DNA of 64,000 nucleotides from Methyloferula stellata AR4 (lineage in GTDB: Bacteria > Pseudomonadota > Alphaproteobacteria > Rhizobiales > Beijerinckiaceae). Location of the stretch: positions 2,062,001-2,126,000 of the forward strand of contig NZ_ARWA01000001.1 of NCBI RefSeq assembly GCF_000385335.1. The letters run 5' to 3'. Positions 1 to 64,000 of this stretch are shown one piece after another; the first letter of the stretch is position 1, and every line of letters begins with the position of its first letter. The notes beneath the pieces were generated by a model. It was given only the letters and a program-made list of their open reading frames with translations. It was not told the DNA's origin and searched no databases. The position numbers and the translations under genes are program-made.

Positions 1-777
1 GACGTGCAGATCTGCACGGAAGACAAGGATGTTCTGCTGACAACGGCGAACGGTCAGTGCATTCGTTTCGCTGTGACTGACGTCCGTGTTTTCAAGGGTC
101 GCGATTCGATGGGCGTGCGCGGCATCGCGCTTGCCGAAGGCGACAGGGTGATTTCGCTTGCGATCCTGCGCCATATCGATGTCGACGCGGGCGAGCGTCT
201 CGCCTACCTGAAAAACAGGCGTGCCGTTGCCGGTGAACCGTCGGGGGATACGGCCCTCGAAGTCGTGCCCGACGATGTGGCGTCGGAAGGCGCTGAGGCC
301 GAGCCCGTGCAGGCAGCAAGCCTTTCCGTCGAGCGGCTCGCGCAATTGTCGGAAGCCGAGCAGGTGATTCTGACGATTTCGGCCAATGGATATGGCAAGC
401 GCACATCGTCTTTCGAATATCGTGTTACCGGGCGCGGCGGCAAAGGCATTGTCGCGATGGCCGTCAATACACGCAACGGCAAGCTTGTCGCCTCCATGCC
501 GGTCGAGGAGGGCGACGAGATCATGCTGGTGACGAATGGCGGCCAATTGATCCGCTGTCCGGTCGAGGGCATCCGCGTCGCCGGGCGTGGCACGCAAGGC
601 GTCATCGTCTTCGATACGGCAGAGGACGAAGAGGTCGTCTCGGTCGAGTGCATCACCGAGGAAGAGCGCGGCGGCGGCGACGAGCCTGAGAGAGGACCCG
701 ACGAGGCCGGGCCTGACGAGCCTGCACCGGACGCGGGTCCGGATGAGTCAGATCCCGGCACGGACGAACCGGGCTAG
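1..777 (+). CDS. gyrA: DNA gyrase subunit A, C-terminal part (5' truncated by window edge)
   Basis: The reading frame is open from base 1 and stops at TAG 775-777, so the true start lies outside the window. The 258 codons match the C-terminal beta-pinwheel of GyrA, which wraps DNA and gives the A2B2 gyrase its negative supercoiling activity. Repeated blade motifs are visible (GRDSMGVRGI, GRGGKGIVAM, GRGTQGVIVF). The last 40 residues are an acidic, proline-rich tail (DEPERGPDEAGPDEP...), the kind of variable tail that tunes gyrase activity in other bacteria. The internal ATG-like codon at position 4 is not a start. ParC is the only realistic alternative, and the blade motifs favour GyrA. Confidence 0.93.
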   Translation, partial: DVQICTEDKDVLLTTANGQCIRFAVTDVRVFKGRDSMGVRGIALAEGDRVISLAILRHIDVDAGERLAYLKNRRAVAGEPSGDTALEVVPDDVASEGAEAEPVQAASLSVERLAQLSEAEQVILTISANGYGKRTSSFEYRVTGRGGKGIVAMAVNTRNGKLVASMPVEEGDEIMLVTNGGQLIRCPVEGIRVAGRGTQGVIVFDTAEDEEVVSVECITEEERGGGDEPERGPDEAGPDEPAPDAGPDESDPGTDEPG

Positions 778-797
778 ACGTCTATACAAACTGTGTT

Positions 798-905
798 GCC
801 CTCTCCTTCGAGACGCGAGCTGCGCTCGCTCCTCAGGATGAGGGCAACCTTCCCAAGCCCTCATGCTGAGGAGGCGCTGAAAGCGCCGTCTCGAAGCACG
901 AGGGC
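798..905. repeat. Dispersed palindromic repeat, family R1, copy 1
   Basis: An imperfect inverted repeat of about 105 bp fills the gap between gyrA and the next gene. Its outer arms read roughly CCTTCGAGACG / CGTCTCGAAG and its inner arms CTCAGGATGAGGG / CCCTCATGCTGAGGAG. The same element recurs near 36,687, 40,438 and 44,011. It is a REP-like non-coding repeat and may act as a transcription end or nucleoid site. Confidence 0.8.
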
Positions 906-955
906 GTCAGGCGTTCGATAATTCGCCTGAAGACATCTGGCAGAGTTTGGGATCG

Positions 956-1606
956 ATGGCTGATAGTGATGCAACCGACGAACAACTGCCCGGCCTGCCG
1001 GCCGATGCCTTTCTGAAAGAAGACCCGTCGCCGGATCAGCTCTTCTATGCGGCGCCGCGTTTCGTCGCTCATATTGACGGCAATGCGGTCGAAGCCGTCA
1101 CCGCGCTTTATCACGATGTCTTGCCGGCGGGCGGGGTGATCCTCGATCTCATGTCGTCTTGGATCAGCCATTTGCCGCCCGACGTCGCCTATGGCGAAGT
1201 CATCGGTCATGGCATGAACGCGATGGAATTGAAGGCCAATCCGCGGCTCAAGCGGTTCTTCGTTCAAAATCTCAACGAAAATCAGGTCCTGCCGCTCGAA
1301 GCCCAAAGCGTCGACGCGGCGGCAATTTGCGTCTCGATCCAATATTTGCAGAAGCCCGTCGCCGTGTTGCGCGATCTTGTGCGCGTGTTGAAGCCTGGCG
1401 GCTTGGTGTCGATCACCTTCTCGAACCGGTGCTTTCCGACGAAGGCGGTCGCGGTCTGGCAGGCGTTGCGGGACGAAGACCATGCGAAGCTCGTGACGCT
1501 TTATCTCGAACATGCGGGCTTCGCGCAGGTCGAGACCCGCGCGCTGGTCGAGCCGGGGCAAAAGGGCATCGATCCGCTCTGGGCCGTGATCGGGCGGACC
1601 GCCTGA
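956..1606 (+). CDS. SAM-dependent class I methyltransferase
   Basis: 216 residues. The Rossmann-type SAM fold is suggested by the motif I region GGVILDLMSSW (about residues 61-71), the acidic position in GHGMNAMEL, and the motif VLKPGGLVSITFSNRCF typical of the Methyltransf_11/ubiE-like group. A substrate cannot be assigned. The ATG at 956 is preferred over an in-frame TTG at 947. The gene stands alone between a repeat and a convergent antitoxin gene, so context gives no pathway. The family is fairly sure and the substrate unknown. Confidence 0.72.
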   Translation: MADSDATDEQLPGLPADAFLKEDPSPDQLFYAAPRFVAHIDGNAVEAVTALYHDVLPAGGVILDLMSSWISHLPPDVAYGEVIGHGMNAMELKANPRLKRFFVQNLNENQVLPLEAQSVDAAAICVSIQYLQKPVAVLRDLVRVLKPGGLVSITFSNRCFPTKAVAVWQALRDEDHAKLVTLYLEHAGFAQVETRALVEPGQKGIDPLWAVIGRTA

Positions 1607-1664
1607 TCTCGAACGATCGCGGGCTTTGAGGCCTAGCAGGGTTGCAAGGCGATCCGATTTCCTC

Positions 1665-1904
1665 TCAACCGCAGATGTAGCTTTTTAAACTGCCCGCCTG
1701 CGGCTGATTGATGCCCTGCAATCTCTGGCCTAAAGCTGCGGTATCGGACTCTCTTTGAACCATGCCGTCCCATTCATGCGACGCGACGACAATAACAAGC
1801 CGATCTCCATCGCGGGCTATCGATTGCGGTCCGATCGTGAGGGCATGATCGATCAATTGCGGCAGTTGACTCTGCGCCTCTTCAATATTCCAGACCGCGC
1901 TCAT
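1665..1904 (-). CDS. Phd/YefM-family antitoxin, apparently orphan
   Basis: 79 residues, started at ATG 1904-1902, where a longer in-frame extension without family similarity is discarded. The N-terminal half (MSAVWNIEEAQSQLPQLIDHAL) and the following GPQSIARDGDRLVIVV fit the Phd/YefM fold, which binds operator DNA as a dimer and neutralises a partner toxin through its C-terminus. Antitoxins normally overlap a toxin gene (PIN, RelE or Doc). Here the flanks are a methyltransferase and a molbindin, and no toxin-like frame is present. It could be a solitary repressor or the survivor of a decayed module. Confidence 0.7.
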   Translation of the reverse strand: MSAVWNIEEAQSQLPQLIDHALTIGPQSIARDGDRLVIVVASHEWDGMVQRESDTAALGQRLQGINQPQAGSLKSYICG

Positions 1905-2043
1905 TTTTAGTCCTTTCACGACCGAATTTAAAACAGGGAGCTCGTTTCGCGCGCGCCGGAAAACGTGCATGCAAATTCCGGCGTTTCGCATATTGTTCGA
2001 AGCAGAGTATCTTCAACGCCTGAAGGTCGGGGAGATTTGAGAC

Positions 2044-2250
2044 ATGAAAATTTCGGCGCGCAATGTGTTCGAGGGGACAATCAAAGAGGTCCACAGAGGC
2101 TCGACGACTTCGCATGTTATCGTCGATGTGAAAGGCGTGACCTTCACCTCTTCGATCACAAATGAAGCCGTCGACGAATTGGGCCTGAAGGCTGGATTGA
2201 AGGTCAAGACGATCATCAAATCTTCCGATGTCATGGTGGCTGCGGATTAA
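2044..2250 (+). CDS. Molbindin-type molybdate-binding protein (single Mop/TOBE domain)
   Basis: 68 residues, the usual length for a one-domain molbindin. The start motif MKISARNVFEGTIKEV and the segment GVTFTSSITNEAVDELGLKAG match the Mop domain, a small OB-like fold that assembles into hexamers and stores molybdate or tungstate in the cytoplasm. An AG-rich Shine-Dalgarno (ggggagatttgag) precedes the ATG. It converges with the HTH/PBP-like gene at 2290-3183, whose family is also tied to molybdate. That pairing suggests molybdenum homeostasis. Confidence 0.85.
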   Translation: MKISARNVFEGTIKEVHRGSTTSHVIVDVKGVTFTSSITNEAVDELGLKAGLKVKTIIKSSDVMVAAD

Positions 2251-2289
2251 GCAACCGCTGGTCTTTGTGACCGGCAACTCTCTTAAAGG

Positions 2290-3183
2290 TTAGGGACCGT
2301 TGAAATGGACGGTACCGAGCCCGGCTATGTCATAGCCGCCGAGTTCGCGCGCCCGCGTCTTGAACGCGTCGCCGGCGCAAAAGCGGATCAGCTTTTGGAA
2401 CGCCGGATCGAAATAGGCTTTCCGCCAGATCAAAAGATCGAAGCGCTCTTCGATCAGTTCCTTGAACTCAAGCTGAAATTGACGGGCGCTCGCCTCGATG
2501 CCGAGGCCGACGTCGGCCTTACCGGCAGCAATGGCCATGGCGAGATCCATTTCGGACCGTTCGACCGCATCGACGCAATTCAGCGCTGTTCTTTTCAAAC
2601 CCTCGCGCTCCAATAAACGCGCAAGCACCAATTCGCTGCCCGATTCCGCTTGGCGCGATTGAAATCGCAATTTGCCAATCGCCTTGAAGGAATCGATTGC
2701 GCGATGAAGGTCGGCTCTGTAGATCAGCCCGCGTTTACGCTTCGCCCATTCGATGAGGACCACCGGCTGATCGCCATATTCGCCGCTGACCGATGCGACG
2801 TTCCATCCCCCGCCGGGCTCGGGAATATGCAAGCCGACGGCGAGGTAATGATGATCCGACCAGCGCTGCAATCCGTCGACGGCGCCGTCCATGAAGCTCG
2901 CAATGCCGGAATGGGATGCGCGCAAGGCCCATTCAAGCAAGGGGTCATGTCCACCGATAATGACCGCGGCTTCCGGGGAAACCTGCTTGCTGCGTTGGCT
3001 CTGATCGGGCTTTGCGGCGGCTCCGTTGGTGACGATCCATTCCTCGATCTCCAGCTTCGGAAATAAAAGCTTGCCGGTGACGCGGTGGACCGGAAGCGTC
3101 CCCGTCGCCACGAGATCATAGACCTTGCGTTCTTTGACGCGGAGCATCGCGGCAAGTTCGCGGGTCGTCAGATATTCGGTCAT
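2290..3183 (-). CDS. Excisionase-type HTH plus periplasmic-binding-protein-like regulator (molybdate-type)
   Basis: 297 residues from ATG 3183, preferred over an upstream extension because MTEYLTTRELAAMLRVKERK is the normal start of the excisionase/MerR-like HTH. Residues about 3-55 form this DNA-binding domain (KVYDLVATGTLPVHR). Residues about 80-290 resemble the PBP-like domain (PF12727) related to molybdate and tungstate binding proteins, which has no export signal here. The expected role is a cytoplasmic oxyanion-responsive transcription factor. The convergent molbindin gene supports this. A near-perfect palindrome directly upstream (3187-3210) could be its own operator. Confidence 0.75.
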   Translation of the reverse strand: MTEYLTTRELAAMLRVKERKVYDLVATGTLPVHRVTGKLLFPKLEIEEWIVTNGAAAKPDQSQRSKQVSPEAAVIIGGHDPLLEWALRASHSGIASFMDGAVDGLQRWSDHHYLAVGLHIPEPGGGWNVASVSGEYGDQPVVLIEWAKRKRGLIYRADLHRAIDSFKAIGKLRFQSRQAESGSELVLARLLEREGLKRTALNCVDAVERSEMDLAMAIAAGKADVGLGIEASARQFQLEFKELIEERFDLLIWRKAYFDPAFQKLIRFCAGDAFKTRARELGGYDIAGLGTVHFNGP

Positions 3184-3186
3184 GTG

Positions 3187-3210
3187 TTTTTTCCGGAATT
3201 TCCGGAAAAA
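3187..3210. promoter_or_regulatory. Palindromic candidate operator upstream of the HTH/PBP-like gene
   Basis: The 24-bp stretch is almost identical to its reverse complement. Two TTCCGGAA boxes overlap back to back inside T and A runs. It begins 4 bp upstream of the regulator's ATG (3183) and lies 97 bp before coaD. The symmetry and position suggest autoregulation. A hairpin in the leader RNA is the alternative. Confidence 0.5.
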
Positions 3211-3306
3211 TAACATGAATTTGCATAAAAACGAGGCTCTTTATACACCGGCCAAGGCGCGTCCCCAGATTTGCGCTTGCGCCGGAGCTTCTTTAAGGAA
3301 GGATCA

Positions 3307-3807
3307 ATGCCCCGCATCGCCCTCTATACCGGTACGTTCGATCCCTTGACCAACGGCCATGTCGAGGTCGTCAGGGCGGCGGCGTCTTTTTGCGATCAGC
3401 TCGTGATCGCGATCGGCGTGCATCCTGGCAAGACGCCGGTTTTTTCGGCCGAGGAGCGCTCGAACCTCATCAAGGAGGCCTGCGGCGATGCGCTGGCGAA
3501 AGTCTCCTGCGGCCTGTCGGTTCGAACCTTCGCGGGTCTCGCGGTCGATGCTGCGCGGGAGGCCGGTGCGCATTATCTCATCCGCGGCCTGCGCGACAGC
3601 GGCGATTTCGATTATGAAATGCAGATGGCCGGGATGAATGCGGCCATGGCGCCGGAGATCCAAACGATCTTTTTACCGGCCCCCTCTGCAGTGCGTCACA
3701 TTACGGCGACATTGGTCCGGCAGATCGCCTCGCTTGGCGGCGATGTGTCGGGCTTTGTACCGAAAGGCGTCGCCGAGGCGCTTGCCGTCAAATTCAAGAA
3801 GAGTTGA
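3307..3807 (+). CDS. coaD: Phosphopantetheine adenylyltransferase
   Basis: 166 residues, the family length. It catalyses ATP + 4'-phosphopantetheine to dephospho-CoA, the penultimate step of coenzyme A synthesis, in the cytoplasm. The nucleotidyltransferase motif [10 protein letters not shown] sits at residues about 8-17 and [12 protein letters not shown] at about 90-101, both diagnostic. ATG 3307 is chosen because a strong AAGGAAGG lies 7-8 bases upstream; a longer reading start at 3271 has no such site. It is followed by a Rhizobiales-type palindrome and then two cyclophilin genes. Confidence 0.97.
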
Positions 3808-3818
3808 GGCGGTTTTTT

Positions 3819-3867
3819 TAAGCATGATCTTATCCGAAAAGTCTGCAACTTCTCGGGACCATGCTTA
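3819..3867. repeat. Rhizobiales-type intergenic palindrome (family R3)
   Basis: Outer arms AAGCATG / CATGCTT and inner TCCGAAAAGT / ACTTCTCGGGA form an imperfect hairpin just after the coaD stop. Elements of this form are common between genes of Hyphomicrobiales. It may double as a terminator for coaD. Confidence 0.65.
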
Positions 3868-3894
3868 CCGCCGCAAACATAGGGAAGGATTCTC

Positions 3895-4488
3895 ATGACC
3901 ATTCATCGCCGCGCGGTCTTGGCCGCTTTCGCCGTAGGCTTCTGCGCTTTCACCGTTCTCGGACAGCGACTCGATGCGGCGCCGGCAGCGACGCCCGACC
4001 CGGAAAATACGATCTATCTCGATACGAAGGATGGCCGTGTCACCATCCTTTTGCGGCCGGATCTTGCACCCAAACATGTGGCGCAGATCAAGGCGCTGAC
4101 GAAGCGCGGTTTCTATGATGGCATCGTCTTCCATCGCGTCATCGCTGGATTCATGGCGCAGACCGGCGATCCGACGGGCACGGGCACAGGCGGCTCCGAT
4201 CTTCCCAATCTCAAAGCCGAGTTTTCCAAAGAACCCTTCAAGCGCGGCACCCTCGGCATGGCTCGCTCGTCCGATCCCAATTCGGCCAATTCTCAGTTCT
4301 TCATCTGCTTCGACGACGCGTCTTTTCTCAATGGCCAATATACGGTCTTCGGTCAGGTGGTCTCCGGAATGGACGTAGTCGATAAGATCAAGAAGGGCGC
4401 GGCCGGCAGCGGCACCGTCACGAACCCGGACAAGATCGTGAAGATGCAGCTCGCCACGGACGCGGCGCCCGCTGGCAAGGCGAAATAG
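3895..4488 (+). CDS. Peptidyl-prolyl cis-trans isomerase, cyclophilin type, exported
   Basis: 197 residues. Residues 1-28 form a signal peptide (RRAVLAAFAVGFCAFTVLG, then an Ala-rich cleavage zone), so the protein acts in the periplasm as a proline isomerase for folding. The cyclophilin core follows, with FYDGIVFHRVIAGFMAQTGD, the glycine run TGTGTGGSDLPNL and NSANSQFFICFDD, which carry the catalytic Arg, Phe and Gln positions. It pairs with the cytoplasmic cyclophilin downstream, giving one isomerase on each side of the membrane. The RBS is AGGGAAGGA-like. Confidence 0.93.
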   Translation: MTIHRRAVLAAFAVGFCAFTVLGQRLDAAPAATPDPENTIYLDTKDGRVTILLRPDLAPKHVAQIKALTKRGFYDGIVFHRVIAGFMAQTGDPTGTGTGGSDLPNLKAEFSKEPFKRGTLGMARSSDPNSANSQFFICFDDASFLNGQYTVFGQVVSGMDVVDKIKKGAAGSGTVTNPDKIVKMQLATDAAPAGKAK

Positions 4489-4532
4489 GCCAAATCGAAG
4501 AAAGACATAAGCTGCCTGCAGCCGCTCTGGTA

Positions 4533-4562
4533 AATGGCTCCGGTTTACCTTCCGGGGCCATT
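4533..4562 (+). terminator. Hairpin after the exported cyclophilin gene
   Basis: An 11-bp stem (AATGGCTCCGG / CCGGGGCCATT, one G-U) with an 8-nt loop lies inside a wider GCCTGCA/TGCAGGC pair. Only a weak T-rich stretch follows (CGTTTATT), so termination is plausible but not certain. Confidence 0.45.
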
Positions 4563-4587
4563 CGTTTATTGCAGGCGCCAACTTACG

Positions 4588-4633
4588 GCATCGGACCCGA
4601 AAGCGGGAACCCGTTTCGGGACCAATCCGGTGC
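4588..4633. repeat. Rhizobiales-type palindrome (family R3-like) ahead of ppiB
   Basis: Arms GCATCGGACCCGAAA and TTTCGGGACCAATCCGGTGC pair imperfectly around AGCGGGAACCCG. The element ends about 30 bases before the ppiB start codon, so it would lie in the leader RNA if transcription begins upstream. Confidence 0.6.
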
Positions 4634-4664
4634 TTCTCTGGAAGCCATCGACGAGGAGAATACC

Positions 4665-5120
4665 ATGGCGGAACCCGGCAACACGCTGACGCTCGAAACC
4701 ACGCAAGGACCCGTGGTGATCGAGATGCGGCCCGATCTCGCGCCTAAACATGTCGAGCACATCAAGAAGCTCGTCGGAGAAAAGTTTTACGACGGCATCG
4801 TGTTCCATCGCGTGATCGACGGGTTCATGGCGCAGACGGGCTGCCCCTATGGCACCGGTACCGGCGGCTCGAAATATCCGAACCTTCCGGCGGAGTTCAA
4901 TGCCGAGCCGCATGTGCGCGGCACCTGCTCGATGGCGCGCGCGCAGGACCCGAACTCGGCCAATTCGCAATTCTTCATCTGCTTCACCGATGCGCGCTTC
5001 CTCGACAAGCAATATACTGTCTGGGGCAAGGTCACGTCCGGCATGGAAAATGTCGATAAGATCAAGAAGGGCGAGCCGGTGAAGGACCCCGACAAGATCA
5101 TCAGCGCGACCATCAGTTGA
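4665..5120 (+). CDS. ppiB: Peptidyl-prolyl cis-trans isomerase B, cytoplasmic
   Basis: 151 residues from ATG 4665, which has GAGGAGA five bases upstream; an earlier in-frame start would add 32 residues without similarity. The cyclophilin motifs FYDGIVFHRVIDGFMAQTG and NSANSQFFICFTDARFLD are intact, and there is no signal peptide. It isomerises Xaa-Pro bonds in the cytoplasm. It is about 65% identical by eye to the exported paralogue immediately upstream, pointing to an old tandem duplication. Confidence 0.94.
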   Translation: MAEPGNTLTLETTQGPVVIEMRPDLAPKHVEHIKKLVGEKFYDGIVFHRVIDGFMAQTGCPYGTGTGGSKYPNLPAEFNAEPHVRGTCSMARAQDPNSANSQFFICFTDARFLDKQYTVWGKVTSGMENVDKIKKGEPVKDPDKIISATIS

Positions 5121-5144
5121 ACTTTTGCATCTCAAAAAGGGGCG

Positions 5145-5275
5145 TCTCCCTTCTCCCGCCTGCGGGAGAAGGTGGCCCCGCCGTTAGGCGGGGTCGGATG
5201 AGGGGTGGTTGGGGATGGAGGAACCCTCATCCGCCTCATTTCATTCGGCACCTTCTCCCGCAAGCGGGAGAAGGA
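5145..5275. repeat. Dispersed palindromic repeat, family R2, copy 1
   Basis: Outer inverted arms are CCTTCTCCCGC / GCGGGAGAAGG. Each arm is itself a small hairpin (CTCCCGCCTGCGGGAG, CTCCCGCAAGCGGGAG), and inner arms read GGATGAGGG / CCCTCATCC. The second copy is at 10,888-11,030. It separates ppiB from queA. Confidence 0.8.
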
Positions 5276-5306
5276 CTCGCGGCCTGCTAAGTCGTTTTTC
5301 GCGTCT

Positions 5307-6395
5307 ATGCGTGTCGACCTCTTCGATTTCAAGCTTCCGCCGGACCGCATCGCCTTGCGTCCGGCAGAACCGCGCGATGCGGCGCGGCTTCTCGTGGTGC
5401 GGCCGAGCGCCGCCCCAATGCTCGAAGACCGCACGATCGCCAATCTGCGCAACCTGCTTCAGGCAGGCGATGTGCTCGTCGTCAATGACACACGGGTGAT
5501 TCCGGCCAGCCTTGAAGGCACGCGTCTTCGGGGCGAGGCCGAAGCACATATCCATGTGACGCTGCACAAGCGCGAGTCAGATTCGAGCTGGCGCGCCTTC
5601 GTCAAACCGGCGAAGAAATTGAAGATCGGCGAGACGATCGTCTTCACGGCAAACGCTGATGCCGATCCGGCGCCGCTTCATGCCGAAGTACGCGAAAAGT
5701 CCGGCGAGGGCGAGGTGCTCTTAGCCTTTTCCTTGGAAGGTACGGCGCTCGATGAAGCGCTCGAGCATTTCGGGCAGATGCCGCTTCCGCCTTATATTGC
5801 CGGAAAGCGCGCAATCGACGCGCGCGACGCCGAGGATTATCAAACCTTGTTCGCCGCGCGCTCCGGCGCGGTGGCGGCACCGACGGCGAGCCTGCATTTT
5901 ACCCCGGCGCTCATCGCTGCGATCGAAGCGCAAGGCGTCAATATCTGCCGGGTGACGCTGCATGTCGGCGCCGGCACCTTTCTGCCAGTGAAGGCCGAGG
6001 ATACGGAGCAGCACCGCATGCATGCCGAATGGGGCGAGGTGAGCGCCGAGGCAGCCGAAACGCTCAACAAGGTGCGCGCGGCGGGCGGGCGGATCGTCGC
6101 CGCGGGCACGACCAGCCTGCGTATTCTCGAATCCGCAGCCGCGCCCTCGGGCGAGGTCAGAGCGTTCAAAGGCGACACCTCGATCTTCATCACGCCGGGC
6201 TATAAGTTTCGCGCCGTCGATCTGCTCTTGACCAATTTCCATCTGCCGCGCTCGACGCTTTTCATGCTGGTCTCAGCTTTCTCCGGATTGGATGTCATGC
6301 GTTCCGCCTATAGTCACGCGATCGCGTCGCACTACCGCTTCTACAGCTATGGCGACGCCTGCCTTCTGCATCGCGCTCCCGAGGCCGGCGTATGA
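5307..6395 (+). CDS. queA: S-adenosylmethionine:tRNA ribosyltransferase-isomerase
   Basis: 362 residues. QueA transfers the ribosyl part of SAM to preQ1 in tRNA, forming epoxyqueuosine at position 34. The start [24 protein letters not shown] at ATG 5307 is the canonical N-terminus; longer frames would run into the repeat. Conserved blocks include [63 protein letters not shown] and [13 protein letters not shown]. It overlaps tgt by 4 bp (ATGA), so the two queuosine steps are translationally coupled. Confidence 0.97.
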
Positions 6396-7519
6396 GTCTC
6401 GGATTGAGCTTCGACATTGCTGCCACGCAGGGCGCAGCGCGAACCGGCGTCATCACCACGCCGCGCGGAGGAATCCGCACGCCGGCCTTCATGCCGGTCG
6501 GAACGGCGGCGACCGTCAAAGCCATGCATCCGCAGGCGGTGAAGGCGCTTGGCGCCGATATCGTTCTGGCGAATACCTATCATTTGATGCTGCGGCCGGG
6601 CGCCGAGCAGATCGCGGCGCTCGGCGGTTTGCATGAATTCATGCAATGGCCGGGGCCGATCCTGACCGATTCCGGCGGTTTTCAGGTTATGTCGCTGTCG
6701 AAGCTCCGCAAGCTCGACGAGACCGGCGTGACCTTCCAGTCCCATATCGATGGCTCGCGCCATGTGCTGACGCCGGAACGCGCGATCGAAATCCAGGGCC
6801 TTCTCGGCTCGGATATTCAGATGCAGCTCGACGAATGCGTGCGCCTGCCATGTTCCGACGCGGATGTGGAACGCGCCATGCGGCTCTCTTTGCGCTGGGC
6901 GGAGCGCTCGAAGCGCGCTTTCGATCAGGCGTCGGGGCATGCGCTCTTTGGTATCGTACAAGGCGGCGCCAATGCGCCTCTGCGCATCGAAAGCGCCAAG
7001 GCTCTGGCCTCGATGGAGTTCGACGGCAATGCGATCGGCGGCCTCGCCGTCGGCGAACCGCAGGCCGTGATGCTCGCCATGATCGAGACGGTGGTCCCGC
7101 ATCTGCCGGAAGCGAAGCCGCGCTATCTCATGGGTGTCGGGGCCCCGGATGATCTGTTGGAATCGGTCGCGCGCGGCATCGATATGTTCGACTGCGTCAT
7201 GCCGACGAGGGCAGGGCGCCATGGGCTCGTCTATACGCGCGCGGGGCGAATCAATCTGCGCAATGCCAAGCACGCGTCAGATAAGGCACCTATCGATCCG
7301 CAGGCCGCCTGCGAGGCCGCCAGGATCTATTCCCGCGCCTATCTGCATCATCTCGTCAAAGCGGGCGAGATCCTCGGCATGATGCTGCTGACGGAGATCA
7401 ATCTCTCCTATTACCAGGAGCTGATGGCTGGGATGCGCGGGGCCATTCTCGCGGGAGGTTTCGACGGTTTTCGCGCCGAGACCAAGGCTGCCTGGGCGCA
7501 AGGCGAAGGCAAGCCATGA
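6392..7519 (+). CDS. tgt: Queuine tRNA-ribosyltransferase (TGT) with degraded zinc site
   Basis: 375 residues. TGT swaps guanine 34 for preQ1 in tRNAs with GUN anticodons. The two catalytic aspartates are present in [12 protein letters not shown] (about residues 88-99) and [17 protein letters not shown]. The zinc motif that normally reads CxCxxC and a following His is here A-A-C-E-A-A with Ile in place of His (around residues 304-334), so only one of four zinc ligands remains. The rest of the C-terminal fold ([19 protein letters not shown]) is intact. This is either a clade-wide zinc-free form or a compensated loss. The gene is coupled to queA. Confidence 0.96.
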
Positions 7520-8147
7520 GGCAAGTGACGGGCCAAAAGCGAATGTGACAATTGCCGGAGGCAATTGAGCGATGCGCTTTATCGATGAAACGAATTTTCC
7601 AACGAATAAGGGCGAGGCGACCTTCGGTCGTCCCCGCCCTTTGTGCACCTGTCCTTATGACCGTCCGCCGATATTTAGTCTCTTTGAAAGACCGCGCCGA
7701 ACTGGCGGCGCTGATAACGATGGACGGGCGTCCTCCCACGACTTGGACTGCATGCTCAACGCCGAATTTTTGCTTCGGCATAGCCCCTTTTCGGATGGCG
7801 GATTTCCTATATCGCACGCGTGACTTAATGTCACGCGAAGAGAGGGCCCTTGTTTGGTGGAAAGGCAAAATTTTGCGATTTTTTTCCATCGCGGGAACAA
7901 TAGGAGGCGAATTCGGTAGACTTACCGTGAAAAACAATGGGTCTCCTCTGAGAAAACGCGTTTAGGCCCGTCAGTCTGTGTGTCGCAGGCGCTTGCTGCC
8001 TGTCGTCGATTGCGAGTCGAAAAGGCAGGCTGGGGCCAAGAAGGACTTTTCCCGGAGGTCCCGGCCCAGCATACTCCGCCTGGAACATATGCGTGTCGTC
8101 CGGCAAGGTGATAAGCACGGATTGGGCAGCTCACATTCGGAACGACG
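7520..8147. other. 628-bp intergenic region without a convincing gene
   Basis: Apart from the hairpin at 7,610-7,643 I see only short, overlapping reading frames on both strands with odd composition and no Shine-Dalgarno. The promoter of the DUF502 gene should lie in the last 150 bp. I cannot place its -35/-10 boxes with confidence. Confidence 0.5.
7610..7643 (+). terminator. GC-rich hairpin with short T run after tgt
   Basis: GGGCGAGGCGACC pairs with GGTCGTCCCCGCCC around a 3-nt loop, with one bulge, followed by TTTG. It lies 90 bp after the tgt stop and would end the queA-tgt transcript. Confidence 0.5.
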
Positions 8148-8903
8148 ATGACCCCTGGCCGCAGCGAAATTCTTGCCGAGATGCCGCGCGCAGCAGCGCT
8201 GCCGCCGCTGAAAGGGGTGAGCTTCGGCGCGCGGCTCCGCAACTGGTTTTTGACCGGCGTGGTCGTCGCCGGTCCGCTCGCGGTCACCGCCTATATTGTC
8301 TGGTGGTTTGTCGATACGGTCGACACCTGGGTCAAGAAGCTTGTGCCGGTGTCCTTCTGGCCGGACACTTATCTGCCGGTGAGAGTGCCGGGTCTTGGCG
8401 TCATCTTCGCGCTTCTCGGATTGACGCTGCTTGGCTTCCTCGCCGCCAATCTCGCTGGCCGAACGCTGATCACGCTCGGCGAAGCCATCCTCGAGCGGAT
8501 GCCGATCATCCGCTCCATCTATCGCGGCGTGAAGCAGATCTTCGAGACCCTGTTCGCGCAGTCCGGCACATCGTTCCGGAAGGTCGGGCTGATCGAATTT
8601 CCTTCCAAGGGCATGTGGTCCCTGGTCTTCATTTCGGCTCCGCCGAACGATGGTCTCGCGGAGAAACTCCCGCAAGGCGAACATTACCTTTCTGTGTTCC
8701 TGCCATGCACGCCCAATCCGACGACCGGCTTCTATTTCTTTCTGCCGGCGCATGAAGTGACCGAAGTGAGCCTCACGCCTGAGGATGCCGCCAAACTCAT
8801 CATGTCCTGCGGCGTCATTCAGCCGGATATTCACGCCGTCGTGGCCGAGCCGGTGAAGCACAAGCCTATCGCCGAGCCGGTCGACGGCGCCGGCGCGGTC
8901 TAA
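8148..8903 (+). CDS. DUF502-family inner-membrane protein
   Basis: 251 residues. Two membrane helices are clear: residues about 31-55 (NWFLTGVVVAGPLAVTAYIVWWF) and 79-100 (GVIFALLGLTLLGFLAANLAG). The following motif ERMPIIRSIYRGVKQIFETLF and the later TTGFYFFLP are signatures of DUF502 (PF04367). No biochemical function is established for the family. In plants its members (LCV/COV) influence vascular patterning and membrane trafficking. A second membrane protein gene starts 7 bp downstream. Confidence 0.88.
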   Translation: MTPGRSEILAEMPRAAALPPLKGVSFGARLRNWFLTGVVVAGPLAVTAYIVWWFVDTVDTWVKKLVPVSFWPDTYLPVRVPGLGVIFALLGLTLLGFLAANLAGRTLITLGEAILERMPIIRSIYRGVKQIFETLFAQSGTSFRKVGLIEFPSKGMWSLVFISAPPNDGLAEKLPQGEHYLSVFLPCTPNPTTGFYFFLPAHEVTEVSLTPEDAAKLIMSCGVIQPDIHAVVAEPVKHKPIAEPVDGAGAV

Positions 8904-8909
8904 GCCGCC

Positions 8910-9380
8910 GTGTCGCTTGCCGAACTCTCATGGCTGGCGCTCGCCGCCTATGCCGTCCACATGCTGGAAGAATATATGTTCGACTGGCGTGACTGGGCGC
9001 GTGCGGTGATTGGTTTGCCGGTCGAGTGGAGCGACTTCTACATGACGAATGCCATTGTGGTCGTGCTCGGCATCGTACAAGCCGAACTCGCGCCGACGCT
9101 GGCCATAGCTCCGCTCACCTTCGCTGCGCTCATGCTCATCAACGCCACCTTCTTTCATGTGGCGCCCTTTCTTTGGACGAAAGGCCGCTTTTCGCCGGGT
9201 CTGGTCACGGCTCTCATTCTCTTCTATCCCATCGGAATCGCCATATTCCTCCGGGCGCATGCCGAAGGGCGGCTCGACATTGGCTCAGCGATTCTCGCTT
9301 TGATCATCGGAGCCATCCTGATGGCCTTTCCGATTGTCATGCTGCGCCTGAAAAGCCACCCCTATTTCCGCCAGATTTGA
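8910..9380 (+). CDS. HXXEE-domain integral membrane protein
   Basis: 156 residues, GTG start at 8910, 7 bp after the DUF502 gene. The family motif is HMLEEY near residue 17, with a second conserved His in NATFFHVAPFL. Four to five hydrophobic segments cover nearly the whole protein. The invariant His and Glu residues suggest a metal-dependent or acid-base activity inside the membrane, but no function is known. The spacing suggests co-transcription with the preceding gene. Confidence 0.75.
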   Translation: MSLAELSWLALAAYAVHMLEEYMFDWRDWARAVIGLPVEWSDFYMTNAIVVVLGIVQAELAPTLAIAPLTFAALMLINATFFHVAPFLWTKGRFSPGLVTALILFYPIGIAIFLRAHAEGRLDIGSAILALIIGAILMAFPIVMLRLKSHPYFRQI

Positions 9381-9423
9381 CGTCTCGATTGACCTTCGCG
9401 CCGCGATCTGAAAACGCTATTTC

Positions 9424-10389
9424 ATGGCCGTCTATACAGAAATCTCCGACGAACAGCTCGAAGCCTTCATTGCCTCCTACGATCTCGGCCGCGTCTTGTC
9501 GTGCAAGGGGATCGCGGAAGGCGTCGAGAATTCGAACTTCCTTCTGCATGTGGAAACCGGCCACTTCATCCTGACGCTCTACGAAAAGCGCGTCGAAGAA
9601 AAAGACCTGCCGTTTTTCTTAGGTCTGATGGAACACCTTTCCGCGCGCGGCCTCACTTGCCCGCAGCCGGTGCGAAACCGCCAAGGCGAAGCGCTCGGCC
9701 ATCTCTGCGGACGCCCGGCGGCGATCGTGACGTTTCTCGACGGCATCTGGCACAGGCGGCCGGAAGTCCGGCATTGTGCGGCACTTGGCGAGGCGCTCGG
9801 CAAATTGCACAAAGCCGGCGTTGATTTCAAAGGCACGCGCGAGAACACGCTGACGCTCGCGCAATGGCCTAAACTTTTTGAGACAGTCGCTGCCCGTGCC
9901 GACGACGTGCAGCAAGGGCTCAAGGCCTTTATTGAGGAAGAGTTGGCCTTCCTGCAAAAATCCTGGCCGACCGACCTGCCGAAAGGCGTGATCCATGCCG
10001 ATCTCTTTCCGGACAATGTGCTCTTTCTCGGCGACGCATTGTCGGGGCTGATCGACTTCTATTTCGCCTGCACGGATTTCCTCGTCTACGATCTCGCGGT
10101 CTGTCTCAACGCTTGGTGTTTCGAGCCGGACGGCTCGTTCAACATCACGAAGGGCATGGCGCTTTTCAACGGCTATGAACGCCTGCGCAAGCTCCAGCCG
10201 GCCGAGGTCGAAGCCTTGCCGGTCCTGGCGCGCGGCGCGGCCTTGCGCTTCGGCCTGACGCGGCTCGTCGATTGGCTGAACCGGCCCGACGGCGCCATGG
10301 TGCGGCCGAAAGATCCGCTCGAATATGTGCAGAAGCTTCGCTTCCACCGTAAGGTCGGGAGCGCGCGCGAATTGGGTTTGCTGCGATGA
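9424..10389 (+). CDS. thrB: Homoserine kinase, APH-fold (ThrB type II)
   Basis: 321 residues. It phosphorylates homoserine for threonine synthesis and belongs to the aminoglycoside-phosphotransferase fold rather than the GHMP kinases. Typical blocks are [28 protein letters not shown], the catalytic loop [14 protein letters not shown] (HxDxxxxN) and the Mg-binding [17 protein letters not shown]. It overlaps rnhA by 4 bp, a conserved alphaproteobacterial arrangement. Confidence 0.95.
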
Positions 10390-10856
10390 GCCGCGTTGAA
10401 ATCTGGACCGACGGCGCTTGTTCCGGCAATCCGGGACCCGGCGGCTGGGGCGCGATCCTGCTCTTCGGCAACCATCGGAAGGAACTCTCCGGCGGCGAGG
10501 CCGCAACCACCAACAACCGGATGGAGCTCATGGCGGCGATCTCGGCGCTCGAGGCTTTGACCCGCGACTGCGCCGTCGATCTCTATACGGATTCGAATTA
10601 TCTGCGCGGCGGCATCATGAGCTGGATGACCAATTGGAAGCGCAATGGCTGGCGCACGGCCGATAAGAAGCCGGTCAAGAATGTCGAACTCTGGCAGCGG
10701 CTTGACGAGGCCGCCAAGGCTCACGACGTCGCCTGGCATTGGGTGAAGGGCCATGCCGGTACGGAATTGAACGAGCGCGCCGACGAACTGGCGCGCGAAG
10801 GCATGCGGCCATTTTTGCTCAAACGGTCGAGCGATTTCGCGGCGAAGACGGATTGA
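10386..10856 (+). CDS. rnhA: Ribonuclease HI
   Basis: 156 residues. It degrades RNA in RNA-DNA hybrids (primers and R-loops). The catalytic DEDD set is visible: Asp in [17 protein letters not shown], Glu in [10 protein letters not shown], Asp in [11 protein letters not shown] and Asp in [11 protein letters not shown], with His in [10 protein letters not shown]. Its start codon overlaps the thrB stop (ATGA). Confidence 0.97.
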
Positions 10857-10887
10857 GTTCGTAAGGCGAATTTTCGGTGCGCGTAAA

Positions 10888-11030
10888 CCCTCTCCCTGTG
10901 GGAGAGGGTGGTCAGCGGAGCTGGCCGGGTGAGGGGTTACAATCTGCCAATTTTGAGGGATCGTAACCCCTCATCCGACCCGACTACGTCGGGCCACCTT
11001 CTCCCACAGGGAGAAGGTTCGCACATCGTC
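10888..11030. repeat. Dispersed palindromic repeat, family R2, copy 2
   Basis: Arms CCCTCTCCCTGTGGGAGAGGG and CCTTCTCCCACAGGGAGAAGG are small hairpins that also pair with each other. Inner arms GGGTGAGGGGTTAC / GTAACCCCTCATCC pair in turn. It lies between the convergent rnhA and peroxiredoxin genes and may serve as a bidirectional terminator. Confidence 0.8.
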
Positions 11031-11048
11031 GATAGCGCCTAACTTATA

Positions 11049-11534
11049 TCAGATCTGCTTCAGCAGAGCCTCGGCGCCGGAGATGTCGGCTTTGCCCGGC
11101 GCATCTTCGACATTGAGCTGCTTCACCACGCCGTCTTCGACCAGCATGGAATAGCGCTGCGACCGGAGGCCGAGACCGCGCTCGGTCAGATCGAGCGTGA
11201 GATCGAGCGCCTTGGTGAACGTGCCATTGCCGTCGGCCAGGAAGATGATCTTGTCCAAGGCTTCCGTCTGCTTGGCCCAGGCGTTCATCACGAAGGCATC
11301 GTTGACGCTGACGACCGCGATGGCATCGATCCCCTTGGCCTTGAACGCTTCGGCATTGGCGAGAAAGCCCGGCAGATGGTTCATGCTGCAGGTGGGTGTG
11401 AAGGCGCCTGGCACGCCGAAGAGCACGACCTTGCGGCCCTTGAAAACCTCGTCCGTCGTCGTCGTCTTCGGACCATCCGCGCTGATGAAGGTGAAAACCG
11501 CGCTTGGCAATGCGTCGCCGACTTTGATCGTCAT
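11049..11534 (-). CDS. Peroxiredoxin, Prx5 (AhpE/hybrid) type
   Basis: 161 residues, cytoplasmic. It reduces hydrogen peroxide and alkyl peroxides with a thiol donor, usually glutaredoxin or glutathione for this subfamily. The peroxidatic cysteine is in GVPGAFTPTCSMNHLPGF (about residue 49), followed by SVNDAFVMNAWAK and LGLRSQRYSMLVEDGVV, all typical of Prx5. No fused glutaredoxin domain and no second conserved Cys near the C-terminus are seen, so it is probably a 1-Cys enzyme. Confidence 0.93.
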   Translation of the reverse strand: MTIKVGDALPSAVFTFISADGPKTTTTDEVFKGRKVVLFGVPGAFTPTCSMNHLPGFLANAEAFKAKGIDAIAVVSVNDAFVMNAWAKQTEALDKIIFLADGNGTFTKALDLTLDLTERGLGLRSQRYSMLVEDGVVKQLNVEDAPGKADISGAEALLKQI

Positions 11535-11573
11535 TGAGAAACCCTCGGAGCTGAAACGTAGCTTGACCCGAAC

Positions 11574-12461
11574 CTAACGGCCCGCGGGCGCGGCGTCGAG
11601 GGGCAGGGTGAATTCAAAATTCTGTTGCGGCCCCGTCAAGGTCAGCGTGACGGGAACCCGCGATGCCCCATCTTTCGTCGGAGTCTCCACTGCGACGATC
11701 CTGAATTCATTCGGAAGAGCCGTCTTCTTGGTTTCGAAATACCAGCCCTCGGGCGCTTCCGCGAAAAGGTCGGTAGCCGGCGCGGCATCCTTCCAGGCGA
11801 GGCGCCAAGAGGCCGCGCCGGACGCCGAAGTCCCAGAATTTTTTTCAGGCGTGAGCGTCAATTTCCGAGCGATTTCATCCTCGGAAAGGCGACGGGGAAC
11901 GCGGGCTTCCGCGGCGGCGACCGCCGCATCTTGCGAATCGCCATGAGCCGGAGGCAAACTCATCTCGACGTGAGACTTGGCGGGGATGCAGATCCTTTCG
12001 CAGACGGCGTAATCGGCTGTCAGTTTCAAGGCGACCGGCCGGGTTTTGTCGCGTGGCGTGACATGCAGCGGAAAGACGACTTTCTCGCGATAGCCGAAGG
12101 CTTCGCCTTCGTCCTCTTTAATCCGGGTCGGCGCGGGGTAGAGCACTTCGGCTTTGGCCAGATTGTCGGACCCATCGAATGAAAAGATGGGCGGCACACC
12201 AGCGTCACCCGGCTGCCGCCAATAGGTAAGGGCGCCCTCTTTCAGCGTGATTTCGACGCCGAGATGGTAGAGGCCGTCGCTGGCATTTTCGGCTGCGATC
12301 AGCCGCAATTCCGAGGTTTTATCGCCGGGCCGGCCATTTGCATAAGAATCGGCCATGGCCCAAAGGGGCGAGAGGCAGAAAAACGAGAGTACCGCTGCGC
12401 AAATCGTCAATCTGCAGGACTGGAAGGGATTTTGCATGGGAACCTGCGGGGAGTTTGGCAT
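11574..12461 (-). CDS. Exported DsbD N-domain-like protein (thiol-disulfide interchange)
   Basis: 295 residues. A signal peptide covers about residues 17-37 ([20 protein letters not shown]). The mature part resembles the DsbD/DsbC N-terminal-like domain (PF11412): [16 protein letters not shown], a [23 protein letters not shown] block with a CxxxC pair that could accept electrons, and a C-terminal Ig-like section. The transmembrane and thioredoxin parts of DsbD are absent, so it probably works as a separate periplasmic partner. An internal ATG at 12,437 is an alternative start. Confidence 0.75.
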
Positions 12462-12535
12462 TTAAGTCGCTATTCAGATCAAATGAACAAGCTGTGCCTT
12501 GCGCCATCTTGTTCCATATAAGCGAGGCGCATAGC

Positions 12536-13156
12536 ATGGACAGCATGACCACGACGGAACCAAGGCGTCAGTCAAGCGGCGCGTTTCTCGACGGGCAATT
12601 GCTGGTCGCCATGCCGGGAATGCCAGATAGCCGCTTCGCGCGCTCGGTCATCTATCTTTGCGCCCATTCCGAAGAAGGCGCGATGGGCATCGTCGTCAAT
12701 CAGGCGGCGCGCAAGGTCAATTTTTCCGAGCTTCTCGTTCAACTCGATGTGATCGCGCCGGATGAGGCTATCCGTCTGCCCTCGCAAGCCGAGTCGGTTC
12801 AAGTGCTCAAGGGTGGGCCGGTCGAGACGGGCCGGGGGTTCGTGCTCCATTCCAACGATTTCTTCATCGACAATTCGACCTTGCCGATCGACGAGGGCGT
12901 GTCGTTGACTGCGACGATCGATATTCTGCGGGCCATCGCCAATGGCAAGGGCCCGGACCGGGCGCTCCTCGCTCTCGGCTATGCCGGATGGTCGGCAGGT
13001 CAACTCGAAACCGAAATGCAACATAATGGCTGGCTCACATGCCCCGCCGATCCTGCTTTGATCTTCGATACGGCGCTCGGGTCCAAATATGAGCGGGCTT
13101 TGCAAAAGCTCGGCATAGACCTTGGGCGGCTGTCGTCGGATTCGGGACACGCCTGA
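12536..13156 (+). CDS. YqgE/AlgH family protein
   Basis: 206 residues from ATG 12,536, a position consistent with the family N-terminus. Longer in-frame starts run into the divergent DsbD-like gene. Diagnostic blocks are [54 protein letters not shown] and [23 protein letters not shown]. The family is widespread; its molecular role is unclear although AlgH was linked to transcriptional control. A strong terminator follows at 13,282. Confidence 0.92.
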
Positions 13157-13281
13157 TCGTTTCCTATCGATCGGGCCGGCGCGGTTAACCTTGACGATGA
13201 ATGCCAATTGCCAATCTGACTGACGAGCCTAGATTGTCTGTGATCATCGGTTTGTGATCGGCCCCTCCAAGGCTGGAATGC

Positions 13282-13310
13282 AAAAAGGAGAGCTCACGCT
13301 CTCCTTTTTT
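13282..13310. terminator. Bidirectional rho-independent terminator
   Basis: An AAAAAGGAGAGC / GCTCTCCTTTTTT stem with a short loop and T runs on both strands sits between the convergent yqgE-like and chemotaxis genes, serving both. Confidence 0.88.
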
Positions 13311-13348
13311 ATTGGGCGGTGACTGGTTCGGCGATTGTCCAGGTGCAG

Positions 13349-14830
13349 CTAAGCCGCGGTTTTTTGCTTGCCTTCGTGGACCATCATTTTCTGCAGAAAT
13401 TCGGCGATTTCCGAATAGAGCTGGTCTCCCGCGTTCAAGACCTCTTCTGCCGAGCGGTCGACGACCATGGCCGAGCTCGAGGTTTGTCCGGCCGACCGGC
13501 TGGCCATGCCGATATGGCGCATCAAAGTGTGAAGACGCTCGGTGAAGCGGCCGATGACATCGACGATTTCGTCGGTCACGCTATGCTGCTCGCGAACCGC
13601 CGTGACGATCTCGAAAGCGTGGTCTTGAATGCCCTTCATGATCGTCGCGATCTCGCTGATCGCTTCAATCGCCGACCGGCTGACGCTGCGGATCTCCATG
13701 ACGTTCTTTTCGATTTCCGTCGTCGCACGGGCCGTCGCGGAGGCGAGATCCTTGACCTCGTTGGCCACCACGCCGAAGCCGCGGCCGGCTTCGCCGGCGC
13801 GGGCCGCTTCGATCGTGGCATTGAGCGCGAGGAGATTGGTCTGCGCGGCGATCTGTTGAATCATGCTGACGAATTGCTCGACGCGGCTCATCGTATCGAC
13901 GAGTGCCGAGGTGAGTTCGGTCGTCTCCAGCGTTTTCGTCGTGCCTTGCTGCACCATGCCGGCCGTCGCCGCCATGCGGCGCCCGATCTCGCCGATCGAA
14001 ACGGCGAGTTCGCGCGTCGAGGCCGACACGAAATCAATATCCGTCGCCGATTGAGAGGAGGCCGACTCCGCATGGCTCGCATCGTTTTCGGATTGATTGG
14101 CGGTGGCGAGAAGCGTCTGGCTGGTATGTTTGAGATTGGAGGCGGCCGAGCGGATCGAGACGAAAAGCGTGCCGACGGCGTCGTGAAAATCGGTCACATT
14201 GGCCATGATCGCTTCGCGCGCGTCGCTTTCGCGGACGGCGATCGTTTGCTGTTCTTCCGCCAATTGAAGCGCGACGGCGCGCGCGTCCGAGGTTTCGGCC
14301 AAAGCCATTTCAACGGCCTTGAGCGCCCGGATAATGTAATAAGCGATCAGCGAAAGCGCCGCGACCTCCGTCGAAACGATCAGGCCATGCAGCAAGACGC
14401 GATCGAGGCTCGAGCCCGCGTCCGGAAAGACCCAGCCCGGATGGACAGCATTGAGAATGAGATGGTGCAGGATGATGAAAGCGGCGCAGGCAATCAGACA
14501 GCGCCAGCAGCACCATGTGGCGCAGATCGCGAGCATCGCCAAAAAATATAAATGCGCGTCGAGAACAAGCCTCGGACTCGCGCAAGCGACGAAAAGCGCG
14601 GCAAAAGCCACGGCGCTGAGCGAGGTGATCAGCCGGGTCGGAAAAGCGATATGGTTCCATTGCCAAGCGAAGGTGGACAGGGTGCAGAGCCCGAAACCGA
14701 TCATCAGAATCGGGGTTCCGAACATGGGTTTCGTCGCAAGCACGAGTCCCGCGAGCGCAAGGAAATTGGCCCAAAGGAAGACGACGAACCATTTGCCGAC
14801 CACCAGCCGATAAGCGCGGACGCCATCCAT
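13349..14830 (-). CDS. Methyl-accepting chemotaxis protein with a multi-span membrane sensor
   Basis: 493 residues. The first 175 residues contain about six hydrophobic segments and no periplasmic ligand domain, so sensing is likely within or near the membrane. The rest is a long helical signalling domain with the conserved hairpin tip MIQQIAAQTNLLALNATIEAARAGEAGRGFGVVANEVKDLA that contacts CheA and CheW. The C-terminus lacks a CheR-binding NWETF-like pentapeptide. The gene is isolated from che genes. The ligand is unknown. Confidence 0.93.
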   Translation of the reverse strand: MDGVRAYRLVVGKWFVVFLWANFLALAGLVLATKPMFGTPILMIGFGLCTLSTFAWQWNHIAFPTRLITSLSAVAFAALFVACASPRLVLDAHLYFLAMLAICATWCCWRCLIACAAFIILHHLILNAVHPGWVFPDAGSSLDRVLLHGLIVSTEVAALSLIAYYIIRALKAVEMALAETSDARAVALQLAEEQQTIAVRESDAREAIMANVTDFHDAVGTLFVSIRSAASNLKHTSQTLLATANQSENDASHAESASSQSATDIDFVSASTRELAVSIGEIGRRMAATAGMVQQGTTKTLETTELTSALVDTMSRVEQFVSMIQQIAAQTNLLALNATIEAARAGEAGRGFGVVANEVKDLASATARATTEIEKNVMEIRSVSRSAIEAISEIATIMKGIQDHAFEIVTAVREQHSVTDEIVDVIGRFTERLHTLMRHIGMASRSAGQTSSSAMVVDRSAEEVLNAGDQLYSEIAEFLQKMMVHEGKQKTAA

Positions 14831-15100
14831 GGGTTCGATATCCTTATAAAGCGAGGTCTGTTAGGTGGGTACGCCTGCGCGACGGTGAAAAAAGCGGAGT
14901 TACCGCGGCTTGGCCGGGTTCGGGCGCCAGAACAGCGGCCAAAAAGGCCGCAAGCGGGGTGCAGGAGAGAAAACTGGATTCTACTGAAGTGCGATGGTTA
15001 ACCATCTCTGGAAATTAAGGCCGTCGTCATTAAAAAACGATTACGAGAAGCGTTCTGCGCTCGTTGGCTCGAGGAACCCGCTTCACAAAAGGGCACTCAC

Positions 15101-15379
15101 ATGCGGATGATTGGCAGATACGGCCTCGCGATCACGCTTCTTCTCATCGCGGTTGCAACTGCAGCCCAGGCCGATCCGGCAAGAGACTCGTCGCGGGCCT
15201 CCGGCAAATCTTCCGCGGCAAGCTCGGCCACCCAGGCACAACGGCCTGCCGTCGGCGCCACGGGCCAAGATGCGCCGGCGACGGATGAAAGCCATTCCTT
15301 TTCTGGATTTTATGGCGGTCTGCAAGGGGGCTTTGCGACGGGACGCGATACGTCTAGCGGCTTTGATAGGCATCCTTGA
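15101..15379 (+). CDS. Small exported protein ending in an outer-membrane beta-barrel start motif (possible remnant)
   Basis: 92 residues. Residues 1-24 are a clear signal peptide (YGLAITLLLIAVATAAQA). A Ser/Ala/Gln-rich linker follows, and the C-terminus FSGFYGGLQGGFATG resembles the first strand of the Omp25/Omp31-like barrels of Rhizobiales (xWTGFYxGxxxGYxxG). A full barrel would need about 150-200 more residues, but the frame stops and ruvX begins 17 bp later. It may be a truncated outer-membrane gene or a genuine short protein. Confidence 0.5.
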   Translation: MRMIGRYGLAITLLLIAVATAAQADPARDSSRASGKSSAASSATQAQRPAVGATGQDAPATDESHSFSGFYGGLQGGFATGRDTSSGFDRHP

Positions 15380-15395
15380 TCCAAGCCGCCGGGAC

Positions 15396-15881
15396 CTATT
15401 CCAATCGTGCTTCGAGATTGGCCAGCCGGTCGAGAGCGCCTTGCAGAATGAAGGCCGCCGCCATGCGATCGACGACTTCGGCCCGTTTGGCCCGGGAGGC
15501 ATCTTGCGCGAGAAGCTCGCGTATGACCGCCGCCGTCGAGAGCCGCTCGTCCCAATAGACGAAGGGGCGATCGGTCTTCAGGCCGAGATTGCGGACGAAG
15601 GCGCGGGTCGATTGGACGCGCGGGCCTTCCGACCCATCCATATTAAGTGGCAGCCCGATGACGAAGGCCGCGGCGCCATGCTGATCGGCGAGTGCGAGGA
15701 GCCGTGCCACGTCTTTGGTGAATGTCGTGCGACGGATCGTTTCCAAAGGCGAGGCGAGGCGGCGCTCGACATCGGACAGCGCGAGGCCGATGGTTTTCGT
15801 GCCGAGATCGATACCGATCAGGCGCTGCAATCGCTGCAGACGCGGCTTCAAATCCACGAGATCGAGTACTTCAGCCGCCAT
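15396..15881 (-). CDS. ruvX: Putative pre-16S rRNA nuclease / Holliday junction resolvase-like YqgF
   Basis: 161 residues. RNase H-like fold with [16 protein letters not shown] (first catalytic Asp), [19 protein letters not shown] (Gly-Leu-Pro motif) and [12 protein letters not shown], then the final Asp in [15 protein letters not shown]. It is believed to trim the 5' end of 16S rRNA. In this order ruvX is usually close to gatC, as here. It converges with the small exported protein gene. Confidence 0.93.
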
Positions 15882-15959
15882 TTCACTTATCTACCATATA
15901 AATAAGTGTATGAGAGGCTCTCGTCCGGCGTGTGATGACGCCTTTGTTTCGTTCAGGAG

Positions 15960-16664
15960 ATGTCAATGAAACTCACGTGGCTCGGCCATGCGGCCTTCCG
16001 GATCGAGTTCGGGAATTCCGTGATCATCATCGATCCATTTCTGTCCGGCAATGCAAAGTTCAAAGGCACGGTCGCGGCTGCGAGCCAAGGCGCGACGCAT
16101 GTTTTGATCACCCATGGCCATGACGACCATATTGGCGACGCGGTCGAGATCGCCAAAGCCACCGGCGCGCAGCTCGTCTCCTGCTACGAGGTTTGCATGT
16201 ATCTGGCGAGCGAGGGCGTTGAAAATATCAATCCCGGCAATACGGGCGGGACGATCGCTTGCGGCGATTTCAGCGTCACCCTGACCCAGGCGTTGCATTC
16301 GTCCGGCATCGTACGCGACGGCCGCTCGATCTATCTCGGCAATCCGAACGGGCTCGTTATCACGCCGAACGACGGCCCGTCGGTCTATCACATGGGCGAT
16401 ACGGACGTGTTTTCCGACATGGCGCTCATCCATGAGCTTTATCAGCCGAAAATCGGGCTCGTGCCGATCGGCGACCGTTTTACGATGGGCGCGCGGACGG
16501 CGGCCTTCGCGGTCAAGCGCTATTTCGGCTTCGAGACTGTCGTGCCCTGTCATTACGGCACATTCGATGCGATTGCGCCCGACGCCAATGCCTTCATCGC
16601 GGCTCTGGGCACCGGCCAGAAGGTGGTGGTGCCGGAGATCGGAACGCCGGTGGAGTTTTGGTAG
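15960..16664 (+). CDS. Metal-dependent hydrolase, UPF0173 family (metallo-beta-lactamase fold)
   Basis: 234 residues; ATG at 15,960 or 15,966. LTWLGHAAFRIE, the metal motif ITHGHDDHIGD (HxHxDH) at about residues 50-60, ALHSSGIV, YHMGDTDVF and VPCHYGTFD give the full set of metal ligands. UPF0173 members are UlaG-like and cytoplasmic; the substrate is unknown. The gene lies divergently from ruvX with a 78-bp shared upstream region. Confidence 0.9.
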   Translation: MSMKLTWLGHAAFRIEFGNSVIIIDPFLSGNAKFKGTVAAASQGATHVLITHGHDDHIGDAVEIAKATGAQLVSCYEVCMYLASEGVENINPGNTGGTIACGDFSVTLTQALHSSGIVRDGRSIYLGNPNGLVITPNDGPSVYHMGDTDVFSDMALIHELYQPKIGLVPIGDRFTMGARTAAFAVKRYFGFETVVPCHYGTFDAIAPDANAFIAALGTGQKVVVPEIGTPVEFW

Positions 16665-16747
16665 GCGGCGGAGCGGAACTTTCCCAACGGTCTTGATGTT
16701 CCAATTGCAGCAAGGCACTGCGATCTTGCTGTCACCCGGTCAGCGAG

Positions 16748-17176
16748 ATGAGCTTGGAATTCATGCGCAGTACGCGGCCCCTGTCACAGGTCATACCGGA
16801 AGCCCTGGCGCAAATGATGCTGCTTCTGCGTCAGGAGCGTCAGCTCGTCGGCGTCGAGATCTCGGAAAAGGCGCGGGGTGCCGCTATCGGGCTGGGGCTT
16901 GTCATAGCCGGCGGGATTTTATCGGTCCCGGCCTTCTTCATTCTGCTCTTGGCGGGTGTCGCAGCGCTTGAGGCCATTGGTTTTGCCAGCTATTGGGCGG
17001 CACTGATCGTTGCCGCTGGTGTTTTTCTGGTGAGTGCGGTGCTTGTGGTGGTGGGTCTCAGCCGGCTCAAAGCCAAAAACATGTTGCTTCACGCCACTGC
17101 CAGCCAAATCCACGCTGATGCGGACTTGGCCAAGCGTCAATTTGGGCCGGACGATGCCTTCGACAAAAGAGCTTGA
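16748..17176 (+). CDS. Holin-superfamily-III-like membrane protein (PF07332 type)
   Basis: 142 residues. An amphipathic N-terminal helix (PEALAQMMLLLRQERQLVGVEISEKARGAA) precedes two membrane helices at about residues 48-72 and 78-103, then a short charged tail. This is the layout of the actinobacterial holin-like/DUF1469 proteins, which in rhizobia sit beside DUF3618 and DUF883 genes and are more likely envelope-stress proteins than true phage holins. The 3' end overlaps the next gene by 23 bp, so translation is coupled. Confidence 0.75.
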   Translation: MSLEFMRSTRPLSQVIPEALAQMMLLLRQERQLVGVEISEKARGAAIGLGLVIAGGILSVPAFFILLLAGVAALEAIGFASYWAALIVAAGVFLVSAVLVVVGLSRLKAKNMLLHATASQIHADADLAKRQFGPDDAFDKRA

Positions 17177-18497
17177 ACGCGAGGTTGAGGAAACCCGGCA
17201 GAAGCTTGCTGACACGCTCGCTGAACTGCGTGCGTGCCTTTCTCCGAAAGAAATAAAGGCTCAGCTTTTCGAAGCGGCCCGCAATAGCAGCCTCAGCCAG
17301 CGCGCGGCACTCCCCATCCTTTTGCTGGCCGGCGCGGCTTTCGCCATTTTCATCAGGCGAAAACAGCCGCTCGGCGAAACGGCCGGCCGGCCGCCGATGC
17401 ATCTGATGCAATGGATCATCGCGGCGGCCCTCGGTTTTCTCGCGAGCGGTGCTGTCTCCCGATCGTCGCCCTCGGCGGCGTCGCCAGTCTCTTTCGGCCT
17501 GGACGCGAAGCCGGTCGAACATGATGGCCAATATTGCATCGAGGAGGCACAAGACCGAGGGCGCCAGGCGGAGGTGCCCTCCGAGATTCCGGCGCGCGGC
17601 TGGAAAGATATTTTGCTGCGCATTTATAATAATGTGTCGGCGCACCGGGTCATGGCGATCGCGGCGGGCGTCACCTTCTATTCGCTCCTCGCGATCTTTC
17701 CGGCGATCGCAGCAATCGTCTCCCTCTACGGGCTTTTCGCGGATGCGGGAACGATTGCGGTGCATCTCGACGATCTGTCCGGCGTCCTGCCAGGCGGCGC
17801 GCTCGATGTGTTGCGGGAACAGATGACGCGTTTGGCCGCGCAGGGGCAGGGGACGCTCGGATTCACTTTCGCGGTCAGTCTTTTGACATCCTTGTGGAGC
17901 GCCAACGCCGGGATGAAAGCCTTCTTCGATGCGCTCAATATTATCTATGGCGAGACCGAAAAGCGCGGCTTCATCGCACTCAACGCGCTTTCGCTTGCCT
18001 TTACGAGCGGCGCGATCATGTTTTTTCTGTTCGCTTTGGGCGCGATCGTGGTCCTTCCGATCGTGCTGCATTTCGTCGGCGTCGAACATACGGTCGATCC
18101 GATGATGCCGCTTCTGCGATGGCCGCTGATGTTTGTCGTGGTCACTTTCGCGCTCGCCGTCCTTTATCGATATGGCCCCAGCCGCGCTCGTGCCAAATGG
18201 CATTGGATCACCTGGGGAAGTGCTGTCGCAGCTCTGGTTTGGCTCGGCGCTTCTATCCTGTTTTCCTGGTATACGGCGCATTTCAGCGCCTATAATGCGA
18301 CCTATGGATCGCTCGGCGCGGTCATCGGCTTCATGGTCTGGATCTGGCTTTCCGTCGTGGTGTTTCTGATGGGCGCCGAACTTGACGCTGAAATGGAACA
18401 TCAGACACTTTCCGACACCACCACCGGCAAACCTCTGCCGCTCGGCGCGCGCGGCGCGACCATGGCCGACACGGTCGGCGCGGCTCAAACGTCATAA
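17154..18497 (+). CDS. DUF3618 - YihY/BrkB fusion membrane protein
   Basis: 447 residues from ATG 17,154, inside the end of the holin-like gene. Residues about 1-35 (KELEREVEETRQKLADTLAEL) are a DUF3618-type coiled segment, followed by one or two membrane helices (about 50-65 and 85-105) and a linker. From about residue 150 a complete YihY/BrkB domain follows, starting GWKDILLRIYNNVSAHRVMAIAAGVTFYSLLAIFPA and containing five to six helices with SLWSANAGMKAFFDALNIIYGE. YihY proteins were once called RNase BN in error; their role is unknown. The fusion supports a functional link between these envelope families. Confidence 0.85.
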   Translation: MPSTKELEREVEETRQKLADTLAELRACLSPKEIKAQLFEAARNSSLSQRAALPILLLAGAAFAIFIRRKQPLGETAGRPPMHLMQWIIAAALGFLASGAVSRSSPSAASPVSFGLDAKPVEHDGQYCIEEAQDRGRQAEVPSEIPARGWKDILLRIYNNVSAHRVMAIAAGVTFYSLLAIFPAIAAIVSLYGLFADAGTIAVHLDDLSGVLPGGALDVLREQMTRLAAQGQGTLGFTFAVSLLTSLWSANAGMKAFFDALNIIYGETEKRGFIALNALSLAFTSGAIMFFLFALGAIVVLPIVLHFVGVEHTVDPMMPLLRWPLMFVVVTFALAVLYRYGPSRARAKWHWITWGSAVAALVWLGASILFSWYTAHFSAYNATYGSLGAVIGFMVWIWLSVVVFLMGAELDAEMEHQTLSDTTTGKPLPLGARGATMADTVGAAQTS

Positions 18498-18629
18498 GTC
18501 CCTGACTTCCGGGAGGCTTCGCCCGCATACGCCGATTTGGTGAACGCCAAGCCGTCGCATTGCCCCTGAAACGCGGCAGATGCTATAGGCTCTGCATCCG
18601 TCCCGCCGCGCCATTTTCAGGGAGTTTCC

Positions 18630-18917
18630 ATGTCCGTCGATCAGGCGACCGTCCGCCGCATCGCACATCTCGCCCGCATCAAGGTCACGGATGACGAAGT
18701 TCCGCACCTGCAAGGCGAGCTCAATGCGATCCTGGCCTTCGTCGACCAATTGACCAAGGTCGATGTCGAGGGCGTCGAGCCGATGACCTCGGTCATTCCG
18801 ATGCCGATGAAAAAGCGCCACGACGTCGTGAACGACGGCGGCATTGCCGACGAGATCGTCGCCAATGCGCCGGTCAGCGAGGATCATTTCTTCATGGTGC
18901 CCAAGGTGGTCGAATAA
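18630..18917 (+). CDS. gatC: Asp/Glu-tRNA(Asn/Gln) amidotransferase subunit C
   Basis: 95 residues. [24 protein letters not shown] and the [21 protein letters not shown] block are canonical for GatC, the small subunit that clamps GatA and GatB together. An AGGGAG Shine-Dalgarno precedes ATG 18,630. gatA follows after 53 bp, so both are likely co-transcribed. Confidence 0.96.
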
Positions 18918-18970
18918 GCTTCCGCCAAACTGCCTTCATGCCCATGCCGACCCAAGGACTTTAAGCCAAA

Positions 18971-20452
18971 TTGAGCGACCTGACCGATCTGACCCTCGCC
19001 GGCGCACGCGATGCGCTGAAGCAAAAGCAAATCTCCGCCGTCGATCTCGCCAAGGCGCATATCGACGCGATCGAGAAGGCGCGCGCCTTGAACGCCTTTA
19101 TCGTCGAGACGCCGGAGCTCGCGCTCGCTGCGGCCGCGCAGTCGGATGAAAAGCTCGCCAAAGGCGAGGCGCGACCGCTCGAAGGCCTGCCGCTTGGCAT
19201 CAAGGATCTCTATTGCACCAAGGGCGTGCAGACGACGGCGGGCAGCCATATGCTCGAAGGCTTCGTGCCGCCCTATGAATCGACCGTTTCGTCGAACCTC
19301 TTGCGCGACGGCGCCAATATGCTCGGCAAGCTCAACATGGACGAGTTCGCTATGGGCTCGTCGAACGAGACGTCTTATTTCGGGCCGGTGGTCTCACCTT
19401 GGCGCCGGGCCGGGGACACCAAGCCTTTGACGCCAGGCGGCTCGTCCGGCGGTTCGGCCGCGGCGGTCGCGGCGCATCTTTGCCTTGCCGCCACGGCGTC
19501 GGATACGGGCGGCTCGATCCGCCAGCCCGCGGCCTTTACTGGCACTGTCGGCATCAAGCCGACCTATGGCCGCTGTTCGCGCTGGGGCATGGTCGCCTTT
19601 GCCTCCTCGCTCGATCAGGCAGGCCCCATCGCCCGCACCGTCCGCGATACGGCGATCATGCTGCGGTCGATGGCGGGCGTCGATGCGAAGGATACGACTT
19701 CGGTCGATCTGCCGGTGCCGGATTACGAGACGGCGCTCGGGCGTTCGATCAAGGGCATGAAGATCGGCATTCCGAAGGAATATAGGATCGACGGCATGCC
19801 GGCAGAGATCGAAAATCTCTGGCAGCAAGGTATAGAATGGATGAAGGCGGCGGGCGCCGAGATCGTCGATATTTCGCTGCCGCACACGCGCTACGCACTG
19901 CCTGCTTATTATATTGTCGCGCCGGCCGAGGCTTCCTCCAATCTCGCCCGATATGACGGCGTGCGCTACGGCTTGCGTGTGCCCGGCAAAGATATCGCTT
20001 CCATGTATGAGAACACCCGCGCGGCGGGTTTCGGCAAGGAAGTCCGGCGCCGTATCATGATCGGCACCTATGTGCTGTCTGCCGGCTATTACGATGCCTA
20101 TTATGTCCGGGCGCAGAAGATCCGCACGCTCATCAAGCGCGATTTCGAAACGGTCTTCGAGAAGGGCATAGATGCGATCCTGACGCCCGCGACGCCGTCC
20201 GCCGCCTTCGGGCTTGGCGAGAAAAGCTCCGCCGATCCGATCGAAATGTATTTGAACGACATATTCACGGTGACGGTGAATATGGCTGGCCTGCCCGGCA
20301 TCGCGGTGCCTGCCGGCCTGTCGTCCGAGGGCCTGCCGCTCGGGCTGCAACTCATCGGCCGCGCCTTCGACGAGGAAACCCTTTTTTCTGTGGCAGACGT
20401 CATCGAGCAATCGGCGCCGAAATTGCCGCAAGCGGCGAAATGGTGGGCGTGA
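18971..20452 (+). CDS. gatA: Asp/Glu-tRNA(Asn/Gln) amidotransferase subunit A
   Basis: 493 residues with a TTG start at 18,971, chosen because [18 protein letters not shown] is the normal N-terminus and no closer ATG exists. GatA is the amidase that frees ammonia from glutamine. The Ser-cisSer-Lys triad is seen as Lys in [10 protein letters not shown], the glycine/serine loop [15 protein letters not shown] and the nucleophile in [13 protein letters not shown]. Together with GatB and GatC it converts misacylated Glu-tRNA(Gln) or Asp-tRNA(Asn) to the amide form. Confidence 0.97.
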
Positions 20453-20502
20453 TCGGCAGGCGCGGATGGTTTCGGTAGCCTGCGTATGGGAGTTATCGAC
20501 GG

Positions 20503-21225
20503 ATGCTTGGCTCCCAGATGAACTACGCGCCGATAGCGCTGCCCTTCCTTTCAGTCCTCGTCTTCGCGTTCCTGGTGCTGGTCGTGCTTATCCAGATCGG
20601 GGCGTTGCGCTACGCCTATCGCCGCATCGGCCTGAGCGCGCCGGCCGCGAGTTTGCTGCTGCTGGGCTCGCTTTTCGGCAGCTATTTTAATCTGCCCATC
20701 TACCAATTGCCGGATGCGCAGGTCCGGTCCGGCGAAGAAGTGATCTTTTTCGGCATGCGCTATGTCGTCCCCGTGGTTGCGGATTGGCCGGGCACGATCA
20801 TCGCCGTCAATGTCGGCGGCGCGGTCATACCGACCCTCCTGTCGCTTTATCTGCTCGCTAAAAACCAAATTTGGATCAGGGGCGCTTTAGCTACGCTCGC
20901 GGTCGCGGTCATTTGCCATATGATGGCAAAGCCTGTCGCTGGCATCGGCATCGCTGTACCGATCTTCGTGCCGCCACTGGCCGCCGCCATTGTTTCCGTG
21001 CTGCTGTCCGCGTCCTACGCCGCGCCGCTTGCCTATATCAGCGGCAGTTTGGGAACCCTGATCGGCGCTGATCTTCTCAACCTTGATAAGATCCAGGGGT
21101 TGGGGGCTCCGGTCGCTTCAATCGGCGGCGCGGGGACTTTCGACGGCATATTTTTGGCCGGTATCATCGCCGTTCTGATTGCGAGCTTCTCGTCGGGACC
21201 TGTCCCGTCCCGCGCTCCGCGCTGA
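20503..21225 (+). CDS. DUF1614-family membrane protein
   Basis: 240 residues, seven or so hydrophobic segments. The C-terminal signature [44 protein letters not shown] is diagnostic for DUF1614 (PF07758), whose function is not known; bacterial and archaeal members are common. An extended N-terminal helix precedes [15 protein letters not shown]. It sits between gatA and gatB without overlap, probably in the same transcript. Confidence 0.85.
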
Positions 21226-21317
21226 TCCCTAAACGGGCGGCCGAGGCTGACGGGCGGTGGAAATGCCACTATATTAAGTCCAGATACATCATCCGTCAGA
21301 TTACGATTGGGTCTTTC

Positions 21318-22805
21318 ATGAACACACACGTCAAACCCTCAAACCTCATCAAGGGTGCGACCGGCGATTGGGAAGTTATCGTCGGCATCGAGACCCATGC
21401 CCAGGTCACCTCGCGCTCGAAGCTCTTTTCCGGCGCCTCGACCACGTTCGGCAATGATCCGAACAGCAACGTTTCGCTTGTCGATGCGGCCATGCCAGGC
21501 ATGCTGCCCGTGATCAATGAGGAATGCGTGGCGCAGGCGGTGCGCTCGGGCCTCGGCCTCAAGGCGCATATCAATCTGCGCTCGACCTTCGATCGTAAGA
21601 ATTATTTCTATCCGGACCTGCCGCAGGGCTATCAGATTTCCCAGTACAAGACCCCCATCGTGGGCGAAGGCATCGTCACGGTCGATGTCTCGCCGACCGA
21701 ACAGATCGAGGTCGGGATCGAGCGGTTGCATCTGGAGCAGGATGCCGGCAAATCGCTCCACGACCAGTCGGCAACGGATTCCTTCGTCGATCTCAACCGG
21801 TCGGGCGTGGCCTTGATGGAGATCGTGTCGAAGCCCGACATGCGCTCGTCCGAGCAGGCCCGAGCCTATGTCACCAAGCTGCGCACGATCCTGCGCTACC
21901 TTGGCACCTGCGACGGCAATATGGAGCAGGGCAGTCTGCGCGCCGACGTCAATGTCTCCGTGCGGCGGCCCGGCGAGCCTTTCGGCACGCGCTGCGAGAT
22001 CAAGAACGTCAATTCGATCCGCTTCATCGGTCAGGCGATCGAGGTCGAGGCCCGCCGCCAGATAGGCATTTTGGAAGATGGCGGCAAGATCGATCAGGAG
22101 ACGCGGCTCTTCGATCCGGGGAAGGGCGAGACGAGATCCATGCGCTCCAAGGAAGAAGCGCATGACTATCGCTATTTCCCCGATCCCGATCTTCTGCCGC
22201 TCGAATTCGATCAGGCCTATGTGGATGCCTTGGCCGCCGATCTGCCGGAGCTGCCGGATGCCAAGAAAGCCCGCTTCATGACCGAATATGGGCTGCCGGC
22301 CTATGACGCCGGCGTGCTCGTCGCCGATCGCGAGACGGCGGATTTCTACGAGACGACGGTCAAGCATGGCGGCAAGGCCCGCGATGCCAAGGCCATCGCC
22401 AATTGGATCTTGGGCGACGTCGCGGCTTACGCCAATTCGATCGGCGTGCCGCTCTATCAGACCCATATCAGCCCGGCGCAGATCGCTGGCATCGTCGATC
22501 TCATCTCCGACGGTACGATCTCGGGCAAGATCGCAAAGGACGTGCTGGCGCTCATCATCGCCGAAGAGAAAGAGGCGCATCCCGCCGCGCTCGTCGAGGC
22601 CCGCGGCATGCGGCAGGTGACCGATCTCGGTGCCATCGAGACGGCGGTCGATCAGATCATCGCCGCCAATCCGGATAAGGTCGCACAGGCGCAGGCGAAG
22701 CCTTCGATGCTCGGTTGGTTCGTCGGCCAAGTCATGAAACAGACCGGCGGCAAAGCCAATCCGCAGGCCGTCAACGATCTCTTGAAAGCCAAACTCGGCA
22801 TCTGA
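21318..22805 (+). CDS. gatB: Asp/Glu-tRNA(Asn/Gln) amidotransferase subunit B
   Basis: 495 residues. GatB binds the misacylated tRNA and activates the carboxylate with ATP in the GatCAB complex. The segments [69 protein letters not shown] and [15 protein letters not shown] are typical, and the C-terminal YqeY-like tail ends [18 protein letters not shown]. Unlike in many genomes gatB does not directly follow gatA. Confidence 0.97.
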
Positions 22806-22820
22806 CATCGGAGCTTTTCG

Positions 22821-22850
22821 AAGGGTCCATCGCTCGTGCGATGGACCCTT
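22821..22850 (+). terminator. Perfect 13-bp hairpin after gatB
   Basis: AAGGGTCCATCGC pairs perfectly with GCGATGGACCCTT around TCGT, 16 bp after the gatB stop. There is no T run, so it may be an RNA-stabilising 3' end or a factor-dependent terminator. Confidence 0.55.
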
Positions 22851-23612
22851 CGCGCCTTCGTATCGGCGCTGCCGAAAGCCCCGAAGCGGCTTTTCTCCCC
22901 GGCATTTTGATGGGTGCGAGCTTCGCGTATCGGCGAAGTTTTGCGCGTCTTCGAGCTCGATCGGGCCTGAAATCGGCGCTCCGAATCACAAAACGATTCG
23001 CTCGATTCGCTCATTTTTGCGCGATGAAGCGTGCTCGATGCCGTTCGAACGGCATTTTTTTTATTTCCCACATGAAAAATTTTTGCGGCCTTTGCGGCCG
23101 AGTTCGGACGCATGTCGAGCGTTGCGTTTGACGGCTCGATTGCGCGTTGGAACGACGCCTCGACATGGCTTGATCTTGCGCCGATCATTGTCGCGCGGCA
23201 CGTTTTACGAAGGCTTCGCGCGCAACGAAACGAGACGTCATTCAAGCCATCGTACATAACCTCGAAATACAATTTTATTGTGCAAAAACAATTGTTTTCA
23301 AATGTGCGGAAGAACTTGATCAAGGCTGGCGCGATGTGCCGTGCAAGCGATCTGCGATGCATTGAAGGCATGGTTTCACCTTGCATCTGTTCGATCGGAA
23401 TCAACGTTCGATATAGCCTTAGATGAGGCAGTCTTTGGACAATGAAGAGTGATGTTCGAAGACCGTTCAAGCGCCCATTTGAAGCATCGAAAGACCAGGA
23501 TTCGACGCTAATTGATAAAGCACTACTTGCACGACTGATTAACCACGCTACGCTACTTAGGCCTCTTGTCGGCACAAAGATGCGGCTGACGAAATAGCAA
23601 AGGGGACTAAAG
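22851..23612. other. 762-bp non-coding region before the H1-like gene
   Basis: No reading frame here has a Shine-Dalgarno or family similarity. A long minus-strand frame runs through it only because it is antisense to the lysine repeats downstream. The stretch 23,230-23,530 is AT-richer than the surroundings and should hold the promoter of the H1-like gene. The motif TTCGA recurs often but without regular spacing. Confidence 0.45.
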
Positions 23613-23954
23613 ATGGTGAAGGCAACCACCAAGCGTAAGCCCGCGAAGAAGACCGCGGCTAAGAAGAGCACGGCCAAGAAAGCCGTTCGCAAGACAGCGA
23701 CCAAGAAAATCGCTGCCGTGAAGAAGACGGCCACGAAGAAGGCTGCTGCTAAGAAGTCGGCGACCAAGAAGTCGGCTACGAAGAAGGCAGCCACAAAGAA
23801 GACGGCCACAAAGAAGACGGCAGCGAAAAAGAGCGCGACCAAAAAGTCCGCTGTGAAGAAGTCGTCCGCCCGCAAGGCGCCGGCGAAAAAGGCCGTCCGC
23901 AAGTCGACCCGTAAGGCGAAAGCCCCTGCACCGGTTGTGCCGGAGTCTGCTTGA
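23613..23954 (+). CDS. Histone H1-like lysine-rich nucleoid protein
   Basis: 113 residues made almost entirely of Lys, Ala, Thr and Ser in short repeats (KKTAAKKS, KKSATKKSATKKAATKK). This is the low-complexity composition of bacterial H1/Hc1-like proteins, which bind DNA through charge and compact the nucleoid. An AAAGGGGAC Shine-Dalgarno precedes ATG 23,613. The codon repeats (AAGAAG plus Ala/Thr codons) make length variation by slippage likely among relatives. The C-terminal KAPAPVVPESA departs from the repeat. Confidence 0.85.
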   Translation: MVKATTKRKPAKKTAAKKSTAKKAVRKTATKKIAAVKKTATKKAAAKKSATKKSATKKAATKKTATKKTAAKKSATKKSAVKKSSARKAPAKKAVRKSTRKAKAPAPVVPESA

Positions 23955-24196
23955 ATTCGAGGAAGACAAGGAAGAGACGATCGGAGATTACCGCTGCCGC
24001 AGAGCTTGCGGATAATTCGGGATCACCGGTCGTCTCGTCTCCTCGCCAGGCTTGATCGGGCTTGTGCCGGTCGGGCGGGCGAGCGAGGCGTTTCCGGTTT
24101 TTGCGCGCTTGATCTGATTTCGAAAGCTTGGCGCTTTTCAAAAGATCGGCCTTTCGCCGGCATCCGTGCCCGATCGGCTTGCGCTCACAGATCACG

Positions 24197-24227
24197 ACGA
24201 TTTTTGATCGAATCAATCAAAAATCGT
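24197..24227. repeat. Perfect inverted repeat, 12-bp arms
   Basis: ACGATTTTTGAT and ATCAAAAATCGT flank a 7-base loop (CGAATCA). The AT-rich arms and the TTTTT inside the stem make it a weak terminator candidate or a protein site. Confidence 0.6.
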
Positions 24228-24251
24228 GACCGTGATCGATTTCATAGTTTA

Positions 24252-24299
24252 GAGCGGGATGCGGGCGGAAAACCGCACACACTTTCCTCATCCCGCTCC
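24252..24299. repeat. Rhizobiales-type palindrome (family R3)
   Basis: Outer arms GAGCGGGATG / CATCCCGCTC (one mismatch position) and inner GGCGGAAAACCGC, a form frequently seen between Hyphomicrobiales genes. Confidence 0.65.
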
Positions 24300-24306
24300 A
24301 GTCACG

Positions 24307-24399
24307 ATGACTTTGGATGAGTTCAAGTCGGGCTTGCCCAACGTGAACCTTTCAAAAAGTCCAACTTGGGCGGGTCCAAGTTGGGTAATCCAAAGTCAT
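24307..24399. other. Nested inverted-repeat element with a three-way-junction shape
   Basis: Perfect 12-bp outer arms (ATGACTTTGGAT at 24,307-24,318 and its complement at 24,388-24,399) enclose two hairpins. One is GTTCA...TGAAC with an inner GGGC/GCCC (24,321-24,348). The other is CCAACTTGG-6 nt-CCAAGTTGG (24,361-24,384). The fold could be a structured RNA, a MITE-like mobile repeat or a cruciform site. No coding capacity. Confidence 0.5.
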
Positions 24400-24500
24400 A
24401 CGTCCGGACATCGCGATTGTTCCGATGTCGGAAAGTCTTGGCCATAAAGCGTCTGTGTCGGCAATGCCGCGAGACGGAAAGCTAGCCTGTTTCAAAAAAA

Positions 24501-25019
24501 TCAGCGGATGAGACAGGCCTGTGCGAAAGCCCGCCATGTCTGGTCTGCGGCGGCTCCAGAGGCCTTCATGGCCTCCCATTCATGTCCGCATTGATGCATG
24601 CGGGACCGGGATGCCGGCGGCAGCATCGGTCCATGATCCACATAAATCGTCGAGACCGCGTCATTGGGCGTGGCCTGCTGCGGAGCCATCGGCGCGGCTG
24701 GCGCCGCCGCGGTTTTGGGTGCGGCTGCGGGAGTGGGCGAGGCCTGCAAATGCATCGGACGCGCCGGTGGCATGGGAGCCGGCTTATTTTTTCCGCCGTC
24801 TTCTTCCGCGGCCAGCGCGAAAGGGACCATCAAGCACAGATGAGCAGCCAGGCCGAGCCCCAGTGCGAAGCCATGACTCGCTCTGAAAAGAGGAAGACAA
24901 GCGGCGCGCGGCGTGCGGAATTGGGAGCTCAAATCATCCTCTTTGGCGGACGTCGCCCGAGAGCCGGACCGGGTCAAGGCCGCGTTTGACGCCAAAAATG
25001 GATCGAATAGCCCAGGCAT
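24501..25019 (-). CDS. Exported Pro/Ala-rich protein with a C-terminal CxxEW...C motif
   Basis: 172 residues as drawn from ATG 25,019. A hydrophobic signal-like segment lies unusually deep at about residues 51-71 (FALGLGLAAHLCLMVPFALA), so the true start may be a later alternative codon. A Pro/Ala linker follows, and the C-terminus holds HQCGHEWEAMKASGAAADQTWRAFAQACL. I recognise this Cys-x2-Glu-Trp...Cys pattern from small secreted Rhizobiales proteins of unknown function. The two Cys residues could form a disulfide in the periplasm. Confidence 0.6.
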   Translation of the reverse strand: MPGLFDPFLASNAALTRSGSRATSAKEDDLSSQFRTPRAACLPLFRASHGFALGLGLAAHLCLMVPFALAAEEDGGKNKPAPMPPARPMHLQASPTPAAAPKTAAAPAAPMAPQQATPNDAVSTIYVDHGPMLPPASRSRMHQCGHEWEAMKASGAAADQTWRAFAQACLIR

Positions 25020-25166
25020 TATTCGAACCTATGGGCCAAACGAGGCGAATTTTTGCAGGTCGTCGGAACTCGCCGTGTGGGCTAGCGTGAGCCGGGTGGC
25101 TGCGACTCTCCCGCCGGGCCGCCCGCTCACTCCATTATATATAGAGAAGCTCCGGACGCCGGTTCG

Positions 25167-25805
25167 TCAGTGATGGGGCGGCGGCGGCGGCGCGGCTTTC
25201 GCGGGCGTGCCGTGCGGCGGCGCATTGCCGGCGAGTGTCGGATCGCCGCCTGGAACCGTTTGAACCTTCGTAAAGGTTTCCGATTGGCAAAGCGGCCAGA
25301 CCAGGCAGCCCGTGATCTCGGCCTTGTCGCCATTGACCTTGTCGGGTTGGACTTTGAGCGTCACGTCCCATGTCTTGCCGTCATCGGAATTATAGGCTTT
25401 GCCCTTCCAATGATCGCCATCGGCGACGAACTCGCTGAACACCTCCATCCCGATAATCGCTCTGCCGCGCTTGGCCGGATCGGTATTGAGATTGTCGACC
25501 TTGGGAACGCCTTTTTCGAGCGGCTCCTTCAGCCATACGATCATACCGCAATAAACCAGCGGTGTGCTGGGCGTGGCGGTCGTACCGGCCGGCGGGGTGC
25601 AAGGGCCGATTCGGATGATCGATTCGTCGTCCTTGGTTGACCAATAGCCGGAAGGATCGGTTGGCGCCGCCGGGGCGGCGAAGCCGGATGTAGTCATCAG
25701 CGTCAAGGCCGCCGCAGCGGCAGTCAAAGCGGACCCCGCGCGGGCGCTGGTCGAATCGGGGCATGACGGGCGATAGGCAGAATAGGCACGTGCCAGCAGC
25801 ATCAC
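25167..25805 (-). CDS. DUF2147-family exported protein
   Basis: 212 residues. An N-terminal signal region ends near TSGFAAPAAP. The mature domain carries the DUF2147 (PF09917) features: GYWSTKDDESIIRIGPC, VYCGMIVWLKEP, a DNLNTDPAKRGRAIIGMEVF block and GCLVWPLCQSETFTKV. It ends in a Pro/His-rich tail. The family is a small beta-barrel-like periplasmic protein of unknown role. It is encoded next to tRNA-Ser on the same strand. Confidence 0.85.
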   Translation of the reverse strand: MMLLARAYSAYRPSCPDSTSARAGSALTAAAAALTLMTTSGFAAPAAPTDPSGYWSTKDDESIIRIGPCTPPAGTTATPSTPLVYCGMIVWLKEPLEKGVPKVDNLNTDPAKRGRAIIGMEVFSEFVADGDHWKGKAYNSDDGKTWDVTLKVQPDKVNGDKAEITGCLVWPLCQSETFTKVQTVPGGDPTLAGNAPPHGTPAKAAPPPPPHH

Positions 25806-25864
25806 TCTGCTCCAGAGAAGGAATCTTGGGGGCTTTTCAACGGGTAGGTGCTCCGCCCGAAAAC

Positions 25865-25958
25865 TGGCGGAGACGGAGGGATTCGAACCCTCGATAGGGC
25901 TTTACAACCCTATAACGGTTTAGCAAACCGCCGCCTTCAGCCTCTCGGCCACGTCTCC
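25865..25958 (-). tRNA. tRNA-Ser(GCU)
   Basis: 94 nt including an encoded CCA. The acceptor arms GGAGACG and CGTCTCC pair perfectly; the anticodon loop reads TTGCTAA (GCU), the long variable arm TATAGGGTTGTAAAGCCCTATC is the class II feature of serine tRNAs, and the T loop is TTCGAAT. It reads AGC/AGU codons. Confidence 0.96.
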
Positions 25959-26417
25959 ACACACATGCCGAATGCGGCGCATCTTCGAATGCGTTTCCGG
26001 AATGCTGGCGAGATATGCCCGAGCCTAGCCTGCGTGGCAAGTACGCAGCTCATGGGCATTTCCAATTATGATCAGCTATGTTGCGGAATATATTAGATTT
26101 TATTCCGTTTTGCACAGCAGCGGCGCCCAGCACGCTCAAATGCGATTGTAAAACAATGACGTTGCTGGAATGCCACAGCCCCCCAAGAATGGCGAGATGG
26201 TGGCTTTTCTCGATTTACGCTGTCTGCGGCGCAGCTATATTAAAAATAAGTTTAAGAAACCGAGCCCGCCAGAACCGGCGGGGATCGGTTCGAAAAGGGC
26301 CTGATTTCAAAGGGGAGGCACAAGCCTCCTCGGTCGGCGGTCACAATATCTGGATTTTGGCGGGAAGGCGATGAGCCTCGAAGGCAGATCTGGCGTGTTC
26401 ATTCTGGGGGTCTACTC
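25959..26417. other. 459-bp promoter region between tRNA-Ser and the porin gene
   Basis: No gene is supported; a short plus-strand frame (26,078-26,374) lacks an RBS and family similarity. AT-rich stretches near 26,070-26,100 and 26,235-26,255 are possible promoter positions for the porin, with a long leader expected. A GGGGG stretch 10 bases before ATG 26,418 is the ribosome site. Confidence 0.45.
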
Positions 26418-28025
26418 ATGAAGCTCATCAAGAGCCTTTTACTTGGATCGACAGCGAGTTTTTCGGCTGTCACTTGCGTTTACGCTGCTGATCTCCCGGT
26501 GCGGAAAGCCGCGCCGATCGAATATGTGCGGATTTGCGACGCCTATGGCGCCGGCTTCTTCTATATCCCCGGGACGGACACTTGCTTGAAGGTGGGCGGC
26601 TTGGCCTATGGCGAAGTGCGTTCTCTGACGAATAATTATTCGATCGGCACCTCCAACGCTGGTGGGACCGGATACGCCAACGGCGTCGCGAGGACCGCCG
26701 CAGGCTACACGGGCGGCAGCTTTACAAATGCCAAGGCCCGCGACACGACAGGCTTCAGCGCCTTGGGCCGCGTCGAATTGGATGCGCGCACGCAGTCCGG
26801 CTATGGCACGGTCCGTACCTTCATCCGTATCGACGCCTTCTACGGTTCGGGCGCAAACGCCTCGACCGGCAGCAACTTCGCAATCCCCAACACATACGGT
26901 AACGGCCAGGCCACGCAAGGATCGCGCGAGACGACCATCGTCAATAAGGCCTTCATCCAATTCGCGGGCCTGACCGCGGGGCGCGCCCAATCGGTCTTCG
27001 ACTTCTATGCCGACGCCTATAACTACGCGTCTCTGCGCGGCTCGAACGCGACGGTCGAACTCCTGTCCTACACCTATACGTTCGGCGGCGGCTTCTCGAG
27101 CACACTCTCCGTCGAAGACAATAACTCGCGCCGCACGGCGATCGGCAGCACAGTCGCCGGCATCCCGGCGGGAACGCTTGTGGGAGCCACTCTGGTAACG
27201 GCAGCCGGTACGTCGTTCCAAGGCAACCCGCAAGGCAATCGTCTGCCTGAAATCGTCGGCAACGTCCGTTACGACGCCCCTTGGGGTGCGGTGCAGGTAT
27301 CCGGCGCGATCCACCAGATCGACGCCGCTCTCTACCCGCTCTCGACTACTGCTTTGACCTCTCCGGCCACTACGGGCAACTTTGCCGCCCTGAGCACCAA
27401 CGAAATCGGCGGCGCAGTGCAACTCGGCATCATGTATAATGCCGACATTATCTCGCCCGGTGATAAAGCTTGGGTCCAGGCGGCTTATGAAAGTGGCGCT
27501 TACGCCTATATCGCCGGCAACAACCTCGCTTCCTCCTACGGTCCGGTCAACGGCAACCGCTATGCAGGCGATGCCTTCACCCCGATGGATAACAGCGTCT
27601 TCTGGAACACCAATCCCGGTTACGACTGCGTCTTCACCAGTTCTGGTCAATGCGATCGTCAATGGGGCTGGGATGTGACGGCGGCCTATAAGCATTATTG
27701 GATGCCGACCCTGTCGTCGGCCATCTACGGGTCGCATCTTGAGACTTTCTACAGCAATGCGGCTTATGCGGGCACGTCTGGCTTTGGGTCTACGACCAAC
27801 TCCGTCGGCGTCGTCGCCCCCAAGGAAACACGTATCGGCACGAACCTTGTCTGGACCCCGATCAAGGGCTTCGACATCGGTGTTGAGGGCATGTGGATTC
27901 ACTTGACCCAAAACACCCCGGCGGGTCTCGCGACCAATGCGACTTTGGCGACCACGGGTCTTCCGTCGTTTAAGAACACTCAGGATGAAGGCGAGTTTCG
28001 CGCCCGCGTTCAGCGCGCCTTCTGA
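26418..28025 (+). CDS. Outer-membrane porin, Porin_2 family
   Basis: 535 residues. Signal peptide residues 1-23 (KSLLLGSTASFSAVTCVYAADL), then the family start ADLPVRKAAPIEYVRICDAYGAGFFYIPGTDTCLKVGG and the closing strand GEFRARVQRAF with terminal Phe for BAM recognition. It forms a trimeric 16-strand general-diffusion channel. Aromatic and glycine-rich beta strands alternate throughout. Two Cys in YDCVFTSSGQCDRQWGW are typical of loop disulfides in this family. A strong terminator follows. Confidence 0.95.
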   Translation: MKLIKSLLLGSTASFSAVTCVYAADLPVRKAAPIEYVRICDAYGAGFFYIPGTDTCLKVGGLAYGEVRSLTNNYSIGTSNAGGTGYANGVARTAAGYTGGSFTNAKARDTTGFSALGRVELDARTQSGYGTVRTFIRIDAFYGSGANASTGSNFAIPNTYGNGQATQGSRETTIVNKAFIQFAGLTAGRAQSVFDFYADAYNYASLRGSNATVELLSYTYTFGGGFSSTLSVEDNNSRRTAIGSTVAGIPAGTLVGATLVTAAGTSFQGNPQGNRLPEIVGNVRYDAPWGAVQVSGAIHQIDAALYPLSTTALTSPATTGNFAALSTNEIGGAVQLGIMYNADIISPGDKAWVQAAYESGAYAYIAGNNLASSYGPVNGNRYAGDAFTPMDNSVFWNTNPGYDCVFTSSGQCDRQWGWDVTAAYKHYWMPTLSSAIYGSHLETFYSNAAYAGTSGFGSTTNSVGVVAPKETRIGTNLVWTPIKGFDIGVEGMWIHLTQNTPAGLATNATLATTGLPSFKNTQDEGEFRARVQRAF

Positions 28026-28050
28026 TCCCAAGGCGAAATCAAAATACAAG

Positions 28051-28082
28051 AAGCCCGGACCTCGGTCCGGGCTTTTTCTTTT
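28051..28082 (+). terminator. Rho-independent terminator of the porin gene
   Basis: AAGCCCGGACC / GGTCCGGGCTT stem with a 3-nt loop and a TTTTCTTTT tail, 25 bp after the stop. Confidence 0.93.
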
Positions 28083-28239
28083 GGCGCCGCCGCAAGGCGG
28101 TTCCAGTGCGGCGCCGGTCCGTATCACCATCTCCGCTCAAGCTTCGGAGGCGAGACTCACCCGGTGATTTCCATAAGGCTTTGTTAAGAACCGAGTGTGA
28201 TTGTTCAAACTTAAGTCAAATTCGACAGATGGGCAGGCC

Positions 28240-28626
28240 ATGGAACAGACATCGGCTTTATCCCCCACCATCCTCGTCGTCGAAGACGAACCTCTCGTCC
28301 GCCTCGTTGGGACGCTTCTTCTTGCCGACGCCGGTTTCAATGTCATTGAAGCCTGCAACGCCGAGGAAGCCTTGCGGGTGCTCGAAGCCGGTTCCGACGT
28401 CAGGATCGTTTTCACCGACGTGGAAATGCCGGGTGCTTTGGACGGCTTGGGGCTTGCCCGATGCGTTCACGAGCGCTGGCCTTCGATCGGGGTGATCGTG
28501 ACCTCCGGACGCTGCGAGCCGCCCCGGCAAAAGCAGGGGTTGCCCGAACTCTTCGTCGCCAAGCCTTATGCTCCGAGCACGCTCATGCATAAGATCGAGG
28601 CCTGCCTCTCAGCCGCGGCTGCTTAG
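28240..28626 (+). CDS. Stand-alone response regulator receiver (CheY-like)
   Basis: 128 residues from ATG 28,240, chosen over an upstream TTG. The receiver fold shows ILVVEDEPLVR (acidic pair), the phospho-acceptor Asp in RIVFTDVEMPG, Thr/Ser in VIVTSGR and Lys in FVAKPYAPSTL. There is no output domain and no adjacent histidine kinase, so it probably acts as a phosphate relay partner. Similar orphan receivers are abundant in Bradyrhizobium-like genomes. Confidence 0.9.
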   Translation: MEQTSALSPTILVVEDEPLVRLVGTLLLADAGFNVIEACNAEEALRVLEAGSDVRIVFTDVEMPGALDGLGLARCVHERWPSIGVIVTSGRCEPPRQKQGLPELFVAKPYAPSTLMHKIEACLSAAAA

Positions 28627-28654
28627 GCCCAGACCTGATCATTACTTGATCAGA

Positions 28655-28750
28655 AGCGTCATTGCGAGCGAAGCGAAGCAGTCCAGGAAGTACTCGCTCC
28701 ATCAAAGGCATGGATTGCTTCGTCGCCGCGCTCCTCGCAACGACGGCCCA
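28655..28750. repeat. Dispersed repeat, family R4
   Basis: Imperfect inverted repeat with arms GCGTCATTGCGAGCG...GAAGCAGTCC and GGATTGCTTCG...CTCGCAACGACG. This is a widespread proteobacterial intergenic palindrome. One copy in the window. Confidence 0.7.
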
Positions 28751-28801
28751 TTGATTCGGTCTTGACGCGAAGACATCGTTTTCGCTGCAACGCCGCCGAA
28801 G

Positions 28802-29485
28802 TTGACAGGCTTTTCCCAAACATGGTCCAAACCGGGCGTGGGAAAAGACCTCCTCGCCAGCCCGTTTTTCGATTTCGGCGCGCTCGACGCGGCGCCGCTC
28901 ACGCGCGATCCATTCGCTTTCGTCATCGTCCCGAATTTCATCAAGCCGGCGGCGTTCAAAGATATCGCGGGTGCTTTCCCGAATGTGCCGGGCCCAGGGT
29001 CGTTTCCGCCGGAGACTCTTGCCATCGGCGAGGCTTTCCGGACGTTGCTCGATGACCTCGACGGTCCATGTTTCCGGCAGGCGATCGAACGCAAATTCGA
29101 GATCGATCTCACCGGCCGACCGAAGATGCTCACAATTCGCGGGCACGCGCGGCGCAAGGATGGCGACATTCATACGGACACGGCGACGAAGCTGATCAGC
29201 GTCCTTCTCTATATGAATGAAGAGTGGGACGAGGACGGCGGGCGGCTGCGTCTCTTGCGCGCTCCAAAGCTCAATGAGGCCGTGGCGGAGGTTGCGCCGG
29301 TTGGCGGGACTCTTTTGGCCTTCCGCCGTTCGGACGTCTCTTGGCACGGCCATGCGCCATACGAGGGACCGCGCCGCGTCATTCAATTCAATTGGATGAC
29401 GAAAGACGAAGCGGTCGCGTGGCAGCGCAGCCGTCATTTTGCGAGCGCGGCTTTCAAGAAAATGTCGCGGCTCTTTTCGGTTTAG
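28802..29485 (+). CDS. 2OG-Fe(II) oxygenase (prolyl-4-hydroxylase-like)
   Basis: 227 residues with a TTG start at 28,802; a GTG further in is possible. The double-stranded beta-helix iron site is seen as HTDTATKLISVLLYMN (HxD), the distal His in SWHGHAPYEGPRRVIQFNW and an Arg for 2-oxoglutarate in the same segment. The substrate is unknown; the family hydroxylates proteins or small molecules. It lies between a dispersed repeat and a convergent reductase gene. Confidence 0.78.
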   Translation: MTGFSQTWSKPGVGKDLLASPFFDFGALDAAPLTRDPFAFVIVPNFIKPAAFKDIAGAFPNVPGPGSFPPETLAIGEAFRTLLDDLDGPCFRQAIERKFEIDLTGRPKMLTIRGHARRKDGDIHTDTATKLISVLLYMNEEWDEDGGRLRLLRAPKLNEAVAEVAPVGGTLLAFRRSDVSWHGHAPYEGPRRVIQFNWMTKDEAVAWQRSRHFASAAFKKMSRLFSV

Positions 29486-29576
29486 GCGGAAGGAGATCGA
29501 TCCGAAATCAACGTGATCTAAAGCAAATGGCCGGAACAAAGCCCGGCCATCAGATACGCTTTCGCTGATCTTGCCC

Positions 29577-30608
29577 TTAACTCGCGAGCGCTGTGGGCAC
29601 TTCTTCTGCGACGTCGTCCACCGCGTCGGGGAATGTCGGATAGAGGTCCTTGACGCGGCCCATCTGCTGCACCAAGGCCAGAACCGCATCGATATAAGGC
29701 GTCGCGACGCCAACGATCTGACCCATCTCCTGAACCGCCGTGACAAGGGCGTCGATTTCGAGCGGGCGCTCTTTTTGCACATCCTGCAGCATGGAGGTGC
29801 GATGCGGGCCGACCTTCGCGGCCCCGTCGATTCGCCGTTCGACATCGACACGGAAGTTGACGCCGAGCCGATCGCCGATCGCCTTGGCTTCAAGCATCAT
29901 GTTCTTCGACAGCGCGCGTGTGCCGGGATCGGTCGCCACGATGTCGAGCGTCGCATGGGTCAAGGCGGAAATCGGATTGAAGCTCAGATTGCCCCAGAGC
30001 TTGACCCAGATGTCGTCGCGAATGTCGTCGAAAAGACGCGGCTTCATCTTGCTTGCCGCGAAAGCGTCGTAGAGCTTGGTCAGGCGTTCGCTCTTCGTGC
30101 GGTTCGGCTCGCCGAAGCCGAATTGATCGCCATAGACATGCTTGATGACACCGGGGCTTTCAATCTCGGTCGCGGGATAGACGGTGCAACCGATCACGCG
30201 CTCCGGCCCGATCACCTCCCATTGGCGATTGTCGGGATCGACGCTTTTGAGGCGATGATTTGTATGATGGTCGAGCCCGTAGAAGTACCACCACGGAACG
30301 CCGTTTTGCGCGGTGACGACCGCAGTATTCGGTCCGAGCAGCGGTTCCATGTCATAGGCCGATTCCCAGGCCTGATAGGATTTAAGGCCGATGATCACAT
30401 AATCCTGCGGACCGAAATCCCGCGGATCTTTGCTCGCAGGTATTTTGGCGTTGAGAACCTCATCGCCCACATGAAGCGTAAGCCCGTGTTTGTGGATGGC
30501 TTCGAGATGAGCACCGCGCGCGATGAGCGAAACGTCGACGCCGGCGCGTTGAAGCATGACGCCGACATAGCCGCCGATCGCGCCCGCCCCGTAAATGCAA
30601 ATCTTCAT
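29577..30608 (-). CDS. PanE/ApbA-family reductase, likely oxalyl-CoA reductase (PanE2-like)
   Basis: 343 residues. A NADPH Rossmann fold at the start (MKICIYGAGAIGGYVGVMLQ) and the C-terminal lyase-like domain of ketopantoate reductases with DIWVKLWGNLSFNPISALT (catalytic Lys). Sequence alone would give 2-dehydropantoate 2-reductase. Its position 66 bp after a formyl-CoA:oxalate CoA-transferase gene, under a shared GntR regulator, points to the PanE2 type known in Methylobacterium extorquens, which reduces oxalyl-CoA toward glyoxylate. That assignment is contextual inference. Confidence 0.8.
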   Translation of the reverse strand: MKICIYGAGAIGGYVGVMLQRAGVDVSLIARGAHLEAIHKHGLTLHVGDEVLNAKIPASKDPRDFGPQDYVIIGLKSYQAWESAYDMEPLLGPNTAVVTAQNGVPWWYFYGLDHHTNHRLKSVDPDNRQWEVIGPERVIGCTVYPATEIESPGVIKHVYGDQFGFGEPNRTKSERLTKLYDAFAASKMKPRLFDDIRDDIWVKLWGNLSFNPISALTHATLDIVATDPGTRALSKNMMLEAKAIGDRLGVNFRVDVERRIDGAAKVGPHRTSMLQDVQKERPLEIDALVTAVQEMGQIVGVATPYIDAVLALVQQMGRVKDLYPTFPDAVDDVAEEVPTALAS

Positions 30609-30674
30609 CGTATTTTCTCCGAAACGGAGGAAAGGACCGGTGAGTGCGAGATCACCGCTGCATCGCGTCAGTTA

Positions 30675-31952
30675 TTATTCGGCTGCCTGCCGCCTCGGCG
30701 GTTCAAGCGCGCCGGCTTCGCGCAATTCGGAGATCGCGTTATCGTCGAGCCCGAGGACTTCGGCCAAAATCTCGTCCGTATGTTCGCCGAGAAGCGGCGA
30801 GCGCGCGACCTCGGTCGGGCTTTCGGACAATTTGATCGGGTTGCCGACCGTGAGATATTTGCCGCGCGTCGGATGATCGACCTCGACCACGGTGCCCGTC
30901 GCCCGCAATGAAGGTTCGTCTGCGAGTTCCTTCATCGAAAGGATCGGCCCGCAGGGAATGTTCAGCGGGTTGCAGATGTCCATGACTTCGAATTTGGTCT
31001 TGGTCTTGGTCCAGGCTTCGATCGTGTCGAAGATCATCCGAAGCTTGTCGAGCCGCGCTTCGGCCGTTGCAAAACCCGGATCCTCGATCCATTCGGGCTT
31101 GCCGATGACCTTGCAGATCTTGTCCCATACGGGCGCCTGCGTGATGAAATAAATATAAGCGTTCGGATCGGTCTCGTAGCCTTTGCACTTCAAGATCCAA
31201 CCCGGCTGACCGCCGCCCGACGCATTGCCTGCGCGGGGCACCGCCTCGCCGAAGGGCCGACCTTCGGCAAATTGCGGATATTCCTTCAAGGCGCCTTTGC
31301 CCAGGCGCTGCTGATCGCGCAGCTTGACGCGGCAGAGATTGAGCACGCCGTCTTGCATCGCGACTGAGACCTTTTGGCCTTTGCCGGTCACGGTGCGCTG
31401 GTAAAGCGCCGTCACGATGCCGAGCGCGAGGTGAAGGCCGGAGCCCGAATCGCCGATCTGCGCGCCGGTGACGAGAGGCGGGCCATCGTCGAAGCCGGTC
31501 GTCGAAGCCGCGCCGCCGGTGCATTGCGCGACGTTCTCATAGACCTTGCAATCTTCGTAGGGACCGGGACCAAAGCCCTTGATCGAAGCAACGATGATCG
31601 CCGGATTGATCGCCTGGATCTTCTCCCAGCTGAATCCCATGCGGTCGAGCACGCCCGGGCCGAAATTCTCGACGAGGACATCGGAGCTCTTGATCAGCGC
31701 CGTCAGAACTTCCTTGCCCTTCGGGTTCTTGGCGTCGAGCGTGATCGAGCGCTTATTGTGGTTCAGCATCGTGAAATAGAGGCTGTCCGCACCTGGGACA
31801 TCGCGCAATTGGCCGCGCGTAATATCGCCTTCTCCAGGCTTCTCGACCTTGATGACGTCGGCGCCGAACCACGCCAGCAATTGCGTACACGTCGGGCCCG
31901 CTTGCACATGCGATAAATCGAGGATGCGCACACCCTCCAAAGCCTTCCCCAT
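30675..31952 (-). CDS. frc: Formyl-CoA:oxalate CoA-transferase (class III)
   Basis: 425 residues from ATG 31,952, the start matching [20 protein letters not shown] of Frc; 16 extra upstream residues are discarded. It moves CoA from formyl-CoA (or succinyl-CoA) to oxalate. Catalytic Asp in [20 protein letters not shown], the flexible glycine loop ASGGGQPGW and [12 protein letters not shown] match Oxalobacter Frc closely. It is flanked by gntR upstream and the PanE2-like reductase downstream, all on the minus strand. Oxalyl-CoA decarboxylase is not in this window. Confidence 0.93.
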
Positions 31953-32038
31953 TCTCAAACTCTCCCAGCCTTCAGCGTCTGTTATCGAGCTCGTTCTCAC
32001 CGTTCAGCCAAGCGACAACGCTTGTCGCTGCCCGCGAT

Positions 32039-32758
32039 TCAATCGAACAATTCATGGCCATGCGTATCGACATAGGCGGCAAGGCCCAGGGTATGCTCGA
32101 GCGCGAGGCTTTCGGCCTTTTTCACATCGCGCTGCTCGATTGCCTCGATGATCGTGAGATGATCCGAAATCGAGCGTTCCGCGCGTCCGTCGCGTCCAAT
32201 CGTCAATTGCCTTATGCCGCGAACATGAAAGAGCAGCTTGTCGGTCGTATCGACAAGGATCTGCGAACCGCTCATCTTGATCAGGGCCTGATGGAACGTG
32301 AGGTTCGCGAGCGAATATTCGCTGAGGAATTCATTCGGCCTGTGATTATCGGTGAAGTCCTGAAAGATCTGGCGCAAAGCCGCGACATCGGCATTGGGAT
32401 CCTGCGTGATCAGGCGGACGCCCATGCTCTCGAGCGCGGCCCAGGCCTGGATCATCTCGACGATCTCGCGTTTTGTCTTGCGGACAATGAGGATGCCGCG
32501 GCGTGGGACCGTGCGCAGAAAACCATCCTGTTCGAGCATGGCGATGGCTTCGCGAACGGGCGTCCGGCTCACGCCGAGCCGGTCGGACAGATCGCGTTCG
32601 TCGAGCATGACGGGATCAGCCGACGAATAAATGTCCGTCTTGAAGATCGCATCCTTGAGGGCGGCGTAGACCTTGGCCTTGAAACTTTCATCCGCTTGAA
32701 TGCGGGGGAACGCTTCGAGCGAAGCGGCGGACGTCATACGTTTTGCTTGCGGCGCCAT
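32039..32758 (-). CDS. GntR-family regulator with FCD ligand domain
   Basis: 239 residues. The winged-helix part is residues about 24-95 (AALKDAIFKTDIYSSADPVMLDERDLSDRLGVSRTPVREAIAMLEQDGFL), followed by an all-helical FCD domain with metal/ligand residues in LANLTFHQALIKMSGSQ and SISDHLTIIEAI. It heads the frc-panE2-like genes by 87 bp and probably controls them in response to oxalate or a CoA-linked acid. A matching inverted repeat lies upstream (32,789-32,818). Confidence 0.9.
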   Translation of the reverse strand: MAPQAKRMTSAASLEAFPRIQADESFKAKVYAALKDAIFKTDIYSSADPVMLDERDLSDRLGVSRTPVREAIAMLEQDGFLRTVPRRGILIVRKTKREIVEMIQAWAALESMGVRLITQDPNADVAALRQIFQDFTDNHRPNEFLSEYSLANLTFHQALIKMSGSQILVDTTDKLLFHVRGIRQLTIGRDGRAERSISDHLTIIEAIEQRDVKKAESLALEHTLGLAAYVDTHGHELFD

Positions 32759-32788
32759 CCAACATCCTCATTGCCAATAGTGTTTAAA

Positions 32789-32818
32789 GGCATACCAAGT
32801 GTGGCGCGCTGGTATGCC
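32789..32818. promoter_or_regulatory. Candidate GntR/FCD operator
   Basis: GGCATACCA and TGGTATGCC form a perfect inverted repeat 12 bases apart, starting 31 bp upstream of the gntR start. TGGT...ACCA half sites are typical for FadR/FCD regulators. A degenerate extra half site (TGGCATATG) follows at about 32,838. Confidence 0.6.
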
Positions 32819-33137
32819 ATTTCGTCCGAATGGTTACTGGCATATGACAGACAGATTGCCAAGCGCTATGCTTGGCCCCATAGCGGTAAAACCTTCGATT
32901 TGCTTAACTTTTTCAGCTTGGCCCCAAATTTCTTTGGTGCCGACAGAATTTTTATTTGTGGCGACGAAAATTTTCTTTTTGCTACACTAAATTTAATTTG
33001 GGATATGGAGCCAAGGCCCGCCTGGGCTTGATGCCGTGTGTGCAAGCTGACACAAGGCATCGCCGCTTGCTCGAAGGCCTTTGCGCGACGCTTAAGCGCC
33101 TAGAGAGGCCGGCCTGAAATTGACCGAGGGACCCCAT
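32819..33137. other. Intergenic region between divergent gntR and quinone oxidoreductase genes
   Basis: 319 bp with no supported gene. The middle (32,880-33,000) is AT-rich and should contain the rightward promoter. The string CTTGGCCCCA occurs twice (about 32,871 and 32,919). A GAGGGA ribosome site precedes the next gene. Confidence 0.45.
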
Positions 33138-34142
33138 ATGCCAGCTTTGCCTTCCGCCATGCGTCAGGTTTATTTCGACGGTGCCGGCGGCCCCGACGTG
33201 ATCCGGATCGGCGAAGCGCCCTTGCCCGCCGTGGCGCCCGGCAAAATCCTGGTTGAGGTTGTCGGGGCCGGGATCAACCGTCCGGATTGCATCCAGCGCG
33301 CCGGGCATTATCCGCCGCCGCCGGGCGAGTCCGCCATCCCAGGCATGGAGATCGCGGGCCGGATCGTCGCTTTGGGCGAGGGCGTCGCGAGCTTCAAGGA
33401 AGGCGATGAAATCTGCGCGCTGATCGGCTCCGGCGGTTATGCCGAATATGCGCTCGCCGACGCGCCGCTCTGCCTGCCGAAGCCGAAAGGCTTGAGCCTG
33501 ATCGAAGCCGCGGGCCTGCCCGAGACGGCTTTCACCGTGTGGGACAATGTGTTCACGCGCGGCGGACTGAAAGCCGGAGAGATATTTCTCGTTCACGGCG
33601 GATCGAGCGGCATCGGCACCATGGCGATCCAGCTCGCAAAAGCCTATGGCGCGACGGTCATCACGACGGCGGGTTCGCCCGATAAATGCGCTTATTGCAA
33701 AGTGCTCGGCGCCGATCATGCGATCGATTACAAGACGCAGGATTTCGTCGCAGAGATAAAGACGATCACCGCCAAGAAAGGCGTCAACGTCATCCTCGAC
33801 ATGGTCGGCGGCAGCTATATTTCAAAGAATATCTCGATCATGGCGACGGAAGGACGGCTGGTGCAGATCGCCTTCCTGCAAGCGAGCAAGGCCGAGGTCG
33901 AGTTCATGCCAATGATGCTGCGCCGTCTGACGCTGACCGGCTCCACTTTGCGGGCGCGAACGCTGGCGCAAAAGGGTGAAGTGGCGGAAGCGGTGCGCGA
34001 CAATGTCTGGCCGCTCGTCGAGGATGGCAAGGTGAAGTCCGTCGTCCACGCGACTTTTCCGCTCGAAGAGGCCCGTCAGGCGCATGAGCTGATGGAATCC
34101 TCGGCCCATATTGGCAAAATCATTCTGCTCACCGGGAAATAA
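33138..34142 (+). CDS. NAD(P)H-quinone oxidoreductase, PIG3/zeta-crystallin type MDR
   Basis: 334 residues from ATG 33,138. This medium-chain dehydrogenase lacks catalytic zinc ligands and shows the PIG3-like N-terminus MRQVYFDGAGGPDVIRIGE, NRPDCIQRAGHYPPPPG, the quinone-reductase signature ETAFTVWDNVFTRGGLKAGEIFLVHGGSSGIGTMAIQLAKAYGA and Rossmann loop. It transfers electrons from NADPH to quinones or enones. An ATG with GAGGGA upstream is used in preference to an in-frame TTG at 33,120. No obvious operon partner. Confidence 0.9.
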   Translation: MPALPSAMRQVYFDGAGGPDVIRIGEAPLPAVAPGKILVEVVGAGINRPDCIQRAGHYPPPPGESAIPGMEIAGRIVALGEGVASFKEGDEICALIGSGGYAEYALADAPLCLPKPKGLSLIEAAGLPETAFTVWDNVFTRGGLKAGEIFLVHGGSSGIGTMAIQLAKAYGATVITTAGSPDKCAYCKVLGADHAIDYKTQDFVAEIKTITAKKGVNVILDMVGGSYISKNISIMATEGRLVQIAFLQASKAEVEFMPMMLRRLTLTGSTLRARTLAQKGEVAEAVRDNVWPLVEDGKVKSVVHATFPLEEARQAHELMESSAHIGKIILLTGK

Positions 34143-34283
34143 GCCGAAAGTCATAGACGCTGCGCGTGATTGCCACAGCTTTGCGGCTGGTGGGTTGATT
34201 TAGAAGGCTGGTATCCCACGAACGCTCGCCATTTGTTCGGACGCAATGACGAGCGAAATACATGTACGTTACGAGGATTTGCG

Positions 34284-35561
34284 ATGACCTCCATTGCCGA
34301 ACTTTCTTCCGCCGATCATCAGGCCCTGCTTACGAAAGTGCGGGGCGAATATGATGCTTTCCGGGCGGCGGGCCACAAGCTCGACATGACACGCGGCAAG
34401 CCGTCTCCCGAGCAGCTCGATCTTTCGAACGGCATGCTCGCTCTGCCGGGCAATGGCGATTATCTGACCGAAGCGAACGAAGACGCCCGCAATTACGGCG
34501 GTCTCCAGGGCATCGCGGAAGCCCGCGCGCTTTTCGCACCCGTGCTCGGCGCGCCCGCCGATCGCGTCATCATCGGCGACAATTCAAGCCTCGCGATGAT
34601 GCATGATTCCATCGTCTGGGCTTTGCTGAAGGGCGTGCCGGGCGGAACCGCACCTTGGTCGAAAGAGTCAGCGCCTGCCTTTCTCTGTCCGGTGCCGGGC
34701 TATGACCGGCATTTCGCGATCCTGGAAGAATATGGAATCAAGATGATTCCTGTGCGCCTGACGGGGCAGGGGCCGGATATGGACGAGGTCGAAAGACTCG
34801 TCGCCGATCCTGCGGTGAAGGGCATGTGGTGCGTGCCCAAATATGCCAATCCGTCGGGCGAGATCTATTCGGAAGAGACGGCGAAGCGGCTCGCCGCGAT
34901 GAAGACGGGCGCGCCGGATTTCCGCATCTTCTGGGACAATGCCTATGCGCTGCATCATCTGACGGCGACGAAGCATGAGGTCGCGAATATTCTGGAGCTC
35001 TGCGAAGCGGCGGGCAATCCCGACCGCGCCTTCGTCTATGCCTCGACCTCGAAGATGACGCTGGCTGGCGCCGGCCTCGCCTTCTTCGCGTCGTCGCCGA
35101 CCAATGTGAAATGGTATCTGGCGCGGGCGGGCAAGCGCACGATCGGGCCGGACAAGCTCAACCAGATCCGGCACGTGCGTTTCCTGAAAAACATCGACGG
35201 GTTGCATCAGCTCATGGACGGCCATCGCGCTTTGATCGCGCCGAAATTTGCAGCCGTCGAAGAGGCGCTCGACCGGCGTCTCACCGGCACCGGCGTCGCA
35301 CGCTGGACGAAGCCGGAAGGCGGCTATTTCGTCAGCGTCGATATGGCGGACGGATTGGCCTCGAAGGTCGTGAGCCTCGCGAAGGACGCGGGCCTCGCCT
35401 TGACGCCCGCCGGCGCGACCTGGCCGCTTGGCCAAGACCCGCAGGATTCAAACCTGCGGCTTGCGCCGACCTTTCCGTCGCTCGGCGATGTGAAGGTCGC
35501 GGCCGAAGGCATCGCGCTTTGCATGCTGCTCGCGGGGCTGGAGAAGCGGGACGCGGCGTAG
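34284..35561 (+). CDS. PLP-dependent aminotransferase, AspT/MocR-like subgroup (PF12897)
   Basis: 425 residues from ATG 34,284, with GAGG nine bases upstream. The PLP lysine lies in YASTSKMTLAGAGLAFF, with GDNSSLAMMHD, CVPKYANPSG and FRIFWDNAYALHHL forming the cofactor pocket, and the substrate-binding Arg in SNLRLAPTFPS. This subgroup includes the Corynebacterium AspT aspartate aminotransferase, so aspartate or alanine transamination is likely. There is no N-terminal HTH, so it is an enzyme rather than a MocR regulator. Confidence 0.87.
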   Translation: MTSIAELSSADHQALLTKVRGEYDAFRAAGHKLDMTRGKPSPEQLDLSNGMLALPGNGDYLTEANEDARNYGGLQGIAEARALFAPVLGAPADRVIIGDNSSLAMMHDSIVWALLKGVPGGTAPWSKESAPAFLCPVPGYDRHFAILEEYGIKMIPVRLTGQGPDMDEVERLVADPAVKGMWCVPKYANPSGEIYSEETAKRLAAMKTGAPDFRIFWDNAYALHHLTATKHEVANILELCEAAGNPDRAFVYASTSKMTLAGAGLAFFASSPTNVKWYLARAGKRTIGPDKLNQIRHVRFLKNIDGLHQLMDGHRALIAPKFAAVEEALDRRLTGTGVARWTKPEGGYFVSVDMADGLASKVVSLAKDAGLALTPAGATWPLGQDPQDSNLRLAPTFPSLGDVKVAAEGIALCMLLAGLEKRDAA

Positions 35562-35578
35562 CTCTTGCCGTCTTGCGT

Positions 35579-35602
35579 CATGGCCGGGCCTGTCCCGGCC
35601 AT
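35579..35602. repeat. Short palindrome of the ATGGCCGGG type (family R5)
   Basis: ATGGCCGGG and its complement TCCCGGCCAT flank CCTG between the convergent aminotransferase and hydrolase genes. A common Rhizobiales intergenic palindrome, possibly terminating both genes. Confidence 0.7.
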
Positions 35603-35621
35603 CCACGGCGGTGCAAATCCG

Positions 35622-36659
35622 TCAGAACCGCGCGCTGAGAAAATCGCTCAGCGCGGCCTGAAACGCTTCCGGCTTTTCGATATGCGAAATATGCCCGGCG
35701 CCCTCGATCTCGACGAGCTTGCCATCTGGCAAATCCTTCGCGGCGGCGCGTCCGAGGACCGGCCAATTGCCGAGCGGCTTGATCGCCTCGGGTGAGGCGT
35801 AACGCCTGAAGAACACGCTGCGATCCTCCTGGCCGATGATGAGCAGCACCGGCATTTTCAAGAACCTATATTCGTGCCGGATCGGCTCTTCGAACATCAT
35901 CTCGTAGGTGAGAGCCGAGGCTTTCGCGAGCCGCGGATATTCCGGGCTCTGGAGCGCGCGCGCAAATTGCTCGACGGTTTTCTCGGCGAAAGGCGGCCAG
36001 CCCACGAAGAACACTTTCATGAAGGCGCGATAGCTCGCGGGCGTCTGCGACATCTCCGTCTTGAAAAGCATTTCGAGCGGCTGCGGTGGGATCGCCGAGC
36101 GATAATCCTCAAGCCCGATCGGGTTTTCGAGCACGAGGAGTTGCGTCACCTCCGGATAATCGCGGGCGAAATAAACAGCCAGCATACCGCCGAAGGAATG
36201 GCCGACGATCGCTGCCTTCTCGATGCCGAGTCTGTCGAGCAGCGCCTTGGTGTTGCGGGCCAGAAGATCGAAATTGTAGCGGATGTCGGGCTTCGCCGAT
36301 TTGCCGAAGCCGAGCTGATCCGGCACGACGACGCGATAGCCTTTGCCGGTCAGCAGCTTGATCGTATCGGCCCAATAATCGCCCGAAAAACTCTTGCCGT
36401 GCAACAGCACGACTGTCTTGCCATTCGCTGCCGTTGTGGGCGCCACATCCATATAGGCCATGCGCAGCAATTGGCCCTCGATCGTGAGATCGAGATATTG
36501 CACCGGATAGGGATAGGCGACGTCTTCGAGCCCGATGCCCATCGGTTTTGGATTGGCGGCCGGAGCCTCCTGCGCAAAAGCGCCGGCGACGATCAGGCAA
36601 AGCGAGGCGAGGAGGACGCAGGCGCGGCCGAGCGCCGTGATTATTTTTAGGGTAAGCAT
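35622..36659 (-). CDS. Exported alpha/beta hydrolase
   Basis: 345 residues. A signal peptide spans residues 1-29 (ACVLLASLCLIVAGAFAQEA). The catalytic core has VVLLHGKSFSGDYW (oxyanion HG), nucleophile Ser in IVGHSFGGMLAVYF, the acid in IIGQEDRSVFF and His in EGAGHISHIEKPEAF. The substrate is unknown; closest in style to haloperoxidase or epoxide-hydrolase-like esterases acting in the periplasm. A family R1 repeat lies upstream. Confidence 0.87.
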   Translation of the reverse strand: MLTLKIITALGRACVLLASLCLIVAGAFAQEAPAANPKPMGIGLEDVAYPYPVQYLDLTIEGQLLRMAYMDVAPTTAANGKTVVLLHGKSFSGDYWADTIKLLTGKGYRVVVPDQLGFGKSAKPDIRYNFDLLARNTKALLDRLGIEKAAIVGHSFGGMLAVYFARDYPEVTQLLVLENPIGLEDYRSAIPPQPLEMLFKTEMSQTPASYRAFMKVFFVGWPPFAEKTVEQFARALQSPEYPRLAKASALTYEMMFEEPIRHEYRFLKMPVLLIIGQEDRSVFFRRYASPEAIKPLGNWPVLGRAAAKDLPDGKLVEIEGAGHISHIEKPEAFQAALSDFLSARF

Positions 36660-36686
36660 TTGGAACTCTTAGTCGAGTTTTGTGCG

Positions 36687-36802
36687 CCCTCGTCCTTCGA
36701 GACGGGTCCTGCGGACCCTCCTCAGGATGAGGGCTTGGTGGCTGGGCTTGAAAAAACCTCATCCTGAGGAGGCGGCAAAGCCGCCGTCTCGAAGGACGAG
36801 GT
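36687..36802. repeat. Dispersed palindromic repeat, family R1, copy 2
   Basis: CCCTCGTCCTTCGAGACG and CGTCTCGAAGGACGAGG outer arms with CTCAGGATGAGG / CCTCATCCTGAG inner arms; lies between two minus-strand genes. Confidence 0.85.
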
Positions 36803-36821
36803 TTTTTTGAAGTCATTGGTC

Positions 36822-37604
36822 CTAAACAATCCTTACAGACAACTCGGGCAGGCCTTCGATCGTGCCGACGAGCAGATCGCCTCTGACGACAGGGCCGGGA
36901 CCGGCCGGCGTACCCGAATAGATCATATCGCCCGCTTGCAATTCGTTGGCCTTGGACAATTGCGCGATCTGCTCGGCGACGCTCCAGATCATCTCGGACA
37001 AATCGGACTTCTGCCGTATCGTGCCATTCACCGCGAGCGTGATCGCGCCCTTGGTCAAATGCCCGACCGAGGCCACCGGATGCACCGGCCCCATGGGCGC
37101 CGAATGGTCGAAGCTCTTACCGATTTCCCAAGGTTTCTTCTGAGCGCCCATGGCGCGTTGCAGATCGCGCCTCGTCATGTCGAGACCGATCGAATAGCCA
37201 TAGACATGATCGAGCGCCTGCTCGGCTTGAATGTCGCGCCCGCCGGATTTCAAAAAGGCGACAAGCTCGATCTCGTGCTGATAATTCTCGGTAAGTGTCG
37301 GATAGGGATGATCGGCCGTGGTGCCGGGCGCCACGAATTGCACCGCGTCAGATGGCTTTTGAAAGAAGAAGGGCAGCTCGGTCTTCGGGTCCGACCCCGA
37401 CTCGATCGCATGTTCCGCGTAGTTGCGGCCGATGCAATAGATGCGGCGGACAGGGAAATGCTTGTCAGAACCCTCGACCGGCACGGTTGGGCCGGGCAAG
37501 GTGAAGACCAAAGGCTCGGGGGACGTCTCGGCGGCGCGGGCCGACCCCCAAAACGCGAGCATGGCGCCCAAGCCGAATAAACCGCGTCGCGAGCTTCTCA
37601 TCAT
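36822..37604 (-). CDS. Fumarylacetoacetate hydrolase-family protein with a twin-arginine signal
   Basis: 260 residues. Residues 1-25 look like a Tat signal (SSRRGLFGLGAMLAFWGSARAAE). The FAH fold follows: IYCIGRNYAEHA, PFFFQKPSDAV, the metal ligands in NYQHEIELVAFL and YGYSIGLDMTRRDLQ, and GDMIYSGTPAGPGPV. FAH enzymes (hydrolases, decarboxylases or isomerases of beta-keto acids) are normally cytoplasmic, so export as a folded, metal-loaded protein would be unusual. The substrate is not identifiable. Confidence 0.85.
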   Translation of the reverse strand: MMRSSRRGLFGLGAMLAFWGSARAAETSPEPLVFTLPGPTVPVEGSDKHFPVRRIYCIGRNYAEHAIESGSDPKTELPFFFQKPSDAVQFVAPGTTADHPYPTLTENYQHEIELVAFLKSGGRDIQAEQALDHVYGYSIGLDMTRRDLQRAMGAQKKPWEIGKSFDHSAPMGPVHPVASVGHLTKGAITLAVNGTIRQKSDLSEMIWSVAEQIAQLSKANELQAGDMIYSGTPAGPGPVVRGDLLVGTIEGLPELSVRIV

Positions 37605-37690
37605 TGTGCCCTTGGAACCAGATCTGCCGCTCTAAAATAAAGACGCACAGGTGAATTTGCGATTCACGCTCGCGTCATCGCGGCGTCGGT

Positions 37691-38257
37691 TCACAACTCT
37701 TTGAGAAAGGCCAACGCGCGGTCCCAGGTCAGAGCCGCCGCCTTGGCGTCATAGTCCGGCGAGGCCGGGTCCGTATAGAAATGGCCGACGCCGGGATAGG
37801 TGAAGAGCTCGGCGGCGAGGCTCACTTGCTTTGCGGCCGTCCGCCAGTCGGACATTTGCGCGTCATGAACGAAATGATCGGGATCGGCGATATGCACCTG
37901 CAAGGGGAGGCCCGGGTGCGTATTGTCTGGAATGTCGGCCAGAGCATGAATGAGAAGCACGCCTTTGGTGGCCTGCCGCTTCGGCCAGAGGGCCGCCACG
38001 ATGCCGGCGCCCATGGAAAGTCCCGCCAGCACGGTTGAAGCGGGAAGCTCCGAAATTGCCTTTTCGGCGCGCTCGCAGATTGTGTTCCACCCAATCCGGC
38101 CCATCAGTGCGAAACCCTCGGCGATCGTCTCCGCTGTCTGGCCTTCGTAAAGGTCGGGTGTGACCGCCTCGTGCCCGGCGGCACGCATCTGGGCGGCGGC
38201 GTCGCGTTCGACTTGCCGCAGGCCCATGACCGAATGAAACAAGATCACGCTCGCCAT
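37691..38257 (-). CDS. Dienelactone hydrolase-family protein, copy 1
   Basis: 188 residues. MASVILFHSVMGLRQVERDAA, TPDLYEGQTAE, nucleophile in VLAGLSMGAGIVAALW (Ser rather than the Cys of classic dienelactone hydrolase), and GVGHFYTDPASPDYD with the catalytic His and Asp. It probably hydrolyses small esters or lactones in the cytoplasm. It is a close paralogue of the next gene (38,386-38,952), with identical N-terminal 16 residues and a similar C-terminus, which signals tandem duplication. Confidence 0.85.
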   Translation of the reverse strand: MASVILFHSVMGLRQVERDAAAQMRAAGHEAVTPDLYEGQTAETIAEGFALMGRIGWNTICERAEKAISELPASTVLAGLSMGAGIVAALWPKRQATKGVLLIHALADIPDNTHPGLPLQVHIADPDHFVHDAQMSDWRTAAKQVSLAAELFTYPGVGHFYTDPASPDYDAKAAALTWDRALAFLKEL

Positions 38258-38385
38258 GAAACCAGCCTCTATGTCTTGAGCTCAAGCGGTGGTTCGACCG
38301 TGCGCTTGTGACAATAGGGAAGAATGGCCGGAAGGCTACGATAATTATCGGGCGTGTTTGGCTCTCGGCAACCGCGGTGCGAGGT

Positions 38386-38952
38386 TCAAAGATCCTTGAG
38401 AAACGCCAGCGCGCGCTCCCAGGTCTGCCCGGCCGCTGCTGCGTCATAGTCGGGTGAGGCCGTATCCGTGTAAAGATGTCCGACACCCTCATAGGTATAA
38501 ACCTCGGCGGCAAGCCCGATGCGGAAGGCCGTCATTGGCCAATCTGTCGCCTGCTGGTCGGAAATAGTGCTGTCCGGCTCGGCGAAATGGGCTTGTACCG
38601 GAAGGCCGCTGCGCACCCATTTCGGGAAGTCGCCAAGCCCATGCAGGAGGAGCACGCCGCTCGTCTGGGCACGCTTGCTCCACACTTGGCAGGCCAGCTT
38701 TGCGCCGAGCGAAAAACCGGCGAGGACCGTTTTCTCCGGCAGACCCGAACAGGCCTTGAGCGCGCGCTCGGCAAGCGCCTCGAAGCCGAACGTCTCCATG
38801 AGGGCGGTGCCTTCTGCGATAGAACTTGCCGTCCGGCCCTCATAAAGGTCCGGTGTGTGAACCTCATGCCCATCGGCGCGAAGCCGTTCGGCGGCGTCGC
38901 GTTCGACCTGCCGCAGGCCCATTACCGAATGGAACAAGATTACGCTCGCCAT
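38386..38952 (-). CDS. Dienelactone hydrolase-family protein, copy 2
   Basis: 188 residues, the same length as copy 1. The ends are nearly identical to it (MASVILFHSVMGLRQVERDAA; ERALAFLKDL), while the middle has diverged (TVLAGFSLGAKLACQVW nucleophile segment; DSTISDQQATDWPMTAF), suggesting new specificity after duplication. Catalytic His/Asp region GVGHLYTDTASPDYD is kept. The promoter side carries two 34-bp imperfect tandem repeats (38,969-39,031). Confidence 0.85.
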   Translation of the reverse strand: MASVILFHSVMGLRQVERDAAERLRADGHEVHTPDLYEGRTASSIAEGTALMETFGFEALAERALKACSGLPEKTVLAGFSLGAKLACQVWSKRAQTSGVLLLHGLGDFPKWVRSGLPVQAHFAEPDSTISDQQATDWPMTAFRIGLAAEVYTYEGVGHLYTDTASPDYDAAAAGQTWERALAFLKDL

Positions 38953-38968
38953 GAAAAACCAGCCTATC

Positions 38969-39031
38969 CAAGTATACGAGAAGTTATAGCTGAGAGTGGA
39001 ACCAAGTATACGTCAAATTATAGCTCAGTGT
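38969..39031. repeat. Two imperfect 34-bp tandem repeats upstream of the dienelactone hydrolase copy 2
   Basis: The units begin CAAGTATACGAGAAGTTATA and CAAGTATACGTCAAATTATA, each with a GTATAC palindrome and a following TATAGCT. Period 34 is about three helical turns, so two regulator dimers would bind the same DNA face. They lie 16 bp from the gene's start. Confidence 0.6.
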
Positions 39032-39172
39032 AGGCCGGTGTGTGGCCCCAAGTTTGCTAAAACAAAATCGGACCCGTCAGCAAGCTTGGTCTTATCCGAA
39101 TATGGGAGCGGATGAAGATCTGGGAAGGATGGGCCGCAAGAACTTACGGCTGCGTCATGAGGAGGATCGAAA

Positions 39173-39460
39173 ATGTCTCGTACGAGCGCTCTTGTCGAAT
39201 TGAACAAGGACATTATGCATTTAGCCGATAAATCGGTTTGGCGCGTCGCGCCCGGTCATTTGTCGCGTATCGCCGAATGGGCCCCTGGCGTAGAAGTGAC
39301 AGTCGAGAAGAGCGACAATGCGATGTGGCAATACAAGCTTACGGTGCCGGGCAGCACCGGCCTTGTCAGCGCCACGCCGTCGTCCGGCAAGCTGGTGCTT
39401 GGCTCGTCCATGCGCGACGTGATGACCGCGGACGAGATGTATCACGCGACACAGGGTTGA
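39173..39460 (+). CDS. Hypothetical protein, 95 residues
   Basis: The ATG at 39,173 has GAGGATCGAAA upstream. The sequence has no signal peptide or membrane segment; it begins SRTSALVELNKDIMHLADKSVW and contains a beta-rich middle (EVTVEKSDNAMWQYKLTVPG) and KLVLGSSMRDVMTADEMYHA. I do not recognise the family. It is divergent from the duplicated hydrolases and upstream of rpsD, with 282 bp to the latter. Confidence 0.6.
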   Translation: MSRTSALVELNKDIMHLADKSVWRVAPGHLSRIAEWAPGVEVTVEKSDNAMWQYKLTVPGSTGLVSATPSSGKLVLGSSMRDVMTADEMYHATQG

Positions 39461-39742
39461 CATTCTTTAAGAAACGCGATTACTCGCCTGCTCCAGGTGC
39501 CGCCTAGCGGTATCGGGAACGGGCGGGTTTATCCCGTACCGACGCACCCGTGGCGGCTCTTCCATCATCTTTGATCGAAACGAGCGGTCTGTCGGCCGGC
39601 CCAAAGGCTGGCAGAGGAGGGCGCGGACCTCCGCCACCTGACCTGTCTGAAACAGGCCAACTGAGCCGGGAGGACGCGGTTTTGCGACGCGCTTCGAGCG
39701 CGGGCGCGCGCTCGTCTTTGTCCGGCCATTTAGAGGACGCGA

Positions 39743-40360
39743 ATGACGAAGCGTGCAGAAGCCAAGTATAAAATCGACCGCCGTATGGGGCAAAATATCT
39801 GGGGCCGCCCGAAGAGCCCCGTTAACCGCCGTGAATATGGGCCGGGCCAGCATGGTCAGCGCCGCAAGGGCAAGCTCTCGGACTTCGGCACGCAGCTGAA
39901 GGCCAAGCAGAAGCTCAAGGGCTATTACGGCAATATTTCGGAAAAGCAGTTCCGCAAATATTACGCCGAGGCGATCCGCATGAAGGGCGACTCGGGCGAT
40001 AATCTCATCGGCCTGTTGGAGCGCCGCCTCGATGCCGTCGTCTACCGGGCGAAATTCGTCCCGACGGTCTTCGCGGCTCGGCAGTTCGTGAACCATGGCC
40101 ATGTCAAGGTGAACGGCCGCCGCGTGAATATTGCCTCCTATCAAGTCCGCGTCGGCGATGTGATCGAAGTGAAGGAAGCCTCGCGTCAGATGATCCTGGT
40201 GTTGGAAGCGGTCGGGCTCGCCGAACGCGACGTGCCGGATTATTTCGACGTCGATCATGGCAAGATGAACGCCAAGCTGACGCGCGTTCCGCTGCCGGCC
40301 GAGGTGCCTTATCCGGTGATGATGGAACCGAACCTCGTCATCGAATTCTATTCGCGCTGA
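39743..40360 (+). CDS. rpsD: 30S ribosomal protein S4
   Basis: 205 residues. S4 is a primary 16S rRNA binder at the 30S body. [41 protein letters not shown] is the alphaproteobacterial start; the S4 domain ([40 protein letters not shown]) is complete. It is monocistronic here, away from the alpha operon, as in other Rhizobiales. A strong terminator follows. Confidence 0.98.
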
Positions 40361-40381
40361 TATCGGTTTGACATGTTTTGC

Positions 40382-40408
40382 AAAAGGCCGCTTTCGAGCG
40401 GCCTTTTT
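40382..40408 (+). terminator. Rho-independent terminator of rpsD
   Basis: AAAAGGCCGCT / AGCGGCCTTTTT stem with a 4-nt loop (TTCG) and a T tail, 21 bp after the stop. Confidence 0.93.
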
Positions 40409-40437
40409 CTTATTTGATGACAATCCTGATTCAATTG

Positions 40438-40558
40438 CCCTCGTGCTTCGAGACGGCTGCTGCGCAGCCTCCTCAGCATGAGGGCTTAAAACAATCAGTC
40501 ACTTAGCCCTCACCCTGAGGAGCGCGCCTTCTCAGGCGCGCGTCTCGAAGGGCGAGGG
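40438..40558. repeat. Dispersed palindromic repeat, family R1, copy 3
   Basis: CCCTCGTGCTTCGAGACGGC and GCGTCTCGAAGGGCGAGGG outer arms with small inner hairpins (GCTGCTGCGCAGC; GCGCGCCTTCTCAGGCGCGC). Confidence 0.85.
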
Positions 40559-40621
40559 CGTCGCCGGGTTGGCATCCTTCTCGCTACGCACCTCAGAGCG
40601 CGCAGCAAGTGGCGGACCCCC

Positions 40622-40945
40622 ATGACCAAGATCACGTTCATAGAATATAACGGCACCGAACATCCGGTCGATGCAGAGGACGGCGCGGTCCTGATGCGTG
40701 TCGGCCGGGCGCATGATATCCCGACGATCCGTGGCGAATGCGGCGGTATCTGCGATTGCGGGTCCTGCCATGTCTATGTCGAAGCGCCTTGGGATCAGAA
40801 GCTCGACCCGCCGATTGAACTCGAAGAGATGATGATCGGCAGCCTGGCTCTGACGAAGAAGGCCAACAGCCGCTTAAGCTGCAGGATCACCGTCACGCCG
40901 GAAATGAACGGGATGATCCTGCGCCTGCCAAACCCTGACCTGTAA
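40622..40945 (+). CDS. 2Fe-2S ferredoxin, adrenodoxin/P450-partner type
   Basis: 107 residues. Cluster cysteines fit C-x5-C-x2-C in RGECGGICDCGSCHVYV plus a distal Cys in NSRLSCRITV. The fold matches vertebrate-type ferredoxins that feed cytochromes P450 or Fe-S biogenesis, with a final RLPNPDL tail. No P450 or reductase gene is adjacent, so the partner is unknown. The start ATG 40,622 is 4 bp after GGACCCCC, with no strong RBS. Confidence 0.92.
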   Translation: MTKITFIEYNGTEHPVDAEDGAVLMRVGRAHDIPTIRGECGGICDCGSCHVYVEAPWDQKLDPPIELEEMMIGSLALTKKANSRLSCRITVTPEMNGMILRLPNPDL

Positions 40946-40948
40946 CAG

Positions 40949-41326
40949 TTACTTGCTGTCGCCTTGGCCCTTCAACAGCACGCGAAAGCCGGCATTGGCA
41001 TTTGTGTTCAACACTTGCGATCCTGCATCGCCGCGAAAATTTTGATTTTGCAGGTTTGAGTTGACATTTATGAACTCGGGCTTGCACTCGCTCGCAATCG
41101 TGTCGAGCAGCAATTTGCATTCATTCCCGACGATGGCGTAGATCGCTTTGCGCGCCGAAGTCTCTAAATCGGCCAAAGCGTCCTTGTCGCTGGACGGGAC
41201 CGGTTGAGCGAAATTAAAATTCGTGTTGACGCGAATTTCGCCCTTTGACAGCGGAAAATTCTGCGCAAAGGCTGACGAAGAACAAAATACGAGACCAGCG
41301 AAAAATCCAGGAGCGAACGAACGCAT
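40949..41326 (-). CDS. Small exported hypothetical protein
   Basis: 125 residues. Signal peptide residues 1-21 (FFAGLVFCSSSAFAQN), then a mature part with two Cys (NECKLLLDTIASECKPEF) that may form a disulfide, and an Asn-rich tail (NVNSNLQNQNFRGDAGSQVLNTNANAG). The family is not recognised. It is separated by 3 bp from the convergent ferredoxin stop. Confidence 0.65.
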   Translation of the reverse strand: MRSFAPGFFAGLVFCSSSAFAQNFPLSKGEIRVNTNFNFAQPVPSSDKDALADLETSARKAIYAIVGNECKLLLDTIASECKPEFINVNSNLQNQNFRGDAGSQVLNTNANAGFRVLLKGQGDSK

Positions 41327-41465
41327 TGGGAAACTCCATTTTGCAATGGGCTTGTTTTAACCGCCGCGCGTGTCCTTTTCATTGCCAACTTGTTCAAAGA
41401 CCGAAGATTTGGACTCTATCCTGAAGAGGGTGTTCTCGGCATCCGGCGTCTCTACGCGATGTCAT

Positions 41466-42014
41466 TTACAATGTTTTCATGAAACCGGCGAAACGCATCA
41501 GCCCTTCCGGCCAGGGACCGTGTCCGCTATCGATGTTGAGATGGCCCGAGAGGCCCGCATCGACCACGTCGATGCCAAGTGTGGCTGCGAGCGCTTCGCT
41601 CTCCTCATAGGTCGAATAGGGATCGTCGTGGGAGGCGATCAGAAGCGCCGGAAAGGGCAGCTTGCGGGTGATCGGCGCGGCGAAAGCCGGATCGATCTCG
41701 GCGATCTGCAAGATGAAGCTCGGCGCCGGCGGCGTGACGAGAAAGGCGCCTTTGATCTTGGACGCGACATCGTCCGGCACATGCGCGACCGCGAGCGCCC
41801 CCAGGCTATGGCCGATGATGACGGGCGGCTTCGTCGCCGCGTGGATGGCTTCCGAAAGATTTTGCATCCAGGCCGCAAACATCGGATGCGCCCAATCCTC
41901 CTGCGCGACGCGGCGCGCCGTCTTCAGCTGCTTTTCCCAGCGGCTTTGCCAATGATCATCGGGCGAGTCACCAAGCCCGGGCACGATCAGAATATCGGCA
42001 TCGGATGTCAGCAT
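41466..42014 (-). CDS. RBBP9/YdeN-family serine hydrolase
   Basis: 182 residues. ADILIVPGLGDSPDDHWQSRWE, nucleophile Ser in PVIIGHSLGALAVAHV, acid in LLIASHDDPYSTYEE and His in GLSGHLNIDSGHGPWPEG match the RBBP9 fold, a compact alpha/beta hydrolase with broad serine-hydrolase activity. It is followed upstream (minus strand) by the ferritin-like gene with a 6-bp gap, so the two and purB may share a transcript. Confidence 0.87.
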   Translation of the reverse strand: MLTSDADILIVPGLGDSPDDHWQSRWEKQLKTARRVAQEDWAHPMFAAWMQNLSEAIHAATKPPVIIGHSLGALAVAHVPDDVASKIKGAFLVTPPAPSFILQIAEIDPAFAAPITRKLPFPALLIASHDDPYSTYEESEALAATLGIDVVDAGLSGHLNIDSGHGPWPEGLMRFAGFMKTL

Positions 42015-42020
42015 GAGCGA

Positions 42021-42659
42021 TCAGGCGGTGCGTGCGAGAAGGGCGGGGTTTGAAACTTCCGCCTCGAAAGCGCCGAGAATCTTTTCATAAAGCGCGGCTT
42101 CAAGCGCCGAAAAAACCTTCGAGCGCGCGGCGAAATCGGGGTCGCGCTTTTGCAGCTCGCCGGAGACGCGGCTCAAATGCTGTTCTTCTTCGGCCAATAG
42201 GCCATCGAGAGCCTGTACACCCGGCATAGCGGCAAGCGCCTTGCGATATTGGGTGTAGACGTCGAGTGCGCGGATCTCGACAAGCCACGTCACATAAAGA
42301 TAAACGAGCGCCGCACGCACGTCTTCGGTCTGATCGGATAGCGCTTCGTCGCAGGCGTGATCGAGGGTCTGGAAATAATCCTCGGCCGCTTCGCCGCAGA
42401 GCAGTGCTTCGGGCGCGTAGGACTCGAAGCTCTTGCCGCCGATTTTGATCGCAAGCTTCTTGAGGCTCAAAGCATGACGGCCCTCTTCGAGCGCGTGCGC
42501 GAGAACCTCTGCGGACAAAGCTTCCGCCTTCTGGCTTTTCACGATCTTGCGGAAGCCGACATATTCCAGAAAGGAAAAGGTGTTCAGCCAGCGCGCGTGG
42601 AGCTTTGGGTCTGCCACAACGCGCGCGACAAGCGCTTCGAACCGGTCCTGCGAACTCAT
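42021..42659 (-). CDS. Ferritin-like di-iron fold protein, unknown role
   Basis: 212 residues from ATG 42,659, which shares its A with the purB TGA stop. It is all-helical by sequence, with two ExxH motifs (ALEEGRHALS near residues 58-67 and LLAEEEQHLSRV near residues 158-169) and further Glu at FLEYVGF and VEIRALD, a spacing that fits a four-helix di-iron bundle. I cannot name a family. Tight coupling to purB is seen, but the connection may only be positional. Confidence 0.65.
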   Translation of the reverse strand: MSSQDRFEALVARVVADPKLHARWLNTFSFLEYVGFRKIVKSQKAEALSAEVLAHALEEGRHALSLKKLAIKIGGKSFESYAPEALLCGEAAEDYFQTLDHACDEALSDQTEDVRAALVYLYVTWLVEIRALDVYTQYRKALAAMPGVQALDGLLAEEEQHLSRVSGELQKRDPDFAARSKVFSALEAALYEKILGAFEAEVSNPALLARTA

Positions 42660-43981
42660 CAAGCTTTGTCCTTTGCAGAGTCTCCAAACACACGATTGAA
42701 GATCATATCGACATTTTTGAGGTGGTAGCCGAGGTCGAACAGCTCTTCGAGCTCGGCGTCGGTGAGGGCTTTCTTGACGTCGGCATCGGCCTTCAGGAGG
42801 CTCAGAAAATCGCCTTCGCCGCGCCAGACGGGCATGGCATTGCGCTGAACGAGCGCGTAGGCGTCTTCGCGCGAGACGCCTTTTTGCGTGAGCGCCAAAA
42901 GCACGCGCTGCGAATGCACGAGGCCGCCGAGCCGGTCGAGATTCTTTTGCATATTGGCCGGATAGACCAGCAATTTATCGATCACATTGGTGATGCGGGC
43001 CAGAGCGAAATCGAGCGTGATCGTCGCGTCCGGGCCGATCATGCGTTCGACCGAGGAATGCGAAATGTCGCGCTCGTGCCAAAGCGCTACATTTTCCATG
43101 GCGGGCATGGCCATGCTGCGCACGAGGCGCGCGAGGCCGGTCACGTTTTCGGTGAGCACGGGGTTGCGCTTATGCGGCATGGCCGAAGAGCCCTTCTGGC
43201 CTTCGGAAAAATATTCCTCGGCCTCCAGCACTTCGGTGCGCTGCAAATGGCGGATCTCTATGGCGAGCCGCTCGATCGAAGAGGCGATCACGCCGAGCGT
43301 CGCGAAGAACATCGCATGCCGGTCGCGCGGGATGATCTGGGTCGAGACGGGTTCCGGCACGAGCCCGAGCTTTTCCGCGACATAGGCCTCGATGCGCGGA
43401 TCGATATTGGCGAAAGTGCCGACGGCGCCGGAAATCGCGCAAGTGGCGATCTCCTTCTTCGCTTGCACGAGCCTTTCGCGGGCGCGGGAAAATTCGGCAT
43501 AGGCCTCGGCCATTTTGAGCCCGAAGGTCACGGGCTCGGCGTGAATGCCATGCGAGCGGCCGATCGAGGGCGTCATCTTATGCTCGAAGGCGCGGCGCTT
43601 CAGCGCCGCCATCAGCGCCTCGACGTCGGCGATGAGAATATCCGATGCGCGGGAGAGCTGCACCGCGAGGCAGGTGTCGAGCACGTCGGACGAGGTCATG
43701 CCTTGATGGACGAAGCGCGCCTCGGGGCCGATGAATTCGGCAAGATGCGTCAGAAAGGCGATGACATCATGTTTTGTCACGCGCTCGATCTCGTCGATGC
43801 GCGCGACATCGAAACTGACATTGCCGGCCTTCTCCCAGATGGCCTTTGCCGCCTCCTCGGGAATGACGCCGATCTTGGCCAGGGCATCGCAGGCATAGGC
43901 TTCGATCTCGAACCAGATGCGAAAGCGCGTCTGCGGTTCCCAGATGGCGACCATATCGGGGCGGGAATAGCGAGGGATCAT
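42659..43981 (-). CDS. purB: Adenylosuccinate lyase
   Basis: 440 residues. It cleaves SAICAR to AICAR plus fumarate and adenylosuccinate to AMP in purine synthesis. MIPRYSRPDMVAIWEPQTRFRIWFEIEAYACDAL is the canonical start; the general-base His lies in GMTSSDVLDTC/GRSHGIHAEP and the fumarase-superfamily signature GSSAMPHKRNPVLTEN is intact. It is translationally coupled to the ferritin-like gene downstream. Confidence 0.97.
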   Translation of the reverse strand: MIPRYSRPDMVAIWEPQTRFRIWFEIEAYACDALAKIGVIPEEAAKAIWEKAGNVSFDVARIDEIERVTKHDVIAFLTHLAEFIGPEARFVHQGMTSSDVLDTCLAVQLSRASDILIADVEALMAALKRRAFEHKMTPSIGRSHGIHAEPVTFGLKMAEAYAEFSRARERLVQAKKEIATCAISGAVGTFANIDPRIEAYVAEKLGLVPEPVSTQIIPRDRHAMFFATLGVIASSIERLAIEIRHLQRTEVLEAEEYFSEGQKGSSAMPHKRNPVLTENVTGLARLVRSMAMPAMENVALWHERDISHSSVERMIGPDATITLDFALARITNVIDKLLVYPANMQKNLDRLGGLVHSQRVLLALTQKGVSREDAYALVQRNAMPVWRGEGDFLSLLKADADVKKALTDAELEELFDLGYHLKNVDMIFNRVFGDSAKDKA

Positions 43982-44010
43982 GGGCGCTCGGAGAGCCTTT
44001 GTGATTGCCG

Positions 44011-44128
44011 CCCTCGTCCTTCGAGACGCGCCATTCTGGCGCTCCTCAGGATGAGGGCTAGGTTAAGGTTGCCTCAAAAGCCCTCATGCTGAGGAGGGTC
44101 CGCAGGACCCGTCTCGAAGCACGAGGGC
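44011..44128. repeat. Dispersed palindromic repeat, family R1, copy 4
   Basis: CCCTCGTCCTTCGAGACGCG and CCGTCTCGAAGCACGAGGG outer arms; inner hairpins GCGCCATTCTGGCGC and GGGTCCGCAGGACCC differ from the other copies, which keeps folding but not sequence. Confidence 0.85.
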
Positions 44129-44172
44129 TCCAAGGGGTCAAGTGCATGCAGCAATCGGAGGACGCACTGGCC

Positions 44173-44994
44173 TCATCGGTGCCACATGACCATTTGCGCG
44201 ATCGACAGCAAAATTTCCGCGGCGATCAGGATCACGATGATGATTTCGAGCCGCGTCGCGCGGTCGGCATCGATCATATCGTTGAGCGCGCGCGCGGTCT
44301 CGCCGATGACGTCGAGTTTGTTCTTCAAGGTCTGGGCGCGTTCCTTCAATTCATATTCGTCTTCGAGGCGCGCATAGAGACGTTCGAGATCGGGTCGATC
44401 CCACAGGACATCCGGCTTTTCCTCGACCGCGACGCGGCCCGAGACGCGATGCTGGACGAGCAGCGTCTGGCCGATCAGCCGCAGCATGAAACGCCGCTTC
44501 CACGGTGGGCGGCCCGTCGCGGCGAGCTGCGCCGCGAAAGGCTCGATAATATCGAAGACGGCATTCACCTCGCGTTCGTCGCGCCCGAGCGATACGCTTT
44601 TGGCAAGCGCGTCGGCCAGCACAAGCAGGCGCTCGGACGAAAGATCCTTCATCGCGATCGCGCCGCCGGGCGTCACCTTGTCATCCGGCTCAGTGGAAAT
44701 TTCGAGGACGGCCATTTCGTCGTCGACATGTGCGTGCGGACCGGAGACCCGCACTTTCACCGCCTGCAGGACATCGTCTTCTTCGAGCGGAGACAGGCCG
44801 ATCATCACGGCGACGCCAAAACGGTAGAGCGCGACAAAGCCCCGCGCGCCGGCCTGAAAGGCGAGTGGATTGGCGGAGATCATGTCGGAGCGCTCAAGTC
44901 CGGCCGTATCGATCCGGTCGCCGAGAAGCAGCGCCCGCGCCGTGGTCTTATGGGCTGCCAAACTGCCCTGATTGATCGAAGTGACTGTGTTCAT
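44173..44994 (-). CDS. RMD1/DUF155-family membrane-anchored protein
   Basis: 273 residues. The soluble part includes FVALYRFGVAVMIGLSP, RVSGPHAHVDDEMAVLEIS and DVLWDRPDLERLYARLEDEYELKERAQTLKNKLDVIGETARALND, and the C-terminus has a single membrane helix (LEIIIVILIAAEILLSIAQMVMW), the standard layout of RMD1 (PF02582). Yeast Rmd1/Rmd8 relate to meiosis and mitochondrial translation anchoring; the bacterial function is unknown. Confidence 0.88.
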   Translation of the reverse strand: MNTVTSINQGSLAAHKTTARALLLGDRIDTAGLERSDMISANPLAFQAGARGFVALYRFGVAVMIGLSPLEEDDVLQAVKVRVSGPHAHVDDEMAVLEISTEPDDKVTPGGAIAMKDLSSERLLVLADALAKSVSLGRDEREVNAVFDIIEPFAAQLAATGRPPWKRRFMLRLIGQTLLVQHRVSGRVAVEEKPDVLWDRPDLERLYARLEDEYELKERAQTLKNKLDVIGETARALNDMIDADRATRLEIIIVILIAAEILLSIAQMVMWHR

Positions 44995-45031
44995 GCATGA
45001 GATCTAGGTGAGAGGACCGGGCAATGGAAGC

Positions 45032-46039
45032 TTAGCTGTGGCTAAACTTCCCGCGCCAGGAGGGCAGGGCCTCTTTAAAAGGCAGCGGCTCCGCCTCGAA
45101 AATGGCGCGGGCTATGGCGCGGGCGAGGCAATTCGACGCGAGAAGTCCGATTTCGGTCTGATCGCGCAAGCTTGGACGTGTGGCGGCGCGGCCTGTCGCC
45201 ACGGCGAAGACCGTATCGCCGTCCATGGCGGCGTGGGCGGGGCGCAAGGCCAGGGCGAGGCCGTCCTGCGCCACAATGGCCATGCGTTTGGCCTCGGATT
45301 TGGTTAAAGGCGCATCGGTCGCGACGATCGCGATCGTCGTATTTTCGAGCGCGTCGCCCTTGATGCGCATCGCGAGCGCTTCCGGCGGCCAAGCCGCAGG
45401 CCAGCCGAGGCCGCCAAATTCGCCATTTTGCTCATAAGGAGCGGCCCAAAAATGCGGGCTGTCGCCGATGGTCGCTTGGCCGACGGCATTGACCGCGACG
45501 AGAGCACCGATGCGATAGCCGGCCGAGGTCTCAGTGCTCGCAGAGCCGATCCCGCCTTTAAGATTGACAGTCGTCGCGCCGTAACCGGCGCCCGCACTGC
45601 CGAGCTTGAACTGCGGACCGGCTGAGGCCGCCGCTTCGAAACCAAGCTGCCAATAGACCGGCACCTCGCCCCAGGCCTTGTCGCCGCCATTCAAAAGATC
45701 GAAGAGAATGGCGCCGGGCACGATCGGCACGCGGATGTCGCGAACTTGGAAGCCGCGGCCCTGCTTGCGCAAAAAGGCCTGGGTCCCGCCCATGGCGTCG
45801 AGGCCATAGGCCGAGCCGCCAGAAAGCACGATGGCGTCGATCCGATCGACCGTCATTTCGGGTTCGAGCGCCGCCGTATCGCGCAGGCCAGGCGCGCCGC
45901 CATGCGTGGCGACCGAGGCTGTGGCGGGTTCGTCGAAAATGACGGCGGTCACGCCCGAGGCGAGCTTTTCGTCTTGGGCATGACCGACCCATAGGCCCTC
46001 GACGTCGGTGATCAGGTTTTTGACAGCAGCCTTGGCCAT
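45032..46039 (-). CDS. P1-family peptidase (DmpA/BapA-like N-terminal nucleophile hydrolase)
   Basis: 335 residues. LSGGSAYGLDAMGGTQAFL, an internal autoprocessing region and TDAPLTKSEAKRMAIVAQDGLALALRPAHAAMDGDTVFAVATG match the S58/P1 family, which self-cleaves before a Ser/Thr to give alpha and beta chains. The family hydrolyses beta-amino-acid and D-amino peptides. No signal peptide is visible. It lies divergent from miaA with an 81-bp gap. Confidence 0.9.
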   Translation of the reverse strand: MAKAAVKNLITDVEGLWVGHAQDEKLASGVTAVIFDEPATASVATHGGAPGLRDTAALEPEMTVDRIDAIVLSGGSAYGLDAMGGTQAFLRKQGRGFQVRDIRVPIVPGAILFDLLNGGDKAWGEVPVYWQLGFEAAASAGPQFKLGSAGAGYGATTVNLKGGIGSASTETSAGYRIGALVAVNAVGQATIGDSPHFWAAPYEQNGEFGGLGWPAAWPPEALAMRIKGDALENTTIAIVATDAPLTKSEAKRMAIVAQDGLALALRPAHAAMDGDTVFAVATGRAATRPSLRDQTEIGLLASNCLARAIARAIFEAEPLPFKEALPSWRGKFSHS

Positions 46040-46120
46040 GAGGCACTGATCCCGCGTTATGATGCGCTAAAACAGCAGATTTGGCATTGGGGCTCGGGTG
46101 AGCGCCTTCTTGGAACACAG

Positions 46121-47062
46121 ATGTCTATGCCTGATCTTACCGGAAACGAATGGTCTTTAGACAGAATCGAGGCGGTTCTCATCGCGGGTCCGACGGCGAG
46201 CGGCAAATCGGCTTTGGCGCTTGACCTCGCGCTCCGCCATAATGGTGCGCTCATCAATACGGATTCGATGCAGGTCTATCGCGATCTGCATGTGCTCAGC
46301 GCGCGGCCGACGCAAGACGAAGAAAGCCAAGTCCCGCATTTTTTGTTCGGTCACGTCGATGGCGCCGTCAATTATTCGGTCGGCCATTGGCTGGAAGATG
46401 TCGCGCGCGTTCTGCCCGCCATTCGGCAAACCGGGCGCCTGCCGATCTTCGTCGGCGGAACCGGGCTTTATTTCAAGGCGCTGACGCAGGGGCTTTCCGA
46501 CATTCCGCGCGTGCCTCAGGCGGTCCGTCTGAAGATCCGTGCCGAAGCGGAGGGTGTTGCGCCCGCGCTTTTGCACGAGCGGCTCATGGCCTGCGATCCA
46601 GTCATGGCAGCCCGGCTGCGCCCGAGCGATCCGCAACGGCTTTTGCGCGCCCTCGAAGTCTTTGCCGCGACCGGCCAAAGCCTGGCCTCGTTTCAACATC
46701 GAAAAAGCGCGCCATTTCTGGATATAGGCAGGTGCGAGGCCCTGTTTCTCGCGCCGGATCGCGGTCTTTTACGCAAGCGGATCGCAATGCGGTTCGAACT
46801 GATGCTGAAACTGGGTGCTTTGGAGGAGGTCGAGCGTCTGGTGGCCCGGTCTCTCGATCCGGCGCTCCCGGTGATGCGGGCACATGGCGTTCCGCATCTT
46901 TTGCGCTATCTTCGCGGCGATATTGACCTTGCAACCGCTGCCACGTTCGGAATCATGGACACACAGCATTATGCAAAGCGTCAATTCACCTTCGCGCGAC
47001 ATCAGTTACCGGCATTTCGGATGTGTAGTGTTGAAAATATGCCACTTTCCCGAGTTCAATGA
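46121..47062 (+). CDS. miaA: tRNA dimethylallyltransferase
   Basis: 313 residues. It adds dimethylallyl to A37 of tRNAs reading UNN codons. The P-loop AGPTASGKSALALDLAL is at residues about 22-38, followed by the DSMQVYRDLHVLSARPT motif, FVGGTGLYFKALTQGLSDIP and a C-terminal TQHYAKRQFTFARHQLP (RNA-binding core). The tRNA-Leu(UAA) encoded 1.6 kb downstream is a normal substrate type. Confidence 0.96.
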   Translation: MSMPDLTGNEWSLDRIEAVLIAGPTASGKSALALDLALRHNGALINTDSMQVYRDLHVLSARPTQDEESQVPHFLFGHVDGAVNYSVGHWLEDVARVLPAIRQTGRLPIFVGGTGLYFKALTQGLSDIPRVPQAVRLKIRAEAEGVAPALLHERLMACDPVMAARLRPSDPQRLLRALEVFAATGQSLASFQHRKSAPFLDIGRCEALFLAPDRGLLRKRIAMRFELMLKLGALEEVERLVARSLDPALPVMRAHGVPHLLRYLRGDIDLATAATFGIMDTQHYAKRQFTFARHQLPAFRMCSVENMPLSRVQ

Positions 47063-47241
47063 GGTCTAATCTGGGGCTTGGGCGATTTCGATCTTGCGGC
47101 TTGGTTCTCGTTGATTTCTGGTGGTGGGTGCAATCTTCACGTGCGCCTTTTTGTAAAGGATGAGCAGGCACGAGTTCTCAATCACGTGTCAACGGTGGCA
47201 GGTAATACAGTTCGTAACTCATGATTATGCGTCGGCGGGAT

Positions 47242-48594
47242 ATGAAAAAGCTATTTATAGATATTTCTGATCTATTGATTTACGCGATTAACAATCGGAG
47301 AATTACTGGTATTCAACGTGTAGAAGTCTCTTTTCTACAGTTCATGATCGAAAATAATTTCGATTTTACGCTGGTTAATTCTTTCGGTTTCGAATCCCCG
47401 GAAGTGGATTGGATCATTCGTAACAAGATCGGCTCGCCGGACGAGCTTTTGCGAGAGCTGGCAGCTCAGTGCACCTATTTGGCTCAGCGAAAGGCACTCT
47501 ACACGGTGCAAAACGTCTTTGGGACGTTGGTCGGAAAACTGACCGGCCGCCCGTGGGACAGTCTGCCGAAACTGAAGCCGGGCGACACGCTCTTCATACC
47601 TGGAGCCTATTGGCTCGATTCCCATATCATGCGGTTTTACCGCGCCGCGGCGCGAAAAGGCATCAAGCTCGTCGTCCTCCTGCATGATGTTTTGCCGATC
47701 ACCCATCCCGATCTCATGATCAAACATTCGGACCGATTTTTCGCTCCGATTCTGCGGCTTCCGATCCATGTGATCATCGGAGCGCGATCGACGGAAAGCG
47801 AACTTCCCCGCGCGGCAGAGCTCATCCCGCGGGCGAAAATGCCGATCTCGGTCGATGTCGTCTCTTTCGCTCATGAATTTCCCGGCGTAGCGAGGAACCA
47901 GCCTCCGAGGGAGCAAAGCGACCGCCTCCGGGACTTGGTCCATGGCCGCAATTTCGTGCTCTATGTCAGCACCGTCGAAGTGCGGAAAAATCATCTGCGC
48001 CTGGTCGAGGTTTGGAACAGACTCGCAAAGGATCTCGGCGACGCGCTGCCTCTGCTCGTGATTGCCGGCAAGAGGGGCTGGAAAGCCAAAGAGGTGATCG
48101 AGCTTCTCGACGCGGCCAATGAACGCGACCGGAGCCGGCGCCGCGAGCCCATCGTTTTCGTCGAGGGGCCGAGCGACGCGGAATTGCAGTGGCTTTACGC
48201 GTCATGCGATTTCACGGTCTTTCCCAGTCTCGCGGAAGGCTGGGGCTTGCCTGTCGGCGAAAGCCTGTGGTTCGGCAAGGCCTGCGCAGCGTCGCAGACC
48301 ACATCCATTCCCGAGGTCGGGCAAGGTCTCTGCGTCTATTTCGATCCGACGCGGCCGGACGAGATGGAAGCCGCAATAAAGACGCTGCTCGATCCGGCCG
48401 TGCGCGCTGCTTATGAGAGCAAGATCAAATCGGCACCCTTGCGGACATGGCACGATGCGGGCCGGGACCTCGCCATGGCGGTGATGGCGCATGTCTCGGA
48501 TCTGTCCGTGGCCGCCGCCGAGCCTCAGGGGGAGGTGACGGCGGCACGCAATTCCTATTCTTCCATGTGGCAGCCGGACACGCCGGTTTCCTGA
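47242..48594 (+). CDS. Glycosyltransferase family 4 (group 1) protein
   Basis: 450 residues from ATG 47,242 (preceded by GGCGGG); upstream in-frame ATGs exist at 47,221 and 47,227. The C-terminal GT-B half shows GRNFVLYVSTVEVRKNHLRLVEVW, LLVIAGKRGWKAKE, IVFVEGPSDAELQWLYASCDFTVFPSLAEGWGLPVGESLWFGKACAAS and IPEVGQG, the EX7E-like GT4 signature. The N-terminal 40 codons are AT-richer than the rest. It may build a capsule or exopolysaccharide; no other polysaccharide genes are nearby. Confidence 0.87.
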   Translation: MKKLFIDISDLLIYAINNRRITGIQRVEVSFLQFMIENNFDFTLVNSFGFESPEVDWIIRNKIGSPDELLRELAAQCTYLAQRKALYTVQNVFGTLVGKLTGRPWDSLPKLKPGDTLFIPGAYWLDSHIMRFYRAAARKGIKLVVLLHDVLPITHPDLMIKHSDRFFAPILRLPIHVIIGARSTESELPRAAELIPRAKMPISVDVVSFAHEFPGVARNQPPREQSDRLRDLVHGRNFVLYVSTVEVRKNHLRLVEVWNRLAKDLGDALPLLVIAGKRGWKAKEVIELLDAANERDRSRRREPIVFVEGPSDAELQWLYASCDFTVFPSLAEGWGLPVGESLWFGKACAASQTTSIPEVGQGLCVYFDPTRPDEMEAAIKTLLDPAVRAAYESKIKSAPLRTWHDAGRDLAMAVMAHVSDLSVAAAEPQGEVTAARNSYSSMWQPDTPVS

Positions 48595-48690
48595 GCTTTC
48601 GTTCCAGCGCGACGAAGGCTTGGCGTGACGAAGCCTTGCCGCTATATCACGCGGACTGCGGCCGTTATTCCTAGGACATCGGCTGTATGA

Positions 48691-48988
48691 GCGGGCGTGG
48701 CGAAATCGGTAGACGCAACGGACTTGAATGTTTGAGTGCTCTCGCGGGAAACCGGGGAAGTAGAACTGCCCAAATTCGGGGAACCCTTTCACATGGCAAT
48801 CCCGAGCCAAGCCCGAAAGGGAAGGTGTAGAGACTAGACGGGCAGCACCTAAGGCTTCGAGCACGGGGCTAAGGTGAAGGGATAGTCCAGACCACAAACG
48901 TCGGACATGGCGGCGGCGAAAGCCGTAGCTGGTATGAAAATCCGTAGGGCGAAAGCCCATGGGGGTTCGAGTCCCCCCGCCCGCACCA
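48691..48988 (+). tRNA. tRNA-Leu(UAA), split by a group I intron
   Basis: Exon 1 is 48,691-48,725 and exon 2 is 48,937-48,988 (87 nt when joined, CCA encoded). Acceptor GCGGGCG / CGCCCGC, D arm GCG...CGC, a long variable arm (GGGC-GAAA-GCCC) and T arm GGGGG-TTCGAGT-CCCCC are all perfect. The joined anticodon arm is ACGGA-CTTAAAA-TCCGT, giving anticodon UAA. The split falls between U34 and A35, as in the cyanobacterial tRNA-Leu intron. The phage integrase gene begins 60 bp beyond the CCA. Confidence 0.95.
48726..48936 (+). ncRNA. Group I self-splicing intron in tRNA-Leu(UAA)
   Basis: 211 nt with no open reading frame. It follows U (exon end) and ends in G (48,936). The internal guide GAGT at 48,734-48,737 pairs with exon ACTT giving the required G-U at the 5' splice site. 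Core strings GGCAATCCCGAGCCAAGCC, AGGTGTAGAGACTAGACGGG and GGATAGTCC match the P4/P6, P7 and P3/P8 elements of the Anabaena tRNA-Leu(UAA) intron, as I recall that sequence. The G-binding P7 pair AGACT/AGTCC is intact, so splicing activity is likely. Confidence 0.93.
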
Positions 48989-49033
48989 GCCGCTTATTTC
49001 TTAATTGAATATATTCGGTTTTTTGTCTGATTT

Positions 49034-49065
49034 GTCCCACCGTGTTTTTTAGGTGGGACTTTTTT
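49034..49065 (+). terminator. Rho-independent terminator after tRNA-Leu
   Basis: GTCCCACC / GGTGGGAC stem around a 10-nt loop, followed by TTTTTT. It covers the last codons of the opposing integrase gene and would end both transcripts. Confidence 0.75.
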
Positions 49066-50164
49066 GTTCGCGATTTAGGCTCGCGGCCAATTTGCGCATC
49101 GCGCTCGCGGCCATCAATTTTTGCCGGGCCGCGCGCGTATAGACCTTGATCTGATCGGGGTCCAAATGACCGGTGATCGCGCCGATCTCTTCCTCGCTGC
49201 ATCCAAGTTCTGCCAGCCGCGCCGATGTCGCCTTGCGCAGCCCGTGGGCCGAGCAATGCGGCAATCCGGCGTCATCGCACCAGGTGCGAAAGGTATTGCC
49301 GAATCCGTTTGCGCTATAGGGCTTGCCGTAATTGGTGACGAGAAATTGCATCTGGCCGATGGCCGATGCCGCGATCGATTCGGCGAGCGGCTCGATGATC
49401 GGGATCTCAAGCGTGGTCTTTGTCTTGTTCTGCGTGAAGACGAGCCAACCGTCATCGGTCACATGCTGGCGGCCGAATTGCACGATGTCCGAGCGCCGCT
49501 GCGCCGTATAAAGCAGAAGATCAAAGGCGAGCCGCGGCCTCGTCCCGATCGGATATTTGGCTTCGAATTGCGCGACCTCTTTCAATGTCCATGAGTGAAA
49601 TCCCTTCGTCTCATGCGACAGCATTTTGACCTTGGCCGCCGGGTTATAGATCGTCTCTTCGGGGCTTTCCTCCTGCTTCCAGTTGAACACGCGGCGTATT
49701 TCCCGCACGCGATTATTGGCGGCGACGGGCGTATCGGCCTTGCGGTCACGCAAAATGATCACGTGCTTCGCGCCAAAGGTCACGATCTTGCAATCGCCCA
49801 TCAGAAGCGGCGATTTGGGGCTGATCGGTTCAAGCCAGCAATGATTGAGGATGCCGCGCACTGTCCGTTGGCGGATCGGATTATTGTCGGCCTTGAACGT
49901 CGTCGAGCTGAGATAGTCCTCGCAGAGCGCCCGAAACGTCCCCGGAATCGCCAGGACGGCTTTCTGAGGGGCGGCGCCCTTCGATCCCGGCTTGGCGAGC
50001 TGGCGGCCCTCCCGCGCGGCCTGATAGGCGTCCAGAAAGCCAGGATCGTCCGGCGCGAGCCAGATCCGGATCTTCTTCTTTGCCCCAGGAAGCCGCACAT
50101 AATATCTGTGCGTGTCATGGCGCGAGGTGTCGCGGACCAGATATTTGAAGCGTATGTCAGCCAT
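49049..50164 (-). CDS. int: Tyrosine-type site-specific integrase
   Basis: 371 residues from ATG 50,164. MADIRFKYLVRDTSRHDTHRYYVRLPG is the usual N-terminal arm-binding start; longer in-frame extension is antisense-like. Catalytic residues: Arg in LLLYTAQRRSDIVQFG, His-x-x-Arg in SAHGLRKATSARLAELG, His in GHLDPDQIKVYTRAAR with Tyr nucleophile. It recombines the element with the tRNA-Leu 3' end. Its 3' end lies inside a terminator shared with the tRNA. Confidence 0.93.
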   Translation of the reverse strand: MADIRFKYLVRDTSRHDTHRYYVRLPGAKKKIRIWLAPDDPGFLDAYQAAREGRQLAKPGSKGAAPQKAVLAIPGTFRALCEDYLSSTTFKADNNPIRQRTVRGILNHCWLEPISPKSPLLMGDCKIVTFGAKHVIILRDRKADTPVAANNRVREIRRVFNWKQEESPEETIYNPAAKVKMLSHETKGFHSWTLKEVAQFEAKYPIGTRPRLAFDLLLYTAQRRSDIVQFGRQHVTDDGWLVFTQNKTKTTLEIPIIEPLAESIAASAIGQMQFLVTNYGKPYSANGFGNTFRTWCDDAGLPHCSAHGLRKATSARLAELGCSEEEIGAITGHLDPDQIKVYTRAARQKLMAASAMRKLAASLNREQKSPT

Positions 50165-50174
50165 TTCTCGGCTT

Positions 50175-50435
50175 TCAGAGCGCGACATCGGCATAAGGAT
50201 CATGCTCGATCTCATTCTGGGCGAAAGATTCGTCGCCTGGCAAGGCCGAGAAGGCGGCTTCGACGCGCCGGCGGTCCCAAACGGTGCGGCCATTGATGCG
50301 TTTTGGCGGCGGCATGCGCCCGTCATGGACCATTTCATCGAAGAGGGACGACGACACACCGATATAATTGGCCGCCTCGGTTCTTGACAGGCCGATGCGA
50401 TCGGCCGGCGGAATGATTGACGCACGTTTGGTCAT
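50175..50435 (-). CDS. AlpA-like excisionase/regulator (small HTH)
   Basis: 86 residues from ATG 50,435, 10 bp before the integrase gene on the same strand. RIGLSRTEAANYIGVSSSLFDEMVHDGRMPPPKRINGRTVWDRRRVEAAF is a MerR/excisionase-type winged helix. In prophages and satellites such proteins direct excision or activate int. It is paired with int in a single transcript. The other AlpA-like gene (57,865-58,086) is unrelated in detail. Confidence 0.82.
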   Translation of the reverse strand: MTKRASIIPPADRIGLSRTEAANYIGVSSSLFDEMVHDGRMPPPKRINGRTVWDRRRVEAAFSALPGDESFAQNEIEHDPYADVAL

Positions 50436-50577
50436 GATGGAGTCTCGACGGGTACGCAGATACTGATTGGCGAGCGGGGCAGGCACTGACAGTGCGGAGA
50501 ACCGGCAAACACGTTCTCGCGGCGGCCGCCATGCCGCGAGGGAACGTCGCCCGGAACGATCTGAGCGGCGCGATGCG

Positions 50578-51153
50578 TCATGCCAATGATCCGAAAACGT
50601 TGCGGCTTTCAGCAGCAATCGTGGCACGCAGATCATCCCTGGCTTTCTCCAGAACGCGCGCGGCGCCATGTGCGCCATCGCGCGCAATAGCAGAAGCGCT
50701 TTCGTCGGCGCACGTCGGGAGCTGATCAATCTTTCTGACGACGCTTTCTGCGAAACGAGTGATCGCCTCTTCGACACGCTCGATCAAAACGAGCTTGCCC
50801 TCGCGTTCCAGAAGTTCGAGTTCCTTCAGATCGGCATCATAAGCGGCGCGGCGCGCCTGCTCTCGCGAGAGAACAAGGTCTTGCTGCTTGAATGGCCAGA
50901 CCGCAGAGCGGTTGGCGCCGGTCCCATTCAATTCGCGGACGATGTCAGTTGTCTCGCCCGTGACCCTGTCGAATTCGGCGAGGTTGATAAGCTTTGAGCC
51001 CTGCGGACCAGGGCGGCTCGTTAGCAAGCCTTGTTCTATAAATCGTTTGACGCGGCGAGAAACAGCAGCCTTGTCGACGTCCCGTTGCCGAGCGAGTTCT
51101 GAGACCGAAACCCAGAGACCGGTAAGCTCACCGTTGTTGCTGTCTGTTGACAC
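50578..51153 (-). CDS. Nu1-like terminase small subunit-type DNA-binding protein
   Basis: 191 residues. The N-terminal HTH reads LWVSVSELARQRDVDKAAVSRRVKRFIEQGLL; a linker with LSREQARRAAYDADLKELELLEREGKLVLIERVEEAI and the C-terminal VVRKIDQLPTCADESASAIARDG...LEKARDDLRATIA follow the Nu1/TerS layout (HTH, helical multimerisation region, packaging-related helix). There is no large terminase nearby. A plain MarR-like repressor is the alternative. Confidence 0.55.
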   Translation of the reverse strand: MSTDSNNGELTGLWVSVSELARQRDVDKAAVSRRVKRFIEQGLLTSRPGPQGSKLINLAEFDRVTGETTDIVRELNGTGANRSAVWPFKQQDLVLSREQARRAAYDADLKELELLEREGKLVLIERVEEAITRFAESVVRKIDQLPTCADESASAIARDGAHGAARVLEKARDDLRATIAAESRNVFGSLA

Positions 51154-51320
51154 GCGTTGCCCCTGTTGACCCTAAAAAAACAAGCACTTGCTACCGTTTT
51201 TAGACATGCCTTCGGCCTCGCAGGGTTTTAAAAACGGGGGAAGGACCCGTGGCCGGATATCGGCAAAATCTGCAATCAAAGCATCCACCCTTCTCGTTCT
51301 GCTTGCCATTCGCGCGATCA

Positions 51321-53765
51321 TCATTGTGGCCCGCGGCCTCCGGGCGCGGCCTCGGGCATTGACGTGCCGACGTTCAATTGGATGTTTTTGCCGATGGACG
51401 GCGAGTTCTTCACCGATTGTACGACCTTCAGCAGCTCGCTACTTGCATCGACGTGGATCGTGATATTCACGGAGCCCTGGCCTTCGAGTTGCGCGGTGAT
51501 CTGATCCGGCCGAAGGTGAACCTCCAACGGCATCGCCGGATGGTGGTCATCCGGCAGGTCCGAAGGACGGCGCGGCGGAAGCGGCACATCAACCTCGTGC
51601 GGCATTGCCCGATGCACCCATGACGGCGGCACAGTGTCGAGCCCAAACGGTTCGAAGGGCTCGCGGCCTTCATCTATCCAGCGACGGCCGCCGCGGCCAT
51701 AGGTGTAGTGGCCCGCCCGATCGCTATCAAAACCTGCGCCGCCGTGGGCCTTCGCGTCAGGAATATCAGAAAGCTTCGTGAAGCCGATGATCGGGTCAGG
51801 AAGGGCCATTGCACCGCGTCCGCGTGTGCGCGTCTGCGGGCCGACTTGGGTATTGAACCAATAATCGGCACCCGCCGCCACCGCGCCGAGCGCCAGGAGG
51901 GGCAACAGCCCGACGCTGGTGCCAGCCGCGGCGGCAGCCCCAGGCGCCCCGGCGCGGAGCGCGCCGGTTGCCAAGGGCGTTGCCGCACCGCCGACCCCGA
52001 GCCTCACAGCAGCGGCCGTCAAAGCCGCTGCCGATTCATCGAGAGCTACAGCCGAGGCCGACAAGCCGAAGCCCGACATGAGATTCTGAACACTCTTGCC
52101 GGCCACATAGAGCGTGCCGCCGGCACCGAGCGCCGCCGTGAGTTGGTGAGCGACCGGCGGCAGTTCGGCAAAGGCCTGCGTTGCCCTCGCGGCGCCGTCG
52201 GCCAGAGCCGTCAGCATCCCGCCCTTGCCACCATTGTCGAGCGAGCGACCGATCGCCGTCTCCAAATTCTTAATCGCACCTTCGAACCGTGAAACCGCGC
52301 CGTCGAAGCCTGCCATCCGTTGGCTCGACACATCCGCCGCAAAACCCTCCGAATGGTTCTTCAACTGGTCGAGGAACTGTTGGAAGAGTTCGGGATCGCC
52401 GATCGCGGCACGGATGCGCGCGCCTTGTTTCGATCCCCAGATCACGTTGGCAAGGTTCGGACTTTTGGCGACAGCCGCCATGAGATCAACGAACAGGCGC
52501 TGCGTGTCGACCCCCGCCGCCGAGGCATCACGGTAACGGCGCGCCTCACCCGCGATGGACTTCTTCGACTTCGCATCGTCACCGCCGAGCTGATCGCCAA
52601 GCACCTGCATGATGGCCGGCATGAACCGTGCCGCGCTCGCGACGACGGCTTTATCGTCAAAGACCTTCTGCAGCGCCCTCTTCGCGCCCGCGTCGAGCGC
52701 GACGCCATATTTTGCGGCGATATCCTCGGCGAAGGTGCCGGCGTCCATAGGACGTGGCCCTTGCGTCTGATACTTTGAATAATCGATATGCTGGGCTAGC
52801 ATCGCTGTACGCGCGGCGGCTGTCGGGCTGAGGAGGTTGGCCACGAGCGCCCGGCCCGCGGTGCCCATCTCAGCTCCGCCCATATTGGATTTTTTGCCGA
52901 TAGCGCCGAAGGCCAAGAGTTGTTCTTCTGACAGGCCGGCCTTGCTGAAGGGATTGGCGCTGAATTTATAAAGCTCGACCAGGTCATCGTAATTCATACC
53001 GCTGATCTTCGATCCCTTAACCAGAAGATCGGCCGTGCGCGTAGCGTTCCTGACCGCGGCGTCATAATTGCTCGTGTCTTTGTGAAACCCGAACATCGCG
53101 CCCTCAAGCGCCTTCACGCTCTCCGGCAGCGACTTGTCCATGGCCATACCGATCGTCGCAGCGACGTCGGTGAGCGCCCGGACTTGGTCAACATTCAACC
53201 CGCGTGCGGCCAGCTCGCGCTGCGCCTCCAAAAATTGGATGTCATTAAATTTGGTTGTGCCGCCGCCATGGATCGCCTGGCGCACCAAAGGCTCTTGCTG
53301 CTCATCCGTGATCCCCATCACGGCGCGGCCGTAGCGCCTTTCTCGGTCATACTCTCTATATGTTTCCGCGATCGCTTTGCCGGCTGATTTCGCATGTGCC
53401 GCGACTCGTTCCAGCGCAAACCCGACGGCGAGGTCGCGGACCTGGCTCATGCTGGTCATCGCCTTGCCAAGCTGAGTCACATGCGCCGCCGCCTTGTCGG
53501 CGCCGGCGCCAAGCCGCGACATGCGTTCGATCATGCGGCTCGATGCGACCTTGTTCTCAAAATTTGAGAGACCGTCGACCATTTTGCGCGAAGCCAGCTG
53601 ATCGCCAAGGCGGCCAAACGACCGCGTCGCGCGATCGATGGCCCCCGTCGACGTGCCGACTGTGTTTATTTTGCGTGCGAGGTCGGTGAGCTTTTTCTCC
53701 GCCTCGGCGACGCCCTTGGTTTCGGCCGAAATGACGGCGCGGGCCTCGAGGATGGTTCCACTCAT
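51321..53765 (-). CDS. Phage tail tape-measure protein
   Basis: 814 residues. Helical N-terminal half (EARAVISAETKGVAEAEKKLTDLARKIN and VAAHAKSAGKAIAETYREYDRE), a hydrophobic Ala/Gly-rich central segment (about residues 550-650) that can insert in the host membrane, and a Gly/Pro-rich tail. Its position directly after the frameshifting tail chaperone, overlapping it by ATGA, is the universal phage order. By the usual length rule the tail would be around 120 nm. Confidence 0.85.
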   Translation of the reverse strand: MSGTILEARAVISAETKGVAEAEKKLTDLARKINTVGTSTGAIDRATRSFGRLGDQLASRKMVDGLSNFENKVASSRMIERMSRLGAGADKAAAHVTQLGKAMTSMSQVRDLAVGFALERVAAHAKSAGKAIAETYREYDRERRYGRAVMGITDEQQEPLVRQAIHGGGTTKFNDIQFLEAQRELAARGLNVDQVRALTDVAATIGMAMDKSLPESVKALEGAMFGFHKDTSNYDAAVRNATRTADLLVKGSKISGMNYDDLVELYKFSANPFSKAGLSEEQLLAFGAIGKKSNMGGAEMGTAGRALVANLLSPTAAARTAMLAQHIDYSKYQTQGPRPMDAGTFAEDIAAKYGVALDAGAKRALQKVFDDKAVVASAARFMPAIMQVLGDQLGGDDAKSKKSIAGEARRYRDASAAGVDTQRLFVDLMAAVAKSPNLANVIWGSKQGARIRAAIGDPELFQQFLDQLKNHSEGFAADVSSQRMAGFDGAVSRFEGAIKNLETAIGRSLDNGGKGGMLTALADGAARATQAFAELPPVAHQLTAALGAGGTLYVAGKSVQNLMSGFGLSASAVALDESAAALTAAAVRLGVGGAATPLATGALRAGAPGAAAAAGTSVGLLPLLALGAVAAGADYWFNTQVGPQTRTRGRGAMALPDPIIGFTKLSDIPDAKAHGGAGFDSDRAGHYTYGRGGRRWIDEGREPFEPFGLDTVPPSWVHRAMPHEVDVPLPPRRPSDLPDDHHPAMPLEVHLRPDQITAQLEGQGSVNITIHVDASSELLKVVQSVKNSPSIGKNIQLNVGTSMPEAAPGGRGPQ

Positions 53766-53920
53766 TTGGTTTTCGTCCTTTGGCGCCAGTCGACCGCGCG
53801 GGCCGCGAGATGTTCGATCATCGAGAGCGATAGACGCTCGAGGCCTTCAATATCCACAACGCGCCAACCGAAGAGGAACGCGTCGATGGCGGCCGCTAGC
53901 CCTCGGCTGCGGCCACGTGG
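53762..53920 (-). CDS. C-terminal extension of the tail assembly chaperone reached by -1 frameshift
   Basis: A 52-codon frame without its own start or RBS: PRGRSRGLAAAIDAFLFGWRVVDIEGLERLSLSMIEHLAARAVDWRQRTKTK, ending TGA 53,764-53,762. If ribosomes slip at the T TTT TTC site it is joined to residue 94 of the upstream chaperone to make a 146-residue G-T type protein. Its stop overlaps the tape-measure ATG, confirming that this frame is real. Confidence 0.75.
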   Translation of the reverse strand, partial: PRGRSRGLAAAIDAFLFGWRVVDIEGLERLSLSMIEHLAARAVDWRQRTKTK

Positions 53921-53926
53921 AAAAAA
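53891..53926 (-). promoter_or_regulatory. Programmed -1 frameshift signal (T TTT TTC plus stem-loop)
   Basis: On the minus strand the heptamer T TTT TTC (53,926-53,920) sits in the zero-frame register for tandem slippage (Phe93-Phe94). A 5-nt spacer leads to a GGCCGC / GCGGCC stem (53,914-53,891). This matches the X XXY YYZ rule for -1 frameshifting in tail chaperone genes. Confidence 0.8.
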
Positions 53927-54201
53927 CCTAAGAGGGCCTCCTTGATCGCGATGCCATCCGCGAGCGGAAGAAGCGCGAGGATCGCGCAGCCGCCGTCGAC
54001 CTTGAGGCACTTCTCAAGGTAGGCCTGCACGGCCGAGTCATTGGGGACACCATAAATCGCCCCATTGGCGCTGCGCGCATAGAGCACGGGATCGCCGAGC
54101 TCGATCAGCTCCATACCCGTCGGTTCGCGGATCTCGATGGCCGAAAGCATCTGCCCGTGCCATTCGATGGGTGTTTTTAACGTAACAGTCTTTATGGTCA
54201 T
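53896..54201 (-). CDS. Phage tail assembly chaperone (Phage_TAC_7/gp41-like)
   Basis: 101 residues from ATG 54,201. IKTVTLKTPIEWHGQMLSAIEIREPTGMELIELGDPV is the gp41/E-like TAC signature; the downstream helical part ends ALLGFFHVAAAEG. The zero-frame product (G-like) holds the tape measure during tail assembly, and a minority -1 product continues 52 residues. It lies between an unknown small gene and the tape measure. Confidence 0.8.
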   Translation of the reverse strand: MTIKTVTLKTPIEWHGQMLSAIEIREPTGMELIELGDPVLYARSANGAIYGVPNDSAVQAYLEKCLKVDGGCAILALLPLADGIAIKEALLGFFHVAAAEG

Positions 54202-54248
54202 GTTGGTTATCCTGAGTTCGGTTGAATGGAGGTGTGCCGCCGCGGCGA

Positions 54249-54563
54249 TCAGTCGTCGCGGACGTTCTGCATGAGAGTCTGAACGGGGTCGGCGTCGCAA
54301 ATGTTGGCGACAAAGGCGGACCTGATGCTGGTCAGATCATTGCCGCTCGCGAACGCGGCACCGCCGCGATGATCCGCATGGCCGGAAGGTCCGACTTGCG
54401 CATATTCGCGCCGCAGCGCGCCGCGGAGCTGGTTCGGCGCCGGCGTAGGGCTCGCGTTCATTTTGGCGATCGCCGCGAGGCGGGAACCGATAGCGCTGTC
54501 GATGATCTCGGCATCTGACGGCACCGGCCGATGGTGTTTCAACTGATAATTCTTGCGATTCAT
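54249..54563 (-). CDS. Island-encoded hypothetical protein, 104 residues
   Basis: ATG 54,563 has an AGGAATG site upstream. The sequence (MNRKNYQLKHHRPVPSDAEIIDSAIG...) is basic at the start and becomes alanine-rich with RREYAQVGPSGHADHRGG. I do not recognise a fold. It lies immediately ahead of the tail assembly chaperone gene, where phages often encode head-tail joining or tail tube proteins, but it is too short for a tube. Confidence 0.5.
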   Translation of the reverse strand: MNRKNYQLKHHRPVPSDAEIIDSAIGSRLAAIAKMNASPTPAPNQLRGALRREYAQVGPSGHADHRGGAAFASGNDLTSIRSAFVANICDADPVQTLMQNVRDD

Positions 54564-54657
54564 CTGGCATTCCTTGAGGAAGAGCCGTTGGGCGGCGCCG
54601 AGCCAAGCGCGCCACCCAACCAATCGATCGCCGCGCACAGGCTACGCGGCGTTCGAA

Positions 54658-55332
54658 TTAGTGATGCGTAGGTGCAACGAAGTTGGGATTTACGGCCTTC
54701 ATCTCGTCGTTGAGCGCAGCGGCGATCTCGCCCCACACCACAGCCGTCGGCATTACGATCGGTTGGGCCGCTGCCGTAGCATCGGCAGGGCCGAGGCGGC
54801 GCAGCAGGAATGAGCCTGGCGCCGCAACTGCGCCCTTCGCGCCGATGGCCAAGACTTCGAGCGCCTGCTCGACGGACAGATCCGTTTTGAACGCGAGATG
54901 CTGTGCGAATTCTGGATACTTCATCGCGTCCGCCGCGCAGAGAATTGCGGCTAGGCGATCTTTTTCGCTGATGGGTAATTTTGCCATGGGGATTTCCTTT
55001 GCTGGTTGAACTTGTTCCGGATGCGCCGGAGCGCAGCGCGTCCTCGGCGAGAGAAGCACCTCGCGTTCGGCAACGAGCTTCGTGAATTTTTGCACGTCGG
55101 GATCAGCGGTGCAGATCGATGGTCCTTCGACCGCGCCGCGGAGCCGATCCATCTCCGAATTGAGTGCATCGAGGTGCGTGCGCTCCGGCTCGTTTTGGAG
55201 AACCTCAAGTCTCCTCTTGGCAGATGCCAGATTGATCTCTGAAATGTGCGAGCCGCCAACCGCGACCACCTGTTCCCAGAAAGAAACGTCATCGCGAGCG
55301 GCCTTGATCTCCTCATCTACTGATCCCACCAT
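54658..55332 (-). CDS. Island-encoded hypothetical protein, 224 residues
   Basis: Start at ATG 55,332 preceded by GGAGAAGT; a longer upstream frame is antisense noise. The N-terminal third is charged and helical (SVDEEIKAARDDVSFWEQVVAVGGSHISEINLASAKRRLEVLQNE). From about residue 114 a second module begins MAKLPISEKDRLAAILCAADAMKYPEFAQHL and may be a separately translated protein, as an internal ATG with AAGGAAATCCCC lies before it. The family is unknown. Confidence 0.5.
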   Translation of the reverse strand: MVGSVDEEIKAARDDVSFWEQVVAVGGSHISEINLASAKRRLEVLQNEPERTHLDALNSEMDRLRGAVEGPSICTADPDVQKFTKLVAEREVLLSPRTRCAPAHPEQVQPAKEIPMAKLPISEKDRLAAILCAADAMKYPEFAQHLAFKTDLSVEQALEVLAIGAKGAVAAPGSFLLRRLGPADATAAAQPIVMPTAVVWGEIAAALNDEMKAVNPNFVAPTHH

Positions 55333-55360
55333 TTTTACTTCTCCTTTCCGCTCGGCCGCC

Positions 55361-55969
55361 TCAGCCAATTGACCGGTCGAGAGACTCGGCGAGCGATTTC
55401 TTGATGGCGGCAAGGCTCTCTTTGTTGAGCGGCCATAGCTGGCCGCCATCGAGCCCCGGAATAAAAGCCTGGTTGAAGTCGCGCATGCCGACCAATGAAG
55501 CAGGATATTGGAGGGTAGAGTCGCCTTTGTGGGGAGAATGCATGAAGCGACTACGGAAGCTCCAGGCATCATCGTCGAAGCGCTTGAGCTCTACGAGGAT
55601 TTTAACGATGGCAGCGCAGTGATGCGTGTAATCCGAACGAAGAGTTTTCGCGAGCGCTTCGCCGCGCGCATTCAGTTCGTCGTGCTGGAACTGCCATTCC
55701 GCCCCACCCAATGCCGCTCCTGACTCTGCGAGAGCGGTCTCGGCTTGCGCCACCAATCGCGTCGCGATCTCGAGTTTGAGTGCGACGGCCTTCTCGCGAT
55801 CGAGATGTGCCGCGATCTTTTTCTCGTCCAGCGGCAGACCGGCGCGCTCCGCTGCCACACGCTCGGCCTCGGCTTGCGCTTCGGCCTGTTTCGTCTGCGC
55901 GGCTTCGAGATCGGCTTTCGCCGTGTCGGCTGCGGCGCGGTGTTTTTCCAATTCCTCTTTCGTCATCAT
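55361..55969 (-). CDS. Island-encoded coiled-coil protein, 202 residues
   Basis: ATG 55,969 with AGGAAGCC upstream. The first 85 residues are a strong coiled coil (KEELEKHRAAADTAKADLEAAQTKQAEAQAEAERVAAERAG), the rest globular (HHCAAIVKILVELKRFDDDAWSFRSRFMHSPHKGD, then a Gly/Pro/Leu stretch). A head scaffold or structural role is conceivable, but there is no family match I can make. Confidence 0.5.
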   Translation of the reverse strand: MMTKEELEKHRAAADTAKADLEAAQTKQAEAQAEAERVAAERAGLPLDEKKIAAHLDREKAVALKLEIATRLVAQAETALAESGAALGGAEWQFQHDELNARGEALAKTLRSDYTHHCAAIVKILVELKRFDDDAWSFRSRFMHSPHKGDSTLQYPASLVGMRDFNQAFIPGLDGGQLWPLNKESLAAIKKSLAESLDRSIG

Positions 55970-56024
55970 TTCGGCTTCCTTGTTTGGATGGGCTGCTATC
56001 CGGGCAGCGTGTTTTAAGATCCGA

Positions 56025-57389
56025 TCAGCGGCGCGTGACCGCGCGGGCTGCTAGCTCCGCGAGTGACAGGTCCGTGTCGACGACGGGGATCGAGTCGAAG
56101 GCGGCGCGGAGTTGGGGCGGCGGCTCGGCAGGCTGCGCCCTGCCTTCCGCGATGGCTTGGGCGAGCTCAGCCTCATTGGTCGGCAAGCCATGACCGAGCT
56201 CGATTTCGTAGGGCGTCGGCGGATTACTCTTGGGTGCCGATGCGAAGAGGCGTTTGACAAAGTCGTCGTTGGCAGCGGTGGGCAGATTGGTGGAAGACAT
56301 GAACAGCTCCTTTGAAACTTTGCGGGCGGATGGAAAGTCGACGTGCATAAAGGCTGGCGGCAGGGGCGTCGCGCGATAAAAGCCGCGCATGCGGTGTTCG
56401 CGTGAGTCGATGAGGTAAGGCGCCGCACGGCCCTCGCGGCGCGAGGCGGCAGACCAGAGCGCATGACGGCGCGATCCTTCTGGAATGAAGACTTGAGAAC
56501 CACCCGGATTCGCCGTCTGCGCGACCTCCCACTTGTGGTCTTTCAGATAGCTGACGGCCTTGCCGGCGCCGCGCTTGCTGTTGCGATGCGCTGCGGCAAA
56601 GGCATGCACCCCTCGGATGGCCAAGAGCCTGTCTGCCAGGCTCAAACGTTGGAAGGCGCGCCGCGCTGGTTTGAGCGGCTCACCTGCTTGCCAGGGCCAG
56701 ATGGATTGGAAGTCTTCGAAACTCGCAGCATCGAGATCGTTGCTGTAATCGGCGGATGCTGGTTTGGAAGTCTCCGCGGCAGTAACGTGTTCGAATGATT
56801 GTTTATAGATATCTATATTATTAGAACACGCGCGCGAGGCTTCTGGTCGAGTCGTATAAGAGACTGATTTTTCGCTTTTTTCTGGCGACGAATGTGGCGC
56901 ATTTTGAGCCACGGTATGTAGCGCATTTTGCGCCACGTTGAGCGTCGTTTTATGTGGCGCACGTTGAGCCACACTGAGAGGCTTTTTCTGGCCGGAAAAG
57001 CCAGAATCGGGCCAGCCGAGGCCGGCGGCGAAATCGCGCGCAAGGTCGTTGTAGAGAATCACGACGGCGGGCTGGGCGAACCCGCGTTGCCCATTCTTGC
57101 TTTGGCCGGCACGATGAAGCAAACCCGCCGAGGCGAGGTCGCGAAGATAGCGATCGACCGTCGCTTGCGAGCATAAGACCTTTGCCGCAAGCTCGCGGCG
57201 ACGGTAGACCGCATAGCCGCGCGCATCGATGAGTTTGACGAGCGCGAATACGATCGAGCGCATGGTCGCAGAAGAATAACTCTGCCGGGAAGCCCAAAAG
57301 CGGGCAGTCTCGCGCGCGGCTTCGACGAGCGGGTCTGTCTCCGGCTTCGGGACGATGCGCAGATGATGACGCGGCCGCGCGAAGCTCAT
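56025..57389 (-). CDS. Replication-type winged-helix protein
   Basis: 454 residues. Near the start a winged helix (RSIVFALVKLIDARGYAVYRRRELAAKVLCSQATVDRYLRDLASAGLLHRAG) resembles rep/initiator proteins of phages and plasmids. The centre (about residues 140-166) carries three short protein repeats (VAQ-x-A-x-H) whose DNA is the iteron-like set at 56,893-56,972. The rest includes a helical segment (ARRAFQRLSLADRLLAIRGVHAFAAAHRNSKRGAGKAVSYLKDHKWE). It probably initiates island replication from an origin inside its own gene, like lambda O. Confidence 0.6.
   Translation of the reverse strand: MSFARPRHHLRIVPKPETDPLVEAARETARFWASRQSYSSATMRSIVFALVKLIDARGYAVYRRRELAAKVLCSQATVDRYLRDLASAGLLHRAGQSKNGQRGFAQPAVVILYNDLARDFAAGLGWPDSGFSGQKKPLSVAQRAPHKTTLNVAQNALHTVAQNAPHSSPEKSEKSVSYTTRPEASRACSNNIDIYKQSFEHVTAAETSKPASADYSNDLDAASFEDFQSIWPWQAGEPLKPARRAFQRLSLADRLLAIRGVHAFAAAHRNSKRGAGKAVSYLKDHKWEVAQTANPGGSQVFIPEGSRRHALWSAASRREGRAAPYLIDSREHRMRGFYRATPLPPAFMHVDFPSARKVSKELFMSSTNLPTAANDDFVKRLFASAPKSNPPTPYEIELGHGLPTNEAELAQAIAEGRAQPAEPPPQLRAAFDSIPVVDTDLSLAELAARAVTRR
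56893..56972. repeat. Three 20-bp iteron-like repeats inside the replication-type gene
   Basis: Copies at 56,893-56,912, 56,917-56,936 and 56,953-56,972 differ at two positions each from copy 1. Each is an imperfect palindrome (GTGGCGCA / TGCGCCAC arms, TTT centre). Starts are 24 and 36 bp apart. Candidate replication origin. Confidence 0.55.
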
Positions 57390-57865
57390 GCGGCCTCCTC
57401 AGCGGCTTCAGCCGCCCCAGCAGGGTCGGCGAGACCGCGCAGATAAGCCAGGCCCAGGAGCGCCAGAAGGCGCTGCTCGACACTGCCGCGCGTCTCCGGC
57501 GCCCGGACGTGCCACACGTGGGCGGCGAGATCGCCGATGCCGATGCGGGCCGAGGGCGCCGCGCTCGAAATGAACCGGCCGCTCTGGACGGAGAATTGAA
57601 TTGCGACCGGCGTGCCGGCAGCGCAACCGACGGCCCGAAAGTTCGGCGCCGGTGTAATGGTGAGATCCATCCAGCCGTCGGCGCCATGGCGCGCGGTGCC
57701 GCCGCTGAGCGTTTCAGCGATCTGCGGCGCCAGCGGATCGATTGCCCGCTTCAAGAGGCGAAAGGTCGCTGCGCCGGACGGCGTCTGACCGTCCTTCGCG
57801 GCCTCAGCGATCGCGGCCAGAAACAGGGCCGCAACGCGCGGCGGGAGAAGTGCGCGGGCGGCCAT
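57386..57865 (-). CDS. Island-encoded hypothetical protein, 159 residues
   Basis: ATG 57,865 overlaps the stop of the AlpA-like gene (TGATG), and its own end overlaps the replication-type start (ATGA), so three genes are translationally chained. The sequence is Ala/Leu-rich helices followed by a beta-type middle (GGTARHGADGWMDLTITPAPNFRAVGC) and an Ala-rich C-terminus. No family recognised. Confidence 0.55.
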   Translation of the reverse strand: MAARALLPPRVAALFLAAIAEAAKDGQTPSGAATFRLLKRAIDPLAPQIAETLSGGTARHGADGWMDLTITPAPNFRAVGCAAGTPVAIQFSVQSGRFISSAAPSARIGIGDLAAHVWHVRAPETRGSVEQRLLALLGLAYLRGLADPAGAAEAAEEAA

Positions 57866-58086
57866 CACATAACCTCCCGCGTCGCGCTGAGATTGGTCTC
57901 GAGCCAAGTGCGGACATCATCAATGTCGTAGCGAATGACGCGGCCAAGTTGATGATAGGCAGGCCCGAAGCCTTGCGCGCGCCAAGCCTGCAGGGTGCGC
58001 TTCGACAGCCGGAGCCGCTGCGCAACTTCGGCTTCGGTGAACATCTGAGGCGCATCGGGCCTTTGTTCGAGGTTAGCGGCAGACAA
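57865..58086 (-). CDS. Second AlpA/MerR-like HTH protein
   Basis: 73 residues. MFTEAEVAQRLRLSKRTLQAWRAQGFGPAYHQLGRVIRYDIDDVRTWLETN is the excisionase-family HTH with a typical RxxRYxxxDVxxWL tail. It may activate the rep gene as AlpA-type proteins do in satellites. It overlaps the decoration gene by 14 bp. Confidence 0.8.
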   Translation of the reverse strand: MSAANLEQRPDAPQMFTEAEVAQRLRLSKRTLQAWRAQGFGPAYHQLGRVIRYDIDDVRTWLETNLSATREVM

Positions 58087-58453
58087 TTTCGACCTCGCGC
58101 AATTGATTCTGGGCCTCTTCGATCTGCGCCGCCGTGATGCCCGCGGGCCAAGTCAGATCCGAAAAGCGCACCTCGGCGAAACGGGCGATGACCGTTTTTT
58201 GCAGCGTCGCGCCCACGACGACCTCATCGGCGGTCAGAGGCGCGAGAAGGATGGCGCAGGCGATCTGCGTGCCGTCGGTCGCCGAAAGATTGAGCGGTTC
58301 GAAAACATCCGTAGGTACGCTCTTCTTGCCGAGCACCGTGCCGGCAGCCAGTGGCGCCGACGCGTCGACCGCGACGGCGTCACGCGATAGGAACTGGCCT
58401 TCCTGGGAGATTAGGAACGAGCCAATGTGGAGCGTTTCGGTCAAGGCATTCAT
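58073..58453 (-). CDS. Lambda-D-like head decoration protein
   Basis: 126 residues. Matches the HDPD fold: LISQEGQFLSRDAVAVDASAPLAAGTVLGKK, DGTQIACAILLAPLTADEVVVGATLQKTVIARFAEVRFSDLTWPAGITAAQIEEAQNQLREVEIV, ending VCR. Such trimers bind the capsid outside and stabilise it. No capsid gene is adjacent, which is odd for this protein. A strong RBS is lacking; start ATG 58,453 is chosen for the family fit. Confidence 0.75.
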   Translation of the reverse strand: MNALTETLHIGSFLISQEGQFLSRDAVAVDASAPLAAGTVLGKKSVPTDVFEPLNLSATDGTQIACAILLAPLTADEVVVGATLQKTVIARFAEVRFSDLTWPAGITAAQIEEAQNQLREVEIVCR

Positions 58454-58603
58454 GTTGACTCACCTATGAAAGGAAGAGCAGCGCCTGCATTGGTGGCGCA
58501 GCGAATACGATGAAGATGAGGCATTCCTGGATGATAGTCAGGGACGCGTGGCACGGCGCAATTTGCGTTGCCGGCGTCCTTGACAAACAAAAAAAGATGC
58601 GGG

Positions 58604-59347
58604 TCAGCCGGCTTTGGCGTCCGGCGCCTGGAAGGCGATCATCTCGTCTAACAGCCCGTCCAGCATCCCTTCGCCCCAGAGTTCCTCGCCGCGCTCCCGG
58701 ACGATTTCGGCCTTGATCTTAAGGCCATCAGTCGTGCGGGCCTTTGTCCCAAACAATTCATCGAGGACGGCATCAGAACGGTCAGCGAGATCTTGAGCGT
58801 CGTCGTGAGCGTCGTGCAGACCGAGCTGGCCCGCGAGATGTTCGCACTCGACGCACCATGCATCATGCGCCGCGACGATCTCGTCGGCACGGCGTTGGCG
58901 GTCCTTGTCGACCATCCAGACAAATTCGCCGCCGGTATCCTTGGTGATCATATACGCCATTCGAGGATTTGCGCGAAAATCGGCGACTTCCTTCTCGCCA
59001 TAGATTTCGCGCGTCGTGCCGTCGCGCAAAGTCTCGGTTGAGGACCGGTGATCAATATAAAGGTGGCCCTTATAGGCGAGCGCCTGCGGTCTTTCGGGCT
59101 TGAGCCGCTGATATTCGGATGAGAGCCGATCTATGGTCTCATCGACCAAATCGGCAGCGGCTTGAAGGGCGCGATACTTGGCAACGAGATGGAACAGCGG
59201 GGCGTCGGGATAGTCGAGGCCAGCTTTGGCGTTTAGCGGGCTCAATTTTGAGCCCGTTACCGTGGCTATCGTAGCGGCCGCCGCGCCGACCGTGGCCGAT
59301 CCGGCGAGAAGAGCGCGGCGGGAGGGAAAGGTTTTTGTCTCAGACAT
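58604..59347 (-). CDS. Twin-arginine-signal protein of unknown function, 247 residues
   Basis: Start ATG 59,347 gives a Tat signal SETKTFPSRRALLAGSATVGAAAATIATVTGSKL; the long upstream frame is ignored. The mature part is helical (LVAKYRALQAAADLVDETIDRLSSEYQRLK; DAQDLADRSDAVLDELFGTKA) with two Cys in AWCVECEHL. It overlaps the next Tat gene by 8 bp. No enzyme family recognised. Confidence 0.6.
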   Translation of the reverse strand: MSETKTFPSRRALLAGSATVGAAAATIATVTGSKLSPLNAKAGLDYPDAPLFHLVAKYRALQAAADLVDETIDRLSSEYQRLKPERPQALAYKGHLYIDHRSSTETLRDGTTREIYGEKEVADFRANPRMAYMITKDTGGEFVWMVDKDRQRRADEIVAAHDAWCVECEHLAGQLGLHDAHDDAQDLADRSDAVLDELFGTKARTTDGLKIKAEIVRERGEELWGEGMLDGLLDEMIAFQAPDAKAG

Positions 59348-59810
59348 TGGCCGGCGCTCCCTCTGAGAGGGCCGGGCTCGCGAGGAGACTGCCGATAATG
59401 TGCAACATCCGCTCCGGATCGAGACAGACCTCGAATTTTGCGAAACCCAAAATTGCACGCAGGCCTCGCACGCTCTTTGGCGATGCCGTGACAATGGCAT
59501 CGGATGCGGCCCGATACCGCTCTTCGAGAGATTCGAGTTCGGCCCTGACGGCGTCCGGCACAGTGAGATGCGCCCATTCCATTTTTTCGATCCGCGCCGC
59601 GCATGCGCCCGCAGCCCCGTCAAGCGCCAGAGCTGTATGCACCAAAGCAACAATGTCGGAGTCGAGATCCGGCAAAGCCTCCGCAACAGGAATGGCTGCC
59701 GAAGCCAATAGACCAATCAGCGGAACGCCACACAGCTGGCGCAATACAGTTCGCCGCGATGAAATACCTTCGCCCCATATGGCGGTTTCATCAAAGTATT
59801 TAACTGTCAT
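59340..59810 (-). CDS. Twin-arginine-signal protein of unknown function, 156 residues
   Basis: The N-terminus ISSRRTVLRQLCGVPLIGLLASAAIPVAEA is a Tat-like signal; the mature part is short helices with Cys at AGACAARIEK and FEVCLDPERML. Its end overlaps the second Tat gene by 8 bp, so they work as a pair. Function unknown. Confidence 0.6.
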   Translation of the reverse strand: MTVKYFDETAIWGEGISSRRTVLRQLCGVPLIGLLASAAIPVAEALPDLDSDIVALVHTALALDGAAGACAARIEKMEWAHLTVPDAVRAELESLEERYRAASDAIVTASPKSVRGLRAILGFAKFEVCLDPERMLHIIGSLLASPALSEGAPANV

Positions 59811-59891
59811 AATTTGCCTCTCAATATCGAAGTTACAGCCGCACGACAGCGCGCGGTGCCCCTACAATCGCTGCAGCAGCTTGCCCGGAGA

Positions 59892-59915
59892 TTGATATTT
59901 TGATATCGTTTGATA
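59892..59915. promoter_or_regulatory. Candidate XRE operator repeats
   Basis: TTGATA occurs at 59,892, 59,900 and 59,910, with GATATTTTGATATC an inverted repeat, in the 145-bp divergent gap. Typical position for a phage-like repressor controlling both sides. Confidence 0.45.
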
Positions 59916-59955
59916 CTGTTAATGTCAATATTAAAATGATGAGGTAATACTATTA

Positions 59956-60192
59956 ATGTCGATTACGCCAGAGCAATGCCGGGCCGGCCGAGCGCTGCTC
60001 GGATGGTCCCAAGACGATCTTGTGGAGGCTTCCAAGGTGACAAAATCCACGATCGCCAATTTCGAGTCAGGCAAGCGGGAGCCTTATGAACGGACTCTTA
60101 CCGATCTCCGCCGAGCGCTCGAAGAAGCGGGCGTGATCTTCATTGATCGTAATGGCAATGGGCCGGGCGTACGCCTAAAGGACCGAGGTTAG
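59956..60192 (+). CDS. XRE-family transcriptional regulator
   Basis: 78 residues, divergent from the island operon. TPEQCRAGRALLGWSQDDLVEASKVTKSTIANFESGKREPYERTLTDLRRALEEAGVIFID is a compact Xre HTH with the GPGVRL tail often seen in Rhizobiales versions. Likely the master repressor of the island. Confidence 0.88.
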   Translation: MSITPEQCRAGRALLGWSQDDLVEASKVTKSTIANFESGKREPYERTLTDLRRALEEAGVIFIDRNGNGPGVRLKDRG

Positions 60193-60194
60193 GA

Positions 60195-60297
60195 GCGATC
60201 CAATCGGCCATTGAGGCCGCCGGTGTCATCTTCGTCGAAGAAAACGGCGAAGGCCCAGGCGTGCGCTTGCACAAAACAAAAAAGACGAGGAAATAGC
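60195..60297 (+). pseudogene. Remnant of a second XRE regulator (C-terminal fragment)
   Basis: Translation of 60,195-60,297 gives AIQSAIEAAGVIFVEENGEGPGVRLHK, closely similar to the tail of the adjacent XRE protein, and stops at TAG. No HTH or start is present, so this is a partial duplicate. Confidence 0.7.
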
Positions 60298-60304
60298 AAC
60301 GGTC

Positions 60305-61234
60305 ATGACTTCGCGCCGATCACTCTCTCCTGATACGTCTATTAGCGGCTCGAATAGTAGAACATCTTTGCGGGAACAGAGCGCTGGATATTGCGAGGTG
60401 CTTGAAGTGTTGTTCCCGGAATTGAGCAAGAAAAAAGGTGAGATTACGCCGGATCGGTTGCGGGAGCTCTATCCTGGCGCGCGGCGGAAGAGACAGACAA
60501 ACGACACCCTTCGCGATCTCGACGCGTCGATCGAGACGATCGTCTCAAGCGCCAGCGGCGGCGCCGTCAGAGATCCATATTACGTCGCCAGAAAGGGGAT
60601 TGCCGACGCTTTCTCGGCGGCCATCGCCACACGTCAACAGAAGAATGCCGCTTCGCGGCAGCGCGATAGGCTGAAAAAACATGCGGACCGATTTCGAAGC
60701 CAAGCCGAAGAGCTCACAAAGCTTTTCGCTGTCGAACCTGTGAGATATGAAGAACAGCGCGTCGAAAAGCTATCTAAGAAGGGACCCACCAAGGCCCTTG
60801 CCGCGGCGGAGGCGCAAAGAAAAAAACTCTGGGACGCTGGCGATCAAATATTCAAGCCGCGCGATGTGGCGCCACGCTTTCAAGCCGGAATTACATCCGT
60901 CCGCCGAGAGACGGAAGCGCGGGCACAGTATCACATCGATAGGGTAATGGAGGCAGTCGATTCTCTGAGTTTATTGGCTGATCTCGCGGAGGCGGAAATC
61001 ACGCGCCTAGACGCGTTGCTCGCACACGACATCTGGGCGACAGCGTTTATCCAAGCTCTTGGCGCCGTCTATGAAGGATTACGCGGCTCTCCGCCTCCGC
61101 TTTCGAAGGAGAGCAACGATTTTTCCGATTTCGTTAATGTCGCCATGGCGGTTTTGGGTGAAGATGAGCTGCCGCCCCACACAATCCACGCGGCGATCAA
61201 ACCGCTGCGGCGAGCGAAGCAAAAGCACGTTTGA
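60305..61234 (+). CDS. Hypothetical helical protein, 309 residues
   Basis: ATG 60,305 follows the XRE remnant by 7 bp. Charged helices (RQRDRLKKHADRFRSQAEELTKLFAVEPVRYEEQRVEKLSKKGPTKALAAAEAQRKK; DSLSLLADLAEAEITRLDALLAHD) dominate; there is no signal peptide or membrane segment. I do not recognise a family. It reads away from the phage-like genes and may be cargo. Confidence 0.55.
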   Translation: MTSRRSLSPDTSISGSNSRTSLREQSAGYCEVLEVLFPELSKKKGEITPDRLRELYPGARRKRQTNDTLRDLDASIETIVSSASGGAVRDPYYVARKGIADAFSAAIATRQQKNAASRQRDRLKKHADRFRSQAEELTKLFAVEPVRYEEQRVEKLSKKGPTKALAAAEAQRKKLWDAGDQIFKPRDVAPRFQAGITSVRRETEARAQYHIDRVMEAVDSLSLLADLAEAEITRLDALLAHDIWATAFIQALGAVYEGLRGSPPPLSKESNDFSDFVNVAMAVLGEDELPPHTIHAAIKPLRRAKQKHV

Positions 61235-61548
61235 AATCGCGTGGGAGTAAAGGGTGAGCGACGGAACATTTTCCGAACGCGTGTTCGGCCGCGCGAAAGT
61301 TCTCCTTAAGAAGAGCCCCCGCTAGAGAGATTTGACACCGACCGTCGCAACGCGCGAAATTGGCGTGTTGTTTTGCGTCCCTTACTTTCAGTGCCTCTAT
61401 TAAATAAAAGCCTTTAGGGTAAAGCATTGTCGCGATCGACTTTCGAGGCCACGCTGCCCTCCTCATCGCCGCTGGCCTAACAGTTGATCCGGAGACGACG
61501 ACTTTACACGTTTTATTTATTTCAGAAAATTTTTGAAGGTCATTCGCG
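61235..61548. other. 314-bp intergenic region
   Basis: No gene, repeat or clear terminator stands out. The last 60 bases are AT-rich and may be the promoter of the next gene. Confidence 0.4.
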
Positions 61549-62559
61549 ATGCACAAGCTCAAACGCGATGGGATAGCAGTTCTCATTCTTTGCGGCGTGA
61601 TGGGCACGTTGATTTTTACGCACGAGAGCAGCATATCTTCAAACGGCGAGGTCAAGCAATTCAGGTCGACCGTCAGAGCCGCCGCACCGATGCGCCTCAA
61701 AGAAGAACTACAGGATTCATTGCGCGTAGAAATCGCCGACGGAAGCGCCGAAGCGGCCGCGGCAAATGCCCCGGCTAGAGATTCAGGCGCCGTGCCGGGG
61801 ATCGCTCGAATTTGCCTCACGGACGAAGACATCAAGCTCTCGCGCAGCGGCTCGATCTTACTCCCGGCGACGGCCGTTTTCGAAGATTTAGGTCCACTCA
61901 AAGGCAACGCCGCCGATCCTTCGACTTGGAGCTATGAGGTCCAAGAAGGAGCATTCTTCCACGCCGGCATCGTGACCCTCGCACCGGCGATCATCACGGC
62001 CAAAAAGCGCTGCGCGGAGGTGCCGGTTGAAATGTTGCTGAGCAGCCTCTGGACGCAAACTTCGCAGAAGGCATCGGATGTGCATGTCTACGCCTTGGCT
62101 GATATCATCGACTATCCCGTTTCGGTGCAAAGACCGGCGGTCGAGTTCGGTAAGCTCGTAGACGATATGAGTGTCCGGGCGCTCCTGCTCGCTGATATCT
62201 CAGCCTCTCGGAAGGAGCCAACCGGGCTCCGCGATGACGATGCCGGCAGGGCATCATGCCTGAACGAAGCGCAAAAATTCGCGGCGCGCATCGGCGGCGG
62301 CGTTGGCCGGCAAACGAGCGTGGTCGTTTTCATCGGTGGCGTTGCTGCTGAAGAAGCGTCTTATGGCTGCGGATTCTATCCGAGGAAGGGAGCGGATTTT
62401 TCTGCAGCGTGGTCGCGAGGAGCACGGCCTCCTGCGGCGACACGGGAGCTGATAGCGTCCGCTGGCGAATATCTGACAGGGGCATCTCGTGCCGAAATCG
62501 GCCGCGAAGCGGATGCCTGCCTCACTGCGGCTCTCAAGCCTGAGGCCCAGGAAGCTTAG
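61549..62559 (+). CDS. Hypothetical membrane-anchored or exported protein, 336 residues
   Basis: Residues 6-24 form a membrane or signal segment (RDGIAVLILCGVMGTLIFTH). The rest is a soluble periplasmic-type domain with four or more Cys (ARICLTDED, KKRCAEVPV, RASCLNEAQK, SYGCGFYP, ADACLTAALK). Family not recognised. Downstream, a GGAGGAT-preceded GTG starts the next gene 67 bp away. Confidence 0.55.
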   Translation: MHKLKRDGIAVLILCGVMGTLIFTHESSISSNGEVKQFRSTVRAAAPMRLKEELQDSLRVEIADGSAEAAAANAPARDSGAVPGIARICLTDEDIKLSRSGSILLPATAVFEDLGPLKGNAADPSTWSYEVQEGAFFHAGIVTLAPAIITAKKRCAEVPVEMLLSSLWTQTSQKASDVHVYALADIIDYPVSVQRPAVEFGKLVDDMSVRALLLADISASRKEPTGLRDDDAGRASCLNEAQKFAARIGGGVGRQTSVVVFIGGVAAEEASYGCGFYPRKGADFSAAWSRGARPPAATRELIASAGEYLTGASRAEIGREADACLTAALKPEAQEA

Positions 62560-62626
62560 TGATCGAGAGTTTGGAGGTGTCAAGGTCGATTGCCAGGCCT
62601 TCGCGCGCGATGGCGGCGGAGGATCT

Positions 62627-63037
62627 GTGACGATCTACCGACGTTTCGGGAGCTATCGAACGAAAGAACAGCCCACGTCCGCGGAGATTGCGGCCATGGG
62701 CAAGGCTTCGGAATTCATCCATGAAAAAGAAGCCAAAAGCACCGATGATGCCCTGACCTTCGCGCGCTGGTGGCAGGATGAATCGATTTCAAAAGACGTG
62801 AAAACCTTCGCGATCATGGCTGCTCGCGTCATCGTTCTTGCGCGGCGCTGCCACTCGGGAAAGCTGCTCGACGATAAGATCGCCATCTGGGCTGACCAGG
62901 CGGGCATCAGCCACGCCGATATAGCGCCGGAAGGCCGGTACGCCTCTTTGATGAATTCGATGGTAGCCGTCATGCAGTCCGGCGCGCGAGGCGAAAGCAC
63001 TGAGGAGTCGTGTGCGGCGCTGAAGAAGTATGAATAG
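62627..63037 (+). CDS. Hypothetical protein, 136 residues (GTG start)
   Basis: GTG 62,627 has GGAGGATCT just upstream, preferred over an ATG at 62,489 that would overlap the previous gene by 71 bp. The protein is helical (TSAEIAAMGKASEFIHEKEAKSTDDALTFARWWQDES; KTFAIMAARVIVLARRCHSGKLLDDKIAIWADQAG). No family recognised. Confidence 0.5.
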   Translation: MTIYRRFGSYRTKEQPTSAEIAAMGKASEFIHEKEAKSTDDALTFARWWQDESISKDVKTFAIMAARVIVLARRCHSGKLLDDKIAIWADQAGISHADIAPEGRYASLMNSMVAVMQSGARGESTEESCAALKKYE

Positions 63038-63094
63038 CTATAGCATTGACGGATTGGCTCTTTGCGCCGCCTCACGGGCACGGATTAAAATCAA

Positions 63095-63538
63095 ATGTGG
63101 CCATGGTTTCATTCACTTTTGGTGACTATAGGCGCGACCTGCATTGCCCTCGCACCAACCGCGATCACGCAGGACGAGGCGCCGTTCCCGACATGGCGGA
63201 AAAGGCTTTACGAGCTGATCGACAGCCACAAACGATGGCCACCCGGCGCGATCGATCGGCCGGACGGCGGCATCGCGACGGTCGCATTTTCCATTGACCG
63301 GGACGGGCGGCTTTTATCGGCGGCCCTCGCGAAAAGTTCGGGCCTCGACGTTTTCGACCAGGAGGCGATCGACACGATCAACCGCTCCGCGCCATTCCAG
63401 CCGGCGCCTCCAGACTTGCCCGGCGCCATCATCAAACTCACGGTACCGATCAACTTTCGAGGACTCAGATCTGGTCTCAAAAACAGCGAGCTTCGGCTGG
63501 CGGCCGCCAAATCCGTTGGCCTAAGCCATGCTACTTAG
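63095..63538 (+). CDS. TonB C-terminal domain protein
   Basis: 147 residues. Signal-like start MWPWFHSLLVTIGATCIALAP and a TonB-C pattern: WRKRLYELIDSHKRWPPGA, ATVAFSIDRDGRLLSAALAKSSGLDVFDQEAIDTINRSAPFQPAPPDLP and a final beta strand IIKLTVPINF. It lacks the long proline stalk and ExbB/ExbD genes, so it is more likely a stand-alone energy-coupling-like or peptidoglycan-associated protein. Confidence 0.78.
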   Translation: MWPWFHSLLVTIGATCIALAPTAITQDEAPFPTWRKRLYELIDSHKRWPPGAIDRPDGGIATVAFSIDRDGRLLSAALAKSSGLDVFDQEAIDTINRSAPFQPAPPDLPGAIIKLTVPINFRGLRSGLKNSELRLAAAKSVGLSHAT

Positions 63539-63607
63539 TCAGTCCGGCAAAAGCCGACTCTTCGATCCTGCACATGGCCGCCCCCGAAGCGACCTCAAAT
63601 GAATGCG

Positions 63608-63641
63608 AGCCCCGTCAGCCTAGCGCTGGTGGGGCTTTTTT
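63608..63641 (+). terminator. Rho-independent terminator after the TonB-like gene
   Basis: AGCCCC-gt-CAG / CTG-gt-GGGGCT stem followed by TTTTTT, 70 bp after the stop. Confidence 0.7.
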
Positions 63642-63767
63642 ATTTTGTGGTCAATATTGGCCATCGCGCCCGTAGCGTTTCAGCTAGATCACCCCCGGTT
63701 GCGGAAGTTCTTGGACCGTACCCTTCAAAGTTGATCCTCCCCGATTGACATTGTGACGGCTGACTTT

Positions 63768-63800
63768 GCCTCGCTCGCTCCGGCCAGCGGGGCTTTTTTT
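63768..63800. terminator. Hairpin with T run before the MerR gene end
   Basis: GCCTCGCT / AGCGGGGC stem and seven T residues on the plus strand, just before the minus-strand MerR stop; a plus-strand terminator. Confidence 0.6.
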
Positions 63801-63804
63801 GTTT

Positions 63805-64000
63805 TCACATTCGCCCCGCTAACAGGTCTCGCAACATCCGGATTGCCACCTCGATCTCTTCGCGCTGGCGTTCAAGCAACGCGATATGTTGGGAAATGCG
63901 ATCCGGCGGCAGTGCCTGCCCCAGCGGCTCATCGCTCTCGAGGTCGTAGCCCCGAAGCATCTCTTGTATTTCGGCGATCGTGAAACCGAGTTTTTTCGTT
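63805..64000 (-). CDS. MerR-family regulator, C-terminal part (cut by window edge)
   Basis: The minus-strand frame runs from the right edge to TGA 63,807-63,805. KKLGFTIAEIQEMLRGYDLES is the end of the MerR winged helix and the following LERQREEIEVAIRMLRDLLAG is the dimerisation helix. The HTH start and effector residues lie outside the window. It probably marks chromosome beyond the island. Confidence 0.82.
   Translation of the reverse strand, partial: TKKLGFTIAEIQEMLRGYDLESDEPLGQALPPDRISQHIALLERQREEIEVAIRMLRDLLAGRM

Follow-up and report, generated by a model that had tools for sequence, protein, structure and literature searches.

The tRNA-Leu(UAA) gene of Methyloferula stellata AR4 is interrupted between U34 and A35, the site at which cyanobacteria and plastids also carry an intron in this gene, and the locus raises two questions: whether an alphaproteobacterial gene so interrupted yields a functional tRNA, and what the origin of its intron is. 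In cyanobacteria and plastids the trnL intron is often called ancient. The answer that we favour, with a probability of about 0.9, is that the precursor would splice itself to give a tRNA-Leu(UAA) of which the genome has no other detected copy, and that the intron derives from a mobile bacterial pool, not from a recent cyanobacterial gift; the part concerning origin, which is read from a phylogenetic tree, is held less firmly than the part concerning splicing.

The interrupted gene and its intron

All coordinates are positions in the window, the 64,000-nt stretch of AR4 DNA that was analysed, on the + strand unless stated (Table 1). ARAGORN without introns called no tRNA at 48691-48988, but with introns allowed it placed a tRNA-Leu(taa) at exactly these positions (1476-1773 of locus L001), with a 211-nt intron whose first base is base 36 of the gene; the tRNA is complete once this intron is removed, as the original prediction had it. 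The borders of the intron were placed so that the anticodon loop has 7 bases, a U precedes the intron and the intron closes with a G; the U.G pair of P1 at the 5' splice site and the terminal G are hence present by choice. The predicted P1 pairs the intron guide GAGU with exon ACUU, with U34.G at the cut, in agreement with the U-G foreseen for it. The hairpin after the gene was recognised by eye, and a consensus terminator scan, limited to loops of 3-8, gave no site there.

Table 1. Features of the AR4 tRNA-Leu(UAA) locus and its surroundings (window positions).
Feature	Position	Strand	Remarks
probable miaA	46121-47062		Pfam IPPT; 1.6 kb upstream of tRNA
interrupted tRNA-Leu(UAA) gene	48691-48988	+	complete once intron removed
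5' exon of tRNA-Leu(UAA)	48691..48725	+	tRNA positions 1-34; 3' end ...ACGGACUU with U34
Intron_gpI match	48716-48905	+	RF00028
group I intron	48726..48936	+	211 nt; starts GAAUGUUUGAGU, last base G; Rfam match, P1
intron core for model R1	48747..48899 (L001 1532-1684)	+	GGAAAC of P2 loop through P3-P8
3' exon of tRNA-Leu(UAA)	48937..48988	+	A35 to encoded CCA; long variable arm
probable terminator	49034..49065	+	hairpin GTCCCACC / GGTGGGAC, loop of 10, then six T; by eye
prophage remnant	49049-53765		directly after tRNA
integrase	49049-50425	-	prophage remnant; gene ends 60 bases past tRNA
terminase small subunit-like	50578-51153		prophage remnant
tape-measure-like	51321-53765		prophage remnant

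Sequence analysis confirms the element as a group I intron within tRNA-Leu(UAA), as had been proposed. The Rfam model Intron_gpI (RF00028) scores 56.9 bits (gathering threshold 50; E 8.4e-12), the core helices are present, and the match is the single one in the AR4 genome (one contig, 4,235,448 bases). Our own covariance model, R1, which had the AR4 sequence among its training sequences, gives 159.4 bits.

Covariation was evaluated by aligning 19 intron cores (15 from tRNA-Leu and 4 from tRNA-Thr genes) across helices P3, P4, P5, P6, P6a, P7 and P8, the last with its extension. For 33 named core pairs, 98.1% of the cells are paired; 12 pairs are doubly changed versus 6.7 in shuffles, and so are 50 cells, compared with 16.8 in shuffles, none of 500 of which reached that number, and with 4-13 in controls with slid partners. 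The P7 pseudoknot is paired in all cells and has two doubly changed pairs, and P4 and P6, being invariant, are uninformative either way. A weaker measure, the number of further pair types, is 24 versus 20.6 in shuffles (31/500 as high). Folding of the precursor is more stable than that of 200 shuffled sequences (z -3.07), its minimum-energy fold does not contain the active P1, and in the alignment the AR4 copy has a P2 that exceeds that of its relatives by two bases. In an anchored guide test, which compared the three bases that follow the guide G in 152 introns of nine host types with few Lys rows, the own exon beat dealt-out exons (0/2000), and Lys(UUU) introns scored higher still with the exon of Lys(CUU); with free guide position the test is weak (own exon 3.25, other exons 2.76, and Leu introns 3.26 with an Arg exon). 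Judged from this sequence evidence, the AR4 intron is very probably active as a self-splicing ribozyme.

The overall layout and motifs presumably resemble those of the IC3 intron in tRNA-Ile(CAU) of Azoarcus, which has a different host gene. Among alphaproteobacterial tRNA-Arg(CCU) introns, a kind also known from Agrobacterium and Bartonella, two from related genomes (L033 and L054) fit the same core model as the AR4 intron and have its 3' end ...GAAGTGGTATG, but are inserted after U36 of tRNA-Arg instead of after U34 of tRNA-Leu. Cyanobacterial introns mostly end in ...GAATG, whereas the AR4 intron ends in ...GGTATG, and those read are 221-312 nt long, compared with 211 nt in AR4. Putative group I introns have also been described in tRNA-Leu(UAA) and tRNA-Arg(UCU) of Beggiatoa and Thiomargarita (PMC4853749, citing MacGregor 2013), whose Leu(UAA) introns differ from that of AR4 in having gammaproteobacterial hosts.

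Distribution among genomes and host tRNA genes

The AR4 intron belongs to a known intron type, and the more interesting part is its wider distribution. The location had been thought uncommon, which the genome samples contradict: with the Rfam model, 31 of 249 sampled genomes of the host's order have a group I match, located in Leu(UAA) in 19, Thr(GGU) in seven, Arg(CCU) in three and Leu(CAA) in one, with one lacking an assigned host. Because the training set of R1 came from Leu and Thr introns of a single order, the model undercounts distant introns, and searches across more than 40 genomes used strict filters, so that their counts are lower bounds. With R1, intron cores were found, mostly in tRNA genes, in at least 49/385 sampled genomes of the host's class and at least 41/398 of its phylum. 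For the host's family the figure is at least 29 of 119 genomes. Leu(UAA) introns occur in 21 of these, two of which carry an additional one in Arg(CCU) or Thr(UGU); in the remaining eight the host gene is Arg(CCU) (5), Thr(UGU) (2) or Lys(CUU) (1).

An uninterrupted tRNA-Leu(UAA) is present in 66 of the 119 family genomes, and it accompanies an interrupted gene in just one (G1021) of the 21 genomes that carry the intron. Both states nevertheless occur within seven genera of the family, and genus g583 has up to three types of tRNA-Leu(UAA) gene. Within genus g567, one genome (G1014) is intronless and another (G979) has a 218-nt intron, with identical 82-base exons (without CCA); the next downstream gene is common to both, whereas the upstream genes and immediate flanks differ.

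Among named genomes, a search pattern built on the 3' joint that an interrupted tRNA-Leu(UAA) would have matched at least 119 stretches, of which 80 loci were examined. Among the matches listed, 76 of these 80 have an R1 intron core (the exceptions being L180, L201, L203 and L234), and the hosts, taken from record titles, include Bradyrhizobium, Caulobacter, Phenylobacterium, Rhodovulum, Hoeflea, Reyranella, Enterovirga (E. aerilata has a 216-nt intron, L232), Methylocystis, Hydrogenophaga, Achromobacter, Xenophilus, Stutzerimonas and Carnimonas; at higher ranks, the matches listed come from Acidobacteria, Bacteroidales, Clostridia, cyanobacteria, and beta- and gammaproteobacteria. Many of the named-genome hosts of Leu(UAA) introns are metagenome assemblies.

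Leu(UAA) is the label of 47 of the 100 cores obtained in the genome searches, a few of which have no assigned host and some of which were labelled by hand; the other hosts are Arg(CCU), Arg(UCU), Thr(GGU), Thr(CGU), Lys(UUU), Lys(CUU), Leu(CAA) and Met/Ile(CAU), to which the family sample adds Thr(UGU). The 5' cut follows a U at position 33, 34, 35 or 36, a rule that was built into the host assignment, and in three Leu(CAA) introns (L125, L158 and L160) it seems to follow C34, with C-G instead of U.G. Introns were seen in tRNA-Thr genes (GGU, CGU and UGU: L041, L043, L046, L049, L051, L052, L057, L137, L143, L299, L302 and L323) and, mostly after U35, in tRNA-Lys genes (UUU and CUU: L091, L096, L097, L130, L133, L138-L141, L144 and L308). 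In each of four genomes (G960, G942, G992 and G1032) more than one tRNA gene is interrupted, either two or three of them; those of G960 are Leu(UAA), Leu(CAA) and Met/Ile(CAU). Locus L174 has two tRNA-Leu intron cores on opposite strands about 340 bases apart (5577-5721, +; 6064-6232, -), the 3' part of the second gene not being seen, and one contig (L032) of the 100-contig genome G168, possibly a foreign one, has two Intron_gpI matches 1.2 kb apart, with no tRNA around the one that was examined.

By one account, bacterial group I introns were known in four tRNA genes as of 2007 (PMC1995217), and another mentions tRNA-Ile(CAU) introns in Acidovorax and Burkholderia (PMC8450103). A literature search, in which older journal papers were sparsely covered, found no report of alphaproteobacterial tRNA-Leu(UAA) introns. 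A gammaproteobacterial case was reportedly described by Vepritskiy in 2002, and Paquin is said to have argued in 1999 for transposition and horizontal transmission of the alphaproteobacterial Arg introns.

Phylogeny and origin of the intron

From 181 core matches (81 from named loci and 100 from the genome searches), 12 of the 81 were left out as split, truncated, low-scoring or HNH-bearing, leaving 169 rows, of which 17 had host labels set or withheld by hand, including three later assigned to Leu(CAA). Five rows were removed before a first tree and 33 of the remaining 164 before a second (long branches, near copies and one host-unassigned row). The second tree (IQ-TREE; 131 cores, 195 columns) is unrooted, with 40 of 128 branches unsupported and the bootstrap not settled. 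The ten cyanobacterial introns, among which the L197 row was classed on the strength of its title, form one clade (100/100, branch length 1.93), and the eight alphaproteobacterial Arg(CCU) introns another (96/99); Thr(GGU) introns fall in two places and Leu(UAA) introns in many.

Three branches of the free tree (100/100, 100/99 and 99/88) part the AR4 intron from the cyanobacterial clade, and another (99/92) parts it from the alphaproteobacterial Arg(CCU) and Thr(GGU) introns; between these branches lie 25 rows including AR4, namely 20 alphaproteobacterial Leu, three acidobacterial Leu and two Met/Ile introns. In approximately unbiased (AU) tests, a single clade of all Leu(UAA) introns was rejected (p 8.6e-5), which implies that introns moved between tRNA genes, as was a single clade that joins every non-cyanobacterial Leu intron (p 2.7e-5); which tRNA gene an intron occupies is thus not strictly tied to its lineage. 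The AR4 intron may accordingly be viewed as drawn from a bacterial pool that would have moved among tRNA genes and lineages, at times perhaps along with the whole tRNA gene. A candidate marker for the latter, that the intron comes with the anticodon arm [A/T]CGGACTT, holds in the family, where 0/67 uninterrupted copies have the arm, and fails in the class, where an uninterrupted copy with a CGG arm is present in 58 of 372 genomes; whole-gene transfer is for this reason put forward as a suggestion.

On the question raised by the original prediction, whether the tRNA-Leu intron is ancient or transferred, the free tree separates the AR4 intron from the cyanobacterial ones, but the AU test in which AR4 alone was forced together with the ten cyanobacterial introns does not reject that pairing (p 0.24). 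Because of this result and because the tree is unrooted, the data accommodate common descent from an old intron, transfer, and a site that was entered twice. The Leu(UAA) intron might be ancestral to cyanobacteria and proteobacteria and have been passed on for the most part by vertical descent, with losses; the introns in Arg, Thr and Lys genes would then have jumped out of Leu at a later time. This explanation, which we rate as doubtful without dismissing it, would account for a site common to loci of Cyanobacteria, Pseudomonadota, Acidobacteriota, Bacteroidota and Bacillota and for the position of the Arg(CCU) clade and Thr(GGU) introns on a side of the tree otherwise mostly Leu(UAA), but sits poorly with the patchiness seen at genus level in the family, with the multiple gene types within g583, and with the HNH genes inside some Leu introns, which offer a possible route of spreading.

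An HNH-motif ORF was recognised by eye in six of eight long Leu(UAA) introns checked (L186, L190, L199, L235, L207 and L211), which are about 700 nt long, and each of the three of these ORFs that were scanned matches a Pfam HNH family above the cut-off. The HNH gene is antisense to the tRNA in four gammaproteobacterial loci and sense in L207 and L211. No homing endonuclease gene is present in the AR4 intron, which at 211 nt is too short for one. Tentatively, U34/A35 of tRNA-Leu(UAA) could be a bacterial homing site, to which HNH-bearing introns such as these, from gammaproteobacterial and Bacteroidales genomes, carried the intron across phyla, with small ORF-less copies as remnants and retargeted guides reaching at least eight other anticodons. 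If so, the cyanobacterial and plastid trnL intron would be one old branch of a still-mobile family. With empty and filled alleles within genera and HNH forms elsewhere, the question of ancient or transferred introns becomes testable outside cyanobacteria.

A transfer in which AR4 obtained a cyanobacterial tRNA-Leu(UAA) intron and kept it at the homologous site is not favoured. The shared gene and position and the unrejected sister pairing speak for it, but besides the three supported branches noted above, the highest identity of the AR4 intron (91-92%) is with introns from another family of the same order, and the alphaproteobacterial Leu introns as a group, when forced together with the cyanobacterial ones, are weakly rejected (p 0.037), all of which makes it improbable; origin from the mobile bacterial pool is preferred.

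Proposed splicing, tRNA supply and neighbourhood

Among the 44 Rfam tRNA matches of the AR4 genome, read with ARAGORN, the leucine anticodons are CAA, GAG, TAG and CAG, with no UAA, and a pattern for uninterrupted tRNA-Leu(UAA) has no match in the genome; the intact second copy that would have spoken against the original prediction was thus looked for and not found. UUA codons are in use, numbering 15 in 10 of the 20 long ORFs (mechanically delimited) to the left of the tRNA gene, and since no other tRNA-Leu(UAA) was found to read them, the interrupted gene must be spliced. As we envisage it, the gene and intron would be transcribed into one precursor, within which the intron would form a small group I ribozyme of the kind found in tRNA genes of Azoarcus and Agrobacterium; the ribozyme would bind guanosine and cut after U34, at the U.G pair of P1, and U34 would then be joined to A35 to give the sole tRNA-Leu(UAA) detected in the genome, 87 nt long with its CCA. 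Guanosine-dependent self-splicing and the function of the mature tRNA are what we infer from sequence, and a relative in tRNA-Arg(CCU) of Bartonella (BbgpI) is described as self-splicing in vitro and splicing in vivo (PMC7717549). That the AR4 gene is instead a dead copy, with UUA read by another tRNA, is very improbable given the intact exon stems, encoded CCA and retained conserved core positions, and a genome that uses UUA codons and has no other tRNA with a UAA anticodon.

A tRNA that should be essential is overlooked by ARAGORN at its default settings, and such introns are described as lying outside the design of tRNAscan-SE (PMC8450103).

The tRNA gene is directly followed by a prophage remnant (Table 1), and a related gene also follows the intron-bearing tRNA-Leu in genome G1008 (L344). 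Because the integrase gene ends so close to the tRNA, a duplicate of the 3' end of the tRNA was sought as a mark of prophage attachment: there is none within the window, the only one in the whole genome is in tRNA-Leu(UAG), with two mismatches, and no clean prophage borders emerged when a genome of the same genus was compared. MiaA modifies A37 of tRNAs such as tRNA-Leu(UAA), and the proximity of the probable miaA gene to this tRNA is probably a coincidence.
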